From Chitinophagales bacterium (GTDB lineage Bacteria > Bacteroidota > Bacteroidia > Chitinophagales > JADIYW01): 64,000 bases of DNA. The notes beneath the pieces were generated by a model. It was not told where the DNA came from. It saw only the letters and a list, made by a program, of their open reading frames with translations, and ran no database searches. Below are positions 1 to 64,000 of this stretch, piece by piece. Each line of letters opens with the position of its first letter. The stretch's first letter is position 1. The stretch lies in contig JAMLHJ010000002.1 in NCBI GenBank assembly GCA_023957245.1, forward strand, positions 62,001 through 126,000, written 5' to 3'. Position numbers and translations under genes: made by a program.

Positions 1-942
1 AGCCCCTTCATAGACGGATAATGATTTATCTGGAATGACCAAATCTTCATCAACACCTAAAATATTGCCATACCCTTCACATGTCGAACATGCACCGTAA
101 GGTGAATTAAAATTGAAAAGTTGTGCAGAAGGTTGTTCAAAGGAAATGCCATCTAATTCAAATACTGTACTGAAATCATGAGAGGATTCTCCAGGAAAAT
201 CTATTCTACAATATCCCTCACTCAGTTCAAATGCTTGTTGAACGGAGTCTGCCATCCTATGAATAGAATCTTCATCTTTTTTGATAACAGAACGGTCAAT
301 AATGGCATAATTGTTTTTTGCTTGTAATAAACGTTCTAAATCGGTATTTTCATTTTGCAAATCAAGTCTAATAATTTTTTCATTAGAAACAATTCTGTTG
401 ACTCCTTTTGAGATAAGCTCTTCTATTATTGAAGCAGAAAATTGAAGAGGAGCAAGAATTTGATATTTTTTACCTTCTTCATATTGGCAGAGGAAATCAA
501 CTACATCGGAGACTTCATCTTTTTTCACTAATTGTCCAGAAATTGGAGAATAGGTCTTGCCTATTCTGCTGAATAGTAATCGTAGAAAGTCATAAATCTC
601 AGTCAGTGTTCCTACTGTAGAGCGAGTTGTTGTGGCTGTTACCTTTTGTTCGATAGCTATAGCTGGTGACAATCCTTTGATATAATCGACATCAGGCTTC
701 TCCATTCTGTCCAAAAATTGACGGGCATAAGAAGATAAGGATTCTACATAACGGCGCTGACCTTCGGCATAAAGTGTGTCAAATGCTAACGTGGATTTCC
801 CAGAACCAGATACACCGGTAATGACGACCAATTTATTTCTTGGTATTTCTAAAGAAATATTTTTTAGATTATGAGTGCGTGCTCCTTTAATCAATATATT
901 CTTGTTATTTATCGTAGAAATAGGTGCTTGAGTATCAGACAT
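1..942 (-). CDS. uvrA: Excinuclease ABC subunit UvrA, N-terminal part (cut by window edge)
   Basis: Damage-recognition ATPase of nucleotide excision repair, which loads UvrB on lesions. Only the first 314 codons are in the window. The ATG is at 942 and the reading frame stays open to base 1. The translation shows the UvrA opening [16 protein letters not shown], the Walker A loop GVSGSGKST, the block [20 protein letters not shown] and [19 protein letters not shown]. Near the edge it has the first CxxC of a zinc module (CSTCEGYG). The insertion between the ATP-binding and zinc regions resembles UvrA forms common in Bacteroidota, which often carry two uvrA copies, so this may be either paralog. 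It is divergent from the sigma factor at 1108. Confident as UvrA; completeness is not visible. Confidence 0.95.
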
Positions 943-1107
943 TTTTAAAAAAAGTGTTAAAACAACTAAAATATAAGAGTAAAACTAAAATATAACAGTT
1001 TATAGGGATAAAAGGTTAAATCTATTTTGCATAAATTAGTCTTAATATTCAGTTAACATTAAAATAGCCTATGATAAAATTCTACACATTAATAATTGCT
1101 GTAAAAA

Positions 1108-1698
1108 ATGAAGAGGACTTATTGTGTAGAAAAGACAGACTTAGAGCTTGTCAAAGATTATCAAAAGGGCGAAATAGAGGCTTTAAATATCTTAATTCAG
1201 AGGCATAAGAAGAGAGTTTTTACCTCTATTGTTATTTTGGTGAAGGATAAATATCTCGCTGAAGATATTTTTCAAGAAACCTTTGTCAAGGTGATTGATA
1301 GCCTAAAATCTCGTGCATATAAAGAAGAAGGTAAGTTCCTTCCATGGGTAATGCGTATTTCCCATAATCTATGTATTGACTATTTCAGAAAAGTAAAAAG
1401 AAAACCTATTATCGTCGATAGTGAAGGAAATGATATTTTGGAAGGCATTGGATTTCTAGACAACAATGTTGAAGATGTCTGGATAAAGGAGCAAAATGCT
1501 ATGACTTTGAAGCAGTTAATCAAAATATTGCCAGATGAACAAAGAGAAGTATTGGTTTTGAGGCTTTATGCGGAACTGAGCTTTAAAGAAATTGCAGATA
1601 TGACTGATGTCAGTATAAACACGGCACTTGGAAGGATGCGTTATGCACTCATCAACCTTCGTAAAATGATAGAAGAGCAAAAACTACAATTGTATTAA
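1108..1698 (+). CDS. ECF-type RNA polymerase sigma factor
   Basis: A 196-residue sigma-70 family factor that would direct core RNA polymerase to a specific promoter set. Region 2 spans roughly residues 25-95, with the AEDIFQETFVKV and FLPWVMRISHNLCIDYFRK blocks. Region 4, a helix-turn-helix, spans about 130-185 (LPDEQREVLVLRLYAELSFKEIA, then SINTALGRMRYALINLRK). The linker is short and there is no region 3, as in ECF factors. No anti-sigma gene follows: the next genes are an unrelated cassette on the other strand. The downstream side may therefore have been changed by that insertion. It is divergent from uvrA over 165 bases. Its target regulon cannot be read from the sequence. Confidence 0.93.
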   Translation: MKRTYCVEKTDLELVKDYQKGEIEALNILIQRHKKRVFTSIVILVKDKYLAEDIFQETFVKVIDSLKSRAYKEEGKFLPWVMRISHNLCIDYFRKVKRKPIIVDSEGNDILEGIGFLDNNVEDVWIKEQNAMTLKQLIKILPDEQREVLVLRLYAELSFKEIADMTDVSINTALGRMRYALINLRKMIEEQKLQLY

Positions 1699-1770
1699 TA
1701 GCCTTTGCTCTTCTTTCTTATAATTCAAGTTGTTCAACTACCAGTTTACGACTTTGCGAGGGAGCGGACT

Positions 1771-1821
1771 TTTAGCACAAATGCTCAAACGAATAACCGA
1801 ACTTCAAATTTAGCACAAATG
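1771..1821. repeat. 13-bp direct repeat in left border of the methyltransferase cassette
   Basis: The 13-mer TTTAGCACAAATG occurs at 1771-1783 and again at 1809-1821. It lies inside the non-coding stretch 1720-1873 that separates the sigma factor from the cassette. A composite border element is a possible explanation; it encodes no visible protein. Confidence 0.7.
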
Positions 1822-1859
1822 TTGATATGAAGCACTTTACGCGCTTTCTTGCAAAACCG

Positions 1860-1870
1860 AGTTATGGGAA
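1860..1870 (+). repeat. Left copy of 11-bp inverted repeat flanking the cassette
   Basis: AGTTATGGGAA at 1860-1870 is matched in inverted orientation at 5339-5349. The pair encloses exactly the four leftward genes of the cassette; the left copy ends 3 bases before the last stop codon. Boundary of a mobile gene cassette is an inference. Confidence 0.6.
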
Positions 1871-1873
1871 GGG

Positions 1874-3076
1874 TTAATCTTCGTCTTGTGGTATTGGCTC
1901 ATTATTCATAAACGCTTCAAATGCACCAATCGGAGCAAAATCAATATTTATTATGGAATAATCATCTTTATTTCGCCAAAGTCTAACGCTGTCAGTTCCT
2001 TTTTTCTGTAACCATTCACGAGTTACTAATTTTCTATCTTTCAGACCTAAAACATCAATTAAAAGCCATTGTCCGAGTGCAGATTGTCCATAACGTTTTC
2101 CGTTTTCATCTCGTTCGGTATTGCTTCCTGACTGCAAACCTTTCATGTTACTTTGTGTTACCAAAGATGGAATTTTCTTACCATTTGGAAGTTGTAAATA
2201 AAAACGAATTTCTGGTTTATTTTCTTTATTTCCTTGATAACTCTTTTGTACATTTTCAAATTCAAAAATGTCTTTCGTGAAAAAGTTTGGGTACTTTTTG
2301 TGAAACTCTCTCGGAATTGGGATATACACTTCGTTTAACGGTCGTAAAGTAGCACTTCCTTTATTTTTTGGCGCTGCGTTCCATGCATTTAAACCCGATT
2401 TTTCTTCAACTTCTTTTGATTGATAAGAATATAGCGGTAGATAAACTTCTACGATGTTTTTAACAGCAACTTTTGCTTTGTCAATGAAATTAAAATATGC
2501 TTCTAATAAAAATGAAAATGGATCTTCGATAATCTGAATATCAAATTGATGAAGCAAAAGATTGTCCTTTCTTGTGGAATCAAATTTTTGATGGATTTGT
2601 GAATCTCCGAATGTATATCTGTAGTCTTTCTGTCCATCAGACCAATTAAATGATGTAGGAGTTAAATTGAATTTCTTTAAATTGTTCAAATTTATTAATG
2701 GATAAGCACACTCATTGATTACAAATCTACCTTCATCACGAGTTACATAGTGATAAATATTCTTATCTTCCGACAATCCTAATCGGTTATAATCACTTAT
2801 CATTCGTTCATTTTTGATTTCAGAAATTTTATACGCTAATGCCTCAACGTCATTATTTTTAAAAACGCTATTTATTTCATTTTGATATCCTTTGAGCTGC
2901 ATAACCTTTTGGAACGAAGGTTTGCTATGCATCCATGTTTTTAGACCTATCCCTATTCTTTCATCCCCAAATACAGAAACAACATCATGAGGTGTATTCC
3001 TATAGTCAGCAATCTCACTTTTGAAAATTTTGGTAAAAACTGTTTCTTGAAATTTGGAATCAAGATACGGAATCAT
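1874..3076 (-). CDS. Putative restriction-type protein with C-terminal B3-like DNA-binding domain
   Basis: A 400-residue protein, last gene of the cassette. Residues about 225-380 resemble the B3-like DNA-recognition domain of NgoFVII/BfiI/EcoRII-type restriction enzymes. They show KSGLNAWN, RPLNEVYIPIP, a glycine/asparagine-rich middle, GQWLLIDVLGLKDRKLVTREWL, and a final strand ending NIDF. The N-terminal 215 residues do not show the phospholipase-D HxK motif of NgoFVII. They contain D31, D38/E39 and GIGLKTW (42-48, Lys46), which could be a diverged (D/E)xK-type nuclease core. This reading is inference. Gene order with a C5 methyltransferase supports a restriction or effector role. It starts 57 bases after the small CxxC gene. 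Family assignment is from remembered motif patterns only. Confidence 0.6.
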   Translation of the reverse strand: MIPYLDSKFQETVFTKIFKSEIADYRNTPHDVVSVFGDERIGIGLKTWMHSKPSFQKVMQLKGYQNEINSVFKNNDVEALAYKISEIKNERMISDYNRLGLSEDKNIYHYVTRDEGRFVINECAYPLINLNNLKKFNLTPTSFNWSDGQKDYRYTFGDSQIHQKFDSTRKDNLLLHQFDIQIIEDPFSFLLEAYFNFIDKAKVAVKNIVEVYLPLYSYQSKEVEEKSGLNAWNAAPKNKGSATLRPLNEVYIPIPREFHKKYPNFFTKDIFEFENVQKSYQGNKENKPEIRFYLQLPNGKKIPSLVTQSNMKGLQSGSNTERDENGKRYGQSALGQWLLIDVLGLKDRKLVTREWLQKKGTDSVRLWRNKDDYSIINIDFAPIGAFEAFMNNEPIPQDED

Positions 3077-3133
3077 ATTACCTTGCTTTTGGCGAGTTAG
3101 AGAAATCTATTATTCTTTGAGTAAAATTTTTGG

Positions 3134-3340
3134 TTATACTTGAACTAATTTAAAGTTGAGTTTTAAATCACAATCTTTGCAATGAATAGTAGTATTTTCA
3201 TCTACTTCAAAAGCGTTTAAATCAATATTGTAATCATCAGAAAGACTAATTTCGCAGATAGGACAATCAATCGAATCACACATATTTAGTTTGATTGGGA
3301 ACGAATTTACCGAAGGTATTTCTATTGTGTAATTTAACAT
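3134..3340 (-). CDS. Small protein with two CxxC pairs (zinc-ribbon-like)
   Basis: A 68-residue protein with a Cys-rich layout: CDSIDCPIC near residues 21-29 and CKDCDLKL near 54-61. Two CxxC knuckles about 30 residues apart suggest one structural zinc site. There is no signal peptide or membrane segment. Its ATG at 3340 overlaps the end of the upstream DUF3883-like gene by 7 bases, so translation is probably coupled. A role as an adaptor or DNA/protein-binding subunit of the cassette is plausible but unproven; I do not recognise a named family. Confidence 0.7.
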   Translation of the reverse strand: MLNYTIEIPSVNSFPIKLNMCDSIDCPICEISLSDDYNIDLNAFEVDENTTIHCKDCDLKLNFKLVQV

Positions 3341-4104
3341 ACTTCTGATATCAAATGATATTCTTTTGATTCTTTAGACTTGATTATTCTTTCCTCAAAT
3401 TTTAAATTTTTCAAAGGATTTTCAATTGTTAGAAAAGTTGGTAAATCATCTAAATTTAAAACCAAAGTTACGATATAATCATTTTTATATTCTTGAGCTT
3501 TATAATACTCGTTTTCAGTAAGTCTAAATCTTCCTTTCTTCGCTCTAATTCCTTTTATTTCAGCTAAAAATGAACTTTCATTTACATTGATTTGAAAATC
3601 ATAGCCATCTCCATATAAACGAGCATCTTCAATAATTCCATTTTTGAAAATATCAATTGAATTGTAATTGTTCATAAAATACAATTCTGCCTCTAATCCT
3701 GTTTCTTGTAGTTTTTTAAATCTTGATTTTACAATTGGCTTTACTTCAACAAAAACATCTTTAATCTTAAAAATATCTTTCAAAAATAATTTGACAATAT
3801 TTGAATATTCAACTACATTTTCATTTCCAAATAAACTATCAATCAGTAATTTTCTATGAATATAAGCATCTCCTTTTTGCCACCAACCTTTTCTGCTGTT
3901 TTCAAAAAAAGGGTCAAACAAATCCATGCGATTTTTCACAACACTTCCAGTTTCAACTATCCCTATTTCAACAAAATATTCAAAAAATGAAAGTTTAGTT
4001 TTAAAGCCAAATTGCTTGATAAATTCATTATCAAATTTGGCTAATCCATATCCTAATAAATTTAGGATTTCATAATTCTCGTGCTTATTTCCTTTGTTTT
4101 TCAT
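3334..4104 (-). CDS. DUF3883-like putative nuclease subunit
   Basis: A 256-residue protein. The C-terminal half fits the DUF3883 (NO VEIN C-terminal) fold, a PD-(D/E)xK relative. Residues about 136-142 carry a GLEAELYF helix. GDGYDFQI (Asp169) is followed by FLAEIKG (Glu182, Lys184), which gives a D...ExK catalytic pattern, then FRLTENEYYKAQEYKNDYIV. The N-terminal half contains FDPFFENSRKGWWQKGD and is probably a recognition or interaction module. I chose the ATG at 4104. A TTG at 4107 directly abuts the methyltransferase stop, and both genes share one reading frame. It is the likely nuclease of the cassette; specificity is unknown. Confidence 0.68.
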   Translation of the reverse strand: MKNKGNKHENYEILNLLGYGLAKFDNEFIKQFGFKTKLSFFEYFVEIGIVETGSVVKNRMDLFDPFFENSRKGWWQKGDAYIHRKLLIDSLFGNENVVEYSNIVKLFLKDIFKIKDVFVEVKPIVKSRFKKLQETGLEAELYFMNNYNSIDIFKNGIIEDARLYGDGYDFQINVNESSFLAEIKGIRAKKGRFRLTENEYYKAQEYKNDYIVTLVLNLDDLPTFLTIENPLKNLKFEERIIKSKESKEYHLISEVC

Positions 4105-4107
4105 CAA

Positions 4108-5229
4108 TTAAGCAACAAATTTATAATCTTGAAATGCAAAACATTCTTTAGGTGTTAATTTTCTAATTCCAAAATCATCTTTTATCAAAGGAACATTGTG
4201 TCCACCTGCTCCCATATTGGCGGTTAAAGTGGGACAGACATTACTTTTATTTTCTCTTACATAAACTCTCCTCCATTGATAAACCGTATCTTTTTTGGTA
4301 ATCGTTTTTGCGAGCTCAGGATAATATTGGTGAGTTTCAGAATAATAATATTTATCATCTTGTTTGCCTTGTTCCAAAATATCATGAATTGTTTTAGTTA
4401 GCTTAATTTCACTTGGGAATTTAAACTTTTTATAGTTTTTCACTTGTTTTGGATCAAATGCGACAATAAAAATTCGCTCTCTGTTTTGTGGCACGTTTGC
4501 GTGTGTCATTGAGTTCAGCACTTTATGAAACACTTTATAATCTAACTTTTTTTCTAAAATTTCGATGATAACTTTAAAAGTTTTTCCGTTGTCGTGGGAA
4601 ACTAAATTTTTTACATTTTCCAAAAACACAACCTTTGGTCGATGTTTTTCAATAATCTGTTCAATGTCAAAAAATAGAGTTCCTCTTGTGTCGGAAAATC
4701 CTTTTTGATAACCTGCAATCGAAAATGCTTGACAAGGAAAACCTGCACAAAGCACATCAAAATTTGTTGGGATATAATTTTTAGTTTCTCTTTTGGTTAT
4801 ATCTCCAAATGGAATTTCACCAAAATTTTCACGATATGTTCTTTTAGCGTCTTTGTTCCACTCGCTTGTATAAACACATTTCCCTCCAACGCTTTGCATT
4901 GCAATTCTAAAACCTCCAATTCCTGCAAATAAATCTATGAATTTAAAAGTGTAATTTTCAGGCGTTGAAAACGGAACATTTTCAACTTCAAATAAAAATT
5001 GTTGTAGAGCTTCTTCTGCTACAATCGAAATTTCATTTTCGTTTTTATATTCAACGTAGTTTTTAAGAACGGATAATGCGTCTTTTTTGTAATATTTTGA
5101 AACTCCGTTATGTATATTGTGAAGATAATGAGTTAATACGGCTTTCTCTTCTTCAAAAGGTTCAACAAGCCTTGTTTGATAACTTTTGTCATCAAATTCT
5201 TCTATGCTTATTTTCTCTTTTATTAACAT
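4108..5229 (-). CDS. DNA (cytosine-5-)-methyltransferase, C-terminally short
   Basis: It transfers a methyl group from S-adenosylmethionine to C5 of cytosine in a specific DNA site. Visible motifs are I (FIDLFAGIGGFRIA, residues 97-110), the catalytic PCQ loop (GFPCQAFS, Cys166), VI (ENVKN, 204-208), VIII (QNRERI, 248-253) and the start of IX (RKLTPKECFAFQ, 356-367). The protein then ends at residue 373. The usual continuation, with the GNSV/GNAV motif X that completes the cofactor pocket, is absent from both ends of the protein. It carries about 95 extra N-terminal residues. It is the first gene of a leftward four-gene cassette; the next ATG lies 3 bases downstream. Activity is questionable because of the missing motif X. 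Confidence 0.9.
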   Translation of the reverse strand: MLIKEKISIEEFDDKSYQTRLVEPFEEEKAVLTHYLHNIHNGVSKYYKKDALSVLKNYVEYKNENEISIVAEEALQQFLFEVENVPFSTPENYTFKFIDLFAGIGGFRIAMQSVGGKCVYTSEWNKDAKRTYRENFGEIPFGDITKRETKNYIPTNFDVLCAGFPCQAFSIAGYQKGFSDTRGTLFFDIEQIIEKHRPKVVFLENVKNLVSHDNGKTFKVIIEILEKKLDYKVFHKVLNSMTHANVPQNRERIFIVAFDPKQVKNYKKFKFPSEIKLTKTIHDILEQGKQDDKYYYSETHQYYPELAKTITKKDTVYQWRRVYVRENKSNVCPTLTANMGAGGHNVPLIKDDFGIRKLTPKECFAFQDYKFVA

Positions 5230-5338
5230 TTTTATATTTTTCTTATTTAATGTTGTAATTTACAAATTAAAATTCAGTTACGGCAGTTTGGTTCTTTTTA
5301 ACCGAATTTTCTTTTTATGACGAACGTTCAAAAAGCAT

Positions 5339-5349
5339 TTCCCATAACT
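5339..5349 (-). repeat. Right copy of 11-bp inverted repeat flanking the cassette
   Basis: TTCCCATAACT here is the exact reverse complement of 1860-1870. It lies between the methyltransferase start (5229) and the stop of the OmpA-like gene (5353), in a short non-coding stretch. Confidence 0.6.
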
Positions 5350-5352
5350 ATC

Positions 5353-8202
5353 CTATTTGACAAGTTGTATCTCCACTCGCCTAGAATAGTTTAAATCTTT
5401 AGAGCCGTCTTCTTGTCCTGCAGGTAATACACTTATTCTATCTTTCGCTATTCGATGAACATCTAATAGGTACGCTTGTATAGATTGAGCGCGTTTCTCT
5501 GAAAGTTTAAGATTAGCATCTGCATTACCTGTCGGGTCAGCATAGCCTCTTAGTTCCAATTTTAATTCTGAATACTTTTTCAACTGATTGGCTAATTTAT
5601 CTATACTGTTTTTGTATTGGTTGCTGAATGTTGATTTTCCAACACCAAAGAAAATTTTAGTGGAAGGTTGACTCAATAAAGATTCTATCAATTGAGAATT
5701 ATCTTCTTTGGCGGGGATATTTACTTCTTTAATAATCTCTTTTTCAACGACAACAGGAGCTGGTCTTTCTACAGGCTTTTGTAATTGAAGAACAAGTTGT
5801 TGAACGAGCACAAGTAAACTATCTTGATTTGTCTTGATTTCAGTGACTTGATTTTTTAAAGATTCATTTTCTTTTAAAAGGGTTTGATTGAATGTAACCA
5901 ACAACGAGTCTGTCTCTATATCAGACTTTTTCTCCACCTCATTTGAGTCAGAAACCAAATTTTTACTCAATGTGCTGTCTATTTCTATTGAGGGAGTGGC
6001 TTTTGTTTCATTTTCTCTAGATGCCTTTTTGGAGGCTATAAAACCTGGTTTGCCATCATATTCATAGCCAACTTTGATTTTCTTTTTATCTGCTTTCTTT
6101 TCAGCTCTTTTTTCTTTTTTCCCGCCGTTAATTGGAATACTTATTACCGGTTCTATTTTGGGAGTGAACCCTACTTTCTTTGCCTGAGAATTAGCTATTG
6201 TTGCATCTTTTAGTAGCTTCTGATAAAGTAATTCTCGATTTAGAGAATCTATTCTAGCTTGTTGAAGATTTTTTTCAATTGCAGAAATAGGTTTTTCAGG
6301 AGTGTTTTTTAATGCAATACTTAATTGATTTTCGATATCATTAATTCTCTTTTGCAAAGCGATATATTGCTCGTCAGTCTGTACTGGAGCCAATCGTGAT
6401 GTAGATAAATTGGCATTTTGAAAAATTTGATTTTTCAGAGAATCTTCAATCCTTTTTTGACTCTCAATTTGCTTTTTTAATTCTTCCAATTTTGCAGATA
6501 AACTATCTTGTTTTAAGTTTTTTATTTCTGAGATTGTATCTTTCTTTTCAATTACCTCTGGAAGCGTTTTATTGGCTAAAGAATCAGAAGATTTTTCTAG
6601 TGACTTGATTTTATTATTTAAGTCAGAGATTTTTTGTTCTTGGACTTTTGCCAACGAATCCCAATAGACAGAATTATTAGCAATTGCTTCTTTTTGAACT
6701 TTTAATAGATTTTGTAAGCTATCGATTTGTTTTTGATAGGAAATAGAAGGCGTTGTGTCATTATCTTCCTTGCTGACTTCTCTAATAATAGTATCTGCTT
6801 TGACTACTATTTTGTTGCTATCAATAATAGGTTTAACGCTTGAAAGAGTATCGGCTTTAACAACAGAATCAATTTTTGTTGGCAAAGTATCATTGACTTC
6901 CTTGCTGACTTCTCTAATAATAGTATCTGCTTTGATTGTTGTTTTATTGCTATCAATAATAGGTTTGTTAGTTGAAGAAGAATCTTTTATAGCATTTGAG
7001 TCAATCTTTATAAGTAAGGTATCATTTTTAAGATTTTTTGATTGACTGTCTATGGTCTCAGCATCCTTTATATTTTTATTGCTATTTGAAGTATCTGTCC
7101 TTTGAGTATTGTTTTCTATTCTTTGAATTTGTGCATGAATGTCTGTTAAAACTATCAAGATAGAATCTTCAACACTTATAGAAGGAATTGTGTCTAGCTG
7201 TATAATAGTTTTTGTGCTATCATTGATTTGTGTTGATATTGTATCAATTTCTTCTTTTAATGCTTTAGGGTAAAATACAGGAGGTTTGAATTTTGGTTTT
7301 ATTCTACTTGCAATATTGAAAGATAAACCTGCACTCACATAAAGATAGGAGTCATTAATACCTTTTTTATTATTGAGATTTCTTCTTTGATTACCTATTA
7401 CTCCAGCAGGGTCAGCAGCATATAATATAAATGGGTCTGAAATTTCTTGACGAATAGGGAGATCTCCAACATTATCCAAATAATCTGTCATTGCATAGGT
7501 GTATTGTGCATCAATAACAAGAGATGCTGCATTCCCTAATTTCATTTTCACACCTAATCCAATAGGAATCTGCCATTTGAATTTGTTGTAAGATTTTTCA
7601 ATTTCTAATTGACGCAAATTGGTTTCATATTGATAATCTCTTTTAACAAGTTGGGCATTATTAGCGTCGGGACTATCTTGAGAAATATCTCTGATTGTTT
7701 GGTCTGACCAATAATAATAAGATTGCCCTCCTTCTCTTTTCAAATCTCCATAAACATCAAATAGACCTACTCCAATTCCTGCTTTCAGGTAAGCATTGAT
7801 AAATGGCACTTTACTGCGTTTGGATACATTTCCAAAATAGTAAACAAATTCAGTATTGATATCGTGGATTTTTGTTCTGAAATTAAGAGATCTATTGAAA
7901 TTTTCACTGACTTGATTGAGCCAGCCGTTTGGTGCTCTATCGCTTCCTAGAAAATGACCATTTACTGATTCCAATCGCCAATAAAGCCCAGCTTTTTTTG
8001 TCAAGACTCTTTCAACATAGAAATGGTATCCCAAATCTTGAATTTGAGCATTGACAAATTTATCAGACAAGTCGCCGTAATAAGTTAGTGAACCTATCCC
8101 TCCTCCAACATGCCACTTATGCCATTGCGCTTGAGTCGGGAATAGATATAGTATGAGTGCAAGGGAAAGAATCGCTTGCTTTATTTTAAAATTTTTGACC
8201 AT
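5353..8202 (-). CDS. OmpA-family outer-membrane protein with N-terminal barrel and repetitive linker
   Basis: A 949-residue envelope protein. Residues 1-26 are a signal peptide ending FPTQAQ. Residues about 28-310 form a beta-barrel-like region typical of Bacteroidota (GGGIGSLTYYGDLSD, several aromatic-ended strands). A long Ser/Asp/Lys-rich, partly coiled-coil linker (about 315-840) follows. It includes a 44-residue duplicated unit encoded by a 132-bp spaced DNA repeat. The last 105 residues are an OmpA peptidoglycan-binding domain (FGVGKSTFSNQYKNSIDKLA, LRGYADPTGNADANLKLSEKRA, YSRRVEIQL). It probably tethers the outer membrane to the cell wall. It is the second gene after the 390-residue protein at 8209, only 6 bases apart, so likely one operon. 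Confidence 0.88.
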   Translation of the reverse strand: MVKNFKIKQAILSLALILYLFPTQAQWHKWHVGGGIGSLTYYGDLSDKFVNAQIQDLGYHFYVERVLTKKAGLYWRLESVNGHFLGSDRAPNGWLNQVSENFNRSLNFRTKIHDINTEFVYYFGNVSKRSKVPFINAYLKAGIGVGLFDVYGDLKREGGQSYYYWSDQTIRDISQDSPDANNAQLVKRDYQYETNLRQLEIEKSYNKFKWQIPIGLGVKMKLGNAASLVIDAQYTYAMTDYLDNVGDLPIRQEISDPFILYAADPAGVIGNQRRNLNNKKGINDSYLYVSAGLSFNIASRIKPKFKPPVFYPKALKEEIDTISTQINDSTKTIIQLDTIPSISVEDSILIVLTDIHAQIQRIENNTQRTDTSNSNKNIKDAETIDSQSKNLKNDTLLIKIDSNAIKDSSSTNKPIIDSNKTTIKADTIIREVSKEVNDTLPTKIDSVVKADTLSSVKPIIDSNKIVVKADTIIREVSKEDNDTTPSISYQKQIDSLQNLLKVQKEAIANNSVYWDSLAKVQEQKISDLNNKIKSLEKSSDSLANKTLPEVIEKKDTISEIKNLKQDSLSAKLEELKKQIESQKRIEDSLKNQIFQNANLSTSRLAPVQTDEQYIALQKRINDIENQLSIALKNTPEKPISAIEKNLQQARIDSLNRELLYQKLLKDATIANSQAKKVGFTPKIEPVISIPINGGKKEKRAEKKADKKKIKVGYEYDGKPGFIASKKASRENETKATPSIEIDSTLSKNLVSDSNEVEKKSDIETDSLLVTFNQTLLKENESLKNQVTEIKTNQDSLLVLVQQLVLQLQKPVERPAPVVVEKEIIKEVNIPAKEDNSQLIESLLSQPSTKIFFGVGKSTFSNQYKNSIDKLANQLKKYSELKLELRGYADPTGNADANLKLSEKRAQSIQAYLLDVHRIAKDRISVLPAGQEDGSKDLNYSRRVEIQLVK
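6765..6966. repeat. Two 70-bp repeats, 132-bp period, inside the OmpA-like gene
   Basis: Bases 6765-6834 recur with few changes at 6897-6966. The period is 132 bp, which is 44 codons, so the frame is kept. The encoded unit reads PIIDSNK, KADTIIREVSKE, NDT. It is a segmental duplication within the low-complexity linker. Confidence 0.85.
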
Positions 8203-8208
8203 GATTAA

Positions 8209-9381
8209 TTATTTTGCAAAGTCTGCCCAAAAATTTAATTCCAAACTCAATCCTACAAATGGTCGAACAAATATTTTATCTGCATTAATAAATCCCGAAC
8301 CATCATCTTCTTTTCTTTCTAATACTACTGCTCCTGCATTGAATCTCAAAAATCTGAAAAATTTATACCCCAATGCTGCATAGAATGGTCGTTGTATGAT
8401 AGGCCCTTTTATTGTAGTTCCATCTTTATCTTTAAAGTTCAAAAGAAAAACTCCTGCGGAAATAGATGTATTGCTCCAAAATTTACTGCTGAAAGATTTT
8501 TTACCCAATGGAAAAGAAAGACCTACATAAGGAGCGTGTCCATAATTGAAATTATTAAGGTTACCATCAAACCAAGCACCTCCATATCCTGCATTGATAG
8601 CAACAATGTTTTTTTGCCTTTCGGTAGGGTGATCTGTAACCGTTTTGGTGTCAAATTGTACAAATATCTCTTGATTGAAATATTGTTCAATTTCAATATT
8701 GGCTTGTTGTACAAGTGCATCAATTTTATTGGATAGCGTACCTTCTAGAGATTGACTTTCTTCCTTTTTGATATTTTTTGCACGACTTCCTGTCACATCT
8801 CCCAAATCTGCCAATTGTTTATTGATAATATCTGAAAAGCCACTAAATTTTTCTTGATTACGTGTCCTGTAATTTTTTAAACCATCATTAATAATGCTGT
8901 TAATTTCTTTTTGGATTTCAGATGGAGCAAGCGTCAATTCAAGCTCTTTCCCAGTATTTCTAGTCGTAGCATTGAGATAGTTTTGAATACTTGCAACTAA
9001 GGATTTTTGAGTATAATCAGCTTCTTCAGAACTTATTAATCTATACAAACGAATATCGAAACTGTATTTTTCATTTTGACGAAGTGGCTTTTTTATTGAT
9101 AAATAGAATTGATTTCCATTATCCGATATATCTCTTATCCAATTGGTAGAATAATATTCTTTGTGGACACCTTTTTTATTGACTCCTTCATAAATCTCAA
9201 TTTCTACAAGTTGGACAGTCGTGTCTATGAATCCTGTAATTGTAAATCTTTCTTCAGAAGGAAGTGAGTAGTCATTGTCAAAAGTGTTTTTTTTCGCATC
9301 ATAGATAACATTCTTCACTTGTGCGGATATAGAGGTCCAACTCAATGAGAGAATAAATAATAGGCTAAGTAGTTTTTGCAT
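8209..9381 (-). CDS. Secreted/outer-membrane protein of unknown function
   Basis: A 390-residue protein with a clear signal peptide (LLFILSLSWTSISAQ). The middle part (about 130-240) is helical and charged. The last 130 residues look like an outer-membrane barrel: AINAGYGGAWFDG, PYVGLSFPLGKKSF, FYAALGYKFFRFLRFNAGAVV and a final aromatic-ended strand. I do not recognise a named family. It lies 6 bases upstream of the OmpA-like gene and is presumably co-transcribed with it, which suggests a shared envelope function. A possible -7 box (TACCTTTG on the minus strand, 9413-9420) lies 32 bases upstream of the ATG. Confidence 0.75.
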   Translation of the reverse strand: MQKLLSLLFILSLSWTSISAQVKNVIYDAKKNTFDNDYSLPSEERFTITGFIDTTVQLVEIEIYEGVNKKGVHKEYYSTNWIRDISDNGNQFYLSIKKPLRQNEKYSFDIRLYRLISSEEADYTQKSLVASIQNYLNATTRNTGKELELTLAPSEIQKEINSIINDGLKNYRTRNQEKFSGFSDIINKQLADLGDVTGSRAKNIKKEESQSLEGTLSNKIDALVQQANIEIEQYFNQEIFVQFDTKTVTDHPTERQKNIVAINAGYGGAWFDGNLNNFNYGHAPYVGLSFPLGKKSFSSKFWSNTSISAGVFLLNFKDKDGTTIKGPIIQRPFYAALGYKFFRFLRFNAGAVVLERKEDDGSGFINADKIFVRPFVGLSLELNFWADFAK

Positions 9382-9412
9382 ATAAAAATAATTTAAAATA
9401 AAATAAAAGGAA

Positions 9413-9420
9413 CAAAGGTA
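9413..9420 (-). promoter_or_regulatory. Putative -7 promoter box for 8209-9381
   Basis: Minus strand reads TACCTTTG, matching the Bacteroidota -7 consensus TAnnTTTG. No clear -33 box was seen. Confidence 0.45.
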
Positions 9421-9588
9421 ATATTAACATTAGATAACGTTTGTTTAGCTTTAATGTTTCAGTTTGTTTGTTACCCTTTTGTTGTTTGTTATAGATTTAA
9501 GGAGTAAAAGATTTTTAGACATAGTTTCTTTCATCATTACTAAAAAATGAAGCCATTTCTTTTTTCAAAAAAATACCTTGAGAAAGGT

Positions 9589-9596
9589 TAATTTTG
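9589..9596 (+). promoter_or_regulatory. Putative -7 promoter box for the transketolase genes
   Basis: TAATTTTG matches TAnnTTTG and lies 25 bases before the ATG at 9622. The upstream -33 region is only T-rich. Confidence 0.5.
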
Positions 9597-9621
9597 TAGT
9601 TGAAGTTCAAATAAGTCAAAA

Positions 9622-10464
9622 ATGGCAGATATACAAGAGTTGGAGCGCATTGCCTCTCAGGTGAGAAGAGATATTGTGCGAATGGTCGGAAAAGTGAAAA
9701 GTGGTCACCCTGGAGGTTCTTTGGGTTGCACAGATTTCTTAGTAGCTCTTTATTTTGATATCATGAAACACGATGCATCTTTTAATATGGATGGGAATGG
9801 AGAAGACATGTTCTTCTTATCTAATGGCCATATTTCGCCAGTGTTTTATAGTGTATTGGCAAGAAGTGGCTATTTCGATGCTAAAGAATTAGCGACTTTT
9901 AGATTTTTGAACACTCGTCTTCAAGGACACCCTACTACTCATGAAGGCTTGCCTGGTGTGCGGATTGCAAGTGGTTCATTGGGACAAGGTATTTCTGTTG
10001 CTTCAGGAGTGGCTTTGGCGAAAAAAATGAATAAAGACGATAGATGGGTTTTTGTTTTGACTGGAGATGGTGAATTGCAAGAAGGGCAAAATTGGGAAGC
10101 AATAATGTTTGCTGCTCATAATAAAATTGATAATCTCATATTGACTGTGGATTATAATAATGCGCAGATAGACGGTAGCGTAGATCAAGTGTTGACATTA
10201 GGAGATTTGAAAGCTAAGTTTCTTGCTTTTGGATGGCAGACGGTAGAGATGAATGGCAATAATATGCAAGAAGTAGTTGCTGGAATCAATCAAGCTAAAA
10301 CATTGTCCAAAAACGGCCAACCTGTTGTGATATTAATGAAAACAGAAATGGGTTATGGTGTTGATTATATGATGGGTACGCACAAATGGCATGGTAGTGC
10401 TCCGAATGCAGAGCAGGTTGAGAACGCACTATCCCAATTAGAGGAGACCTTGGGAGATTATTAA
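9622..10464 (+). CDS. Transketolase, N-terminal (thiamine diphosphate) subunit
   Basis: First half of a split transketolase, which moves two-carbon ketol units between pentose-phosphate sugars with thiamine diphosphate. The 280-residue protein carries the pyrophosphate-domain signatures GHPGGSLGCTDFL (28-40), LSNGHISP and the metal/cofactor motif GDGELQEGQNWEA (148-160), closing with NN at 179-180. The length equals the N-terminal domain only. The pyrimidine-binding and C-terminal domains are in the next gene, 31 bases downstream. Such two-gene transketolases are a known normal arrangement, not a frameshift: the two genes each have clean start and stop codons. Confidence 0.94.
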   Translation: MADIQELERIASQVRRDIVRMVGKVKSGHPGGSLGCTDFLVALYFDIMKHDASFNMDGNGEDMFFLSNGHISPVFYSVLARSGYFDAKELATFRFLNTRLQGHPTTHEGLPGVRIASGSLGQGISVASGVALAKKMNKDDRWVFVLTGDGELQEGQNWEAIMFAAHNKIDNLILTVDYNNAQIDGSVDQVLTLGDLKAKFLAFGWQTVEMNGNNMQEVVAGINQAKTLSKNGQPVVILMKTEMGYGVDYMMGTHKWHGSAPNAEQVENALSQLEETLGDY

Positions 10465-10495
10465 TTGATTATCCAAACAGATAAATTCAAAAGAA

Positions 10496-11461
10496 ATGTC
10501 ATTAAAAAATATCACATATACAGATAAGAAAGATACACGTTCAGGATTTGGACAAGGTATCTACGAAGCAGGTTTAGCCAATCCTAATGTAGTTACACTT
10601 TGTGCTGACTTGATAGGGTCTTTAAAACTAGAAAAATTTATTGAAGCATTCCCAGATAGATTTATTCAGGCAGGAATTGCTGAAGCCAATATGATAGGTG
10701 TCGCAGCTGGACTATCAATTGCTGGGAAAATTGCAGTGCCAACCACTTTTGCCAATTTTGGTACAAGCCGTGTTTACGACCAAATACGTCAATCTGTAGC
10801 ATACTCTGATAAAAATGTAAAAATTGCTTGTTCGCATGCTGGATTAACACTAGGTGAAGACGGTGCAACTCATCAAGTATTGGAAGATATTGGTATGATG
10901 AAAATGTTACCAGGTATGACAGTCGTTGTTCCTGCTGATTATAATCAGACAAGATTAGCGACAAAAGCGGTGGTAGAATGGCATGGCCCATGTTACTTGA
11001 GATTTGGTCGTCCAGTTTGGCCTATCTTTACTCCTAGCGAAGATGCTACTTTTCAAATCGGGAAAGCTCAATATCTTTCAGAAGGAACAGATGTTACGAT
11101 TATTGCATGTGGTCACATGGTATGGCAAGCAGTTGAAGCTGGAAAACAATTAGAAGAAGAAGGTTTTTCAGTTGAACTCATTAATATGCATACAATCAAA
11201 CCATTGGATACAGAAGCTATATTGAAATCTGTAGCAAAAACAGGTTGCGTTGTGACTGCTGAAGAACATCAATATAATGGTGGTCTTGGAGAGAGTGTTG
11301 CAAGAGTATTAGCTACTCATGCTCCAGCACCTCAAGAATTTGTTGCTGTGAATGATACTTTCGGTGAATCTGGAACGCCAGACCAATTACTAGAAAAATA
11401 TGGTTTGTCTCCAAAGGATATTGTTGCTGCAGCTAAAAAAGTCATCAGTAGAAAAAAATAG
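10496..11461 (+). CDS. Transketolase, C-terminal (pyrimidine-binding) subunit
   Basis: Second half of the split transketolase, 321 residues. It has the pyrimidine-domain features: DLIGSLKLEKF, the glutamate-bearing GIAEANMIGVAAGLS, TFANF and the HAGLTLGEDGATHQ segment. The transketolase C-terminal domain follows from about residue 190 (VTIIACGHMVWQAVEA, VEEH-type AEEHQYNGGLGE, GESGTPDQLLEKYGL). It works as a heterotetramer with the product of 9622-10464. It is the end of the operon, followed by a hairpin terminator at 11485. Confidence 0.94.
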   Translation: MSLKNITYTDKKDTRSGFGQGIYEAGLANPNVVTLCADLIGSLKLEKFIEAFPDRFIQAGIAEANMIGVAAGLSIAGKIAVPTTFANFGTSRVYDQIRQSVAYSDKNVKIACSHAGLTLGEDGATHQVLEDIGMMKMLPGMTVVVPADYNQTRLATKAVVEWHGPCYLRFGRPVWPIFTPSEDATFQIGKAQYLSEGTDVTIIACGHMVWQAVEAGKQLEEEGFSVELINMHTIKPLDTEAILKSVAKTGCVVTAEEHQYNGGLGESVARVLATHAPAPQEFVAVNDTFGESGTPDQLLEKYGLSPKDIVAAAKKVISRKK

Positions 11462-11484
11462 GATTGTTATTCAATTCATTTGAT

Positions 11485-11515
11485 ATAGGGGAAAACGATA
11501 GTTTTCCCTATTTTG
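11485..11515 (+). terminator. Terminator between convergent transketolase and hflX genes
   Basis: The arms ATAGGGGAAAAC (11485-11496) and GTTTTCCCTAT (11501-11511) pair with one bulged G and are followed by TTTT. A-runs on the other side could let it serve both convergent genes. Confidence 0.7.
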
Positions 11516-11580
11516 AATATATGGGTAGTTATGTTCTTGCAGAATTAGACTAGATTTCAACCAACTCCAAAAACAGCACA

Positions 11581-12762
11581 TTAATAAAAATGTGTCTTAT
11601 AAGGATATCTCTTATGATAGCTGTCTTGAACCAATAATACTAGTGTATTTCTAAAATCATCAATAGCTTCTCTTTCAGTAGCAGAGATAAATACACAAGG
11701 ACACTGAAACTGCTTACGCATACTTTTCTTAAATTCTTCTTCTAAACCATCTTTAACAGATTGTGGAAGATAAGGGTCAAAATGAAGTTCTCTGTATGCG
11801 TCCATCTTATTGAAGACCATCATGATGGGTACATTGATAACAGATAATTCAACTAAGGTTTGTTGTACAACTGCTATCTGATCTTGAAATTGTGGGTGGG
11901 AGGTGTCCACGACATGAAGAATAATATCAGATTCTTTTGCTTCATCTAAAGTAGATTTAAAACTTTCTACCAGATTATGAGGCAGTTTTCTAATAAAACC
12001 AACTGTATCAGATAATAGAAAAGGTACATTGTCAATAACGACTTTTCTGACAGTAGTATCTAATGTGGCAAAAAGTTTATTCTCTGCTAAGACATCAGAT
12101 TTACTCATGAGGTTCATGATAGTAGATTTCCCAACATTGGTATATCCCACCAATCCCACTCTAATCAGTTCTCCACGATTTTTGCGCCTTGTTTGGTCTT
12201 GCTTATCAAGTGCCTCCAACTCTTTTTTGAGTAGAGCTATCCTATCTTTAGCAACTCGGCGGTCTGTTTCTATTTCTTTTTCCCCAGGACCACGCATCCC
12301 AATTCCTCCTTTTTGCCTTTCAAGGTGAGTCCACAATCCTCTCAGCCTCGGGAGTAAATATTGCATCTGCGCCAAATCTACTTGTGCTTTGGCTTGTGCA
12401 GTCTTGGCTCTTTGTGCAAAAATATCTAAAATAAGGGCAGTCCTATCTAAGATTTTACATTTTAGTTCTTCCTCTAAATTCCTGATTTGCGAAGGAGTCA
12501 ATTCATCATCAAAAACGACTAAGTTGATTTCTGCAAATTCTATATAAGCTTTTATCTCATCTAGCTTTCCACTCCCTACAAATGTTTTGGTATCTGGATG
12601 ATCTAGTCTTTGTGTAAATCGTTTAAATGTAGTTGCACCAGCAGTTTCTACAAGAAATTGTAATTCATCTAAGTATTCATCTACCCTTGATACAGTCTCC
12701 TTATCTTTAATGACAGCTACAAGAATAGCTTTCTCTTCATAAATAGGGTTGGTTTCAAACAT
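11581..12762 (-). CDS. hflX: GTPase HflX
   Basis: Ribosome-associated GTPase that splits or rescues stalled 70S ribosomes under stress. The 393 residues hold the HflX N-terminal domain (DELTPSQIRNLEEEL near 86-100, and DRTALILDIFAQRAKT). The glycine-rich linker GGIGMRGPGEKEIETDRR (152-169) and a coiled coil follow. The GTPase domain has G1 GYTNVGKST (206-214), switch LDTTVR, G3 DTVGF (252-256) and G4 NKMD (318-321). All GTP-binding motifs are intact and the length is typical. It is convergent with the transketolase genes. Confidence 0.96.
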   Translation of the reverse strand: MFETNPIYEEKAILVAVIKDKETVSRVDEYLDELQFLVETAGATTFKRFTQRLDHPDTKTFVGSGKLDEIKAYIEFAEINLVVFDDELTPSQIRNLEEELKCKILDRTALILDIFAQRAKTAQAKAQVDLAQMQYLLPRLRGLWTHLERQKGGIGMRGPGEKEIETDRRVAKDRIALLKKELEALDKQDQTRRKNRGELIRVGLVGYTNVGKSTIMNLMSKSDVLAENKLFATLDTTVRKVVIDNVPFLLSDTVGFIRKLPHNLVESFKSTLDEAKESDIILHVVDTSHPQFQDQIAVVQQTLVELSVINVPIMMVFNKMDAYRELHFDPYLPQSVKDGLEEEFKKSMRKQFQCPCVFISATEREAIDDFRNTLVLLVQDSYHKRYPYKTHFY

Positions 12763-12813
12763 AGGCTAAAATTAATAATAATTAAATTGACGACAGAATA
12801 TTTCTATTGCTGA

Positions 12814-13824
12814 CTAGGGCTTATACTTTGAAGCATTTAAAAATTCTTGACCTGATTCTATTTTCATCAAATCTTCCAAAGAGGTGTTGGAATGTTTATC
12901 CATATATCTTTTTACAATCTGGTAGCCTACCCATCGACCTACTCTATCTGGCGCACCTTGAGGCATTCCCATAGTCGTGGGTCCATCATTGATAAATTTG
13001 GAATAATTGACATAAAGGCTATTGTAAAGCCATTCTCCATCTATGAAGAAAGACCATATTTCTTTTTCATTATCCTCGCACCATTTCCATTCTTGAGGGG
13101 TATAATAGAAAAAATCTCTTATCTCTCTTTTGGGCAATAGTTGATTGGAAATATAATATATCTTTCCATAATAGACCATCATATCCAACAATTTTGCACC
13201 TCGCTTCAAAGGTTCTTCTTTCATATCTTGTATCAGATTAAAAGCTGCATCAGTTGAAATATATTGAGGTTCTAATCTCCTGATAATAAAACCAGGCAAG
13301 CCTACAGATGGATAATAGATAAAATTGTGACCCAAATATAAGTCCAATCCTACTCCTAAATAGGGTTCAAAATAGAAACTCTTAGGCCCAAATTGAGATG
13401 TAAAAGTGACTAATTGAGGCATAGGCTTGTTAGGAAAGTAATGGTGGTATTTACTCAGCATACCATGAAGTTCTTTTTCGTACTTACCGAAATCTTTCAT
13501 CAACAATTGAACTGTGTCATTCAATGATACCATTTGAGGATGATGAATGAAATCGTCCATTATTTTTGTTGTATAATCTTGTGATTGGCTAGTATCGGCA
13601 ATTTCTAATACTGCTTGAAGATAAAATTTCATCAAGTCAGGATATTTCTTCTTTAATTGTTGAATTCCTTGTGCAGTTTCACCTTCTGGTATTTTATAAA
13701 GTTCTTGTTCCAATCTGATTGTTGGTGAAAAATCTTGTTTTTCTTTATCAAAAGAAGTACATTGTTCTGTAAAAAAAACAATACATAAAAGTATTCCTGA
13801 AATTTTTAGATATTTGCCTATCAT
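12814..13824 (-). CDS. gldB: Gliding motility lipoprotein GldB family
   Basis: A lipoprotein of the GldB family, which in gliding Bacteroidota is needed for motility and linked to type IX secretion; the exact role is unresolved. The signal sequence MIGKYLKISGILLCIVFF ends in a lipobox with Cys near residue 22. Family features include a YLGHNFIYYPSVGLPGF block, the KIYYISNQLLP segment, EKEIWSFFI and the C-terminal GAPDRVGRWVGYQIVKRYM. I chose the ATG at 13824 over an in-frame ATG at 13848. It gives a normal signal peptide, and the -7 box TATCTTTG lies between the two. Divergent from the barrel gene at 13852. Confidence 0.86.
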   Translation of the reverse strand: MIGKYLKISGILLCIVFFTEQCTSFDKEKQDFSPTIRLEQELYKIPEGETAQGIQQLKKKYPDLMKFYLQAVLEIADTSQSQDYTTKIMDDFIHHPQMVSLNDTVQLLMKDFGKYEKELHGMLSKYHHYFPNKPMPQLVTFTSQFGPKSFYFEPYLGVGLDLYLGHNFIYYPSVGLPGFIIRRLEPQYISTDAAFNLIQDMKEEPLKRGAKLLDMMVYYGKIYYISNQLLPKREIRDFFYYTPQEWKWCEDNEKEIWSFFIDGEWLYNSLYVNYSKFINDGPTTMGMPQGAPDRVGRWVGYQIVKRYMDKHSNTSLEDLMKIESGQEFLNASKYKP

Positions 13825-13832
13825 ATTATTTA

Positions 13833-13840
13833 CAAAGATA
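13833..13840 (-). promoter_or_regulatory. Putative -7 promoter box for gldB
   Basis: Minus strand TATCTTTG sits 8 bases upstream of the chosen ATG (13824). It lies inside the longer alternative reading frame, so it argues for the shorter start. Confidence 0.5.
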
Positions 13841-13851
13841 AAAGTCATAAC

Positions 13852-14577
13852 ATGAAAAAATCATTTTTAATTATCAGTTTACTATTCTTAAGTTTTTCTT
13901 TATTTGCTCAAGGAAATGTGAGATTTGGATTTACAACTTCTCCAGGAATTTCATTTTATTCAGGAGATAGTAAAGTTCAGGACACAAAAGGTGCAAGGTT
14001 TTCCTTTAATTATGGAGCAATTGTGGATTTTGTTTTAGATAATAATGAAAGATATGCTATCACAACAGGATTGACAATTGACATGAATGGTGGCAATATC
14101 TCAGCAACTCCTTTGACCAAAGAAGCAGGTTCTTATGCTAAATTGACAACAAAAAATCAATATCTAGAAATTCCAGTTGGGTTAAAATTGCGTTCCAATG
14201 AAACCTCTAGTAATCTTACATTTTACGGAACACTAGGAATTGTGAATGGATTCAGAATACGTTCAAGAGGAAAATATGAGTTTCATCAGATATTACCTGG
14301 TAATGCAAGAATGGAAGGTGAAGACTATGGAACAAATATTTCAGAGAAAAATATCAAAATAAAAGATCTTGCATTCTACCCAAGTACGATTAAAAAAGTA
14401 AACCCTTATCATTTATCTCTTCATTTTGAGGCAGGAACAGAATTTAGAGTATCTGACAATACTTCAATTATTGGGGGGCTATATTTCAGAAATGGATTTA
14501 CAAATGTGATAAAAGATGCTGATAATGACAGAATTGTTGCTAGAGGTCTTGGATTGAGAATAGCAGTCATGTTCTAA
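13852..14577 (+). CDS. Outer-membrane beta-barrel protein, PorT-like
   Basis: A 241-residue protein with a signal peptide (LLFLSFSLFAQ). The alternating strand pattern is typical of the Bacteroidota outer-membrane barrel family that includes PorT: RFGFTTSPGISFYSG, IVDFVLDNNERYAITTGLTI, YLEIPVGLKLRS, and a terminal LGLRIAVMF ending in Phe. PorT itself is a type IX secretion component. The neighbour GldB makes a link with that system attractive, but the family is broad and the assignment is general. It is divergent from gldB and followed by a terminator at 14600. Confidence 0.78.
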   Translation: MKKSFLIISLLFLSFSLFAQGNVRFGFTTSPGISFYSGDSKVQDTKGARFSFNYGAIVDFVLDNNERYAITTGLTIDMNGGNISATPLTKEAGSYAKLTTKNQYLEIPVGLKLRSNETSSNLTFYGTLGIVNGFRIRSRGKYEFHQILPGNARMEGEDYGTNISEKNIKIKDLAFYPSTIKKVNPYHLSLHFEAGTEFRVSDNTSIIGGLYFRNGFTNVIKDADNDRIVARGLGLRIAVMF

Positions 14578-14599
14578 TCTTATTGATAAAAATATTTTC

Positions 14600-14629
14600 A
14601 GCCGGTTGTTAATGACGATCGGCTTTTTT
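14600..14629 (+). terminator. Rho-independent terminator after the PorT-like gene
   Basis: AGCCG (14600-14604) pairs with CGGCT (14620-14624), followed by a run of six T. Confidence 0.75.
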
Positions 14630-14686
14630 ATTATCAATCAGCATGTTTTGTTATTTAGCTATTTTTTTCAAGAAATTAGCTAATTC

Positions 14687-14720
14687 CTAATCATAAAACT
14701 GCCAACTGACACCTAATCTC
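14687..14720. repeat. First copy of a 34-bp direct repeat (duplicated porin gene end)
   Basis: These 34 bases are identical to 15029-15062. The second copy is the last 11 codons of the porin gene (RLGVSWQFYD plus stop). The first copy therefore is a detached duplicate of that gene end, 342 bases away. Confidence 0.9.
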
Positions 14721-15028
14721 TATTAATGAAGAAGTTTAATAATTCAGTGGAAGTATAAAATCTCAAAAAATAGAGTTCCCTTAATTATCTGAATAGCTTT
14801 AAATAATAATCACTTCAACAATAAGCGTCTCGACTAAAAGCTGGGCAAGGTCGAAAAATGGCGGGAAAGGGAGGGCTTAAGCAGGGAGCGATTTTTTCGA
14901 CTTGATTCTTAGTTTCTTTCTCATCAAGGAGAAAGAAAGGAAAAGAAATCTTTATGAAAACTAGCTTCCTGAGTTACTATATTTATGCATTATTGAAGTG
15001 AGCTAAAAAGGGTAAATCAGAATTTAGG
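14721..15028. other. 308-bp non-coding insert with hairpins between two copies of a gene end
   Basis: No supportable gene is present. It contains an inverted pair CAAGGTCGAAAAAT (14846-14859) and ATTTTTTCGACTTG (14891-14904), and a 10-bp hairpin TTTCTTTCTC/GAGAAAGAAA (14913-14922 and 14929-14938) with a 6-base loop. The block sits exactly between the 34-bp repeats, which fits an inserted or duplicated non-coding element. Confidence 0.6.
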
Positions 15029-16912
15029 CTAATCATAAAACTGCCAACTGACACCTAATCTCAGTGTTCTCGGTGTTGCAGGGCTTTCAGGGTGTGTAAA
15101 ATATCCTTTCTTGCCAAACCATCCCTGATTGATATGTTGCATTTTCAAGAAGATTCTTGTTCTTTTGACTTGTAAATTGAAGAACACATCTAATAATGGA
15201 TAAAAGTTCAATTTTTCTTCATTTTGAAGATAATATTCCATTGTTGCTGGGTTATATGCATCTGCATAGTGATTATCAAAATAGGTCATTTCTATACCTA
15301 ATTGTGCATGAAGAGGTTTCTTTTTGATGTATGAACCTCTGTAATACCACTGACTTTGGATATAAAATTTAGGTTGATGAAGAATTTCTTGTTGATTTAC
15401 TATTTGATAGATGGCTTTATTTTTAAAGACAAAATTTTTCAGATAAAAATCTTTTGATGCAGATAATCTTAATACTTGAAGTGTTTTATTTAATTGAGCA
15501 GGAAGCATATCTGTGCCGAAGTACAAATAATTATGCACTATAAAATAATCCGCGCTAAGATGTATATGCCACTTAGGAACTCCTGCTTCTATTCCTGCCT
15601 GAATAATCGTCATTTTGTTAAAATCATTTACCCATTTGAAGTGATTTGAAGTATATCTATCCAATTTGATAGAAGGGCTCTGTCTATTGATTTTTGCAGT
15701 TGTAGCGATAAAAAATAAATTATTGGGTTGATATTTTAAATCAGCAGAAGTTAAAAAGTCACCACTATATTTGGGTGCTAAATCCACAGAGGCAAATAGC
15801 TTATAGTCAAATTTAGATGCTACCAAAGGGTTGTTCTGTAGGGATCCGAATAATTGCAATCCATGTCTTGTTTCTTTGATATCGTATTGTTGATACTTGC
15901 TTAAAATATATTTTATTCCACCTTTCCAAGAATATTTGAATGCAGAAGTGATGCTGTCTTCTGAATGTGCAGAATAATTATGAAAATAAATTTCATTTGT
16001 TAATGATCGACTTTGAATTTTATCTCTTGTAGAGTCATCTGAAAAATAGAAATGAGTAAAATATTCACTACCCATTTTTTCGTCATCTTTATATCCAATT
16101 TTTGAAGAAGAATATTCAAAATGGTGTGTCAATCCATATTTAGGAGTGATGCTATTTTTGACTGTAGAGTCTGAATTATTTACTTTGGGGCCAAAATAAA
16201 TGGTTTGGGTAAAAAATATTTTTTGTTGATTGTATTTATTTTCAGCAGAATTTAGCCAAACAGGAGCTGTAGATAAATCTTGAGAATAAGCTTTATTGGT
16301 GAAAATATCTTTCACTTTTACGCCACCATTTTCCTGAATTTTGGCTTGATTGAACACATAAGCAGAAAGCCAATTGTATCTATTAGATTTGCTTTTATAC
16401 CATTGTGAAATGGATAAATTATGCTCTCCACTTTTTTGATGAGCGTAAAAGCCTTGAGATACAGGTCGTTTATAATCTACCGCAAAATTAAAATTAGGTC
16501 TAATGTTTTGAGAATGACTAAATTCTACCAGAGATTCTTCTTTGGCTCCAAACACATATTTTGCAGAAGTAAATGGTGTTTTTGTATTGTAATATTTTAC
16601 ACTGTCTGTTTTAAGAAAATACTTTTCTATAGTTGAATATCCCAATTGATAGCCGATTGCATAAGTCGGATCAAAGAATAATGGTCGTGGAACATTTCCT
16701 AAGTTGGAAGAGATATAGGGAACGTCCCATTGCGACTTTGGGTCGTATTGATGAAAATTCTCTATTAAGGTATCTATTTTCTTGAGATTGAGGTCGCTAT
16801 ATGCATATCGTGTTTCGTATCTCAATATAGGATTGGGAGTAGTGATAACTGTCTGAGCATAGACAATTATCCCTTGATATAGCAATAAGATATACAAGAG
16901 TATTTTCTTCAC
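15029..16912 (-). CDS. Putative porin (DUF4289-like outer-membrane barrel)
   Basis: A 627-residue protein with a signal peptide (LLYILLLYQGIIVYAQ) and many amphipathic strands rich in Tyr, Phe and Trp. It matches the Bacteroidota 'putative porin' family. Features include an early RYETRYAYSDLNLKKIDT block, DPTYAIGYQLGYSTIEKY, SHSQNIRPNFNFAVDYKRP and a final RLGVSWQFYD strand. It probably forms a large outer-membrane channel; the substrate is unknown. Its last 31 coding bases plus stop are part of the 34-bp repeat whose second copy lies at 14687-14720. Confidence 0.82.
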   Translation of the reverse strand: MKKILLYILLLYQGIIVYAQTVITTPNPILRYETRYAYSDLNLKKIDTLIENFHQYDPKSQWDVPYISSNLGNVPRPLFFDPTYAIGYQLGYSTIEKYFLKTDSVKYYNTKTPFTSAKYVFGAKEESLVEFSHSQNIRPNFNFAVDYKRPVSQGFYAHQKSGEHNLSISQWYKSKSNRYNWLSAYVFNQAKIQENGGVKVKDIFTNKAYSQDLSTAPVWLNSAENKYNQQKIFFTQTIYFGPKVNNSDSTVKNSITPKYGLTHHFEYSSSKIGYKDDEKMGSEYFTHFYFSDDSTRDKIQSRSLTNEIYFHNYSAHSEDSITSAFKYSWKGGIKYILSKYQQYDIKETRHGLQLFGSLQNNPLVASKFDYKLFASVDLAPKYSGDFLTSADLKYQPNNLFFIATTAKINRQSPSIKLDRYTSNHFKWVNDFNKMTIIQAGIEAGVPKWHIHLSADYFIVHNYLYFGTDMLPAQLNKTLQVLRLSASKDFYLKNFVFKNKAIYQIVNQQEILHQPKFYIQSQWYYRGSYIKKKPLHAQLGIEMTYFDNHYADAYNPATMEYYLQNEEKLNFYPLLDVFFNLQVKRTRIFLKMQHINQGWFGKKGYFTHPESPATPRTLRLGVSWQFYD

Positions 16913-17047
16913 CGTTCAAAAATAGGGATAAAGCTGGATTTATTAAGATTGTCTATTATGAATATAAGGTTCAATTGTATCATTTTTTTTTTTGAATAAT
17001 TGATTTGCAATTAAGCTATTTCTAAAAACTATTATCTTCACAAGATT

Positions 17048-18268
17048 ATGGGAAAACTTGGGTATGTCGGTTACTTAGATGGCTTCAGAGGTTTTTTTTG
17101 CCTCCTGATTGTAGCATATCACTGGCCGATGAAGTATATGTCTATTAGCTTCGGATGGGAAGTATTGCAAACTTTTTTTGTGATATCTGGATATTTAATT
17201 ACTCGTATCTTATTGAATGATAAAGCTAAAAATCCAAGTTTTAAAGATATTTATAATAGGTTTTTATACAGACGTTCATTTAGAATATTTCCCTTGTATT
17301 TTGGTTTTATTGGCTTTTGGACACTTGTCTATTTTATAGGTCTTTTGATAAATTCAGGTACATTAAAGATGATAACAGAAGATATTGGAACAAATGGAGT
17401 TTATCTATATACTTATGTATATAATTTTGCCAGTTTTTTTAATTTTTTCAGAGGAATTGAAGATGTCAATTTTACAATATTTGGACATTTATGGTCGCTA
17501 TCTTTAGAAGAGCAATATTATTTAACTATCCCTATAATTATTTACTTTCTGAGCCGAAAACAATTATTGTATAGCGTAATTGTGATTATTGTTGTTACTC
17601 CTTTAATACGATATTTCGGCTATGAATGGATGATGTCTATTCATCCAGACCACAAATGGGCTTCGGTTAATTTGTACAGAATGATGCCTTTCCAAATGGA
17701 TAGTTTTGCTATTGGGACTCTTTTGGCATTGACAGGTTTTAAACGAATAAAGCGACATGTCTTAGCGACTTGGTCTTTGTTTGTAGTGATTATTATTGTG
17801 TATGTAGGCAATAGATATTTAGTTGAATATCAAGGTAGTTCTTTTCAGGCTATTGGTGGCAATCGGAGTTTAGAGCAGTGGCTCACCACCAATTATCAGC
17901 ATGTTTATTTATTTACATTGGTCAATTTCGGAGCGGCTTTTGTGGTGATGAGTTTTGAAAGAGGAGCAGGTTTGATTCCTTGGTTGTTTTCAAATAAGCT
18001 CATGGTTTACTTTGGAAAAATCTCTTACGGTATTTATGTTTTTCATATCCCTCTTCTTTATTTTTGGTTAGTAGGTTATGCATCTGTTGTGCCACTATGG
18101 GTAAACAAAAAATATCCATTTATCTATGAAATCACGGCATGGGTGCCATATATAGCGATAGTATTATTGTTTTCTCATTTGAGTTATAAATATTATGAAA
18201 TGTATTTCCTTCATTTGAAAGAAAAAGTAGATGCTAAAAAATTTGCCAAGCTGAGAGATAAGGGTTGA
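17048..18268 (+). CDS. Acyltransferase 3 (OafA-like) membrane protein
   Basis: A 406-residue integral membrane acyltransferase, probably acetylating a surface sugar or lipid. It opens with the family motif YLDGFRGFFCLLIVAYHW, whose His is the catalytic candidate. It continues with FFVISGYLITRILL, RRSFRIFPLYF and the HLWSLSLEEQYYL signature, over about ten hydrophobic segments. It resembles the protein at 49901-51091, so the window carries two members of the family. It stands alone, upstream of tatA with 163 bases between. Confidence 0.9.
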   Translation: MGKLGYVGYLDGFRGFFCLLIVAYHWPMKYMSISFGWEVLQTFFVISGYLITRILLNDKAKNPSFKDIYNRFLYRRSFRIFPLYFGFIGFWTLVYFIGLLINSGTLKMITEDIGTNGVYLYTYVYNFASFFNFFRGIEDVNFTIFGHLWSLSLEEQYYLTIPIIIYFLSRKQLLYSVIVIIVVTPLIRYFGYEWMMSIHPDHKWASVNLYRMMPFQMDSFAIGTLLALTGFKRIKRHVLATWSLFVVIIIVYVGNRYLVEYQGSSFQAIGGNRSLEQWLTTNYQHVYLFTLVNFGAAFVVMSFERGAGLIPWLFSNKLMVYFGKISYGIYVFHIPLLYFWLVGYASVVPLWVNKKYPFIYEITAWVPYIAIVLLFSHLSYKYYEMYFLHLKEKVDAKKFAKLRDKG

Positions 18269-18404
18269 TAGTATTTGTCTTAGATTGAAATTTTATTGGA
18301 GTAAAAGGATAAATTAATTTTAAAGCAATTTTAATAATATCAAAAAATTAATCAATCATAACATTAGATTGATAGGAATTTGGGTCAATACCATAAAAAA
18401 ACAG

Positions 18405-18412
18405 TAACTTTA
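18405..18412 (+). promoter_or_regulatory. Putative promoter for tatA-gatA
   Basis: TAACTTTA (near TAnnTTTG) lies 20 bases before the ATG at 18432, with a TTTG -33 candidate at 18379-18382, 22 bases upstream. Confidence 0.45.
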
Positions 18413-18431
18413 CAAACTAAATTCATCAATA

Positions 18432-18653
18432 ATGAATACTTTATTTCTAATTAGCATGCCAGGTGGAGGTGAGATGTTTTTTATCTTACTAGCTGTTTTG
18501 TTACTTTTTGGAGGGAAGAAAATTCCAGAACTTATGCGTGGACTAGGGAAAGGAATTCGTGAGTTTAATTCAGCAAAAGCTAGTATTAAAGACGAAATCG
18601 AGACAGGCATGAAAGAATCTGAAGAAGAGCCAAAGAAAAAAATTACTGAATAG
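18432..18653 (+). CDS. tatA: Twin-arginine translocase subunit TatA/E
   Basis: Pore-forming subunit of the Tat pathway, which exports folded proteins across the inner membrane. The 73 residues show the standard plan: a short periplasmic N-terminus, one membrane helix (MFFILLAVLLLFGG, about 15-28), the hinge motif GGKKIPELMRGLGKG, an amphipathic helix and an acidic/lysine-rich tail. No tatC or tatB is adjacent. It lies 18 bases upstream of gatA and is probably transcribed with it. Confidence 0.93.
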   Translation: MNTLFLISMPGGGEMFFILLAVLLLFGGKKIPELMRGLGKGIREFNSAKASIKDEIETGMKESEEEPKKKITE

Positions 18654-18671
18654 TTTAAAGGATTTTCAGAA

Positions 18672-20096
18672 GTGGCATTTTACAGAACACTAAGCGCTCT
18701 GCAAGGTGATTTGTTTTCGGGAAAGACGACTTGTAAGCAAGTTGTCCAAGACTATTTAGACAATATCGACCGCAATAAGAGTATCAATGCATTTATAGAA
18801 GTATTTAAAGACAGTGCTCTAGCAAGAGCAGAGGAATTAGATGGTCAATTAATCAATCGTCAACCTCAAGGTAAACTTTTTGGATTGGTGATAGGCATTA
18901 AGGATAATATTGTCTATAAATCTCATCTTTCTACTTCATCCTCAAAAATACTAACAGGTCATAGGTCAATATATTCTGCAACAGTCATTGATAGGCTTAT
19001 AGCTGAAGGTGCTATCATTATAGGACGACTTAATTGTGATGAATTTGCAATGGGTTCTTCTAATGAAACATCTTATTATGGACCAGTAAGAAATCCGCAT
19101 AATCAAGAGTATGTACCTGGAGGTTCGTCAGGAGGTTCAGCAGCTGCTGTTGCTGCAGACTTGTGTATGGCTTCTTTGGGTTCAGATACCGGTGGTTCTA
19201 TTAGACAGCCAGCTGCTTTTTGTGGGATTATTGGTTTGAAGCCTACTTATGGTAGAGTGTCCAGATATGGCCTGATGGCTTATGGTTCATCTTTTGACCA
19301 AATAGGGCCGATGGCGCATAGCGTAGAAGATATTGCTAGGATAATGGAAGTGATAGCTGGAGCGGATGATTATGACGCAACTTCTTCTTCTGTAAAAGTA
19401 GAAAAGTATTCAGAGCGACTTCAAGAGAAGAGCACTTATAAAATTGCATATTATAAAGAGGCAATAGAAAATTCAAATATTCATCCAGATATCAGATCTG
19501 CTGCCATGAAATTGGTAGAAGATTTGAAAAGTCAAGGATGTGTAGTAGAGCCTGTGTCTTTAAAAGAGCTAGATTATATTGTTCCAACATATTATGTACT
19601 AAGTACAGCTGAAGCATCTTCCAATTTCTCAAGATATGATGGGGTAAGATATGGTTATAGAGCAGAAGATGCTGGCGACCTAGATTCTACCTACAAAAAA
19701 TCTCGCTCAGAAGGATTTGGTAAGGAGGTTCAAAGACGGATTATGTCTGGAACATTTGTATTGAGTGCTGGATATTATGATGCATATTATTCAAAGGCTC
19801 AAAAAGTGCGTAGAATTATCGCTGATAAGACAAATGAAGTATTGAGCTCTTATGATTTCATCTTGTGTCCGACTACACCTACTCCTCCTTATAAGTTAGG
19901 CTCGCATCAGGGAGATCCTATTGCTATGTATTTAGGAGATATTTTTACAGTACAAGCCAATTTAGTGGGAGTGCCTGGAATATCTATTCCAGTCGGAAAG
20001 ACTGAAGAAGGATTGCCTATCGGTATGCAGTTCATGACTGCAAAATTTCAGGAAGGTAAATTATTATCTTTCTGCAATCAGATACTGAAAGGATAA
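18672..20096 (+). CDS. gatA: Asp/Glu-tRNA amidotransferase subunit A
   Basis: Amidase subunit of GatCAB. It releases ammonia from glutamine and passes it to GatB, correcting Glu-tRNA(Gln) and Asp-tRNA(Asn). The 474 residues hold the amidase-signature triad: Lys77 (GIKDNI), cis-Ser152 in GGSSGGSAAAV, and Ser176 in GSDTGGSIRQPAA. All are intact. The start codon is GTG at 18672; no better in-frame ATG is near the conserved N-terminus FYRTLSALQ. gatB and gatC are not adjacent. It is followed by a strong bidirectional terminator. Confidence 0.96.
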   Translation: MAFYRTLSALQGDLFSGKTTCKQVVQDYLDNIDRNKSINAFIEVFKDSALARAEELDGQLINRQPQGKLFGLVIGIKDNIVYKSHLSTSSSKILTGHRSIYSATVIDRLIAEGAIIIGRLNCDEFAMGSSNETSYYGPVRNPHNQEYVPGGSSGGSAAAVAADLCMASLGSDTGGSIRQPAAFCGIIGLKPTYGRVSRYGLMAYGSSFDQIGPMAHSVEDIARIMEVIAGADDYDATSSSVKVEKYSERLQEKSTYKIAYYKEAIENSNIHPDIRSAAMKLVEDLKSQGCVVEPVSLKELDYIVPTYYVLSTAEASSNFSRYDGVRYGYRAEDAGDLDSTYKKSRSEGFGKEVQRRIMSGTFVLSAGYYDAYYSKAQKVRRIIADKTNEVLSSYDFILCPTTPTPPYKLGSHQGDPIAMYLGDIFTVQANLVGVPGISIPVGKTEEGLPIGMQFMTAKFQEGKLLSFCNQILKG

Positions 20097-20116
20097 CTAT
20101 TGATTATAGAATAATA

Positions 20117-20141
20117 AAAAAGCCCGGAATTCCGGGCTTTT
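20117..20141. terminator. Bidirectional terminator between gatA and 20143-21018
   Basis: AGCCCGGAATTCCGGGCT (20121-20138) is a perfect 18-base palindrome, with A6 on the left and T3-T4 on the right. It would terminate both convergent genes. Confidence 0.88.
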
Positions 20142-20142
20142 G

Positions 20143-21018
20143 CTATTTAAAGTGTATTTGAATCTTACTAGGATCTATTTGCAAAGAATCCATTTTCTCT
20201 ACACGCAATGGCTTATTAAAAGAGGCATTGGCTTTAAGATTGGATTTGAAATTTGTCACAACATCATTTTTTGTAGTAACATTGGCAGTAAATGGTTCTA
20301 AAACAGGAGTAGATATCACTTTTTGTAATGGAATTTCTACATTTTGATTCACTGGGACCATAAGCTCTCCTTCAATTTTCACCTTTTGTTTTACAGGAAT
20401 TTTCACTTGAACAGGAATAGTTGTTTTCAATGGAATCTGATAATCTTGCATACTGAGGACTAATGTGTCGCTCACAAGTAAAGGTTGGTGGATAGGGATT
20501 TTTTGCTGAACATCAACCACCCCTTTTACTGGCAATCCGATATTAAAGAAGCGTTTGAAATTTGTTCTGATTTTGGTTTCTAAAGGGATAGAAAAATCCA
20601 TATCTAAAGAGTCATTGACTTTGAGCCTATGATTGAAGGGAATCACCAAATCTTTTAATGGCATTTCATTTTGATCTAAAACTATATCAACAGGTAAATC
20701 AAATTCTAAATCCAATACTTGATCCATATATACTTCGGTGTTCAATGGAACATCCAAGTCCATTTTTAATGGAACATTGAATTTTTCGTTTAATTGGATT
20801 TTAAGATTGTCATTTACTCTGATTTGTGTCTGAAGGTCATTCATCAATGAAATGAGAATAGTGCTGTCAATTTGTGCTTCAATAGGAACTTTTCCATTGA
20901 TATGTATCTGGATAGCTTTATCTATGTCCATTTGTACATACATTCTAGTTACTAAAAAAGTGATGCCTGCAACTAATGCAACTAATAGCGCAACGCCTCC
21001 AATCATGTATTTATTCAT
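20143..21018 (-). CDS. Membrane-anchored protein with repeated short strand motif, unknown function
   Basis: A 291-residue protein with one N-terminal membrane helix (GGVALLVALVAGITFLV, about 7-23) and no other hydrophobic segment. The rest is a run of short hydrophobic strands separated by acidic or polar turns: VPLKMDLDVPL, DLEFDLPVDIVL, DMDFSIPLETKI, IPLKTTIPVQVKIPV, ELMVPVNQNVEIPL. The period is roughly 20-25 residues. The pattern suggests a repetitive beta-rich rod in the periplasm. I recognise no named family. The coding frame is open and well separated by a terminator on its 3' side. Confidence 0.7.
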   Translation of the reverse strand: MNKYMIGGVALLVALVAGITFLVTRMYVQMDIDKAIQIHINGKVPIEAQIDSTILISLMNDLQTQIRVNDNLKIQLNEKFNVPLKMDLDVPLNTEVYMDQVLDLEFDLPVDIVLDQNEMPLKDLVIPFNHRLKVNDSLDMDFSIPLETKIRTNFKRFFNIGLPVKGVVDVQQKIPIHQPLLVSDTLVLSMQDYQIPLKTTIPVQVKIPVKQKVKIEGELMVPVNQNVEIPLQKVISTPVLEPFTANVTTKNDVVTNFKSNLKANASFNKPLRVEKMDSLQIDPSKIQIHFK

Positions 21019-21192
21019 GTCTTAATTTGATTGAAATGTTAATATATGGTTTTAAAATTGTAAATTCATCATTGATAGTATATTTTTAAAAAAATCAGAT
21101 ATAAATCAAAAATTTATCTCTTAATAATTTTTGGAAAAACAGCGTTAAGCATCTTTATCATTTTTATTGATATGATTTTCTTGAATAGACTG

Positions 21193-21200
21193 TATCTTTG
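21193..21200 (+). promoter_or_regulatory. Putative -7 promoter box for rlmN
   Basis: TATCTTTG is only 8 bases before the ATG at 21209, which implies a very short leader or none. Confidence 0.5.
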
Positions 21201-21208
21201 CATCATCA

Positions 21209-22240
21209 ATGAAAGATATTCGTACTCTCTCTCTTCCCGAATTGACCTTGTGGTTCAAGGAGCAAGGAGAACCTTCATTTAGAGCCAAGCAAGTGTATTC
21301 ATGGCTATGGCAGAAATCTGTTACAGATTTTAATGAAATGACCAATTTGTCTATAGGTTTGAGAGCTAAGTTGCAAGAGCATTTTATCATCAATCTGGTA
21401 AAAATTCACAATGAGCAATTTTCCAATGATGGTACAATCAAATCTCTCTTTATTCTCCATGATACTCACCTTATAGAAGGTGTGATGATTCCGGCAGATG
21501 ATAGAGCCACTGCATGTGTGTCTTCTCAAGTGGGCTGTAGTCTTTCTTGCAAGTTCTGTGCAACTGGTTTTTTGAAAAGAGAGCGCAATTTGGAAGCTGC
21601 AGAAATATATGACCAAGTCGTATTGATTAATCAGCAAGCAGAAAAATCTTTGGGTCGTTCATTGACAAATATTGTATTCATGGGCATGGGCGAACCTCTT
21701 CTTAACTATAGTAGTGTTCTTCAAGCAATTGAAAAAATTACTTCTCCAGAAGGTTTGGGAATGTCTCCAAAGAGAATTACTGTTTCTACTGCTGGTATAG
21801 CCAAGATGATTAAAAAACTGGGAGATGATCAAGTGAAATTTAATTTAGCTTTATCTCTTCATGCTGCCAATGATGAAAAGCGAGATACTATTATGGCGAT
21901 AAATGAACATAATAATATCGAAGCATTGGTCGAGGCTCTCAATTATTTTTATGAGAAGACTAAAAACAAAATTACTTTTGAATATATCTTACTCAATGGA
22001 GTCAATGACCATATCCAAGATGCCCAAGAGATTGTAGCACTTTGTCGTAGAGTACCAGCAAAAGTCAATATTCTAGAATATAATAAAGTAGAAGGTGCCG
22101 ATTTCACTAGAACAGATGCTCAACGTAGAGATGCATTTGTAAATTATTTAGAGAAAAGAGGTGTTACTGCCAATATTCGCAAAAGTCGAGGTAAGGATAT
22201 CGATGCCGCTTGTGGGCAACTTGCCAATAAGAGTAAGTAG
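21209..22240 (+). CDS. rlmN: 23S rRNA (A2503-C2) and tRNA (A37-C2) methyltransferase RlmN
   Basis: Radical-SAM enzyme that methylates C2 of A2503 in 23S rRNA and A37 in some tRNAs. The 343 residues include the cluster motif CSLSCKFC (Cys110, 114, 117), preceded by Cys103, and GMGEPLLNY. The C-terminal Cys335 in DAACGQL accepts the methyl group in the known mechanism. All key residues are intact. It is monocistronic, divergent from the membrane protein at 21018. Confidence 0.96.
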   Translation: MKDIRTLSLPELTLWFKEQGEPSFRAKQVYSWLWQKSVTDFNEMTNLSIGLRAKLQEHFIINLVKIHNEQFSNDGTIKSLFILHDTHLIEGVMIPADDRATACVSSQVGCSLSCKFCATGFLKRERNLEAAEIYDQVVLINQQAEKSLGRSLTNIVFMGMGEPLLNYSSVLQAIEKITSPEGLGMSPKRITVSTAGIAKMIKKLGDDQVKFNLALSLHAANDEKRDTIMAINEHNNIEALVEALNYFYEKTKNKITFEYILLNGVNDHIQDAQEIVALCRRVPAKVNILEYNKVEGADFTRTDAQRRDAFVNYLEKRGVTANIRKSRGKDIDAACGQLANKSK

Positions 22241-22346
22241 GAAATTCTTTAGGTCACGATTTTCTATCATTAAAATTTGTAACAGTATATTTGATAATCA
22301 CAATAATTTCATTTTTAATTTTTCTTCATCCTATTAAAATAAATGC

Positions 22347-22757
22347 ATGGCAAAATTTAATATTAAAAGTATAGGCCTTAAAGATTTGGGACTATTGATT
22401 TTCAGAGTCGGAATTTCCTTCTATATGATAAAAAATCATGGTTTAGGAAAATTTCAAACAGTCATCAATGGAGGTGATATTCCTTTTGAGAATGCAATAT
22501 TAGGACTAAGTCCAGCTATGGAATTTTACTTAGTAACATTTGCAGAATTTATAGTTTCTATATTTATAGTTTTGGGTCTTTTTACAAGACTTTCAGCACT
22601 TGTATTATTTTTTGCTATGGCTGTAGCCTCTTATTTTATGTTGAAAATGGGCAATTCGATGGAAAGCCCTATGCTTTATTGTTTGTCTTATATTGCAATG
22701 ATGGCTGTTGGGGCAGGAAATATTTCTTTAGATTATATTGTAAGAAATAAAAAGTAG
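22347..22757 (+). CDS. DoxX-family membrane protein
   Basis: A 136-residue protein with four hydrophobic segments. The DoxX layout shows as LLIFRVGISFYMIKNHGLGKF near the start, FAEFIVSIFIVLGLFTRLSAL in the middle and a last helix before RNKK. Members are small membrane proteins associated with redox or thiol processes; the function here is unknown. It stands alone and is followed by the 14-bp tandem repeat at 22770. Confidence 0.82.
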   Translation: MAKFNIKSIGLKDLGLLIFRVGISFYMIKNHGLGKFQTVINGGDIPFENAILGLSPAMEFYLVTFAEFIVSIFIVLGLFTRLSALVLFFAMAVASYFMLKMGNSMESPMLYCLSYIAMMAVGAGNISLDYIVRNKK

Positions 22758-22769
22758 GACTTTTGAGAA

Positions 22770-22810
22770 TCAAGAACCAAGAGTCAAGAACCAAGAGTCA
22801 AGAATTGAGG
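22770..22810 (+). repeat. Tandem repeat with 14-bp unit
   Basis: The unit TCAAGAACCAAGAG is present at 22770-22783 and 22784-22797, and a third diverged copy follows at 22798-22810. It lies in the intergenic space between doxX and ctpA. It encodes nothing visible. Confidence 0.85.
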
Positions 22811-22874
22811 TATTAATTTAAGTTAATGTATTGTAAGTAATATTATTATTATTCTCAAGTTTATAATTAATATT

Positions 22875-22882
22875 TACATTTG
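22875..22882 (+). promoter_or_regulatory. Putative -7 promoter box for the ctpA gene
   Basis: TACATTTG, 26 bases before the ATG at 22909. Confidence 0.45.
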
Positions 22883-22908
22883 ATTTTTATTAGGTAGTTT
22901 TTACATAT

Positions 22909-24588
22909 ATGAATAGAAATTTTGCAGGCTTATTTGGGATAATCATCTTTTTGATGGTGAGTGTTAATGTTAAGGTATCAGCTAAGGATATTAATAATAC
23001 GAACAATCAAAGGTATTCTGAATTAGCAAAAAATATAGAAATATTTACTTCTCTGTATAGGGAATTGAACAGTTACTATGTAGATGATTTGGATCCAAAT
23101 GTGGTGATGAAATATGCGATAGATGGTATGTTGGAAAATTTAGACCCATATACTAACTATATTCCAGCATCAGATATTGATGAATTTGAATTTCAAACGA
23201 CAGGAAAATATGGAGGTATAGGTGCGACTATCGGTGAGAGGAATGGACAAGTATTTATTCGTCAACCATATTTTGGTTTTCCTGCTCAGAAAGCTGGATT
23301 GATGGCTGGGGATGCTATTTTGGAAGTGGAAGGAGTTCCTGCCACGAATAAAAATTCAGAAGAAATCCGTTTGTTGTTGAAAGGACAGCCTAATACACCA
23401 TTATCTATTAAAGTAAAAAGAGCAGTTAGCAATGATACGCTAACGTTCAAATTCAATAGAGAAGAAATTAATATTGGTAATGTTCCTTATTATGGAATTT
23501 TAGATAATAATATTGGCTATATCCGATTGGATCAGTTTACTGAGGGTGCAGCGCAAAATGTGAGCAATGCCTTAAAAGATATGAAAGCTCAAAAATCTTT
23601 AGGAGGATTGATTTTTGACTTGAGAGGTAATCCTGGTGGTCTGTTGAATGAAGCAGTAGGAATATGTAATATTTTTATAGACAAAGGATTGGAAGTCGTA
23701 GCGACTAAAGGTAAGGTTGAAGATGTCAATAAAGTTTATTCAACATTAGGTAAAGCTTTGGACACCGAGATCCCATTGGTGATTTTGACAGATGATGGTT
23801 CTGCTTCTGCATCAGAGATTGTTTCAGGAGTGATCCAAGATTATGACAGAGGATTGGTCATGGGACAGAGAACCTTTGGTAAAGGCTTGGTTCAGATTCC
23901 TAGACCACTGCCGTATAGAGCCAAGTTAAAAGTAACTGCATATAAATATTATATTCCTAGTGGAAGATGTATTCAAGCGATAGATTATTCCAACCATAAT
24001 GAAGATGGAAGTGTGTCAGTTATTCCTGATTCTTTGAGAAAGGTGTTTTATACAAAAGCTGGAAGACCTGTTAAAGATGGTGCAGGTATAGAGCCAGATG
24101 TACATACAACTCCGGAAGAAATAAGCCCAATTACTATTTCATTATTTACAAAAGATCTTTTTTTCGATTATGCCAATGTGTATAGAGCAGCAAATTCTCA
24201 GATAGATACTAATAAAATATTTTCATTAAGTGATGAAGAATATCAGAAATTCATCTCATTCCTATCTGACAAAAAATATGATTATACTACTAAAACAGAA
24301 AAGATGTTAGATGATTTGGTAGATGTTGCCAAAAATGAATCTTATTTTAATGCAATTGATAGTGCGATTAAAGTTTTACAAACTAATATGAAACATGACA
24401 AAGAGCAAGATTTATTTAAGCATAAAGATGAAATTAAAAGATTATTAGAATCTGAAATTGCTACACGCTATTTGTATCAAAAAGGAAGAATTCAAGTGGA
24501 TTTGGATAATGATAAAGAGGTGAAGCAAGCCATACAATTGTTGCATAACAAATCTGAATACAATAAAAGTTTAAGTGTTACCAAATAA
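22909..24588 (+). CDS. S41-family carboxy-terminal processing peptidase (CtpA/Prc-like)
   Basis: A 559-residue periplasmic serine protease with a signal peptide. Domain order: an N-terminal helical lid, a PDZ domain at about 90-180 (GGIGATIGERNGQVFI, AGLMAGDAILEVEG) and the S41 core. The core has DLRGNPGGLLNEAV (237-250), the serine loop GSASASE (297-303) and Lys325 in FGKGLVQ, the Ser-Lys dyad. About 180 further C-terminal residues are charged and helical, as in other Bacteroidota CtpA proteins. tsaB overlaps its end by 14 bases. Confidence 0.93.
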   Translation: MNRNFAGLFGIIIFLMVSVNVKVSAKDINNTNNQRYSELAKNIEIFTSLYRELNSYYVDDLDPNVVMKYAIDGMLENLDPYTNYIPASDIDEFEFQTTGKYGGIGATIGERNGQVFIRQPYFGFPAQKAGLMAGDAILEVEGVPATNKNSEEIRLLLKGQPNTPLSIKVKRAVSNDTLTFKFNREEINIGNVPYYGILDNNIGYIRLDQFTEGAAQNVSNALKDMKAQKSLGGLIFDLRGNPGGLLNEAVGICNIFIDKGLEVVATKGKVEDVNKVYSTLGKALDTEIPLVILTDDGSASASEIVSGVIQDYDRGLVMGQRTFGKGLVQIPRPLPYRAKLKVTAYKYYIPSGRCIQAIDYSNHNEDGSVSVIPDSLRKVFYTKAGRPVKDGAGIEPDVHTTPEEISPITISLFTKDLFFDYANVYRAANSQIDTNKIFSLSDEEYQKFISFLSDKKYDYTTKTEKMLDDLVDVAKNESYFNAIDSAIKVLQTNMKHDKEQDLFKHKDEIKRLLESEIATRYLYQKGRIQVDLDNDKEVKQAIQLLHNKSEYNKSLSVTK

Positions 24589-25276
24589 AGAAGCTCCTTT
24601 TATTCTATGCATTGAAACATCAGGTGGTCAATGCTCAGTTGCCATTGGGAAAGGATCACAAGTTTTGTCTCAAGCTTTTGAATGCGAAAAAAATAAAGCA
24701 GCTGATAGGCTTCCCATTTTGATAGCATCTGCATTAGAACAAGCTGGTATAGATATCAAGCAACTTCAAGCAGTAGCAGTAAGTGGAGGTCCGGGTTCTT
24801 ATACTGGACTTAGAATAGGAGTGGCAACAGCCAAAGGAATTGCTTATGCATTGGGAATACCATTGATACATGTTGAAACCTTTTTAGCTATGAAGCGTCA
24901 GTTTCTGAAAGAAGTTGGAAAAGAATATGATTTATATATTCCGATGATAGATGCAAGAAGGATGGATGCTTTTTATGCTGTCGTGGATAATGATGACAAT
25001 CTTGTAAGAGATGTTCAATGTGAGACGATTTCTGAGGAAATATTTCATGAGTTGGAAAGCAAATACAGTAGAATTGCTGTGATAGGACAAGGATTAGAAA
25101 GATTTGAAGAGGTTTTGAAACACTCTAAAATTGATTTTTATAGTGATTTTGTGTTAGAAGCACATGCGATGGTGGCTTTGGCAGATGAAAAATTTAGCTT
25201 GTCAAAGGTGGAAAATCTTGCATATTTCGAACCTTTGTACTATAAAGCTGTCCATTTGTCGAAAAAAAATGCATAA
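24575..25276 (+). CDS. tsaB: tRNA threonylcarbamoyladenosine biosynthesis protein TsaB
   Basis: Scaffold partner of TsaD in making the t6A37 modification of ANN-decoding tRNAs. The 233 residues have the ASKHA-type opening ILCIETSGGQCSVAI and the strongly conserved GGPGSYTGLRIGVATAKG block (about 70-87), then IDARRMDAFYAV. The GTG start at 24575 lies inside the end of ctpA with a 14-base overlap, so translation is probably coupled. Length is normal. Confidence 0.93.
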   Translation: MLPNKEAPFILCIETSGGQCSVAIGKGSQVLSQAFECEKNKAADRLPILIASALEQAGIDIKQLQAVAVSGGPGSYTGLRIGVATAKGIAYALGIPLIHVETFLAMKRQFLKEVGKEYDLYIPMIDARRMDAFYAVVDNDDNLVRDVQCETISEEIFHELESKYSRIAVIGQGLERFEEVLKHSKIDFYSDFVLEAHAMVALADEKFSLSKVENLAYFEPLYYKAVHLSKKNA

Positions 25277-25301
25277 TAGTTTTTTTTATAATATTTTAAG
25301 A

Positions 25302-25330
25302 TTTGGTTTCATTTGAAATTATTAATTTTG
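25302..25330 (+). promoter_or_regulatory. Putative promoter for the first ArsR-like gene
   Basis: TTTG (25302-25305), 17 bases, then TAATTTTG (25323-25330). This is the best-spaced Bacteroidota-type promoter in the window. A leader of about 75 bases follows before the ATG at 25413. Confidence 0.6.
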
Positions 25331-25412
25331 TAACTATGTATATTAATACTCCTTAATTATGGTTTGGGGAAATCAAAGGAGTTTAACTTTATAAAACAAA
25401 AAAAAGACAGTT

Positions 25413-25736
25413 ATGGAAACAAAATCAAAGAAGAATGCGGATGCTGTAAAATTCGACAACAACATTCTTAGAAAAGCAGTTCAAGTCGTGAGAGCAGTAA
25501 ATCATGATTTAAGACAACAAATTGTAAAACTATTAGATGACAGCGGTCGTTTGACTGTAACTGAAATTTATGTTAAACTTAGATTGGAACAATCTGTTGC
25601 ATCTCAGCATTTGGCATTACTTAGAAGATCAGGAGTTGTTACTACTACTCGTGATGGAAAATTTATTTATTATTCAATCGACAAAGATAGATTAGATGAA
25701 ATTTTTGTTTTGTTGAAAGAATTAGTAGAGAAATAA
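25413..25736 (+). CDS. ArsR-like winged-helix transcriptional regulator
   Basis: A 107-residue winged-helix protein. It has the ArsR core: NHDLRQQIVKLLDDSGRLTVTEIY, the recognition helix LRLEQSVASQHLALLRRSGVV and the wing TTTRDGKFIYYSID. There is no obvious Cys metal site, so the signal is unlikely to be the classical arsenite type. It is about half identical by eye to the next gene and has its own promoter and terminator, so the two regulators can be set independently. Confidence 0.88.
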   Translation: METKSKKNADAVKFDNNILRKAVQVVRAVNHDLRQQIVKLLDDSGRLTVTEIYVKLRLEQSVASQHLALLRRSGVVTTTRDGKFIYYSIDKDRLDEIFVLLKELVEK

Positions 25737-25757
25737 GTTAAAAAATAATTTTATTTG

Positions 25758-25788
25758 AGGTCTTAGTGATATGCTAAGACCTTTTTTT
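25758..25788 (+). terminator. Terminator after the first ArsR-like gene
   Basis: AGGTCTTAG (25758-25766) and CTAAGACCT (25774-25782) form a 9-bp stem with a 7-base loop, followed by T7. Confidence 0.88.
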
Positions 25789-25791
25789 ATT

Positions 25792-25799
25792 TATATTTG
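25792..25799 (+). promoter_or_regulatory. Putative -7 promoter box for the second ArsR-like gene
   Basis: TATATTTG starts 3 bases after the terminator and 41 bases before the ATG at 25833. Confidence 0.45.
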
Positions 25800-25832
25800 C
25801 ATAGTTATAGATTATTTTAATCGTTATATATT

Positions 25833-26177
25833 ATGAGTTATATACAATTTGACAAAAATACCGTAAAAGTTTCCAGTGACATTTTGAGAGCATTGGCCCA
25901 TGATTTAAGATTGAGAATGTTTTATTTGATTCAAGAAGCAGGCGAAATCAATGTAAACGATATTTACACTACATTGAAATTAGAACAATCTATTACTTCT
26001 CAGCATCTGAGTGTATTAAGGAAAACTGACATCGTCAATACAACAAGAAGAGGCAAGATGATTTTCTATTCTATCAACAAAGGGAAAGTGAAAATTATAT
26101 TTGATGCAATTGAGAATTTTGAAGAAAAATCTCAAATACGCAAGAATAAAGAGGCTGAAGTCAAAAAGAGAGCTTAG
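25833..26177 (+). CDS. ArsR-like winged-helix transcriptional regulator (paralog)
   Basis: A 114-residue paralog of the preceding regulator: ALAHDLRLRMFYLIQEAGEINVNDIY, LKLEQSITSQHLSVLRKTDIV, NTTRRGKMIFYSIN. The recognition helix differs only slightly from its neighbour (EQSVASQHLALL against EQSITSQHLSVL), so the two may bind similar sites or form mixed dimers. It ends in a short lysine-rich tail. Tandem duplication is the simplest origin. Confidence 0.88.
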   Translation: MSYIQFDKNTVKVSSDILRALAHDLRLRMFYLIQEAGEINVNDIYTTLKLEQSITSQHLSVLRKTDIVNTTRRGKMIFYSINKGKVKIIFDAIENFEEKSQIRKNKEAEVKKRA

Positions 26178-26232
26178 TCTGGATTTTATCATGATATAGA
26201 ACACATTGTTTTTATTACCTTTAACGTAAAAG

Positions 26233-26478
26233 TTGAAGATGAAGACAATAGTGGATTTACTTAATAAATTTTGTTCAAAATTGAATGAAGGATTATTAAG
26301 TGAGAAGGATATTATACTGAATCGTTTATCTAGCTGGGCAATGTTGCTTAAAGTCTGTATTTTAAAGGTCGGAAATTATTGTTTTTTTACAATCGATAAT
26401 ATTGTTGAAAGAAGAGCGAATACTCCTTGTATAGGATTGTCTGTTGAGTATTGTGGAATTCAAAATTGTAAAAAATGA
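26233..26478 (+). CDS. Small protein of unknown function overlapping polA
   Basis: An 81-residue open frame with ATG at 26233. It has a helical first half (VDLLNKFCSKLNEGLLSEKDIILNRLSSW), a hydrophobic strand pair (VGNYCFFTIDNIVERR) and a C-terminus with three Cys (CIGLSVEYCGIQNCKK). Its stop overlaps the polA start in an ATGA arrangement. That favours real, coupled translation, but chance cannot be excluded. No family is recognised. Confidence 0.45.
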   Translation: MKMKTIVDLLNKFCSKLNEGLLSEKDIILNRLSSWAMLLKVCILKVGNYCFFTIDNIVERRANTPCIGLSVEYCGIQNCKK

Positions 26479-29249
26479 GCCAACCTACTTTATATCTTTT
26501 TGATTCGTTTGCATTGATTTTCAGGGCATATTTTGCAATGGGGAAAAATCCATTGATAAATTCTAAAGGTCAAAATGTTTCTGCTATTTCAGGATTTACA
26601 AGTACTTTATTTGATATTATTCAGAATAAGAAACCGACCTATTTGGCTTGTGCTTTTGATGCAGCATATATTACAGATCGTCAAGTAGAGTATGATTTTT
26701 ATAAAGCCAATAGGCAAGAAACTCCTGAAGATATCAAGACATCTATTCCTTATATAAAGCAAATTGTGGAAGCCTTCAATGTTCCTATTTTGGAAGTCAA
26801 TGGATATGAAGCTGACGACCTTATAGGGACAATTGCTCGTCAGGCGGAAGCTGATGGAATTCAAGTATTTATGGTGACACCTGATAAGGATATGACACAA
26901 TTGGTGACTGAGAATATCTTTGTTTATAAACCACCATATATGGGCAATCCTTATGAAATATTGGGGCCAAAGGAAGTTTGTGAGAAATGGGAAGTTAAAG
27001 ATCCTCTTCAAGTAATAGATATTTTAGGACTATGGGGTGATGCTGTAGATAATATTCCAGGAGTGAAAGGTGTGGGAGAAAAGACTGCCAAAAAGTTGAT
27101 TCAAGAGTATGGCTCAATGGAAAATATTTATACTCATCTTGATGAAATCAAAGGTTCGCTAAAAGATAAATTGGAAGCCAGCAAAGAAATGGCTTTTGTG
27201 TCCAAGCAATTGGCAACCATCGTCGTTGATGCTCCAATTAATTTTGATAAAGATAGTTTTCTTGTAAAAGAACCGAATAAAGATATTCTTTCATCAATTT
27301 TTGCTGACCTTGAATTTAGAACGCTCGGTAAGCGAATTTTAGGAGAGCAGTTTTCTGTTTTGAAAAAAGTGGACAATTCAGGTCAGATGTCTTTGTTTGG
27401 AAATGATGGTGAAGTTGCTCCTATTGTTGAAGAACAAGCTGCTAACAATATTAAGAATGTTGAACATCAGTATGAGTTGATATTAACTGCCACAGAATTG
27501 AGAGCGTTTTTAGATGAAGCGAGATCAATTGGAAGATTTGCTATTGATACAGAAACGACTGGTATTGACCCGATGGACTGTGATTTGGTGGGGATTTCTA
27601 TCAGTTTAGTATCTTCAAAAGCATTTTATATTCCTTGGGCTCAAGTCAATCAAGCAGAATTCAAATTGATTTTCAACGAATATTTATCAGATAATTCTAT
27701 AGAAAAAATCGGTCAAAATATCAAATATGACATACTTGTACTCGGTCAAAATGGAATAAATATTGAAACTCCATTTTTTGATACGATGGTGGCGCATTAT
27801 CTCATCAATCCAGATACTAAACACAATATGGATTTTTTGGCGGAGACTTATTTGAACTATACACCTGTCCCTATTGAAGAATTAATAGGTAAAAAAGGGC
27901 CTAAGCAATTGAATATGTCTGAAGTGGATTTGGATATTGTCAAGGAGTATGCTGCTGAAGATGCTGATATCACATTGCAATTGTCGAAACCTATTCGTGA
28001 GGAGCTTCAATCCAATGAATATACTAAATTGTATAGTGAGATTGAAGGTCCATTGATACCTGTATTAGCAGAGATGGAGCGTTCAGGAGTGGCTATTGAC
28101 ACCCAATTTCTGAAAGCATATTCCGAATCTTTGAATGTCGAGTTGATAGATGTCGAAAAACAGATTTTTGATATGGCAGGTATTCATTTCAATATGGATT
28201 CACCTAAGCAATTGGGGGAAGTATTATTTGAGCACATGAAAATTCCTTATCAAGGGAAAAAAACCAAAACAGGTCAATATTCAACCAATGAGGAAACGCT
28301 TCAAAAACTTGCGAACGACCAACCAATTATTGCTCAAATATTGGACTATAGAGAAATGAGGAAATTGAAATCTACTTATGTTGATGCATTACCCAATCTT
28401 ATTAATCCAAGAACAGGACTGTTGCATACTACATTCAATCAGACGATAGTAGCGACAGGTAGGTTGAGTTCGACCAATCCCAATCTTCAAAATATTCCTA
28501 TCCGTACAGAGAGAGGTAAAGAAATCAGGAAAGCATTTATTGCACGTGGCGAGCATCGAAAAATTCTTTCAGCGGATTATTCACAAATAGAATTAAGAAT
28601 CATCGCTTCTTTAAGTGAAGACCCAAGTATGGTGACAGCTTTTGAGCAAGGACAAGATATCCATGCTGCGACCGCTGCCAATGTTTACAATGTTCCTTTG
28701 TCAGAAGTTTCCAGCACTATGAGAAGGAATGCTAAGATGGTTAATTTTGGAATTATTTATGGCATTTCTGCATTTGGATTGGCTCAGAGATTGGGGATTG
28801 ATAGAACAGAAGCCGCTGGATTGATAGAACAATATTTTGTCAAGTATCCAGGTATTAAACAATATATGGATGACTCGATTCAATTTGCCAAAAAGCATGG
28901 TTATGTGCAGACAATCTGTGGACGTAGAAGATATTTGCGAGATATCAATTCAGGCAATTTTACAGTCAGAGGATTTGCAGAACGAAATGCTATCAATGCA
29001 CCTATTCAAGGGTCGGCCGCCGATATGATAAAACTAGCGATGATAAATATCTACTCCAAAATGAGAAATGAAAATCTTCAATCTCAGATAATTCTTCAGG
29101 TGCATGACGAATTGTTATTCGATGTATATGCTGATGAAATGGATATTTTAAATGAAATTGTGCATTTTGAGATGAAAAATGCATTAAAATTGAATGTTCC
29201 AATAGAAATTGGAATAGGAATTGGAGAGAATTGGCTAGAAGCTCATTAA
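26475..29249 (+). CDS. polA: DNA polymerase I
   Basis: Gap-filling polymerase for Okazaki-fragment maturation and repair. Three domains are visible in 924 residues. The 5' nuclease (1-290) has YEADDLIGTIA, TPDKDMTQLV and the DNA-binding HhH segment. The 3'-5' exonuclease has FAIDTETTGIDP near residue 355, with its Asp and Glu kept. The polymerase has motif A SADYSQIELRIIASL, motif B RRNAKMVNFGIIYGISAFGL and motif C LQVHDELLFDV. All catalytic residues look intact, so proofreading is likely active. The ATG at 26475 overlaps the small upstream gene. Confidence 0.97.
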   Translation: MSQPTLYLFDSFALIFRAYFAMGKNPLINSKGQNVSAISGFTSTLFDIIQNKKPTYLACAFDAAYITDRQVEYDFYKANRQETPEDIKTSIPYIKQIVEAFNVPILEVNGYEADDLIGTIARQAEADGIQVFMVTPDKDMTQLVTENIFVYKPPYMGNPYEILGPKEVCEKWEVKDPLQVIDILGLWGDAVDNIPGVKGVGEKTAKKLIQEYGSMENIYTHLDEIKGSLKDKLEASKEMAFVSKQLATIVVDAPINFDKDSFLVKEPNKDILSSIFADLEFRTLGKRILGEQFSVLKKVDNSGQMSLFGNDGEVAPIVEEQAANNIKNVEHQYELILTATELRAFLDEARSIGRFAIDTETTGIDPMDCDLVGISISLVSSKAFYIPWAQVNQAEFKLIFNEYLSDNSIEKIGQNIKYDILVLGQNGINIETPFFDTMVAHYLINPDTKHNMDFLAETYLNYTPVPIEELIGKKGPKQLNMSEVDLDIVKEYAAEDADITLQLSKPIREELQSNEYTKLYSEIEGPLIPVLAEMERSGVAIDTQFLKAYSESLNVELIDVEKQIFDMAGIHFNMDSPKQLGEVLFEHMKIPYQGKKTKTGQYSTNEETLQKLANDQPIIAQILDYREMRKLKSTYVDALPNLINPRTGLLHTTFNQTIVATGRLSSTNPNLQNIPIRTERGKEIRKAFIARGEHRKILSADYSQIELRIIASLSEDPSMVTAFEQGQDIHAATAANVYNVPLSEVSSTMRRNAKMVNFGIIYGISAFGLAQRLGIDRTEAAGLIEQYFVKYPGIKQYMDDSIQFAKKHGYVQTICGRRRYLRDINSGNFTVRGFAERNAINAPIQGSAADMIKLAMINIYSKMRNENLQSQIILQVHDELLFDVYADEMDILNEIVHFEMKNALKLNVPIEIGIGIGENWLEAH

Positions 29250-29265
29250 GCTTAAATTGTTTATT

Positions 29266-29273
29266 TAAATTTG
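29266..29273 (+). promoter_or_regulatory. Putative -7 promoter box for 29290-30237
   Basis: TAAATTTG, 16 bases before the ATG. Confidence 0.45.
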
Positions 29274-29289
29274 TATAAAAATTGAAATT

Positions 29290-30237
29290 ATGTTGAAAAG
29301 ACTTACATCATTAATTATTGCAGTAGCATTTTCATTTTCTTTTGCTTTAGCACAACAATATAACTTTGTTGTCAATGAAGTAGAACAGACTATCAGCCAA
29401 GGGCAACAAACTGGTTTGGAAGTATTTATTCCCGAAGCTCAATTAAAAAACGTCCAATCTGCATTGGCTAAATGGACAAAAACAAATAAAGGGAAATATG
29501 TAGCCTCTAAAAAAAGTGCAGAAATTTTCCAAGACAATGTGCTTTTGAGCACTGTAAGTGAAAATACAGTAGATATGTACACTGTATTGACTCAACAAAA
29601 AGAAGGCGTGAAATTACAGACTTTTGTTGATTTGGGAGGAGTGTTTTTAAGTTCAGCAGGTCATCCTCAAGCTTTTACAGCTATGGAAGCGGTATTGATT
29701 GATTTTGCTCGTGCACAATTAGTTTCCAAAGTAGAAGGTGATATTAAAACTGAAGAAAGTCATCTGAAAAAATTAGTCTCAGAATTAAAAACACTTGGAA
29801 AGCAAAATGATGGTTATCATAAAGATATTGCTAGCAATAAATCTAATATCAGCAAGCAAGAACAAGCTATGGCTAAAAATGAGATAGACCAAAAAAGCAA
29901 AGAGCAACAAATCTCTATTCAACAACAAATCCTTCTTGAAGTAAGACAAAAAAGAAGCACAATGGCTGTTGGTATTGATAAGGATAGTCAAAAACTTTTG
30001 GACAATCAGGTGAAAACAGAAGAGAAAAATTTGAAATCTTTTGAATCTCAATTGAGCAAACTTAAAAGCGAATACACTTCTTCTATCAAATCTATCGAAA
30101 AAAGCAAAAGTACAATTGCTCAAAGAGAGCAGGATATCATCAAGAATGAAGAAGACCAAAAAACAAAACAACAACAGATTGAATTGCAGAAACAAATAAT
30201 TGATGCAATTAAAACAAAGAGAAGTAATATTAACTAA
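29290..30237 (+). CDS. Secreted coiled-coil protein of unknown function
   Basis: A 315-residue protein with a signal peptide (LIIAVAFSFSFALAQ). Residues about 20-145 form a compact region (GLEVFIPEAQLKNVQSALAKW, VSENTVDMYTVLTQQ, LQTFVDLGGVFLSSAGHPQA). The rest is a continuous charged coiled coil with an internal duplication: two halves end in similar blocks NEIDQKSKEQQISIQQQILL and NEEDQKTKQQQIELQKQII. A periplasmic scaffold role is possible. It has its own promoter and terminator, hence monocistronic. Confidence 0.78.
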   Translation: MLKRLTSLIIAVAFSFSFALAQQYNFVVNEVEQTISQGQQTGLEVFIPEAQLKNVQSALAKWTKTNKGKYVASKKSAEIFQDNVLLSTVSENTVDMYTVLTQQKEGVKLQTFVDLGGVFLSSAGHPQAFTAMEAVLIDFARAQLVSKVEGDIKTEESHLKKLVSELKTLGKQNDGYHKDIASNKSNISKQEQAMAKNEIDQKSKEQQISIQQQILLEVRQKRSTMAVGIDKDSQKLLDNQVKTEEKNLKSFESQLSKLKSEYTSSIKSIEKSKSTIAQREQDIIKNEEDQKTKQQQIELQKQIIDAIKTKRSNIN

Positions 30238-30260
30238 ACTCTAAAAAGTTAAATTTTATA

Positions 30261-30290
30261 GGCACTATCTTTAGAGGTAGTGCCAATTTT
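30261..30290 (+). terminator. Terminator after the coiled-coil gene
   Basis: GGCACTA (30261-30267) pairs with TAGTGCC (30278-30284), followed by AATTTTT. Confidence 0.82.
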
Positions 30291-30298
30291 TATATTTG
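30291..30298 (+). promoter_or_regulatory. Putative -7 promoter box for 30305-31366
   Basis: TATATTTG touches the terminator on its left and lies 6 bases before the ATG at 30305, implying a nearly leaderless transcript. Confidence 0.45.
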
Positions 30299-30304
30299 TG
30301 AGCT

Positions 30305-31366
30305 ATGCAACAACATTTAGTATTATGGGGCTCAATCGGGACAGACAGAAAAGCCCTTTTGGCCATATATTTAGAAGAAGAAAAAAACCAAGTGGTCATA
30401 CATGCTTTCCCAAAAGATCAGGCAGATGACAATTTGCAGAATCAACTTTTTGCATGGAAAAATGGAGCTTCTTTTGATTTTTCTAAAAATGACTTAGTAT
30501 GGTATGTAGATGCCAACGGAGAAAGTATTTTGCCACGAGAAGTTCGTGTAGATAAACCAGAGATTATTCAGCGAGTACAGGATACTTGGGGAAAGCTCTT
30601 GATGAGTTCCAAGCTTTTTAAAGTCTGTAAAGAAGAGATTGTCCTTCATAAATTATTTGTCACATCTTCGCAAGCATATAGTCAAGAACTATGGAATAAA
30701 ACGACTGACTTGTGGAAGAAGTATTCCAATATGTTTAGAGACCAAGAATTAACTTGGGAACAAAAAGAACTACTTAAAGCTGAAGTAGATGAAACTTTTG
30801 AGGTTTTAAAAGCAGAAAAAAGAAAATCTGTTGATGAAGATAAAGCACAGTCTAAAGTTTTGATTAAGGAGTTTGAAAAACAAATAGAAAATCAAAAATC
30901 ATTGCTCATTTATCCTGAAGAATGGCCAAAAATTCATGATGAATTAAGAAAAATTCATGGTGAATTGAAGACATCTCCTCTTAAAATGCAAGACAAGAAA
31001 GCGTTTTTTGATAAAATAGATGAAATATATCAATCTTTAAAATCGTATAAAAAAACTCAAAATGCCACTCACACGAGAGAAAGATTGGATAAATTGGGTA
31101 AGATTTTGAACGGAATTGAAACAACTTTAGAAAAGGATAAAATCAGTCTTGCTCAACAACAAGAGAAAATAGCATTTTATACCAAAGGGAAAAATTCGGG
31201 AAGTTCTTGGGGTGGATTGCTCGAATCTATTCAGCAAAGAATAACTGAAAAAGAAGCTAAAGTTGCAGATATCAAAAAGACTATTTCAGAATTAGAACAT
31301 CGATTAAAACCTAAAGTGAAGAATGAGGATACTTCTGAAAAAGGAGAAGAGGCTTCACCTGAATAA
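30305..31366 (+). CDS. Cytoplasmic helical protein of unknown function
   Basis: A 353-residue protein without signal peptide. The first 100 residues form a small globular part ([35 protein letters not shown]). From about 110 on it is helical and highly charged ([22 protein letters not shown]; later [19 protein letters not shown]), reminiscent of DUF349-type helical bundles without a firm match. The last residues are acidic. It lies 5 bases upstream of rnhB and is probably co-transcribed. Confidence 0.7.
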
Positions 31367-31371
31367 GATTC

Positions 31372-31977
31372 ATGCTGGATTTTTATCGCATAGAAAATAA
31401 AATTATCTGTGGCTGCGATGAAGCAGGAAGAGGCTGTTTGGCTGGTCCTGTTGTTGCAGCCGCTGTTATTTTGCCAGATGGATATTCGCATCCTATTTTA
31501 AATGATTCCAAGCAGGTCAAAGAAAGAGATAGGAATATTCTTAGAGAAGATATTTTAAAGCATGCTATTTCTTACGGTATCGGTGTGGTAAGTCATACAG
31601 AAATTGACCAAATCAATATTTTGAAAGCCTCTTTTCTAGCCATGCATAGAGCGATAGAACAATTGTCTATACGCCCAGAATGGTTGATTATTGATGGGAA
31701 TAAATTTGCTCCATATCCAAATATTCATCACCAATGTATCGTCAAAGGAGATAGTAAATATACACAGATTGCTGCTGCTTCGATTTTAGCCAAAACGTAT
31801 AGAGATGAGTTAATGCAACAATTGTCTTTAGATTATCCTTATTATCAATGGGAGATTAATAAAGGCTATCCTACTTCTTCACATCGAGAGGCAATCAAAA
31901 AATATGGTCCATGTGAATATCATAGGATGAGTTTTCGCCTTTTGAAGCCTGAAGAAGACAATAGTCTTTGGCTTTAG
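31372..31977 (+). CDS. rnhB: Ribonuclease HII
   Basis: Cleaves the RNA strand of RNA-DNA hybrids and starts removal of single ribonucleotides from DNA. The 201-residue protein has the RNase HII opening [20 protein letters not shown] (Asp and Glu of the metal site), the mid motif [10 protein letters not shown] and [21 protein letters not shown] with its Asp. [15 protein letters not shown] is near the end. All catalytic acidic residues are present; length is typical. Confidence 0.96.
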
Positions 31978-32072
31978 TCTAAACTACACTTTTTAGTGTG
32001 AGCCCTATTTTAGGACATGACACTTTCGAGAACTAGAAACACTAACATTCAACCTTGTATAAAAGTTCAATA

Positions 32073-32099
32073 GAAGGACTTCACCCGCTCTATTGCCAA
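32073..32099 (+). repeat. Border segment resembling the left border of the methyltransferase cassette
   Basis: The 27 bases 32073-32099 match 1829-1855 at 21 of 27 ungapped positions (shared pattern GAAG.ACTT.AC.CGCT.T.TTGC.AA). Both segments lie just past the stop codon of a leftward accessory nuclease-type gene. Confidence 0.5.
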
Positions 32100-32103
32100 T
32101 TTG

Positions 32104-33039
32104 TTAATCTTCGTTGTCTAATAATTTGTTTAGCTCATTTTCAAGTTGTTGTTTGTCGGGTAGATAAAGTTGATATTTGCTGACAAAAAGTTGATTATCA
32201 ATCCTATCAGTTGCATATTCTACCAAAATATTGTGTTTTGAAGCACCTAAAACAATTCCAATTGGTGGATTGTCGCCTTCTGTGCTTTGCTCTTTACGAA
32301 AATAGTTGAGATACAAATTCATCTGCCCTACGTCTTGGTGAGATACTTCGCCTCGTTTCAAGTCAATTAGTACAAAACATTTCAAAATACGATGATAGAA
32401 TACCAAATCAACATAAAAATGTTTTCCGCCTATTGAAATTCGGTATTGTCTTTTTTCAAACGTAAAACCTTTCCCAAGTTCCAACAAAAAGTGTTGTAGG
32501 TTAGAAATTAATTTTTCTTCCAATTCGCCTTCAAGGTATTGATGGTTTTCGTGAATGTCTAAAAACTCTAACACATAAGGATCTTTCAAAATGTCTTCCG
32601 ATTTTTGAATTTCCTGACCTTGTTCTGAAAGTTCTAAAACACCTTTCTTATCTTTACTCAATGCCAAACGATGAAAAAGCATACTTTTCATTTGTCGTTT
32701 CAACTCTCGAACACTCCAATTTTCTTTATCTGATTGTTTTGTGTAAAAACTGATTTCGAGGTCGCTGTCGGATTTTAGAATTTCAATGTAGTGACTCCAG
32801 CTTAATTTTAGTTGAATTTCAGAATTTTCAAATTGTCCAGACAGTGTCTGGATTTTTGAGATACGCAGGTAAAATTGTCTAATTTGAAACACATTGGAAC
32901 GGCTAAATCCTTTTCCGTAATGTTCTGAAAGGTCTTTGGCAAGTTGGTCTAAAAGCTGTGTGCCATAATCCGCTTTTTCTTTTCCGCCTTGCTCAAATTC
33001 AACAATATGTTTACCAATTAACCAATATGTTTGCACCAA
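32104..33039 (-). CDS. PDDEXK nuclease of the DUF1016 (YhcG) family, N-terminus interrupted
   Basis: The 311-codon open frame starts at a TTG (33039) with a GTG directly after it. It covers most of a DUF1016 protein. The N-terminal recognition part has TYWLIGKHIVEFEQGG, YGTQLLDQLAKDLSEHYGKG and LSWSHYIEIL. The C-terminal PD-(D/E)xK nuclease has GKHFYVDLVFYH and VLIDLKRGEVSHQDVGQM. In-frame codons upstream continue the family's N-terminus but are broken by TAA at 33079-33081, so the gene is either a shortened protein or a pseudogene. YhcG-type proteins are defence-associated or occur with type I restriction. It sits alone between rnhB and a lipoprotein gene. Confidence 0.72.
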   Translation of the reverse strand: MVQTYWLIGKHIVEFEQGGKEKADYGTQLLDQLAKDLSEHYGKGFSRSNVFQIRQFYLRISKIQTLSGQFENSEIQLKLSWSHYIEILKSDSDLEISFYTKQSDKENWSVRELKRQMKSMLFHRLALSKDKKGVLELSEQGQEIQKSEDILKDPYVLEFLDIHENHQYLEGELEEKLISNLQHFLLELGKGFTFEKRQYRISIGGKHFYVDLVFYHRILKCFVLIDLKRGEVSHQDVGQMNLYLNYFRKEQSTEGDNPPIGIVLGASKHNILVEYATDRIDNQLFVSKYQLYLPDKQQLENELNKLLDNED

Positions 33040-33078
33040 AATAGTATTTACCGATTGTGTTGTTCGTTCTCTACCTTT

Positions 33079-33138
33079 TTATAGTAAAGAACCGATTTCA
33101 TTGATTAGATTGGTATATTTTGATTGCTCTATATTCAC
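33079..33138 (-). pseudogene. 5' remnant of the DUF1016 gene beyond an in-frame stop
   Basis: Minus-strand codons from GTG at 33138 read VNIEQSKYTNLINEIGSLL, then TAA, then KGRERTTQSVNTILVQTYW without frame change. The residues on both sides of the stop fit the normal DUF1016 start (LINEIG..L..GR...A..VNT). A single nonsense mutation is the simplest reading. Confidence 0.7.
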
Positions 33139-33265
33139 TTTTTTTACTATAAATTTCACTTATAAAGATAGCAAAATTACCTCTCATTAGTTATCGTAAA
33201 GCTATTCAGAATTTGTGAAAACATAGGCTTCCAAGTTGTTTCATCAGATTGTCTGTGCGAAAGTG

Positions 33266-33334
33266 TTAGTCTGTGTATTCTGTCGTTGTTTCTCGCTTCC
33301 CGTAGTTTTTCACTTTAAATTCTTCGAGTGTCAT
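33266..33334 (-). pseudogene. Possible remnant of an HTH antitoxin start
   Basis: The frame MTLEEFKVKNYGKRETTTEYTD followed by a stop resembles the first residues of Bacteroidota XRE-type antitoxins (pattern MTLEEFKDKHYGKRGT). It ends after 22 residues and no HTH follows in any frame I could follow. In-frame codons also extend upstream (LKNGRFRLANATLRED). Evidence is one short motif, so this is weak. Confidence 0.3.
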
Positions 33335-33457
33335 TAAATTTTTATCTTCTCTTAATGTAGCATTTGCAAGTCGAAATCTTCCATTTTTTAAATAGTAATA
33401 TATAGTATTAAGCGTACTAAAATGGAAAAGTTGGAAGAAGAAAGCAATAAGATATAT

Positions 33458-33670
33458 CTATCTCTTCTTTTTGCCTATCCTCACTTCTTGAGGCATGACT
33501 GAAGAGTGAGCTTGTTTCTCAGCTTGTTTCTTGGTGGTAATTCCCTGCTTATTGTCATTGATATTGATTTGCTTTTTTACAGCTTCTGATGCAGGGCACC
33601 CCACTTGCTTATTGCAAGACAAGCTTATTGCCATCAATGCAATTAAAATAATGCTTTTACTCCATTTCAT
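33458..33670 (-). CDS. Small lipoprotein of unknown function
   Basis: A 70-residue protein: signal peptide WSKSIILIALMAISLSC with the lipobox Cys at 19, then NKQVGCPASEAV and a basic, low-complexity tail ending KKKR. The C...GCP spacing after the lipobox resembles the small lipoprotein at 61828-61998 (CKASKKCGCP). It lies about 40 bases from the pyrophosphatase gene, same strand. No function can be assigned. Confidence 0.65.
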   Translation of the reverse strand: MKWSKSIILIALMAISLSCNKQVGCPASEAVKKQININDNKQGITTKKQAEKQAHSSVMPQEVRIGKKKR

Positions 33671-33712
33671 TTAGTGAAGTTAATAAAATGAAATACAATA
33701 TGAAAGCCTCTA

Positions 33713-34327
33713 TTAAAGAGAAAATTTGTCTTGATAATCTATTTGAGAACGATTGATGACTTCATACGCTTCTTCTCTACCATAAGTATGAGTGATTTCG
33801 CAAAGTACAGTAGCTTCTCCAGGTATATTCTTGTATGTCAAGAAGTAATGTTTCAATCTCTTTACGATGGCCTCAGGAAGTTCTGAAATATCATTATAAT
33901 TTTGATAGATTTCATCTTGTACCATGACAGCGATGATTTTGTCATCAGCTTCTCCTTTGTCAATCATTCTGAAACCACCGATTGGCTTGGCTTGGATAAG
34001 AATATTGCCATGAACAATATTTTTTTCGGTCAATACTAATACATCCAATGGGTCTCCATCTCCAGCAATATGAGCTCTACCTGTTTTTTCTGCTGCAAAC
34101 TCTCCAACTTTGTCGCCACAATAAGTTTGAGGAACAAATCCATAGAGAGCAGGAACAATATTTGAAAATTTCTGAGGTCTGTCTATTTTGAGATATCCTG
34201 AATCTTTGTCTATCTCGTATTTAACAGTATCAGAAGGTACTATTTCTATGAATGTCGTTAAAATTTTTGGTGCATTGGCGCCAATAAATACTCCATGCCA
34301 AGGGTGTGCTTTAAATGAATTTGCCAT
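33713..34327 (-). CDS. ppa: Inorganic pyrophosphatase (family I)
   Basis: Hydrolyses pyrophosphate and so pulls biosynthetic reactions forward. The 204 residues carry the family I signature DGDPLDVLVL (three metal-binding Asp), the YGFVPQTYCGDK region, EIDKDSGYLKIDRP and DKIIAVM. It is slightly longer than the E. coli enzyme, as usual for Bacteroidota. A -7 box is directly upstream at 34336. Confidence 0.95.
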   Translation of the reverse strand: MANSFKAHPWHGVFIGANAPKILTTFIEIVPSDTVKYEIDKDSGYLKIDRPQKFSNIVPALYGFVPQTYCGDKVGEFAAEKTGRAHIAGDGDPLDVLVLTEKNIVHGNILIQAKPIGGFRMIDKGEADDKIIAVMVQDEIYQNYNDISELPEAIVKRLKHYFLTYKNIPGEATVLCEITHTYGREEAYEVINRSQIDYQDKFSL

Positions 34328-34335
34328 AAGGGTTG

Positions 34336-34343
34336 CAAAGCTA
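34336..34343 (-). promoter_or_regulatory. Putative -7 promoter box for ppa
   Basis: Minus strand TAGCTTTG, 8 bases upstream of the ATG at 34327. Confidence 0.45.
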
Positions 34344-34412
34344 ATAAACCCAATTGTATTATCTTTGTTCAGATGTAAAAAATAGCAAGACTTAATATAA
34401 TCTTATATTTAG

Positions 34413-35282
34413 CTATGCTTCAACTTTTTTGACACAACTTGGCAAGTAGCCATAATATTTTTTAAAGGCTTGGGTGTAATGTGTAGCATGTTTATATCCA
34501 ACAAGGAATGCAACATCTGTAATGGTATAATTTCTATTTCTTAGTAGAGATTTTGATGCTTCCATTCTGTATTGCAAAGTATATCCATAAACTGTAGTGC
34601 CGAATGTCTCTTTGAAATGTTGTTTCAGATATGCGACATTGGTGCCTGCTTCCTTTGCCAATGAATTTAATGATAAGGGATTTTGAATGTTTTTTTCAAT
34701 GAGAGTACGGATGGTTTGCATCTTTTGAATGTCTTCTTTTCTCATGTGCTTACATTCAGATTTGACTAGTTCTTGGTTTTCCAAATGACTACCTATGATT
34801 TTATATCCACAAGCTTCTAAGAAGAAATCTTTAAACTCTGTTTTGTTATTGGCAGTTTGAATTTCTAGGAGTATTTGAATTTGTTCCAAATTAGTTTTTA
34901 AAGACTCATCTAATAGAAAATTGGACTTTTGGTGCATCAAACTATCTTGAATCCGTTCAATATAGCAACAGACTTTATTGATTTTGTTTAAAAGTAAATG
35001 AGGGTGAAAGTATAAAATTGAGCATTTGCCAGATTTTAAAGCGTTTATCTCATATTTTTCATAAGAACTCAAATACAAGAAAGTATATTCTCCCAAATTA
35101 ATATTTTGTAACTGATGGTCAATTTCTAATGTTATTTCGCCATGAGTAACAAAGATGAATGCTAAAGATTGGCTATAAGGAGAGGATATTGCAAATTGCT
35201 CATTAATATTGAACTCTCTTTCAGTCAATCTGAAATTTTCTTTTTGCAATGGATGAAGGTCTATTTCTTGAAAGGCTTTCAT
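34413..35282 (-). CDS. AraC-family transcriptional regulator
   Basis: A 289-residue regulator. The C-terminal 100 residues hold the two helix-turn-helix motifs: LNSLAKEAGTNVAYLKQHFK, then YTITDVAFLVGYKHATHYTQ and FKKYYGYLPS. The N-terminal 180 residues look like a sensor domain (EITLEIDHQLQNINLGEYTF), possibly a cupin. It is divergent from the TonB-dependent receptor, with a 21-bp tandem repeat between them, so it is the probable regulator of that uptake locus. Similar regulators control siderophore receptors in other bacteria; the inducer here is unknown. Confidence 0.9.
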   Translation of the reverse strand: MKAFQEIDLHPLQKENFRLTEREFNINEQFAISSPYSQSLAFIFVTHGEITLEIDHQLQNINLGEYTFLYLSSYEKYEINALKSGKCSILYFHPHLLLNKINKVCCYIERIQDSLMHQKSNFLLDESLKTNLEQIQILLEIQTANNKTEFKDFFLEACGYKIIGSHLENQELVKSECKHMRKEDIQKMQTIRTLIEKNIQNPLSLNSLAKEAGTNVAYLKQHFKETFGTTVYGYTLQYRMEASKSLLRNRNYTITDVAFLVGYKHATHYTQAFKKYYGYLPSCVKKVEA

Positions 35283-35299
35283 GTCTTATACTTATTTCT

Positions 35300-35307
35300 T
35301 AAAGGTA
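35300..35307 (-). promoter_or_regulatory. Putative -7 promoter box for the AraC-family gene
   Basis: Minus strand TACCTTTA, near TAnnTTTG, 17 bases upstream of the ATG at 35282. Confidence 0.35.
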
Positions 35308-35331
35308 TTTCTTCGCTAAAGGTCTTGTTAT

Positions 35332-35373
35332 TTACTGATTTCGTCATAATTATTACTGATTTCGTCATAATTA
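35332..35373. promoter_or_regulatory. Perfect 21-bp tandem repeat, putative AraC-family operator
   Basis: Bases 35332-35352 and 35353-35373 are identical and directly adjacent. Each contains TGATTTCGTCATAATTA. The 21-bp period is two helical turns, the spacing of classic AraC-type direct-repeat half sites. The second copy overlaps where the -33 element of the receptor promoter would lie. Confidence 0.72.
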
Positions 35374-35388
35374 ACATTTGCTCATCAA

Positions 35389-35396
35389 TACTTTTG
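35389..35396 (+). promoter_or_regulatory. Putative -7 promoter box for the TonB receptor
   Basis: TACTTTTG matches TAnnTTTG, 16 bases after the tandem operator. No independent -33 box is seen, as expected for an activator-dependent promoter. Confidence 0.45.
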
Positions 35397-35554
35397 TGTC
35401 AAATTTAGTAATTATTTAGACTAAATAAAAATAAGGCAACTCAAATTAATTGAAAAACGACATTGCTACTTTGATTTCCATGAGAAAAAATAATCCATTA
35501 GATATAACTAGATTGAAGATGAATAAGTTGAAAGTTTCTATTCAGGACGGGTGT

Positions 35555-38008
35555 ATGCTTAGAAGGGAAAAGAAAGGTGGTATTTTAAGCATCTTGAAGC
35601 TAAATCTATTTTTACTAATATTTATCAATTCATTTTCTGTGTTTGCACAATCTGGTGTTTTATCTGGATTTGTTAAACTGACTGAAGGTTCACCAGTAGC
35701 TTACGCTGTGGTTTCACTCTATCCAGATACAATTCAAGCATTGACAAATGAGAAGGGGTATTTTGAGTTTAAAAATATTTCCAATGGTGCTTATGTCTTG
35801 AAAGTGAGCTCTATAGAAGTAAATACCCAGTCATTTAATATCAACTATAAAGGAGAAAAAAATCATCATCATTTTACTGTTTCGCCAGCGGATGGATTAT
35901 TGACACAAGAGGTGGTTGTTCAGGCTAAGACAGCAAAAAAAGATATTGAAACAAAAGGATTCGCTGTCAATGTCATTGAACCACATATTGAAGCTAGACA
36001 ATCTATTCAGACAAATGAATTGTTGGATAGAGCTGCAGGTGTCAGAATCAGACAAGACGGTGGTTTGGGTTCAAGAATAAGCTATAATTTGAATGGGCTT
36101 TCAGGCAATGCTGTTAGGGTATTTATCAATGGTGTTCCAGCATCTAATTATGGACATTCATTTTCTGCTAATAGTATTCCTCCTGCATTAATAGAAAGAA
36201 TAGAAGTATATAAGGGTGTTGTTCCAGCTTATTTATCTGAAGATGCATTGGGTGGTGCAATTAATATTGTGTTGAAAAATAAATCTCGAAATTCATTTGT
36301 TACTTCCTATTCAGGTGGTTCTTTCAATACCCACCAATGGAATGCTGCTGGTTCATATCGTACTCAGAAAGGTTTTTCTACCAATCTTTCTACCTTTTTC
36401 AATTATAGTGATAATAGTTATAAAGTATGGGGTAAGAATATCTCATTTAAAGACTATACTGGTCAGGTATTCCCCAATCAAAAAGTGAAAAGATTTCATG
36501 ATGCCTACATGTCTTATGGAGTAAAAGGAGAATTAGGTTTTACTGATGTGAAATGGGCAGATAGATTTATGATTGGAGGAATATTTTCTAAAGACTATAA
36601 AGAAGTTCAACATGGTATCACAATGGATTTGGTATATGGTGATAGACATACTAGAAGAACGTCTAATGTCGCAACAATCAACTATTTGAAACAAGATTTC
36701 TTGACGAAAGGCCTATCTGTCAAAGCAGATGCAAGTTATTCTTATATAAAAAGACAAGCTATAGATACTGTTGGAAGGATGTATGATTGGTCTGGAAATG
36801 CACTTCAATATCCTGATGGTTCGTATGTATTATATAATAGTGGAGCTGAGGTGGCAAGTCAAAAGACATTGGCTATCAATTCTGACAAAACATTTTTAAC
36901 CAGAATCAATCTTGGATATAAAATCGGATTGAATAACGGTTTGTATTTCAACTATTTGCACAATACTTTCATAAGAGGTATCTCTGATGAATTACAAGCC
37001 AAAGGACTTCAAATGCTTGAAAATACTAGAGATTTGCAGAAAAACATTGTTTCATTTACTTATGAGAATATTGCTTTTAATAATAAGGTGAAAACCAATT
37101 TGTTTTATAAAGCTTATATCCAAAAAGCAATTTCTAATGAGCCTTATAAAAAGGAAGTGGTACAAAATGAGCCTGTTTATGATGTAAAAATTTTGACAAA
37201 TAGAGTAAATTTTAGTGGTTATGGAGCAACAATTTCCTATGAGATTATCTCCAATTTATATTTTTTAAGTTCTTATGAAAGAGCTATTAGGTTACCTTCT
37301 CCAGATGAAATATTTGGTAATTTGAATGATAATTTATTGGCTCCTGCTCAACCACTTCAACCAGAAACCAGCCATAATCTCAATGTAGGTTTCAATTGGT
37401 CACATGACTTCAATAGCCATTTTGTAAAAGTGAATTCTTCTGTTTTTTATAGAAATACCAAAGGAATGATACGAGAGGCAATCAAAACTGGTAGTTTCAC
37501 ATATTCGTCTTTTGAAAATTTGGAGTCAGTTGTGTCAAGAGGAATTGATGTAGAATTGACTTATAAATTTAAAAAGCAATTGCATCTCTTCTTGAATGTG
37601 TCCAAGTTTGCTTCCTTGTTTAATACGCAATATGATATCAATGGGGCACCTTATTTGTTTTATCGTATGCAGATTAGGAATGAACCTTCATTTAAATTAA
37701 ATTTCAATGCAGCGTATAATTTCCATGATTTATTTGCAAAAAATGCAAAAGCATCTATTTATTATAATATGAACTTTGTCCAAAAATTTTTACGAAACTG
37801 GGCAAATATGGGCGGTCAAAATTTAGATTATATTCCTACACAATGGACTCATGACCTTGGTGTATCATATACAATTCCTTCAGATAAAATCACTTTAAGT
37901 GTAGATGCCAAAAACATCAGCAATCAGCAAGTGTTTGACAACTTTGGTCTTCAGAAGCCAGGAAGAGCATTCTATGCAAAAATTACATTTTCATTAAACT
38001 CAAAATAA
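35555..38008 (+). CDS. TonB-dependent outer-membrane receptor (siderophore-type)
   Basis: Outer-membrane transporter that takes up a ligand, probably a ferric siderophore, using TonB energy. After the signal peptide (ILKLNLFLLIFINSFSVFAQ) comes a carboxypeptidase-like regulatory domain (SGFVKLTEGSPVAYAVVSLY, LTNEKGYFEF). The plug follows (NELLDRAAGVRIRQDGG, VRVFINGVPA, IERIEVYKGVVPAYLSEDALGGAINIVLK) and then the 22-strand barrel ending KITFSLN. I chose the ATG at 35555 because it gives a normal signal peptide. Earlier in-frame starts exist at 35450 (TTG), 35480 and 35519. It is followed after 7 bases by the DUF4374 lipoprotein. Confidence 0.9.
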   Translation: MLRREKKGGILSILKLNLFLLIFINSFSVFAQSGVLSGFVKLTEGSPVAYAVVSLYPDTIQALTNEKGYFEFKNISNGAYVLKVSSIEVNTQSFNINYKGEKNHHHFTVSPADGLLTQEVVVQAKTAKKDIETKGFAVNVIEPHIEARQSIQTNELLDRAAGVRIRQDGGLGSRISYNLNGLSGNAVRVFINGVPASNYGHSFSANSIPPALIERIEVYKGVVPAYLSEDALGGAINIVLKNKSRNSFVTSYSGGSFNTHQWNAAGSYRTQKGFSTNLSTFFNYSDNSYKVWGKNISFKDYTGQVFPNQKVKRFHDAYMSYGVKGELGFTDVKWADRFMIGGIFSKDYKEVQHGITMDLVYGDRHTRRTSNVATINYLKQDFLTKGLSVKADASYSYIKRQAIDTVGRMYDWSGNALQYPDGSYVLYNSGAEVASQKTLAINSDKTFLTRINLGYKIGLNNGLYFNYLHNTFIRGISDELQAKGLQMLENTRDLQKNIVSFTYENIAFNNKVKTNLFYKAYIQKAISNEPYKKEVVQNEPVYDVKILTNRVNFSGYGATISYEIISNLYFLSSYERAIRLPSPDEIFGNLNDNLLAPAQPLQPETSHNLNVGFNWSHDFNSHFVKVNSSVFYRNTKGMIREAIKTGSFTYSSFENLESVVSRGIDVELTYKFKKQLHLFLNVSKFASLFNTQYDINGAPYLFYRMQIRNEPSFKLNFNAAYNFHDLFAKNAKASIYYNMNFVQKFLRNWANMGGQNLDYIPTQWTHDLGVSYTIPSDKITLSVDAKNISNQQVFDNFGLQKPGRAFYAKITFSLNSK

Positions 38009-38015
38009 TTTTTAA

Positions 38016-39323
38016 ATGACAACATTTTTCAATCCATTCAAAAGTGCCATGCTAATTTCAGTCGGTGCTTTACTTACTTTTAGCGCATGTAATAAAGATA
38101 CAGAGATAGAGCCCAAGCCTGTCATTAAACAAGACTTCCAATTGGCATTTGCGAATGGTTCTGGGTCTAACTCATCAACTTATCTACAAGGCAAAACAGA
38201 TTTGAGTATAGGAGAGATTTCCTTTGAAGGCAAAGGATATCAAATGCCTTCGGCTCGTACTGCAAGAATATTTGTTTCCTCTGAAGGTTCAGAAGTTTAT
38301 AGTTTGAATTATACGGTAGGGACAATAGATAAATTTCTTTACAATGGAGGAGATAATTATACTCATGTAACACAATTTGATGCTTCTATACCATTGGGAG
38401 TGAAAGCTGTACGTTTTACGAAATTGAATGATAATGCGGCTTCTGTTCATAATATTTCTGCTGTAGCGCAGTATGACTCATTAAATGGAATGACTTATCT
38501 CGGACATCAAATGACAGTAAGTATCGGTATCTTGAATTTGAAAGATATGAACTTTGGAGATAATTTTAATAAAGCGATTGATTTGCAACTTCCTGCATCT
38601 TTAAAAGCTGAAGGTTATTATGTATCTAGAATTGACTGCCCTGTTATTTCTAATGGAAAAATATATTATGGAGCAGCTACAAGTAAGTTCAATGCTTCTA
38701 CAGGCAAAGCAGAAGCTACGGACAAAGCGTTTTCTTTAGTTTTGGATTATCCAAGTTTGAAAAATCCTACTGTTATCAATACAGATTTAGTAAAAGGAGC
38801 TACGAATGGTTATCGTACACCTACTCAGTATGTGGATGAAGCTGGAGATATCTTACAGATGGTAAGTAATGGTAAAGAATTGAATATAGTGAAAATTAAA
38901 TCTGGCAATTATGATGCTTCTTACAAATTTGATATTAGTAGTGCTTTGGGTAGAGATGCGTCTAGCAATGGATGGTTCTATGTAGGAAAGGGAATAGGTT
39001 ATATGCCTTATGAAAAAGTCAATGAAGAAAAAGTACAGATTGGTGTGAATCCTTCTGGAGAGCCTACTTACTCTTCTGCTTGGGGATTGTTGAGAATAGA
39101 CTTGAATTCTCAGACAGTTGTAGATTTGGTTACACCGAAAGGCTTATGGTTACAACAATATCAAACATCAGTTGCTCGTGATGGTAAGTTTTATATTGCG
39201 TTTGCTCCAGTAGGCGAACAAGGTTATATCCATATCTTTGATATCAATTCTACAAATCCTGAAGGCACTAAAGGTGCAAAAATCACTTCTGGTGCTGATC
39301 AATATTATATTGGGATATATTAA
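38016..39323 (+). CDS. DUF4374 lipoprotein, siderophore-uptake partner
   Basis: A 435-residue lipoprotein: signal LISVGALLTFSAC with lipobox Cys, then a DUF4374-type propeller-like region (QLAFANGSGSNSSTYLQG, YSLNYTVGTIDKFLYNGGDNY, VDEAGDILQMVSNGKELNIV). DUF4374 proteins are typically encoded next to TonB receptors of iron-uptake loci and may bind the ligand at the surface or in the periplasm. It starts 7 bases after the receptor, clearly one operon under the AraC-type regulator. The gene is followed by the left palindrome of the RAYT unit. Confidence 0.86.
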   Translation: MTTFFNPFKSAMLISVGALLTFSACNKDTEIEPKPVIKQDFQLAFANGSGSNSSTYLQGKTDLSIGEISFEGKGYQMPSARTARIFVSSEGSEVYSLNYTVGTIDKFLYNGGDNYTHVTQFDASIPLGVKAVRFTKLNDNAASVHNISAVAQYDSLNGMTYLGHQMTVSIGILNLKDMNFGDNFNKAIDLQLPASLKAEGYYVSRIDCPVISNGKIYYGAATSKFNASTGKAEATDKAFSLVLDYPSLKNPTVINTDLVKGATNGYRTPTQYVDEAGDILQMVSNGKELNIVKIKSGNYDASYKFDISSALGRDASSNGWFYVGKGIGYMPYEKVNEEKVQIGVNPSGEPTYSSAWGLLRIDLNSQTVVDLVTPKGLWLQQYQTSVARDGKFYIAFAPVGEQGYIHIFDINSTNPEGTKGAKITSGADQYYIGIY

Positions 39324-39347
39324 AGTCTTGTCTTGAAATAGGTTTAC

Positions 39348-39380
39348 AACTTTTCCAAAGTTTGAAACTTTGGAAAAGTT
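39348..39380. repeat. Left 33-bp palindrome of the RAYT unit
   Basis: A perfect inverted repeat: 16-base arms (AACTTTTCCAAAGTTT and complement) around a central G at 39364. The right copy at 40038-40070 has the same arms with a central C. It may also act as terminator for the uptake operon. Confidence 0.9.
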
Positions 39381-39438
39381 ACTTTGGAAATGATATTAAT
39401 ATTTTAGAAAAGTTGTTATCTTCCAAGAAATCGATTCA

Positions 39439-40026
39439 ATGGATTTTTCGGAATACTATCATATCTATAATCATTCCAACGGAAATGAAAATCTGTTTCT
39501 CAACGTAGGGAACTATTCATTTTTCCTGAAAAAATATGCTGAACACATACATCCTATCTGTCAAACTTATGCTTATTGCCTGATGCCGAATCATTTTCAT
39601 TTGTTGGTCAAAATCAGAGATAAAGAAGAAATACAAGACTCTTTGAATTTGGATAGCAAAGAGGATATTAGTCCTAAAATGATATCTAAACGATTTTCTA
39701 ATTTCTTTAGTAGCTACACTCAGGCGTTTAATAAAATGCACAATAGGCGAGGTAGCTTGTTTATGAAAAACTTCAAACGAAAACTGGTGCTTACAGATTT
39801 CTATTTTATCAATCTGATACAATATATACACTATAATCCTGTACATCATGGGTTTACGAAGTCAGTGGATGAATGGGAGTGGAGTTCTTATCTGTCTTTT
39901 CTTTCCAATAAAAAGACATTGTTAGAAAGAGAAATCGTTTTAGAGTGGATGAATGGTATAGATGGATATTTAAGATTGCATTGTCAGGAGGTGGATAAAT
40001 CCCTGTTTGCGGAATTGGAGTCGTAA
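39439..40026 (+). CDS. REP-associated tyrosine transposase (RAYT, Y1/HUH family)
   Basis: A 195-residue single-strand nuclease/transposase of the IS200-like HUH family. It has the metal-binding histidine motif NHFHLLVK (about 51-58), FKRKLVLTDFYFINLIQYIHYNPVHHGF, whose YIHYNPV segment carries the candidate catalytic Tyr, and WEWSSYLSF. Perfect 33-bp palindromes lie 58 bases upstream and 11 bases downstream, as expected for a RAYT with its REP-type targets. RAYTs are usually single-copy and domesticated. The length and motifs are intact. Confidence 0.9.
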   Translation: MDFSEYYHIYNHSNGNENLFLNVGNYSFFLKKYAEHIHPICQTYAYCLMPNHFHLLVKIRDKEEIQDSLNLDSKEDISPKMISKRFSNFFSSYTQAFNKMHNRRGSLFMKNFKRKLVLTDFYFINLIQYIHYNPVHHGFTKSVDEWEWSSYLSFLSNKKTLLEREIVLEWMNGIDGYLRLHCQEVDKSLFAELES

Positions 40027-40037
40027 ATAGGTAAATC

Positions 40038-40070
40038 AACTTTTCCAAAGTTTCAAACTTTGGAAAAGTT
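40038..40070. repeat. Right 33-bp palindrome of the RAYT unit
   Basis: Same 16-base arms as 39348-39380, with central C at 40054 instead of G. Both copies are preceded by AAATAGGT and followed by ACT, so the surroundings repeat in direct orientation. Confidence 0.9.
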
Positions 40071-40280
40071 ACTAAATGGGAAAGTAGTCTATTCTTGTAA
40101 ATTCATCTATGCAATCGATTATAACAAAACTGATAAAGTAAGCACCTTCCTTTTCGTGGGATTAATACTTTCTACTCATGTTATAAATATAAATATATTT
40201 TTTATGCACGAGCGAGACGATCGCGCTAACACGGAGTGTCAAGGTAAACAGTTCGAATTTCCTTACTATAAAATAAAGAA
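40071..40280. other. Non-coding spacer after the RAYT unit
   Basis: No convincing gene; the short frames here lack family features. It contains a GC-richer patch AGCGAGACGATCGCGCT near 40210, a small imperfect hairpin that may be another repetitive-element remnant. Confidence 0.4.
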
Positions 40281-40322
40281 GGAGGCAAAGTCAAGATATT
40301 AATATGACTTTGTCTCCTCTTT
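40281..40322. terminator. Strong hairpin terminator before mscL (convergent side)
   Basis: GGAGGCAAAGTCA (40281-40293) pairs with TGACTTTGTCTCC (40304-40316), one mismatch, followed by TCTTTT. It is positioned to stop rightward transcripts from the RAYT side and leftward ones from mscL. Confidence 0.8.
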
Positions 40323-40366
40323 TGTATTTACTAAAACCGATAAGAAATATCGATTTTCAGAATGGA

Positions 40367-40747
40367 TTATTTCTTCAATAAATCTCTGATTTCTGTCAGT
40401 AGTACTTCTTCATTAGAAGGTGCAGGCGGAGCAGCTGGAGCAGCTTCCTCTTTCTTTTTTGCAGAGTTTAATGCTTTGATAAAAAGAAAAATAACAAAAG
40501 CGACAATTATAAAGTTGATAGTTGCAGAAAGGAACATGCCATATTTGACAGAACCGAAAATAGTCAACTCTTCTATCTTTTCCAGATTAGCAGCTTTTAA
40601 TGCTGGCTCTAGTAATAGAGGAGTGATGACATCTTCAATAAACGAACTGACAATCTTGCCAAATGCGCCTCCAATAATAACCCCGACAGCCATGTCAACG
40701 ACATTGCCACGCATTGCAAAGTCTTTGAATTCTTTTAACATACTCAT
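40367..40747 (-). CDS. mscL: Large-conductance mechanosensitive channel MscL
   Basis: Pentameric inner-membrane safety valve that opens on sudden loss of osmolarity. The 126 residues show the conserved N-terminal helix and first membrane helix (FKDFAMRGNVVDMAVGVIIG, then GGAFGKIVSSFIEDVITPLL), a periplasmic loop, the second membrane helix (FIIVAFVIFLFIKALN) and a C-terminal bundle (LLTEIRDLLKK). An Ala/Pro-rich linker precedes the bundle. A second in-frame ATG is two codons in. Confidence 0.96.
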   Translation of the reverse strand: MSMLKEFKDFAMRGNVVDMAVGVIIGGAFGKIVSSFIEDVITPLLLEPALKAANLEKIEELTIFGSVKYGMFLSATINFIIVAFVIFLFIKALNSAKKKEEAAPAAPPAPSNEEVLLTEIRDLLKK

Positions 40748-40797
40748 ACGCTATTGTTTTATGTTACAAATTAAAATAAAAAATACTATTTATGCAA

Positions 40798-41571
40798 TTA
40801 CTTTTTTAAAATATAGAACAAGTCGATGCATTCATCAGGATTGTCTGATAAATGGAAATCTTCTTGACCAATATTGGCTACCAATCCCTCATTTGACTTT
40901 TTCAATCGATTTCTATTCAATTTATTTAGAATATCATAAGGAATCCTATATATTGAATTAGGCAATCTTTTTTCTAGCCCAAAAATATCTAGCCTTTTGA
41001 ATTTAGCGACAGATTTTTTATTCTCTTCATAATAATCCCAGACTTTTTGATTGCCAGTTATCCCTTTGGTTGTTACTTGACTAAAGACTTTACTACATAA
41101 TTGTAATAATTCTTTAGGAGTGTATTCTCTGATATGCCACGGATTTCTTGTCAATGTCCAATTGATATTGGGAGTCGTAATGACCGCAGTTCCACCAGAT
41201 TTTAATACTCTATGAATCTCTTGTAAATACTTCAAATCATTTTCAATATGTTCAATAACTTGAAAACTGACAATCGTATCAAAAGCATTATCAGGAACAC
41301 CTTCAAATGGAGGAATATGCATATTCAGAAATACAATATCTGCATATTTCTCTTTTAAAGAAGCTGCGATTTCATTGATTTTGTCGATAGCAGTATAGGA
41401 TTTCACTAAAGGCGATAAAATCTCCACACCTCGACCTTCTCCACATCCTACTTCTAATAATTCACCATGGACATAAGGAATGGCTAAATAATATGCCTTA
41501 AGAAGTCTATGATGAATAGGTCCTTCTGCGATATCTGTTTCTGAAGTGATTTCAGTAGTGTAAATCGTCAT
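40798..41571 (-). CDS. Class I SAM-dependent methyltransferase
   Basis: A 257-residue Rossmann-fold methyltransferase. It has motif I LLEVGCGEGRGVEIL (about 37-51), a following acidic residue in YTAIDKINE, DTIVSFQVIEHIEND and EIHRVLKSGGTAVITTPN, the pattern of ubiquinone/sugar or lipid methylases. The substrate is unknown. It starts 6 bases after the DUF2723 glycosyltransferase-type gene and is presumably in the same operon, so it may act on the same glycan or glycoprotein. Confidence 0.85.
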   Translation of the reverse strand: MTIYTTEITSETDIAEGPIHHRLLKAYYLAIPYVHGELLEVGCGEGRGVEILSPLVKSYTAIDKINEIAASLKEKYADIVFLNMHIPPFEGVPDNAFDTIVSFQVIEHIENDLKYLQEIHRVLKSGGTAVITTPNINWTLTRNPWHIREYTPKELLQLCSKVFSQVTTKGITGNQKVWDYYEENKKSVAKFKRLDIFGLEKRLPNSIYRIPYDILNKLNRNRLKKSNEGLVANIGQEDFHLSDNPDECIDLFYILKK

Positions 41572-41577
41572 GCTATA

Positions 41578-44500
41578 TTATTTTTTCAATCCTTCAAATT
41601 CAATAGGTAGAGCTGCTTGTTCTTGAGCTACCACTAACTCGGGGAATTTTTCTTTCAATAATTTCTTTAATTTATCATCTTTATAGATATCAGCAAATTG
41701 GTCTAAAGTATGAACAAATTCTTTGGCAGTTTCATATTCTCCTTGAAATCTTCTCGCAAATTCATTAGGCAATTTATAGAACTGATAACAGTCTGCTAGG
41801 TCTTTAATATATAGCGAATAAATGCTTTCTGCTTTTGCAGTATCACCATTTCTATAATATAAATCTATCCATCTGATATTGTAATAGTTGAAGAAGCTAT
41901 TATAAGGCGAGTAATATGGCGCGTTGTTGTATGCAAACTTATCTTGGATAATATTCAAAATTTTAAGTGCTTCCTCTTTCTTTCCTTTCATTGTCAAATC
42001 TTCAGCCAATTTCAAATGTGTCATCTTAGAAAGATTCATCATTCTAGCACTATTCTCATCAACAAACATTTCGTGTTTGTCTAAGTTGCCATATTTGAAT
42101 TTATTCTCTACAACATCAATAAATTTTGAATCATTGACAGCAATATTCCCTCTGATATTTTCTTCAAATCGGATAGGCAAAAATCTATACATCATTCCTT
42201 CTTGAATCATGTATTTATCTAATCCCATGTACTTGGAAGCAGGAGTTGTATTGGCAAAACATATAGGTCTTGACCAATCTCCGCTCGCTATTATCATCAA
42301 TAAAGCTAGTTCGTCTTTCATGATGACATCTCTTGGCAATTCCCAATAGATAGTATCTACAACCAAGTCTTCCATCCCAGCAGGTATAATCCCAGCTTTA
42401 AGAACAGCAGCTTTATCAACAGGAAGGAACATTTTTTTAGTAGGGAAATAGTTGACTCTCTCGCCACTTTGTACTGTTACTTTCGCAGAAGGATTATCAC
42501 TTGTTACAAAGCGCATAATTTTTCTTATATCTGCAAATTCATTGTCTTTTATGATTTGACTTTGAGTGTTGACAAGCGTGTAAATCCTGCTATCTCCTAA
42601 ATAAGTATTTGGTGTAAATGCATCTAAAAATGGAAGAGGTTCAGATGTATTGGCTTTGCGTTTCATGCCATTGATATACCAGTCTATCTGTAACAAACTT
42701 GTATTCATCACTCTTACATCATTTCTTATTCCATCTACTTCTTGAGCATACCACAATGGATAAGTGTCATTATCTCCTGAGGTAATTAAAATTGAATTTG
42801 ATGGACAAGACTCTAGGTAATTATTAGCAAAATCTCTTGCCATATATCTGCCATTTCTATTATGGTCATTATAATTTTCTTTTGCCATAATGAAAGGCAC
42901 TAAAGCCAATCCTACCAATGTCAATCCTATTGAAAGAATAATTTTTGGCAATTTGATTTGTTTTAGACCATCATAAGCTGCTGCAATAGAAAGTCCTATC
43001 CAGATACAAAATGTCATGAATGAACCGACATATACATAATCTCTTTCTCTAGGTTCTCTAGGAGGAGAGTTGAAATATATCACCAAAAATAATCCAGTAA
43101 TTAAGAACAATAATCCAAATACTACAGCATCTTTCTTGTTTTTTTGTACCATAAATGCTAGTCCAAATAATCCAAATAAGAATGGAAGTAAATAATATTT
43201 ATTTCTAGCTTTCTGATGTTCTATTTGTGGAGGTAGATTGCTTTGACTGCCCAACCTTGCATCATCAATAAAAGGTATTCCACTTATCCAATCTCCATTC
43301 ACTTTTTGATTTTCAAATGTGCCTTGATAATCATCTTGTCTTCCTGAAAAATTCCACATGAAGTATCTCCAATACATATAGCCAAACTGATAATTGAAGA
43401 AATACGCTAGGTTATCTGAAAACGTCGGGTCTCCGTAAAAATTAGCCCAATATTGATACATTTTTTCAGCAGCTTCACCATCATTAGTTGGAGCCATTCT
43501 TGGAAATAATACTTTGTCTTCTTGTCTGTATTTTGGAGTATTTTTAATGCCTTTCACGATATAAGAATGTGAAGCGGTATCCAATCCGTAATATTCTCCT
43601 TCTTTCTCAAATGCGATAGGGCTACTATTATACAAAGGTCCATTTAATAAAGGTCTGTCACCATATTGTTCACGGTTCAGATAAGACATTAGGCTGAAAA
43701 TATCTTTAGGTGCATTCATATCGATAGGTGTATGAGCAGCAGCTCTGATAGGCACCATTAAATAAGAAGAAAAGCTCACCATTATCATAAACAAGCTGAC
43801 AAAAGTCATTTGCAATGTAGAGTGACGGTATTTATGAGATAAATATATTCCAGCTATTAAGAAAGAAATAAAAACTAAATAAGTAAATAATACTCCTGAA
43901 TTAAATGGCAAGCCAAAGTTATTGACAAATAACAATTCTATTTTTGATGCCAACAGTGTAAGCATTTGAATAATACCTACTTGAACAATTCCTAAAAAGA
44001 TAAATCCTACAAAGAAAGCTATAATGAAACCTTTGATGGATGGTTTGTATTTTTTAAAATAATAAATCAATACTGCAATCGGAATAACTAGCAAACTCAG
44101 TAAGTGGACTCCAATAGACAATCCTACTAAATATGCTGCTAATACCAACCAGCGATTGGAATATTTGTCATCTTCTGAATTTTCCCATCTTACTACAGCC
44201 CACAATACAATAGCGATAAAAAATGTTGACATGGCATATACCTCGCCTTCTACTGCTGAAAACCATATTGTATCACTGAATGTACAAGCCAAAGCGCCTA
44301 CCCAAGCAGATCCTTGAATTGCAACTACTCTATCTATTGACAAAGATTCTCCATTTTGTGTCAATATCTTTTTGGCGATACTGGTAATAATCCAATAAAG
44401 AAACAAAATAGAAAAAGCAGTAAACATCGCAGAGCTGATATTGATAGCATAAGCGACTTGAGATGGATCAGATGCAAATAATGCAAAAATTCTATTTACA

Positions 44501-44682
44501 ATTAAGAAAAGGGGAGCCCCAGGAGGGTGAACGACTTGAAGTTTGAATGCTCCTGAAATAAATTCTCCACAATCCCACAAGCTGGCAGTGGACTCTGCTG
44601 TACTTGCATAAACTGCAAAAGCAATAGCAAAAACAACCCACCCACTGATAATATTAATCCAATTGTAAGTTTTTTGATTCAT
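41578..44682 (-). CDS. DUF2723 membrane protein (GT117-type glycosyltransferase)
   Basis: A 1034-residue protein with about a dozen membrane helices in its first half. It carries the DUF2723 opening FAVYASTAESTASLWDCGEFI and AFKLQVVHPPGAPLFLIVNR, whose Asp/Glu resemble the catalytic loop of lipid-dependent glycosyltransferases. A second hydrophobic part includes PPREPRERDYVYVGSF. The C-terminal 350 residues are soluble, with TSGDNDTYPLWYAQEVDGIR and helical repeats. The family is linked to protein O-glycosylation in Bacteroidota; the sugar is unknown here. A promoter box lies 20 bases upstream. Confidence 0.88.
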   Translation of the reverse strand: MNQKTYNWINIISGWVVFAIAFAVYASTAESTASLWDCGEFISGAFKLQVVHPPGAPLFLIVNRIFALFASDPSQVAYAINISSAMFTAFSILFLYWIITSIAKKILTQNGESLSIDRVVAIQGSAWVGALACTFSDTIWFSAVEGEVYAMSTFFIAIVLWAVVRWENSEDDKYSNRWLVLAAYLVGLSIGVHLLSLLVIPIAVLIYYFKKYKPSIKGFIIAFFVGFIFLGIVQVGIIQMLTLLASKIELLFVNNFGLPFNSGVLFTYLVFISFLIAGIYLSHKYRHSTLQMTFVSLFMIMVSFSSYLMVPIRAAAHTPIDMNAPKDIFSLMSYLNREQYGDRPLLNGPLYNSSPIAFEKEGEYYGLDTASHSYIVKGIKNTPKYRQEDKVLFPRMAPTNDGEAAEKMYQYWANFYGDPTFSDNLAYFFNYQFGYMYWRYFMWNFSGRQDDYQGTFENQKVNGDWISGIPFIDDARLGSQSNLPPQIEHQKARNKYYLLPFLFGLFGLAFMVQKNKKDAVVFGLLFLITGLFLVIYFNSPPREPRERDYVYVGSFMTFCIWIGLSIAAAYDGLKQIKLPKIILSIGLTLVGLALVPFIMAKENYNDHNRNGRYMARDFANNYLESCPSNSILITSGDNDTYPLWYAQEVDGIRNDVRVMNTSLLQIDWYINGMKRKANTSEPLPFLDAFTPNTYLGDSRIYTLVNTQSQIIKDNEFADIRKIMRFVTSDNPSAKVTVQSGERVNYFPTKKMFLPVDKAAVLKAGIIPAGMEDLVVDTIYWELPRDVIMKDELALLMIIASGDWSRPICFANTTPASKYMGLDKYMIQEGMMYRFLPIRFEENIRGNIAVNDSKFIDVVENKFKYGNLDKHEMFVDENSARMMNLSKMTHLKLAEDLTMKGKKEEALKILNIIQDKFAYNNAPYYSPYNSFFNYYNIRWIDLYYRNGDTAKAESIYSLYIKDLADCYQFYKLPNEFARRFQGEYETAKEFVHTLDQFADIYKDDKLKKLLKEKFPELVVAQEQAALPIEFEGLKK

Positions 44683-44702
44683 TGAATAACCGTATTTAAT
44701 GA

Positions 44703-44710
44703 CAAATGTA
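44703..44710 (-). promoter_or_regulatory. Putative -7 promoter box for the DUF2723 gene
   Basis: Minus strand TACATTTG, 20 bases upstream of the ATG at 44682. Confidence 0.45.
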
Positions 44711-44974
44711 TAAAATTAATGCATTGAAGATAAGCAAGCACTTCCTATTCTATAGAGATAGCTCAATTTTTATTATAATTATTTAAGAAAATTTCTTTTT
44801 TGCTGCTGATTTTGGACTTTCATAAGCGTAAATATTTATTGTCTTCTTTATTTTCTTATTTGTAAATTATTGACATTCAATATTAAAACATATTTAAAAA
44901 ATAAAAATCTAAATGAAGAGCGATTAAATTTATCAAAATTGGTCTTTAGTTATTGGTTTCAACAAAAAAGAAAT
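44711..44974. other. AT-rich intergenic stretch, no gene seen
   Basis: Between the divergent DUF2723 gene and tRNA-Gln. I see no open frame with family features and no repeat. Confidence 0.6.
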
Positions 44975-44982
44975 TATCTTTG
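44975..44982 (+). promoter_or_regulatory. Putative -7 promoter box for tRNA-Gln
   Basis: TATCTTTG fits TAnnTTTG and lies 12 bases before the tRNA 5' end. A TTGG -33 candidate is near 44954. Confidence 0.6.
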
Positions 44983-44994
44983 CACCCACAAAGC

Positions 44995-45067
44995 TGTCGC
45001 ATGGTGTAACTGGCAACACGTCAGATTTTGGTTCTGAAGAGTCTAGGTTCGAGACCTAGTGCGACAA
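44995..45067 (+). tRNA. tRNA-Gln (anticodon TTG)
   Basis: 73 bases fold into a cloverleaf: acceptor TGTCGCA/TGCGACA, D stem GTGT/ACAC, anticodon stem TCAGA/TCTGA around the loop TTTTGGT with anticodon TTG, T stem CTAGG/CCTAG with loop TTCGAGA. Discriminator A; CCA is not encoded. It stands alone with its own promoter and terminator. Its product is a substrate pool for GatCAB if the organism lacks glutaminyl-tRNA synthetase. Confidence 0.96.
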
Positions 45068-45072
45068 CAAAA

Positions 45073-45114
45073 AAAACCGTAAACGATTAATATACAATTG
45101 TTTACGGTTTTTTA
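45073..45114 (+). terminator. Terminator after tRNA-Gln
   Basis: AAAACCGTAAAC (45073-45084) pairs perfectly with GTTTACGGTTTT (45100-45111), followed by more T. The A-rich left flank also allows termination of the leftward gene upstream of it. Confidence 0.9.
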
Positions 45115-45161
45115 TTTTAGGGTTTTGTATGCAATTTACAACTCAACAGCGATAAAATCAG

Positions 45162-46616
45162 CTACCAAACAGGACATTTCAATGTCATATTTTTCAGATT
45201 AGGACGCTTATTTTTGGATTTATATACTTGATTGCCTGACCATTTAAAGCCCATATAGAGTTCCATACCATTCAATTTCTGTGGAACTATCCATGCGGTC
45301 ATATTGTCTGAACCTATAAAAAACACTCCTTTCCTAAAAAATAGTCCTGCTCTAGGGTATTTGAATTCGTGCAAGATAATTGGGAATGCCAATTCAAAAT
45401 TGGGCTTTTCTATTCGAGCAGAAAGGGCGATAGTATTACTCTTTTCCAAACCGATTGCTTTCATAGGCATTCTTAGGATGGAATGTAGTGAGAGATACCA
45501 ATTGCTTGCTCCAACATTGAAATCACTAAAAAATGAAAAAGACATAGGCATCCATACTGAAAATCTATCTCCAGTGACTGAGTGTTTCATGTCTCCATTA
45601 AATGCATAATAGTTGGCAATTGCTCTAAAACTGTCCAAATCTTTCACATTAGAGAAAAATTCATCTCTATATATTGCGGTATCTACTGTAATAAAAAGAT
45701 TGGACTCGCCTTTGATAAATGTCTTTCCTACATCGAGTACAGCCAAACCTATCTTCCAGCGACTTGCTTGACCTTCATTAGTATAGGAATCTACCAATGT
45801 GATTCCAAAGTCTAGACCTATTCCATTGCCTTTTTTACGCAATTTATATACTGGTTTGTCATTTTCATAATCATAGTGATAGCTACTTGCCCAATTGAAA
45901 TCTACATTGGAATTTTCTGGCATTTTGATACCATTTTCAATTTTGATAGTTTCTTTTCTTACATTATTTCTCAAAAAAACAGCATCCCAAGGCATTAAAT
46001 ATTTGGCTGTGATACCAAAGTTTAAGTCTAATTTACCCGCAGTTGGAACTTTGGTTGCATAGTTGAATGCTAGTTCTCCATAATGCAAAAGTCCTACTTT
46101 CATTGGGTCAAGCCACATTTCTGTAGTTGCACTATCTTGATAATAGTAATATCCATAATCGGGAGATATTCTATTGACATAACCTAAGAATTTATCTGAG
46201 AAAGTAAGGCCAAATGAATGATTTCTTACGTTCATGATGCCACTAGGGAAATTGACAAAAGCGTTGCTATAAAAATTATAGGTTGTACCTCTCCTGTCAA
46301 AGTAGTTGTAATATAATGGATTACTAATTTTTTTTCTATCCATTTTAATGGCAGGATTGGGACGTAGCTTGCCCATTTTTAAAGCCGCCAAAAGAATATT
46401 TGATTTTTCTAAATAAATATAATTAGACTCAAATGACATTCCAAACGACAAAAAGTTGACACTGATTTGCTTGGGGCCATTGACATTTATAGCAGGGTTA
46501 ATAGTTAAGCCATGAACTCCAGCATAGTTTCCGATTCTTAATCCAAGGAAATCTTGAGCACTTAAATAACTTGCAAAAAATGCAATTGCACACAGCGACA
46601 ATATCTTCTTTCTCAT
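45162..46616 (-). CDS. DUF5723-like outer-membrane beta-barrel protein
   Basis: A 484-residue protein with a signal peptide (ILSLCAIAFFASYLSAQ) and a large barrel-like pattern: LGLRIGNYAGVHGLTINPA, QISVNFLSFGMSFESNYI, NYATKVPTAGKLDLNFGITAKYL, GIGLDFGITLVD, and a C-terminal GMELYMGFKW strand. It fits the DUF5723 family of Bacteroidota outer-membrane proteins, function unknown. I chose the ATG at 46616 (MRKK), which gives a normal signal peptide; another in-frame ATG is at 46628. Confidence 0.78.
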   Translation of the reverse strand: MRKKILSLCAIAFFASYLSAQDFLGLRIGNYAGVHGLTINPAINVNGPKQISVNFLSFGMSFESNYIYLEKSNILLAALKMGKLRPNPAIKMDRKKISNPLYYNYFDRRGTTYNFYSNAFVNFPSGIMNVRNHSFGLTFSDKFLGYVNRISPDYGYYYYQDSATTEMWLDPMKVGLLHYGELAFNYATKVPTAGKLDLNFGITAKYLMPWDAVFLRNNVRKETIKIENGIKMPENSNVDFNWASSYHYDYENDKPVYKLRKKGNGIGLDFGITLVDSYTNEGQASRWKIGLAVLDVGKTFIKGESNLFITVDTAIYRDEFFSNVKDLDSFRAIANYYAFNGDMKHSVTGDRFSVWMPMSFSFFSDFNVGASNWYLSLHSILRMPMKAIGLEKSNTIALSARIEKPNFELAFPIILHEFKYPRAGLFFRKGVFFIGSDNMTAWIVPQKLNGMELYMGFKWSGNQVYKSKNKRPNLKNMTLKCPVW

Positions 46617-46870
46617 TATTTTACACACTCAATTTTCATTTCTCGTATATTAAGATTATAAAAACCTTTATTGGGTTGCTACAGTCTGCTAAAATAATTA
46701 TTTTCTTATTGGTTTTATATTCTTTAACAAAAAGATTTATGCAATATTGTCATACTATCCCATTATTATTCAATAGAATAGGCTAAGCCCTCAATTGTAT
46801 TGGTTTAAGACCATTTTTAAAAACTTCATGAAATCTTCCTTTCTTTTTAAGTATTCCAAAATCTACTATT

Positions 46871-46878
46871 TACATTTG
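46871..46878 (+). promoter_or_regulatory. Putative -7 promoter box for 46883-47479
   Basis: TACATTTG, only 4 bases before the ATG: near-leaderless. Confidence 0.45.
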
Positions 46879-46882
46879 CAAT

Positions 46883-47479
46883 ATGTGTAAAATATATTGG
46901 AAGGCTTCAGCGATTGATAATCTTACAGACGCAAGATTTTTTAATGCTTTAGATGAAGCTTGGATAGAGTTTGTTTTTGACAAAGAGGATAAAAGAAATT
47001 TATCACCAGAAAAAGCTATTTCAATTATTGAGTGGCTATATCAACCTAATCTTTTAGCTTCTTTTGGAGCTAATCAGTCTTCAGAAGAAATATTTGATAC
47101 GCTATTGAATTGTAAGATTGAATATGCTTCTATTCCTATTCACCACGAGTTAGTAGATGATGAAGATTTTAGTTCCTTGGCATTTATAAGAGCTGAACGT
47201 CAGGATTTGAAAAGGTTGTTAGATTTAGAATATCCTCCTTTTGCTATAATTTTACAAATAGAACAAGCCTTGGTTGCTCATGAGATTGAAACCTTAAAAA
47301 AATTGCAAGTTTATAGTAAAGTTTTTTTGTGTTATGATATGATAGATGTAGAATTGATAAAAAAGCAAACAGCCTGTTTTGATGAAATTGGTATAGATAT
47401 ACCTACTCAGTCGGAAGATAGACCAGGCTGGGGAGCTGTTGATATTTATGACCAGATGATAAATGCATTGTCTTCATAA
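46883..47479 (+). CDS. TrpF-like (beta/alpha) barrel protein of unknown function
   Basis: A 198-residue protein resembling phosphoribosylanthranilate isomerase in its first third (NLTDARFFNALDEAWIEFVFD, SPEKAISIIEWL, SFGANQSSEEIFDTLLN). The TrpF catalytic start KxCG is replaced by KIYWKAS, so the active-site Cys is missing. The C-terminal phosphate-binding glycine motifs of TrpF are not clear; it ends EDRPGWGAVDIYDQM. No trp genes are near. It is probably a repurposed family member specific to Bacteroidota. Confidence 0.65.
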   Translation: MCKIYWKASAIDNLTDARFFNALDEAWIEFVFDKEDKRNLSPEKAISIIEWLYQPNLLASFGANQSSEEIFDTLLNCKIEYASIPIHHELVDDEDFSSLAFIRAERQDLKRLLDLEYPPFAIILQIEQALVAHEIETLKKLQVYSKVFLCYDMIDVELIKKQTACFDEIGIDIPTQSEDRPGWGAVDIYDQMINALSS

Positions 47480-47488
47480 TTTCATGCT

Positions 47489-47496
47489 TATATTTG
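47489..47496 (+). promoter_or_regulatory. Putative -7 promoter box for the flippase gene
   Basis: TATATTTG, 40 bases before the TTG start at 47537. Confidence 0.4.
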
Positions 47497-47536
47497 AAAT
47501 TCGAGATTTTATTCCAAATTCAATAAAACTTTCAAA

Positions 47537-48907
47537 TTGCCTTTTAATAAGATTCAAAGCAAAATTCAAAATGCGCTAAAAGACCCCAATTTCTCTTTTG
47601 TTGCAACAAGAAGTTTACATACCCTACTTTCTATGGGTGCGGTATTTTTTCTTCGATTTGTTTCGGGGGTGATAATTGCAAGAGTTTATGGCCCTGAAGT
47701 ATCAGGTTGGTTGACCAATTTGATGACATTTATGGCTGCATTTATCATTTTGGGCAATTTTGGGATAAAAGATGCAATGCTGAAATTAATTCCTGAATAC
47801 AAAGAGAAGTACAATCTGGCTACTGCATGGGCGATATATAAGAAGAGTTTGTATTTGATTGGTTTTTTCTGGATTATCTGTATGTTGATTATGTATTCAA
47901 TTGCAGAATGGCAGGCCAATTCGTGGAAGGTTCCTCAACTAAAGGGATTTTTTCAAGCATCAGGTTTTTTCTTGATATTTTTGTTAATGTCAGAGTATAA
48001 TAATTTTGTTTTAAGAGCTATCCTTCAAATCAAGTCGGCTAATTACAACAATATTATCACATTAGTTTCAAGGGTTGTTGTCATTATTCTATTGACTTTG
48101 TTTTTATTGGACGATTACAACCCATTATATCTACAATTTATATCTGGATGTTTTTTAGCTTGGTTATTTTCTCAGCTTTCTATTTATAAGCATTTTAGAA
48201 AACCGAGTATTCATCAAGAAGTATTAATTCAAGTGGACTATTCTGTAATACTTGCAGTTGCTTTTCCCATGCTTTTTACGTATTTGGGTTTCTTTATCAA
48301 TAATTTTGCAGATGCTTATATGCTACCGTTTTATACTAGTACAGAAATGGTAGGAATTTATAAGACATGTGGCAATGTAGCGTCGATAGCTGCGATGGGG
48401 CTAGTAGCAATGAATACGACTATTCAACCCAAAATCAGCCAGTTGCATCATCAAGGTAAAAGTGAAGAAGTGATGAAACTATGTGTCAAATTTGCTAGAC
48501 TTATTTTTCTGATGAATATCCCCATTTTCGCAATGATAATTTTTGGCTCAAAATTGATGATTTATCTTGCTTATGGTGAAAAATTTCTTCCAGGAGCATT
48601 GGCGCTCAGTATCATAGCAATAGGTCAAATGTTTAATGTAGCATGTGGTCCAGTAGCTCAACTATTAAATGTTACAGGTTATCACAAACAGTTTAGAAAT
48701 ATCTCTCTAATTGGAGCATTTATAAATCTTAGTTTGATTTTTATTTTTATTCCCAAGTGGGGAATTGAAGGAGCAGCTATTGGTAATGCTGTAAGTATGG
48801 CGGCGTGGAACATAATAGGAACTTTGTATATCAAGAAGAAATTTGGTTATTATATTGCATATATTCCTTTTGTCAATTTGAATAAAAATTATAAATCCAA
48901 TCCATGA
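47537..48907 (+). CDS. Oligosaccharide flippase (Wzx/MOP superfamily)
   Basis: A 456-residue membrane protein with 12 or more hydrophobic segments, moving lipid-linked oligosaccharide across the inner membrane. Typical features are GVIIARVYGPEVSGWLTN in the second helix, the central FPMLFTYLGFFINNFADAYML, VGIYKTCGNVASIAAMGL, and LLNVTGYHKQFRNISLIGAF near the end. The start is TTG at 47537; no in-frame ATG precedes the first membrane helix. It is the first gene of a surface-glycan group, overlapping the GT4 gene by 4 bases. Confidence 0.86.
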   Translation: MPFNKIQSKIQNALKDPNFSFVATRSLHTLLSMGAVFFLRFVSGVIIARVYGPEVSGWLTNLMTFMAAFIILGNFGIKDAMLKLIPEYKEKYNLATAWAIYKKSLYLIGFFWIICMLIMYSIAEWQANSWKVPQLKGFFQASGFFLIFLLMSEYNNFVLRAILQIKSANYNNIITLVSRVVVIILLTLFLLDDYNPLYLQFISGCFLAWLFSQLSIYKHFRKPSIHQEVLIQVDYSVILAVAFPMLFTYLGFFINNFADAYMLPFYTSTEMVGIYKTCGNVASIAAMGLVAMNTTIQPKISQLHHQGKSEEVMKLCVKFARLIFLMNIPIFAMIIFGSKLMIYLAYGEKFLPGALALSIIAIGQMFNVACGPVAQLLNVTGYHKQFRNISLIGAFINLSLIFIFIPKWGIEGAAIGNAVSMAAWNIIGTLYIKKKFGYYIAYIPFVNLNKNYKSNP

Positions 48908-49896
48908 GAATAGGTGTTTGGACTCCTGACAAGTATCTGCATAGCGTAAAGATATATTATGACAATATTGCTAGATGTCTAAGTCAAAAGGGAGTTGAGT
49001 TTATTCCATTTGGGAAAAATGATACGCTACCAACTCAAGTGGACTTGTATTGGGATCCTACTTGTACCGGAGGAAAAAATCCTAATAAAAGATTTCTCAA
49101 AAGAAGGCACCCTTTAATTGCGACTGTTCATGGAGCATCAAATTTTTCTATGCCTCACCATTATACTTATAAAGGTTGGAAACAACAATTGAAAGGTTAT
49201 GGTATCAATTGGAAAAGAAAGTGGTATTGGAGGTTTTTTAGGAATAATATTGAAGGAATTATTACAGTGTCTGAATTTGCAAAAAAAGAGATTGTTGAAG
49301 AGCTTCATTTGGACATGAATAAAATTCAAGCGATTTATCACGGATTGAACAAAGAGATTTTTTATCCTATTAGTAATAGTAAAAGAGATTTATTATTGCA
49401 TGTTTCTGTATTCCAACCAGTAAAAAATATTTCTACACTATTAGCTGCATATCAGCAACTTGATAAAGATAGTCGTTTGCCACTGATATTGATTGTGCCA
49501 GGTTATCCAGATAAAATAGAAATCGAAGGTGTTACACTTATCTCCGAAGCCTTGCCTCAACAAGAGATTGCTAAATACATGCAAGATGCTAAAGCATTTA
49601 TATTGCCTTCATATAGAGAGAGCTTTGGACTCCCTTTGATAGAAGCAATGGCTTGTGGCACTCCTGTTATTACGTCTAAGGGTTCTGCTTGTGAAGAGAT
49701 TGCAAAAGATGATGGTATTTTATGCGACCCTTATCAAAGTAGTGAGTGGAGAGATGCGATGAAGCAAATCATAGATAATCAGAGCTTATGGCAAAGCCTA
49801 AATCAAAAGTCTTTAAAAAGAGCTGAACAATTTAGTTGGGAAAAATGCGCTCAAGAACATTATATTTATTTTCAAAAAATGATTGCAACCTCATAA
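48904..49896 (+). CDS. Glycosyltransferase family 4
   Basis: A 330-residue GT-B transferase using a nucleotide-activated sugar. It shows the acceptor-side TVHGASNFSMPHHY and IITVSEFAKKEIVEELHL, and the donor-binding ESFGLPLIEAMACGTPVITSK followed by GSACEEI, with the conserved E(x7)E arrangement. It overlaps the flippase by 4 bases (ATGA) and is followed after 4 bases by an acyltransferase. The order suggests the assembly and decoration of an exported polysaccharide or glycolipid. Confidence 0.92.
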   Translation: MRIGVWTPDKYLHSVKIYYDNIARCLSQKGVEFIPFGKNDTLPTQVDLYWDPTCTGGKNPNKRFLKRRHPLIATVHGASNFSMPHHYTYKGWKQQLKGYGINWKRKWYWRFFRNNIEGIITVSEFAKKEIVEELHLDMNKIQAIYHGLNKEIFYPISNSKRDLLLHVSVFQPVKNISTLLAAYQQLDKDSRLPLILIVPGYPDKIEIEGVTLISEALPQQEIAKYMQDAKAFILPSYRESFGLPLIEAMACGTPVITSKGSACEEIAKDDGILCDPYQSSEWRDAMKQIIDNQSLWQSLNQKSLKRAEQFSWEKCAQEHYIYFQKMIATS

Positions 49897-49900
49897 TTCT

Positions 49901-51091
49901 ATGTCTAATATTCAACCTTTAAAATATTTTCCTGCTTTTGATGGAGTCCGAGGGCTATTTTGCATTTTGATTATTTCACATCATTGGGTAATGCCTTATT
50001 TGCAAGGACCTTTTACTTTTATGTGGTGGCTATTGCAAGTGTTTTTCATGTTGTCAGCTTATTTGATTACTCGTATTTTATTATACGACAAGACAAAAAT
50101 GAGTAATGCGGCATTGTTTAAACGGTTTTATTCAAGGCGAGCATTAAGGATTTTTCCACTATATTTTTTATATATTTTTCTAATTGGAGGCTTGTTGCTT
50201 GCTGCTGGCTCGACAGTAAATGGTAGCCAAAATCCAGATGTTCTATATTTCAAACAGAACTGGGGATTTTTGTTTACCTATACCTATAATTTCACAGAAA
50301 TTGCCAATCATTTTAGAGGCATCAATTATATTCCAGCACCTTTATTCTCGCATCTTTGGTCTTTATCGTTGGAAGAACAATTTTATTTGGTGATTCCATT
50401 TACTATAGCTTTTCTTCCTATTCGTCACCTAAAGAAAGTAGTTTTATTTCTCATTATTGGTGCGCCGATTGTAAGGTGGCTTGCATTTGATGTGTTTTAT
50501 AAAATTAATCCAGATATTCATTGGTTGGGGCTTATCTCTGTAAGAAGTACAATCTTTCAGATGGATACTATGGCTTATGGAATGGCAGCAGCAATTTTTG
50601 ATGTAGGAAAAATTAAAAACTCAGTAAAAATATTTTTAACAGTATTTGTTTTTTGGATTGTTTATACGTTTGTCAGTGCTCACTATATTGTAGAAGCAGG
50701 AGGAGCTAAAACAATGTTTTTGGCTATCAAAGAATATACATTTATGTCCTATAACAAAAATTATATTTTTTACTTTACTCTAACCAATATTATGAGTGGC
50801 TTATTTGTTGTGTCAGTTGTAAATAATACTGTGATTACAAAATTGTTTTCTAATAAACCTCTAATATTTCTAGGAAGAATATCTTATGGGATATACGTTT
50901 GGCATTATTTTGTCATGTTATTAGCAGCAGGTATTTTACATCCTTTCATTGGTAGTCATCAAAAATATATGGGTAATTTTTGGGCAGAATTGGCCATGTA
51001 CAGCTTCTATTTATCGTTACTTGTATTAGTAGCTCATCTGAGTTACAAATATTTTGAAGTATTTTTTATTAAATTGAAAGCTAAAACATAA
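49901..51091 (+). CDS. Acyltransferase 3 (OafA-like) membrane protein
   Basis: A 396-residue integral membrane acyltransferase: FDGVRGLFCILIISHHW (catalytic His candidate), FFMLSAYLITRILLYD, RRALRIFPLYFLYI and the HLWSLSLEEQFYLVIPF signature. It ends in a last helix and a short basic tail. The ATG at 49901 is preferred; the frame is open back to a TTG at 49883 inside the GT4 gene. It is a paralog of 17048-18268. Its place after the flippase and GT4 genes suggests acetylation of the same glycan. Confidence 0.9.
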   Translation: MSNIQPLKYFPAFDGVRGLFCILIISHHWVMPYLQGPFTFMWWLLQVFFMLSAYLITRILLYDKTKMSNAALFKRFYSRRALRIFPLYFLYIFLIGGLLLAAGSTVNGSQNPDVLYFKQNWGFLFTYTYNFTEIANHFRGINYIPAPLFSHLWSLSLEEQFYLVIPFTIAFLPIRHLKKVVLFLIIGAPIVRWLAFDVFYKINPDIHWLGLISVRSTIFQMDTMAYGMAAAIFDVGKIKNSVKIFLTVFVFWIVYTFVSAHYIVEAGGAKTMFLAIKEYTFMSYNKNYIFYFTLTNIMSGLFVVSVVNNTVITKLFSNKPLIFLGRISYGIYVWHYFVMLLAAGILHPFIGSHQKYMGNFWAELAMYSFYLSLLVLVAHLSYKYFEVFFIKLKAKT

Positions 51092-51095
51092 TTGA

Positions 51096-52088
51096 ATGAA
51101 AGCACTTATCATCAACGAGCAAGGGTTGCAAGTGGCAGAAATACAACAACCTATTGTAGAATCTGGCAAAGCTCTAATAAAAATTTTAGCATCTGCACTC
51201 AATAGAAGAGACCAATGGATAAGAGAAGGATTATATCCCAAAATTGAACTTCCAGTAGTACCAGGTTCTGATGGGTGTGGCGTGGTCATTGAAGTGGGTA
51301 ATGAGCTAGACCAATCATGGGTAGGAGAACGAATAATCATCAATCCCAATAATAATTGGGGAGAAAATCCTAAGGTTCAGAATAAAGATTATCATATACT
51401 AGGAATGCCCACTCAAGGAACTCTAGCTGAATATATAGTTGTTCCAGTAGATAGATTGGTTAAAGCTCCTGAATTTTTATCCAATGAAGAAGCTGCAGCA
51501 CTTCCATTGGGAGGTCTGACAGCCTATAATGCGATTGTCAACAAAGGAGAATTAGCAGTGGGGAAAAAGGTTCTCATTTCTGGAGTAGGTGGAGGTGTGG
51601 CTCAATTTGCATTTCAATTTGCTATTGCTGCCAAAGCTCAAGTATGGGTAACTTCAGGCAAGGAGGATGTGATTAAAAAATGTATTGCTCTGGGAGCGCA
51701 AGGTGGTGTCAGTTATAAAGACGCTAAAGAAATCAAATCTTTAGGCAAATCTGTTGGCGGATTTGATATTATCATAGATAGCGCAGGTGGAGATGGAATA
51801 AATCCCTTATTAGAAGCTTTAGCTCCTGGTGGAAAATATGTATTATATGGTGCGACAAAAGGGCTTCCTAGCACTTTGAATCTTAGAAATATATTTTGGA
51901 ACCAACTATCCCTTATGGGTAGTACGATGGGAAGTGATCAAGATTTCTCTGAAATGGTAGATTTTGTGAAAAAGCACAAAATTCATCCAATAATAGATAC
52001 TGTTTTTGCTTTGGAAGAAGGTGTTCAAGCGTTTGACCACATGAAATCAGGCAATCACTTTGGAAAGATTGTTGTTAAACCATCATAG
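51096..52088 (+). CDS. Zinc-type alcohol dehydrogenase / quinone oxidoreductase-like (MDR family)
   Basis: A 330-residue medium-chain dehydrogenase/reductase. It has the GroES-like N-terminal domain (NRRDQWIREGLYP, VVPGSDGCGVVIEVG) and the NAD(P)H Rossmann domain with GVGGGVAQFAFQFAIAAKAQV, preceded by ALPLGGLTAYNAIV. The usual catalytic-zinc Cys/His set is not evident (HILGMPTQGTLAEYI only), so a quinone or enone reductase is likelier than a true alcohol dehydrogenase. It lies 4 bases after the acyltransferase. Confidence 0.87.
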   Translation: MKALIINEQGLQVAEIQQPIVESGKALIKILASALNRRDQWIREGLYPKIELPVVPGSDGCGVVIEVGNELDQSWVGERIIINPNNNWGENPKVQNKDYHILGMPTQGTLAEYIVVPVDRLVKAPEFLSNEEAAALPLGGLTAYNAIVNKGELAVGKKVLISGVGGGVAQFAFQFAIAAKAQVWVTSGKEDVIKKCIALGAQGGVSYKDAKEIKSLGKSVGGFDIIIDSAGGDGINPLLEALAPGGKYVLYGATKGLPSTLNLRNIFWNQLSLMGSTMGSDQDFSEMVDFVKKHKIHPIIDTVFALEEGVQAFDHMKSGNHFGKIVVKPS

Positions 52089-52124
52089 TTTTGGCTATTT
52101 TATTTCATTGTTCAAAAAGATGAA

Positions 52125-53234
52125 ATGAAAAAGGTTTTGCTCATCATTGATTCATTTAAAAATTCTTTATCTAATAGAGAATTGAATGGTCTTGCTAAAG
52201 AGGTCTTTCAAAATTATGCTGAGATTGAAGTGAAATATCTCCTATTTGCAGATGGAGGAGAAGGTTCATTGGCAAGTGTAGCTTTTGTTATTCCTGCACA
52301 AAGGATGGAAGTAGAAACAATAGATTTATATGGATATCCAATTTTTGCACCTTATTTATTATATGAAAGCAGTGCTTATATTGAAGTCGCTACTGTAATC
52401 GGTGCTCATTTAAAGATTAAAGGCAAAACAGTATTTGATGCTACGTCTGATGGTGTAGCTATTCTGATAAAAGATGCTGTTTTTCGAGGAGCTAAAAATA
52501 TTTATTTATATCTAGGAGGTACTGCTACAGTTGATGCTGGTACAGGTTGGATGCGAGGTTTGGGGGTTGAGTTTATAGATATTGACCATCAAATTATTCA
52601 TTCTGGAAATCCTTTGCCAAATTTTAAAAGCATCAATTGGGAGAATTGGGATAAAATAACTGACGAAATCAGTTTTCATATTATCTCTGATGTTCATAAT
52701 CCTATTTTTGGTGAAAATGGTGGAGTACGGATTTATGGACCACAGAAAGGATTGCAACCAACTCAGTTTGAAAATTTAGAAGGAAAGATTTCTTTATGGT
52801 TGAGTCAATTGAATGAACATTTTAAAATATCTCCTTTAGTTACAGGGGAAGAAAGATTTACAGGTGCTGCTGGAGGATTGGGAATACCTGTTTTTTACTT
52901 TAAAAATTATTCTTTTCAATTGGGATTCGAATATTTTAAATCAATAATGAAAATTGAACAAAGTATTCAAGATGCAGATTTGGTGATTACTGGTGAAGGC
53001 CGTATTGATATTCAAACTTCTATGGGAAAGGGTGTCGGACAAGTGGCACAAATGTGCAAGAGATTGAATAAACCCATTTATGCTATCTGTGGAGCCAATA
53101 CTTATGAAGGAGATTTGTTTGATAAAATATTTGTTTTAGGAGAAGGAAAGGTGTCCAAAGAATTTGCTATCGCTCATGCTTCTGAACTATTTAAAGAACA
53201 AATAGAAAAAATTGCAGACATGATTTCCAAATAA
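52125..53234 (+). CDS. Glycerate kinase (GarK/GlxK family)
   Basis: Phosphorylates D-glycerate, normally to 2-phosphoglycerate, in glyoxylate/serine-type metabolism. The 369 residues carry the family features: LLIIDSFKNSLSNRE at the start (family pattern PDSFKGSL), FADGGEGSL, YIEVATVIG, GATVDAGTGWMRGLGVEF (from GGTATVDAG), TGAAGGLGIPV, DLVITGEGRIDIQTSMGKG and AICG. The Pro of the first motif is Ile here. It is the last gene before the M16 peptidase pair. Confidence 0.93.
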   Translation: MKKVLLIIDSFKNSLSNRELNGLAKEVFQNYAEIEVKYLLFADGGEGSLASVAFVIPAQRMEVETIDLYGYPIFAPYLLYESSAYIEVATVIGAHLKIKGKTVFDATSDGVAILIKDAVFRGAKNIYLYLGGTATVDAGTGWMRGLGVEFIDIDHQIIHSGNPLPNFKSINWENWDKITDEISFHIISDVHNPIFGENGGVRIYGPQKGLQPTQFENLEGKISLWLSQLNEHFKISPLVTGEERFTGAAGGLGIPVFYFKNYSFQLGFEYFKSIMKIEQSIQDADLVITGEGRIDIQTSMGKGVGQVAQMCKRLNKPIYAICGANTYEGDLFDKIFVLGEGKVSKEFAIAHASELFKEQIEKIADMISK

Positions 53235-53269
53235 AATAAATCTTGAGGAGCTTTTCGTAAATTTGACTT

Positions 53270-54520
53270 ATGTCTCATATTCAATTTGAAAAGAGAAATC
53301 TTAAAAACGGGCTTACAGTTATTCATCATTTAGACACGAACACTCCTTTTGTTGTAGTCAATGCATTGTATAAAGTAGGAGCAAAGCATGAACAATCTAC
53401 AAAGACAGGATTTGCACACCTATTTGAACATTTGATGTTTGAAGGGACACCTGATGTTCCTTATTTTGATGGACCTCTTCAAGAATCTGGAGGAGAAAAT
53501 AATGCATTTACCAATAATGACTATACCAATTATTATGATATTGTTCCAGATATCAATGCAGAGATTCCATTTTGGTTGGAAGCAGATAGAATGACACAGC
53601 TCAATATTAATGCTCAATCTTTGAAATTGCAAAAGAAAGTAGTCATTGAAGAGTTTAAAGAAAATTATATCAATCCTCCTTATGGTGATATTCAGCATAT
53701 ATTGCGTTCAATGTTATATCAAAAACATCCTTATCAATGGCCGACGATAGGTAAAGATATTCAACATATTCAAAAAGCAACATTGGATGATGTGAAGCGT
53801 TTTTATCAGCAATATTATGCACCTAATAATTGTATTTTAGTGATTGGAGGCAATCTTCAACAAGATACTGCTTTTGAATGGGCAGAAAAATGGTTTGGGC
53901 AAATCCCTCCAACTATGATTCCTGAACATCATCTACCCATTGAGGCTGTACAGACAGAAACTAGGACATTTACGCATTATGCTGATGTTCCTCAAAGTAT
54001 GATTATTATTGCTTTTCTTATGCCAGGAAGATTAGAGGATGGGTATTTTGAAGCTGATTTGGTGACAGATATTTTATCTTCAGGTCAATCCTCAAGATTT
54101 TATCAAAAACTAGTGAAAGAAAGAAAGTTGTTTTCAGAAATTGAAGCCTATATTTCTGGAAGTATTGATACAGGGATGTTTGTGGTAGAAGGTAGATTGC
54201 ATGATAATGTTGATATACATGAGGCAGAAGATGCTATCTGGCATGAAATTTTCAAACTTCAAGAAGAAGGTATCGCTGAAATGGAAATTGAAAAGGTAAA
54301 AAATCAAATGGTGACTTACATGAAGTTTTCTGATGTCAGCCTACTCAATAAAACGATCAATTTGGCTTATTATGAATTGCTTGGAAATATCAATTTAATT
54401 AATGAAGAGGAACAGGAATATGAAAAAATCAATGCTGAAAGTACACAATCATTTTGCAACGAGTTTTTAAACAAGCATCAAAGTAATACCTTATATTATC
54501 TTTCCTCGTCATGCAAATAA
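53270..54520 (+). CDS. M16 zinc peptidase, catalytic subunit
   Basis: A 416-residue M16B-type metallopeptidase. The inverted zinc motif HLFEH (His50, Glu53, His54) is intact, with the downstream Glu in VVIEEFKENYINPPYG. The FENNAF-like GGENNAFTNNDYTNYYD block is also present. It has no signal peptide, so it is probably cytoplasmic or periplasmic via another route. The next gene overlaps by 10 bases and encodes the non-catalytic partner; the two would form a clamshell heterodimer. Confidence 0.93.
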   Translation: MSHIQFEKRNLKNGLTVIHHLDTNTPFVVVNALYKVGAKHEQSTKTGFAHLFEHLMFEGTPDVPYFDGPLQESGGENNAFTNNDYTNYYDIVPDINAEIPFWLEADRMTQLNINAQSLKLQKKVVIEEFKENYINPPYGDIQHILRSMLYQKHPYQWPTIGKDIQHIQKATLDDVKRFYQQYYAPNNCILVIGGNLQQDTAFEWAEKWFGQIPPTMIPEHHLPIEAVQTETRTFTHYADVPQSMIIIAFLMPGRLEDGYFEADLVTDILSSGQSSRFYQKLVKERKLFSEIEAYISGSIDTGMFVVEGRLHDNVDIHEAEDAIWHEIFKLQEEGIAEMEIEKVKNQMVTYMKFSDVSLLNKTINLAYYELLGNINLINEEEQEYEKINAESTQSFCNEFLNKHQSNTLYYLSSSCK

Positions 54521-55782
54521 AACATACTCCTCCAATCATCAAGGCATTAAATGCGCCAGTTTTTAAACTTCCAGAGTCATATATCTTGTCCAATGATATT
54601 CAGGTCTGGGGATTCCATGATGACTCACAAGAGATTACAAGAATAGAAATAGTTTTGGATAGTGGGAAATGGGAGGAATCTGTTCCTGAGATGTCGCATG
54701 GTGTTGCCAAACTATTTAAAAGTGGGACAAATTCATTAAGTGCGTTTCAGATGTCTGCTTCTATTGATCATTTGGGTTCGACGATAAAGGCATATGCTGG
54801 ATATCATGGATTTACAATTGTGCTTTATACGCTGAGAAAAAATATTTTACCCTCATTAGAGTTGTTGAATGATTGCCTTCAAGATAATATTTTTCCAGAG
54901 AGTGAATTTGAAAATTATATCAGAAATACACTTTCCAAGTTGCTTATACAAGAAGAGAAAACGGAGTTCCTTGCAGAAAAAACGTTCCGAAATGCACTTT
55001 TTGGCCCTGTTCATCCTTATGGTTATAGCCCTGATAAGCAATGGATAGACCGTCTGACTCTTCAGGAAATTAAAGATTATTTTTTAAATCAAGTTCAAAA
55101 TAAGAAACCAACTATTTATATCTCAGGAAGCTATGACAATAATGAGATTCAAATATTAGAGCAGATATTCGGACAAAAAGAATACTCGGACTCTTCATCA
55201 GCTCGTCAACATATCGTTAAAAGTAGTTCTCAACAAATATTTGAAGTCTATAAAAGTGGAAGCGTACAATCATCATTAATAGTAGGAAAAAGGTCTATTA
55301 ATAAAACCCATCCTGATTTTGCTCGGCTTTCATTGACCAATGTTATTTTTGGAGGATATTTTGGTTCTAGGCTCATGTTGAATATTAGAGAAGAGAAAGG
55401 ATATACTTATGGGATATATTCAGCGTTACAGACTTATAGACATGATGCAAATATTTTTATTCAGACAGAAACTAGCAATGAGTATATTCGCCCATGTATT
55501 GAAGAAATCAAAATTGAAATCAATAAATTGCAACAGGAATTAATAAGTGATAGTGAATTAAGTCAAGCGAAAAATTATCTCTTAGGTAAATATCTGAGTA
55601 GGATGGATGGTGCATTTTCTCAAATGGAGACTTTTAAAAACTATCAGATTGAAGGCTTGAATATCCTTTCCTTTAATAACTTTGCAAAAACAATACAAGC
55701 AGTTACAAAGCAAGATATTATAGAGATGGCTCAAAAATATTTAGGCTTTGAAGATATGTATCAAGTGACTGCTGGAAGCTAA
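54511..55782 (+). CDS. M16 peptidase-family protein, non-catalytic subunit
   Basis: A 423-residue M16 homolog in which the zinc motif is lost: the expected HxxEH is replaced by SHGVAKLFKSGT. It retains the C-terminal substrate-binding features (IFGGYFGSRLMLNIREEKGYTYGIYSALQ). It overlaps the catalytic subunit gene by 10 bases, which supports co-translation. Such active/inactive pairs are the known arrangement of bacterial M16B proteases. Confidence 0.92.
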   Translation: MQIKHTPPIIKALNAPVFKLPESYILSNDIQVWGFHDDSQEITRIEIVLDSGKWEESVPEMSHGVAKLFKSGTNSLSAFQMSASIDHLGSTIKAYAGYHGFTIVLYTLRKNILPSLELLNDCLQDNIFPESEFENYIRNTLSKLLIQEEKTEFLAEKTFRNALFGPVHPYGYSPDKQWIDRLTLQEIKDYFLNQVQNKKPTIYISGSYDNNEIQILEQIFGQKEYSDSSSARQHIVKSSSQQIFEVYKSGSVQSSLIVGKRSINKTHPDFARLSLTNVIFGGYFGSRLMLNIREEKGYTYGIYSALQTYRHDANIFIQTETSNEYIRPCIEEIKIEINKLQQELISDSELSQAKNYLLGKYLSRMDGAFSQMETFKNYQIEGLNILSFNNFAKTIQAVTKQDIIEMAQKYLGFEDMYQVTAGS

Positions 55783-55792
55783 ATAAATTGTA

Positions 55793-57586
55793 ATGAAATA
55801 TATTTTTTATATACTGATTATTCTATTAGGTTGCCATGAAGCTGTTGCTCAAATAACAGCTCCTTATACAAGTAATGCGCCTGATTTAAAATGTGTCAAA
55901 AATGCAAGTTCCAATCAAATTTCTTTGCAATGGGATGCTCCCTCCAATAAAGGAGCTTGTTTTTTACAGTATGGTATTTATATGTCCAAAGATGATAAAG
56001 CAGGTCCTTATGTCAAAATAGATTCGATAGCATCCTCTTTTAGTGGAACAAAGATTATTGATCCTCAATACAATGGGATTGGTTATTTTTTTATAATAAA
56101 TGAACAGTCTTGCCCTAATGCTGGAAATACTCAAATCTTGACATCTGACACCTTGGATAATATTGTTCCTCATCCTGCCCCAACAATTCGTAAAGTGACT
56201 GTTGAAAATAATGTTCCAGTCTTGTATTGGCTACCTTCTTCCAATCCAGAAGTCAGTGCATACGGTATTTATAGTGTTACCAATAATTATAATACGCCAA
56301 TTGATACTGTCAACGGAAGGATTTCATCAAAATACTTGGACACACTCCATAATCCCACAGACTCTGTAGCTGTTTATAAGATGCGTTCTATTGAGTTCTG
56401 TGAAGATTCGGCAGGTCTTTTCAGTAATATCACTAGTGCTTATAATACGATGATGCTTACTAGTTCGGAAGAAGATTTATGTCGTAGAGCTGTAACACTA
56501 GAATGGAACGGTTATAACAATCAAAGTAATGGAGTATTGGGCTATAGAATTGATTATTCAACTGATGCTGGCAATACTTTTCAAGAAAAATCTACGCTGA
56601 AAGATACGATTAGAAAATTTGACTTTGTCGGCTTAACACCTAAAGTTTCTACTTGTATCCGTGTGGTAGCACTACTCCCCAATGGAGAGGAATCTTGGTC
56701 TAATATTATTTGTATTTATAGTCAAGGGGAAGTTCCTTCAGATCATCATTATATTCAAAATGTAACAGTGCTTTCTGATCATGTAGAAATTGAGTATATG
56801 GCTGATCCTAAAGCTGATATCGGAGAACTAGTATTAGAGAGAAGTTCGATGGGTGAGCAATTTTCTGTGCTTAACTCTGGTGTATCAGTTCAAGGAGGAG
56901 GAAGTGGCAAACCGTTCATTATTAAAGATTATAGTGGTTTGACTGGAAGGACTGCTTTGTATTATAAGGTAAGTATAAAAGATAATTGTTCTAATAAATT
57001 CAGCACATTACCTGTAAAAACAATTTTATTAAAAGGCAAAAATTTAGGTCTTGACAATGCTTTGGAATGGGATAGCACATTTATAGATAAGGATAAAATA
57101 ATTGAATATCAGCTGTATAGAATTATTGGAAATGATACAGTAAAAATCAATAGCCAAAATGCTCAAGGTGCTTTCGTAGATAAAGGGGTATATGCTAATG
57201 ACCAATTTTCGGAAGCTTGTTATTTTATTCAGGCAGAACATATCAATACGGATACATCAAGAGCGTCTATCTCATTTTTCTCAAATTCCAATACTGTTTG
57301 CCTTCAACCTATACCACAGGCTTTTGTTCCTAATGCTTTTGCTCCCAATGGGTACAATAAAATCTTTAAACCGATAATTGTTTTCGGTTCGCAAGAGAAT
57401 TATTCCTTAGAAGTATATAATCGCTCAGGAAAGAAGGTGTTTGAAAGTACTGATGCCAATATCGGATGGGATGGTAAAGTCAATGGTATTGTATCTGCTT
57501 TGGATAGTTATATCTATCATTTAAAATTTAAAGGGATGGATGGTAGAGATTATCAAAAATCTGGCTTTGTTGTATTAGTTCAATAA
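55793..57586 (+). CDS. Secreted FN3-rich protein with type IX (CHU-type) C-terminal sorting domain
   Basis: A 597-residue protein with a signal peptide (ILIILLGCHEAVAQ). The body is about 4-5 fibronectin-III-like segments (SNQISLQWDAPSNKGACF; RAVTLEWNGYNNQSNGVLGY; several Cys pairs). The last 90 residues are a gliding-motility-associated type B sorting domain (FVPNAFAPNGYNKIFKP, YSLEVYNRSGKKVFES, GWDGKVNG, SYIYHLKFKGMDG). It should be exported by Sec, then by the type IX system to the surface. It is followed by two envelope-protein genes that may help in its attachment. Confidence 0.88.
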   Translation: MKYIFYILIILLGCHEAVAQITAPYTSNAPDLKCVKNASSNQISLQWDAPSNKGACFLQYGIYMSKDDKAGPYVKIDSIASSFSGTKIIDPQYNGIGYFFIINEQSCPNAGNTQILTSDTLDNIVPHPAPTIRKVTVENNVPVLYWLPSSNPEVSAYGIYSVTNNYNTPIDTVNGRISSKYLDTLHNPTDSVAVYKMRSIEFCEDSAGLFSNITSAYNTMMLTSSEEDLCRRAVTLEWNGYNNQSNGVLGYRIDYSTDAGNTFQEKSTLKDTIRKFDFVGLTPKVSTCIRVVALLPNGEESWSNIICIYSQGEVPSDHHYIQNVTVLSDHVEIEYMADPKADIGELVLERSSMGEQFSVLNSGVSVQGGGSGKPFIIKDYSGLTGRTALYYKVSIKDNCSNKFSTLPVKTILLKGKNLGLDNALEWDSTFIDKDKIIEYQLYRIIGNDTVKINSQNAQGAFVDKGVYANDQFSEACYFIQAEHINTDTSRASISFFSNSNTVCLQPIPQAFVPNAFAPNGYNKIFKPIIVFGSQENYSLEVYNRSGKKVFESTDANIGWDGKVNGIVSALDSYIYHLKFKGMDGRDYQKSGFVVLVQ

Positions 57587-57593
57587 TGAGTAT

Positions 57594-58259
57594 ATGAAGA
57601 ATTTTAGAGAACTATTGGTTTTATTATTTTTGGGTTTTATTCAAATATCTATAGCATTAGCTCAATCTCCTTCAGATTCGATTGTAGAAAATAGTGAGAA
57701 ATTCATTTACAATAAAGACCATTTTGCTTATACTGATTTGCGATATGGTTATACCAAATTAGGGAGCAATTTTCATGTTGGAATGAATTATAAATATCGT
57801 TTCAATATCTTTAAAATAGGTTTTTCTCATACAGATAATTTTAGTAAGGTTATTGATAATGACAACCATCTAAATGATATTTCTTTTTTATATGGATGGT
57901 CATTTAGGAAAAGAAATTTTCTGTTTTCAGCAGCTTTTGGAGTGGGAGGCATCTGGGGAAATGCTATGACCAATAAGAAAAGATATGACTCTATCCCTTT
58001 TGAACCTCAAATTAAAGTGGGTACTGTTGGGATTCCTATAGAGCTTGTTTTCTCATTTACGCCTCCTCCTAAAATCAAAACATTTTCAAGCATAGGAGTG
58101 GCAGTGCTTGGCAATCTCAATAACCAAAAAGCTTATATTGGAATTGGACTCAATCTGGCATTTGGGAAAGTGTCTCCTAAGCTCACCGAAGCTGAAGAGA
58201 AAAACATAATAAAAGATTATTATGTTCCCAAAGAACGTAGGCAGAAGTGGTACGATTGA
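57594..58259 (+). CDS. Putative outer-membrane barrel protein
   Basis: A 221-residue protein with a signal peptide (LVLLFLGFIQISIALAQ) and alternating strands: FHVGMNYKYRFNIFKIGFSH, NFLFSAAFGVGGIWGN, TVGIPIELVFSFTPPPKI, AYIGIGLNLAFGK. It ends in a charged tail with no barrel-closing aromatic residue. No named family is recognised. It starts 8 bases after the type IX-sorted protein and is probably co-expressed with it; a PorP/SprF-like helper role is a guess only. Confidence 0.68.
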   Translation: MKNFRELLVLLFLGFIQISIALAQSPSDSIVENSEKFIYNKDHFAYTDLRYGYTKLGSNFHVGMNYKYRFNIFKIGFSHTDNFSKVIDNDNHLNDISFLYGWSFRKRNFLFSAAFGVGGIWGNAMTNKKRYDSIPFEPQIKVGTVGIPIELVFSFTPPPKIKTFSSIGVAVLGNLNNQKAYIGIGLNLAFGKVSPKLTEAEEKNIIKDYYVPKERRQKWYD

Positions 58260-58283
58260 TATAATGATTTGATATAGTTTTAA

Positions 58284-59294
58284 ATGATAAAAAATATTTT
58301 TTTTCTTATTGGAATAATACTCTTGACGGCTTGTAATCAACAAGAACAGAAACCCTCTTCAATCACGTCCAATTTGATGGACTCGACAGTAGCTTCTCTT
58401 TACCCATTCAATAATCAATGGATTGAATTGCAGAGTATGCAATATGTCAATAATAGCGATGGAAATAGGGATTTTAAATCAGATCAAAATTTTTCAGAAC
58501 CGCATTTGAAAACTATCTCTTATTCAAAATGGTGTGAGGGAGAATATTGTTATCAATTAGACGAGTTTAATACCCTTGAGAAAATACAATCTTCAGAAAG
58601 CTCCGAAATAGCAGATCCTAATGTATTGAATTATTTAATACCATTGGATAGTCAGATAATTGCTGTCAGTTCTTTACCTACAGAAAATATTTTTACTATT
58701 AAAGCTTATGATAGAGATATCAATGAGTTGTGGAATACCATCTTTGAAAGAAGTCGTAACGATTCCAATGGCGTTGTAATGAGTTATGCAAAAATTTTAG
58801 GCTATAACAATCATGTTTTAGCATATCACTCTTCCTTTCCTCAAATACGGAAATCTGGATATTTAGATTTGTCAGATGGAAGAAAAAAGCAAGCAGAAGA
58901 ACAATGGAATGCTTTGATTATTGATGAAGATTTTAAAACAATTTTAGGAGAAGTGATTCAAAATGTTGACCTTAGTTATGCTATCCGAATAGGAAATGAT
59001 ATTGACTCTCTGCCTAGTTCGATAAGTGGATTTACCCATGTTCAATCATTGTTGAATAAGAATAATATTTATCTAGGATTCTACTATGAGAAAAGTAATA
59101 TTGCAAAAATATTGGTACTAGACTATCATACTGGAAATACAATTTGGACAGCAGCCATTTCAAGTTCTAAGCCAATAGAAGATATTTACCTCTCCGTTTT
59201 TCAAAATTCATTGATATTGGAAACTGTATCCAATAGCAATAATGGATTGTATATTTATCGCACCAATGATGGTCAGATATTAGGCAAGTTTTGA
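58284..59294 (+). CDS. Lipoprotein of unknown function
   Basis: A 336-residue lipoprotein: signal FFLIGIILLTAC with lipobox Cys, then NQQEQKPSS. The mature part alternates hydrophobic strands with polar turns (YLIPLDSQIIAVSSLPTENIF, AKILVLDYHTGNTIWTAAI, GLYIYRTNDGQIL), compatible with a beta-propeller of the PQQ-like kind. It is the last gene of the 53270 group; its stop overlaps the end of the convergent YcxB-like gene by 15 bases. Confidence 0.75.
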   Translation: MIKNIFFLIGIILLTACNQQEQKPSSITSNLMDSTVASLYPFNNQWIELQSMQYVNNSDGNRDFKSDQNFSEPHLKTISYSKWCEGEYCYQLDEFNTLEKIQSSESSEIADPNVLNYLIPLDSQIIAVSSLPTENIFTIKAYDRDINELWNTIFERSRNDSNGVVMSYAKILGYNNHVLAYHSSFPQIRKSGYLDLSDGRKKQAEEQWNALIIDEDFKTILGEVIQNVDLSYAIRIGNDIDSLPSSISGFTHVQSLLNKNNIYLGFYYEKSNIAKILVLDYHTGNTIWTAAISSSKPIEDIYLSVFQNSLILETVSNSNNGLYIYRTNDGQILGKF

Positions 59295-59780
59295 GGAGCT
59301 AGTGATCCATTCTTTCAATTGTGAGCTTTGCTCTTTGGATAATAACTCTTTGGGAAAGTAGAAAAAAGATTGAGCTGTTCCATAAAAAAGCCATGCTTTA
59401 CGATGCTCAACTATCTTGTTTAATTGACTCCATGAAATAGATTTTTCAAAATTTGGATAAGCGATACTTATTCCAGATGCAGTAAATCCCATTTGGATTT
59501 CTTGTTGAAATAATACACTATCTTTTATCCGATGTCTTGCCATGCGCTTGATAAAGAATGGGAATGCCAAAACACCCAATACGTAGAACAATGCAAAGTA
59601 GGGGAATTGATGAAATTGCAATGGATTATAGCCAAAAAGATAGGCAACAATGAAGAAAAAACAGAAGATCCCACCCATTGTTAGCCACCTCATCCACCAT
59701 TTTTTATAAAATTGAAATATTGTCAATTCAATAAAAAGTTCTTTATTATATTTTACTGTATCTTTAATTTCGTTATTCAT
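59280..59780 (-). CDS. YcxB-like membrane protein
   Basis: A 166-residue protein with two hydrophobic segments (WLTMGGIFCFFFIVAYLFGY, FALFYVLGVLAFPFFI) after an N-terminal soluble strand. A C-terminal part follows with GISIAYPNFEKSISWSQLNKIVEHRKAWLFYG, the pattern of YcxB-like domains. Function is unknown. It is divergent from the TTG-started gene at 59809. Confidence 0.72.
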   Translation of the reverse strand: MNNEIKDTVKYNKELFIELTIFQFYKKWWMRWLTMGGIFCFFFIVAYLFGYNPLQFHQFPYFALFYVLGVLAFPFFIKRMARHRIKDSVLFQQEIQMGFTASGISIAYPNFEKSISWSQLNKIVEHRKAWLFYGTAQSFFYFPKELLSKEQSSQLKEWITSSSKLA

Positions 59781-59793
59781 CTATATCTGGATT

Positions 59794-59801
59794 CAAAATT
59801 A
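59794..59801 (-). promoter_or_regulatory. Putative -7 promoter box for the YcxB-like gene
   Basis: Minus strand TAATTTTG, 13 bases upstream of the ATG at 59780. Confidence 0.45.
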
Positions 59802-59808
59802 TTTCATC

Positions 59809-60675
59809 TTGGAAAATATTAACAAAGATATCATTGTAAAGGGGCGATACAATACTTGGGACACCAAAAAATGGTTGCTTATCTTAATTTTCATGTTGCT
59901 AACAGCTATTGGCATTTTTTTATTTAGTTCTATAGACCTTCAAAAGTATAGTTATTATCCATTGGGAGTTGCACTTTTGTTGTTGATTTATATCATTTAC
60001 TCAGTGATGTCTTTGGGAAGTTATACTGTTTCTCAAACGAGTATAATATGGAAGACATTGAGTGGTTCGATACATACAATTCAATTGGAAAATGTTGGAG
60101 ATATGGAGCTCAAATATTCCAAATCTGGCACTCCATATTGGATAGTGAAGAATAAAGAAGGAAAAAAAATCAAACAATTTAAACGTGTAACACCCATTCA
60201 AGCGAGTGGAGCTGCCATTTTATTTTTTAGATATAAAGATGTTTTACCTGAAATTGTATTAAATATTTGGAAACCTAATAACAAAGGGAAGCGAACTTAT
60301 GAAGAAGTAGATTATAAATTGAAGATTGATGGTACTTTGGCTATCAATACGAAAGGTTCTATTGTCCTATACGAAAATAAGTTGCTATTTATTCCTTCAA
60401 CACTTTCACAAACACTCAGTTCACCTGAAATTGCTCGTATTCAAAAAGCTGGATTTTATACTGAATTGACAAAATATCTTCCAGATTTTAACATAAAAAC
60501 GCATTCTTTGATTGAGGCTATTTTGGAAAGTAATCTTCCTACAGCTATCAGAGATTCTTATATTCAGAAATTAGTCAATGAAAATGGAGGGTTTATTTTT
60601 GTAGATATCACCAGGACTGGTAAACAGTGGCAGACGTATAACGAAGGAGTAGAGGTGATTATCGTCAGACCATAG
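59809..60675 (+). CDS. Membrane protein of unknown function
   Basis: A 288-residue protein with two adjacent membrane helices (LLILIFMLLTAIGIFLFSSID; YPLGVALLLLIYIIYSVMSL), followed by a PH-like strand domain (SYTVSQTSIIWKTLSGSIHTI) and a soluble C-terminus. The start is TTG at 59809; no earlier in-frame ATG was seen. The layout is similar to that of the divergent YcxB-like gene, which also has a helical hairpin before a strand-rich domain. No named family is recognised. Confidence 0.65.
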   Translation: MENINKDIIVKGRYNTWDTKKWLLILIFMLLTAIGIFLFSSIDLQKYSYYPLGVALLLLIYIIYSVMSLGSYTVSQTSIIWKTLSGSIHTIQLENVGDMELKYSKSGTPYWIVKNKEGKKIKQFKRVTPIQASGAAILFFRYKDVLPEIVLNIWKPNNKGKRTYEEVDYKLKIDGTLAINTKGSIVLYENKLLFIPSTLSQTLSSPEIARIQKAGFYTELTKYLPDFNIKTHSLIEAILESNLPTAIRDSYIQKLVNENGGFIFVDITRTGKQWQTYNEGVEVIIVRP

Positions 60676-61774
60676 TATTATCTATCTTACCCTTCAATTC
60701 TAATAATTGATTTTCCAATAAGCATTCGTTGTTTTCAGCAAGGAGAAAATGCTGAGTTTGATGTAAAGAAGATATAGCTTGAGGGAGATTTAGTGCAGAT
60801 TGCTTTTGCATAACAGCAAGATTCTTCTGTGCCAATGATTCTGCTAAATAAATTTGTTCGGTCTGTCCAGGGGTAGGAATAAAAATAACTTTTTTACCAA
60901 GTAATGATAAATCCATAATGGTGCTATAACCTGAACGGCATATTACGCAATGTGCATTTTTTAATAGAAGGAGCAAATCCTCTCCATGCAGATAATTAAT
61001 GATTTTCACATTGCCTACTTGCTCTTCATTACCATCTTTCACGACTCCTCTCACTAGTATGGTAGGCTTGTCATAAGATTTCAATTGTTCAATAATTTTA
61101 CTTTCTAGGAAAGTCCGTTGAGGTTCGGGACCAGAAAGTACTACTACAATATTTTCTCCATCTATACTTTTCTCTAATTTAAATTTTGCAAATCTACTTT
61201 GAGGACCAATAAATTTGACAGGAATACCAGTATCTACCCCGTGCGATAGTCTGCCAGTAAAATTATCGGTATCTGGAAAATCAGGTACCCATATTTCAGT
61301 AAAGTTTTTCAAATATTTTTTATGCCAGATTAAAATCACATTTTTCCCCCATTGAAATCCTTTGGGTGGTAGCACTTGAAGTTGATGACCTACAAATATG
61401 GAAGGGATTTTGGGAGAATATACCCCATATCGATTGTCAGAAATTATTGCGTCAATATGGAAATCGTCAACTATTTGTGCAATTGCATTTTGTTCATCTT
61501 TAATAGCTTGGATAATCATAGGAGCTTTAAAGACCGTTTTCCATGCACCGCCCCACCCAGCAGGATATTCTATATTGTATGGAGGCAATTCTATTTTTTT
61601 TAAATCAGGGAAAGTCTCAGCTAGAAAAGTTAGAGGTGCACCATCTCCTGCAATGATGACTTCTGCTTTGTGTTCTAATAATCTTTCTATGACAGGAGTC
61701 ATACGTGTGGCATGACCCAATCCCCAATTGAGGATAGCAACTAAAATCTTTTTGCCTTTGAAAAGCTCTTGCAT
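60665..61774 (-). CDS. MurG-like glycosyltransferase
   Basis: A 369-residue GT-B fold transferase of the MurG/GT28 type. N-terminal glycine-rich ILNWGLGHATRMTPVIERLL and AEVIIAGDGAPLTFL; C-terminal IVVVLSGPEPQRTFLESKII, NYLHGEDLLLLLKNAHCVIC and RSGYSTIMDLSLLGKKVIFIPTPGQTEQ, which forms the nucleotide-sugar site. It is not murG itself, since there are no peptidoglycan genes nearby and the acceptor part differs. The stop overlaps the convergent gene by 11 bases. Confidence 0.85.
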   Translation of the reverse strand: MQELFKGKKILVAILNWGLGHATRMTPVIERLLEHKAEVIIAGDGAPLTFLAETFPDLKKIELPPYNIEYPAGWGGAWKTVFKAPMIIQAIKDEQNAIAQIVDDFHIDAIISDNRYGVYSPKIPSIFVGHQLQVLPPKGFQWGKNVILIWHKKYLKNFTEIWVPDFPDTDNFTGRLSHGVDTGIPVKFIGPQSRFAKFKLEKSIDGENIVVVLSGPEPQRTFLESKIIEQLKSYDKPTILVRGVVKDGNEEQVGNVKIINYLHGEDLLLLLKNAHCVICRSGYSTIMDLSLLGKKVIFIPTPGQTEQIYLAESLAQKNLAVMQKQSALNLPQAISSLHQTQHFLLAENNECLLENQLLELKGKIDNTMV

Positions 61775-61827
61775 TTGTTAAAAGTAATCAAGCCAACACA
61801 ATTTTTTGTAATTTCATTATCAATTCA

Positions 61828-61998
61828 ATGAAAATGAAACGAAGAACTCTCTTTTTTTTAGTATTTGTTTGTGTAATAGCATCGTCAATATCTTGTAAAG
61901 CTTCCAAAAAATGTGGATGTCCTACATTTGGTCAAAAGGAAAATGCTCAATTGAATGTGATGTCTAGTCATACTCCTCAAGAGAATTTGAGATATTAA
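61828..61998 (+). CDS. Very small lipoprotein with Cys-rich head
   Basis: A 56-residue protein: signal peptide RTLFFLVFVCVIASSISC with lipobox Cys23, then KASKKCGCPTFGQKENAQL and a polar tail. The CKASKKCGCP head resembles the head of the lipoprotein at 33458-33670. The frame has a clean ATG and stop and the signal is convincing despite its size. It overlaps the 3' end of the EamA gene by 4 bases (convergent). Confidence 0.7.
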   Translation: MKMKRRTLFFLVFVCVIASSISCKASKKCGCPTFGQKENAQLNVMSSHTPQENLRY

Positions 61999-62891
61999 AT
62001 CTCTTCCACTTTTTTATTTGCAACTATTACTCCAATGAGTATCACTGCAAATCCTGTCACTTGCTGAATATTGAGTTGTTCTTTTAAGAATATCATACCT
62101 ATCAATATGGCAAAAAAAGGAATTAAGTATGTGGTAAATGATGCAAATAAAGCACTAGTTCGCTGCACCATCCAGTTGAAGAAGAACATGGCAATGGCTG
62201 TTCCGAAAGTTCCTAATATCAATAAATATTTGAGTTTTTCTTGAGCCAAATCTTCAGTCATAATCCTATTGAACGTGCCATTATTTAACAAATAAACTCC
62301 TGCAATCGGTCCTATAAATAAAAATCCTAAAATAGATATTTGAATTGGATGGATATCATATTGCATGACTTTGGATTTCAGAATATTTCCCGACATACCA
62401 TAACAACTTGAAGCAAGGACAACCAAAAGAGAATATTTGGCTTCAAATTTCAATTCGACATCGCCTGTATAGAGGATGATAGTTATTGCTCCTACAATGC
62501 CGATGACCACCCCAACAAGTTGACGCCATTTTGCAGGAACACCAAATATCAATACACCAAATATCAAAGCAAATAAAGGTGTTGTTGTGTTCAATATCCC
62601 AGCTACTGATGTACTGATATGTTGTTGAGCATAAGAAAAAAGCATTGGAGGTACTCCACTGCCCAATATCCCAGCAATTGCTGTATATAAGAATACTTTT
62701 GCTGGCATTTTTTTATGAAAGAAAATAAGAAAAGGGAATAGTGTACAAAAAGCTATAAATACTCTTAGTGCACCTACTTCTACTGGGCTAAAAGCTTCCA
62801 ATCCTTTTTTCATGAAAAAGAATGAAAACCCCCACATCATAGAAAGTCCAATCAATAACAGCCAATTAACGATGACCTTTCTTTGGTTCAT
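61995..62891 (-). CDS. EamA/DMT-family transporter
   Basis: About 298 residues with ten hydrophobic segments in two EamA repeats: LLLIGLSMMWGFSFFFMKKGLEAFSP and ISTSVAGILNTTTPLFALIFG in the first; SLLVVLASSCYGMSGNILK and ALFASFTTYLIPFFAILIGMIFLKE in the second. Such transporters usually export metabolites or amino acids. I chose ATG 62891, 7 bases after metF; the frame is open to 62942, but that start would overlap metF by 44 bases and add a basic extension. Confidence 0.87.
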   Translation of the reverse strand: MNQRKVIVNWLLLIGLSMMWGFSFFFMKKGLEAFSPVEVGALRVFIAFCTLFPFLIFFHKKMPAKVFLYTAIAGILGSGVPPMLFSYAQQHISTSVAGILNTTTPLFALIFGVLIFGVPAKWRQLVGVVIGIVGAITIILYTGDVELKFEAKYSLLVVLASSCYGMSGNILKSKVMQYDIHPIQISILGFLFIGPIAGVYLLNNGTFNRIMTEDLAQEKLKYLLILGTFGTAIAMFFFNWMVQRTSALFASFTTYLIPFFAILIGMIFLKEQLNIQQVTGFAVILIGVIVANKKVEEI

Positions 62892-62898
62892 TTCTTTG

Positions 62899-63855
62899 CT
62901 ATAAAATTTCTGAACAGACTTTTGAAACAACTTTTTGATCACTCATTGTATAAAAGTGAATACATGTCGCTCCATGTTCATATAACTCTTTTGTTTGACT
63001 GATACACCATTCTGTTCCTAGTTCTTTTACAGCTTGGTCGTCTTTACATTTTCTAGCTTCTTTAACTAAATCGTCTGGGAAGTCAATATAAAAATTACTA
63101 GGGATTCCTTTCAATTGCCCCATTTTTGTCAATGGTTTAATGCCAGGAATAATAGGTACATTGATGCCTAATGCTCTACAATCTTTTACAAATTTGAAAA
63201 ATGCTTGATTGTCAAAAAACATTTGTGTAACGATATAATCTCCTCCTGCATCTATTTTAGCTTTCAAAAACAATAAGTCTTCTTCATAATTTGCTGCCTC
63301 AAAATGCTTCTCTGGGTAACCAGCCACTCCAATACAAAAATCAGTTTTGGCACCATTCACCAATTCTTTGTCTAGATAAATTCCCTGATTCATATCTTTG
63401 ATTTGCTTCACCAAGTCCACCGCATAATGATGTCCATTAGGTTCAGGAACAAATACTTTATCCAAACGACGAGCATCTCCTCTTAATGCCAAAATATTAT
63501 GAATGCCTAAGAAATTCAAGTCTATCAATGCATTCTCAGTTTCTTGTTTGGAAAAACCTCCACAAATTAAATGAGGAACCGACTCAATATTATACTTATG
63601 CTGAATTGCTGAGCATATTCCTACTGTGCCAGGTCGCTTTCTTACAGCGATTTTTTCAAAATATCCACTAGGGGTTATTTTATATTCAAATTCTTCCCGA
63701 TGATAAGTAACATCAATAAAAGGAGGATTAAATTCTATCAATGGCTCCAAAATATTATATAGATGCTCAATGCTTTTCCCTTTTAGTGGAGGTAAAAGCT
63801 CAAAAGAGACAAGCTTATTCCCTTTGTTCTGCTCAATGATTTCTGTTACTTTCAT
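62899..63855 (-). CDS. metF: Methylenetetrahydrofolate reductase
   Basis: Flavoenzyme that reduces methylene-THF to methyl-THF for methionine synthesis. The 318 residues show VSFELLPPLKG near the start (the catalytic Glu of the SFExxPP motif), IDVTYHR, ILALRGDAR and FCIGVAGYPEKH. DYIVTQMFFDNQAFFKFVKDC and PGIKPLTKMGQL follow. The ATG at 63855 is preferred over 63891 because a -7 box lies between them. The C-terminus ATCIHFYTMS is slightly extended. It is the first gene of a two-gene unit with the EamA gene. Confidence 0.95.
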   Translation of the reverse strand: MKVTEIIEQNKGNKLVSFELLPPLKGKSIEHLYNILEPLIEFNPPFIDVTYHREEFEYKITPSGYFEKIAVRKRPGTVGICSAIQHKYNIESVPHLICGGFSKQETENALIDLNFLGIHNILALRGDARRLDKVFVPEPNGHHYAVDLVKQIKDMNQGIYLDKELVNGAKTDFCIGVAGYPEKHFEAANYEEDLLFLKAKIDAGGDYIVTQMFFDNQAFFKFVKDCRALGINVPIIPGIKPLTKMGQLKGIPSNFYIDFPDDLVKEARKCKDDQAVKELGTEWCISQTKELYEHGATCIHFYTMSDQKVVSKVCSEIL

Positions 63856-63870
63856 ATCTCGTTCAATATG

Positions 63871-63878
63871 CAAACATA
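63871..63878 (-). promoter_or_regulatory. Putative -7 promoter box for metF
   Basis: Minus strand TATGTTTG, 15 bases upstream of the ATG at 63855, supports the shorter metF start. No recognisable methionine riboswitch was seen in the 145 bases to the window edge. Confidence 0.5.
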
Positions 63879-64000
63879 AATAAAAGCACACTAATAATTT
63901 AAAAGATATCTCTACAATAACATTTGCAGAAATTTTACAGTGATATTTTAGAGAATTGACACTAGTTAATATAAGAAAATTGTCCTTCTGAAATAATTGA

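Follow-up and report, generated by a model that had tools for sequence, protein, structure and literature searches.

Type II restriction-modification (RM) systems are hard to lose, since losing the methyltransferase (MTase) first kills the cell. The described systems closest to the locus reported here are those of the R.NgoAVII/NgoFVII kind with a HhaI-like C5 MTase, in which the MTase and a restriction endonuclease (REase) carrying RE_NgoFVII_C form an operon. RM gene movement has been linked to IS (PMC3031569) and RM genes are known to interplay with mobile elements (PMC4176335); the genes described here likewise lie in mobile, rearranging regions. An open-literature search found no paper on recurrent nuclease cassettes replacing the MTase-REase junction.

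We analysed a stretch of 64,000 nucleotides from a Chitinophagales bacterium (the window), which has the features of an RM locus of the NgoAVII/NgoFVII kind, namely a C5 MTase and an REase with a B3-like C-terminal DNA-binding domain, with neither enzyme complete. As in the known systems, these belong to an MTase-REase operon. However, motif X is missing from the window MTase and the N-terminus from the REase, and the two are separated by two foreign genes, one of which encodes a DUF3883 protein. The same two-part DUF3883 protein, with 25-31% identity to that of the window, occurs in operons of an MTase, DUF3883, a GHKL/MORC ATPase and a Z1-type gene (loci L146, L167-L169 and a Hymenobacter plasmid), and in L146, L168 and L169 it directly follows the C5 MTase, as in the window. 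Unlike at the window locus, the MTase of these operons is complete with motif X (L146, L169) and is followed by ATPase and helicase-like genes, neither of which the window has. Operons with a GHKL ATPase, Z1 and an intact MTase seem to be an ordinary home of the DUF3883 family. We consider it likely that the window locus is a dead Type II RM operon in which a two-gene nuclease cassette replaced the MTase-REase junction, and that the operon now serves the cassette.

The truncated enzymes and the segment between them

The MTase open reading frame (4108-5229, minus strand) encodes 373 residues, the last of which are RKLTPKECFAFQDYKFVA. Residues 1-369 (4123..5229, minus) matched Pfam DNA_methylase (PF00145, E 2.2e-80) and comprise an N-terminal extension of 94 residues, motifs I-VIII (I, IV, VI and VIII seen by profile match), the target-recognition region and the start of motif IX. 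The matches cover profile positions 1-287 of 324 in PF00145 and 1-296 of 329 in TIGR00675, and thus only the C-terminal end of the MTase is missing. M.HhaI was the best solved relative, in an alignment spanning residues 95-287. Scanning bacterial genomes with the window MTase gave 78 loci, the nearest up to 94% identical. Full-length relatives have about 408-411 residues, and the window protein aligns with them through Y369 (FQDY in the window, FQGY in the relatives), at 91-94% identity with L038-L041 up to that residue. The relatives then continue with PMDKYILPPxANSKLYMQAGNSVTTPLIERIxxEIxxVL and a stop codon. The window protein lacks these final residues (about 39), including motif X (KLYMQAGNSV), and has in their place KFVA and a stop (4108..4122, minus). 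Homology to the L038 MTase ends at 4123, and homology to the L084 cassette, including its DUF3883 gene, begins at 4118, five bases from the MTase edge.

The initial annotation had reported that the MTase ends before motif X and had proposed alignment with full-length homologs as a check. That alignment bore it out, with one small correction: homology runs to Y369 and only KFVA is foreign. The same annotation had stated that motif X is missing from both ends of the protein, and this also held, as the C-terminal tail is absent and the N-terminal 94 residues contain no motif X. A circular permutation with motif X at the N-terminus was rejected, as these 94 residues are common to the full-length relatives. 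A tblastn search with the motif X tail found no match in the window, although the same query matched the relatives' loci, and so no frameshift or neighbouring gene supplies the motif.

In close cassette-less relatives (e.g. L038, L040), a simple operon is found in which the REase directly follows the MTase. The best structural match of the REase, found by Foldseek with a full-length relative, was R.NgoAVII (4rct, E 4.5e-07), and the PADLOC Type II REase model PDLC03479 matched the full-length relative L115 over 376 of 376 positions. The window REase (1874..3076, minus; 400 residues from ATG 3076) has a B3-like C-terminal domain (RE_NgoFVII_C, E 2.8e-08) and is 89.7% identical to residues 27-435 of the L038 REase. 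Homology restarts at residue 27 (about 3103) and an ATG is kept at codon 10 of the open frame; if translation starts at this ATG (3076), the protein lacks the first 35 of the relatives' 435 residues. Positions conserved across 90% or more of the family are among those lost.

Comparison of the window with L038, L040, L039 and L084 by blastn delimited an inserted segment of about 1.02 kb with two genes (3102..4122, minus), and the full-length relatives have at the same place about 0.2 kb comprising the MTase end and the REase start. Homology to L038 breaks at 4123 and returns at about 3101-3103, within the REase N-terminal coding region, so that the insert takes the place of the end of the MTase and of REase codons 1-26. 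Among three options, the initial annotation had offered a deletion joining the MTase to the next gene. This came closest to what we found, but what happened was the substitution of a cassette for the 3' end of the MTase and the 5' end of the REase.

The first inserted gene (3334..4107, minus) starts at TTG 4107 or ATG 4104, right after the MTase stop, and encodes a DUF3883/NOV_C protein of 257 residues (Pfam NOV_C, E 5.6e-15; 55.6 bits against a curated cut-off of 22.1). PD-(D/E)XK-like residues D170, E183 and K185 are invariant across six DUF3883 homologues, and the distant L124 DUF3883 also has DF...E-V-K. This conserved D...ExK signature suggests that the protein is probably a nuclease. Its AlphaFold model was of low confidence (mean pLDDT 46.5), and a sequence-based search found no related solved structure. 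The second gene (3134..3340, minus) overlaps the DUF3883 stop and encodes 68 residues with CPIC and CKDC pairs, resembling a zinc ribbon, with 41.7% identity to an L143 ORF in the corresponding position. The small partner gene of DUF3883 varies from locus to locus, and our guess is that changing inhibitors or specificity partners would show such variation. These two were the only ORFs in the insert and neither matched a transposase or integrase; the DUF3883 gene had no match in viral contigs and phages and one distant match in plasmids.

Recurrence of the double truncation

A related DUF3883 gene (74-91% identity) also follows MTases of the same family in five further loci, whose carriers include the isolates Epilithonimonas hominis, Flavobacterium restrictum and F. 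gelidilacus. The MTase is cut at residue 190 in L084, 207 in L093, 271 in L094, 296 in L070 and about 386, before GNSV, in L046, and the first remaining REase residue is 28, 230-241 (leaving the last third), 17, 17 and 31, respectively. All six DUF3883 loci have lost the 3' end of the MTase as well as the 5' end of the REase, compared with none of 37 cassette-less loci (Fisher p 1.6e-7). The MTase fragment is an open frame in six of six, and the REase remnants of L084, L094, L070 and L046 have no ATG, GTG or TTG in their first 78-125 codons. Four loci (L039:5367-5681, L115:6224-6541, L052 and L062) have a small, unrelated gene of some 105 codons cleanly inserted between the same two genes, and both enzymes are whole. 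Because a search with the MTase yielded five of the six cassette loci, the link of DUF3883 with MTases partly reflects ascertainment; two of four further close DUF3883 loci, found by a DUF3883 search, follow MTase remnants.

A DUF3883 search covered some 1,100 additional genomes, from the class and two related orders. The gene was whole in L141, where about 25 MTase residues are left; in L165, where it directly follows an MTase of another family cut after motif I (64 residues); and in L142 and L143, which have no MTase. Cassettes without an MTase were also seen in L166 and L170. In F. restrictum a DUF3883 paralogue lies after another C5 MTase damaged at motif X and before an HNH-containing protein. 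At L141:6039-6539 (minus) a Vsr-like endonuclease ORF continues in frame into the start of the MTase and a later piece of it, right before DUF3883. Upstream of the solo cassettes of L142 and L143 is a truncated or frameshifted Xre-like ORF (MNIKEKFGFKVKQLREQK...), possibly the remnant of a controller gene.

HNH_2 nucleases were found in the position that DUF3883 has in the window, directly after C5 MTase fragments, in L076, L077, L175 and L176, where the MTases break off at about position 172-175 or at 285 of the 315 in the profile. The HpaII-type REase that follows in L076 has, like the window REase, been trimmed at its N-terminus, with the first 104 profile positions gone (RE_HpaII 105-359 of 359). 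However, both the nuclease family and the RM types differ from those of the window. A second such case is present in the genome of the window itself (G000 contig 17, L007:587-1635, minus), where an 85-residue C5 MTase remnant with motif I joined to motif X ends in PVLMAA, with an HNH_2 nuclease and an 896-residue ATPase-like protein just downstream. In L176 (G1340 contig 1, 3260-5620, minus) the HNH_2 gene separates the N-terminal part of an MTase from a C-terminal MTase part that has motifs IX-X, as though it had been inserted within an MTase gene. Replacement of the junction, with defined breakpoints and with damage to both enzymes in every cassette locus of the family, recurs on different branches and in other RM families.

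Fate of the operon and origin of the cassettes

On the dead-operon reading, the cassette, a DUF3883 nuclease of PD-(D/E)XK type with a small partner, replaced the junction and removed the motif X end of the MTase together with the N-terminal start of the REase. The cofactor site of such an MTase would be unable to close and the enzyme unable to methylate; inactivity, suggested in the initial annotation, is very likely, as judged from the missing motif X. The REase would have to be inactive as well, because otherwise the cell would cut its own DNA, and the cell would thereby survive the loss of the MTase. The cassette would be the part now under selection. It would be expressed from the former MTase promoter, the MTase fragment upstream serving as a leader ORF that stops a few bases short of the DUF3883 start, and would act with its small partner as a DNA-cutting defence nuclease. 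Ongoing decay is supported by MTase remnants that shrink (L141, L165) or vanish (L142, L143) while DUF3883 stays whole. On the other hand, both damaged window genes are still open frames, the REase has its ATG at codon 10, and pairwise dN/dS of the window genes (0.05-0.07) is not raised, although this is a weak test of relaxed selection for an undated event. As read from the sequences, the event may be young, or the damaged genes may still have a role.

Such a role might be non-catalytic, the N-terminal 94 residues binding DNA and regulating the operon, or the fragment serving as a subunit of a complex with DUF3883 and the shortened REase. MTases of the M.SsoII type are regulators of their own operons (PMC6100179), and the fragment is open at all six loci with dN/dS as low as between full-length genes. 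However, breakpoints spanning residues 190 to 386, the still shorter or absent fragments beside whole DUF3883 genes in L141, L165, L142 and L143, and an REase reduced to its last third in L093 make this explanation unlikely. The initial annotation had also raised the possibility that motif X is supplied by another subunit. Split C5 MTases do exist, M.AquI being an example, but this idea gained no support, as no window ORF, DUF3883 included, carries motif X, and the sister MTases cut at 190-296 lack the target-recognition domain and motif IX too; we regard an active enzyme as very improbable. An assembly or base-calling artefact can practically be dismissed, as the same arrangement is present in the three isolate genomes.

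How the cassette reached these loci is a further question. An insertion that happened once in an ancestor, just before motif X, and then spread by homologous recombination via the MTase and REase flanks until in-frame deletions eroded it, would explain why DUF3883-type loci share the tail DNA (C/T)TTGTTGC(T/A)TA(A/G) and the -VA frame, why the MTase is never kept beyond about residue 389 nor the REase before residue 17, and why L070 and L141 have a common breakpoint, GKQADNLY. However, in both the MTase and the REase trees the cassette loci are scattered beside different full-length relatives and a single clade was rejected (p-AU 1.1e-7 and 9.8e-61, respectively). The window and L084 have DUF3883 genes that are 91% identical, yet their REases are from subfamilies about 31% identical, and other MTase families were hit as well. 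A derivation of the -VA tails from MTase codons 380-384 was rejected, the DNA match being no better than chance. We consider one insertion with subsequent spread, rather than many independent insertions, plausible but less likely than not. The sequences are consistent with either repeated entry or spread by recombination through the flanks, the shared tail DNA and nested breakpoints leaving room for the latter. The cassette could also be a selfish or homing-like element targeting C5-MTase operons, the double truncation then arising because only insertions that remove both functions together survive. Two nuclease families have repeatedly hit the same junction in several kinds of RM system (NgoAVII-like A and B, HpaII-type and HNH-type), the window's genome holds a second case, and dispersed palindromes lie at several cassette edges. 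But homing would insert at a single precise site and keep both flanks, whereas here the edges vary and both flanks are lost; no transposase or integrase was found in the insert, some cassettes have no MTase, and the palindromes belong to an abundant repeat that matches 18 to 85 or more times in a flavobacterial genome but once, weakly, in that of the window. We find a selfish element rather unlikely.

If the dead-operon reading is correct, these loci suggest a route by which RM systems are lost and replaced, in which one event removes the MTase end and the REase start and places another nuclease under the old promoter. The repeated replacement in related bacteria suggests that restriction systems die and are succeeded by a different nuclease in this way time after time. 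Many genes of this kind annotated as 'DNA cytosine methyltransferase' would then be dead leaders of another defence gene, which matters for methylome prediction and for the discovery of defence nucleases.

Fragment tails and palindromes at the cassette edges

Most MTase fragments that precede a nuclease cassette terminate in -(V/A/I)A, far above background and with varied codons (window 4108-4116; L084, L093, L094, L070, L076, L077, L176, L177, L179 and L145). A C-terminal A was found in about 12 of 16 fragments, compared with 5.7% for long ORFs of these loci overall and 8.75% for those with another gene starting nearby, an excess inflated by related junctions and shared palindrome ends. Part of it comes from the shared cassette end and the dispersed palindrome.

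The palindromes, of about 90-100 bp, are inverted at left junctions and direct at right ones (L084:6620-6711, L094:6698-6793, L046:7175-7264, L076:5790-5883, L077:5793-5882 and L144:3741-3834). Their enrichment is partly circular, as the covariance model was built from the cassette edges. We rejected them as site-specific recombination ends, since they are a common flavobacterial repeat, and kept them as a lead.

A broader proposal, which we put forward tentatively and consider doubtful, is that Type II RM operons are systematically taken over, through junction replacement, by nuclease cassettes made up of DUF3883 or HNH_2 and a variable small partner, this being the one deletion that takes away antidote and toxin at once. 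The -(V/A/I)A ends of the leftover MTases would then perhaps act as ssrA-like degradation tags. The host tmRNA tag, GDNNYALAA, ends in LAA, not LVA.
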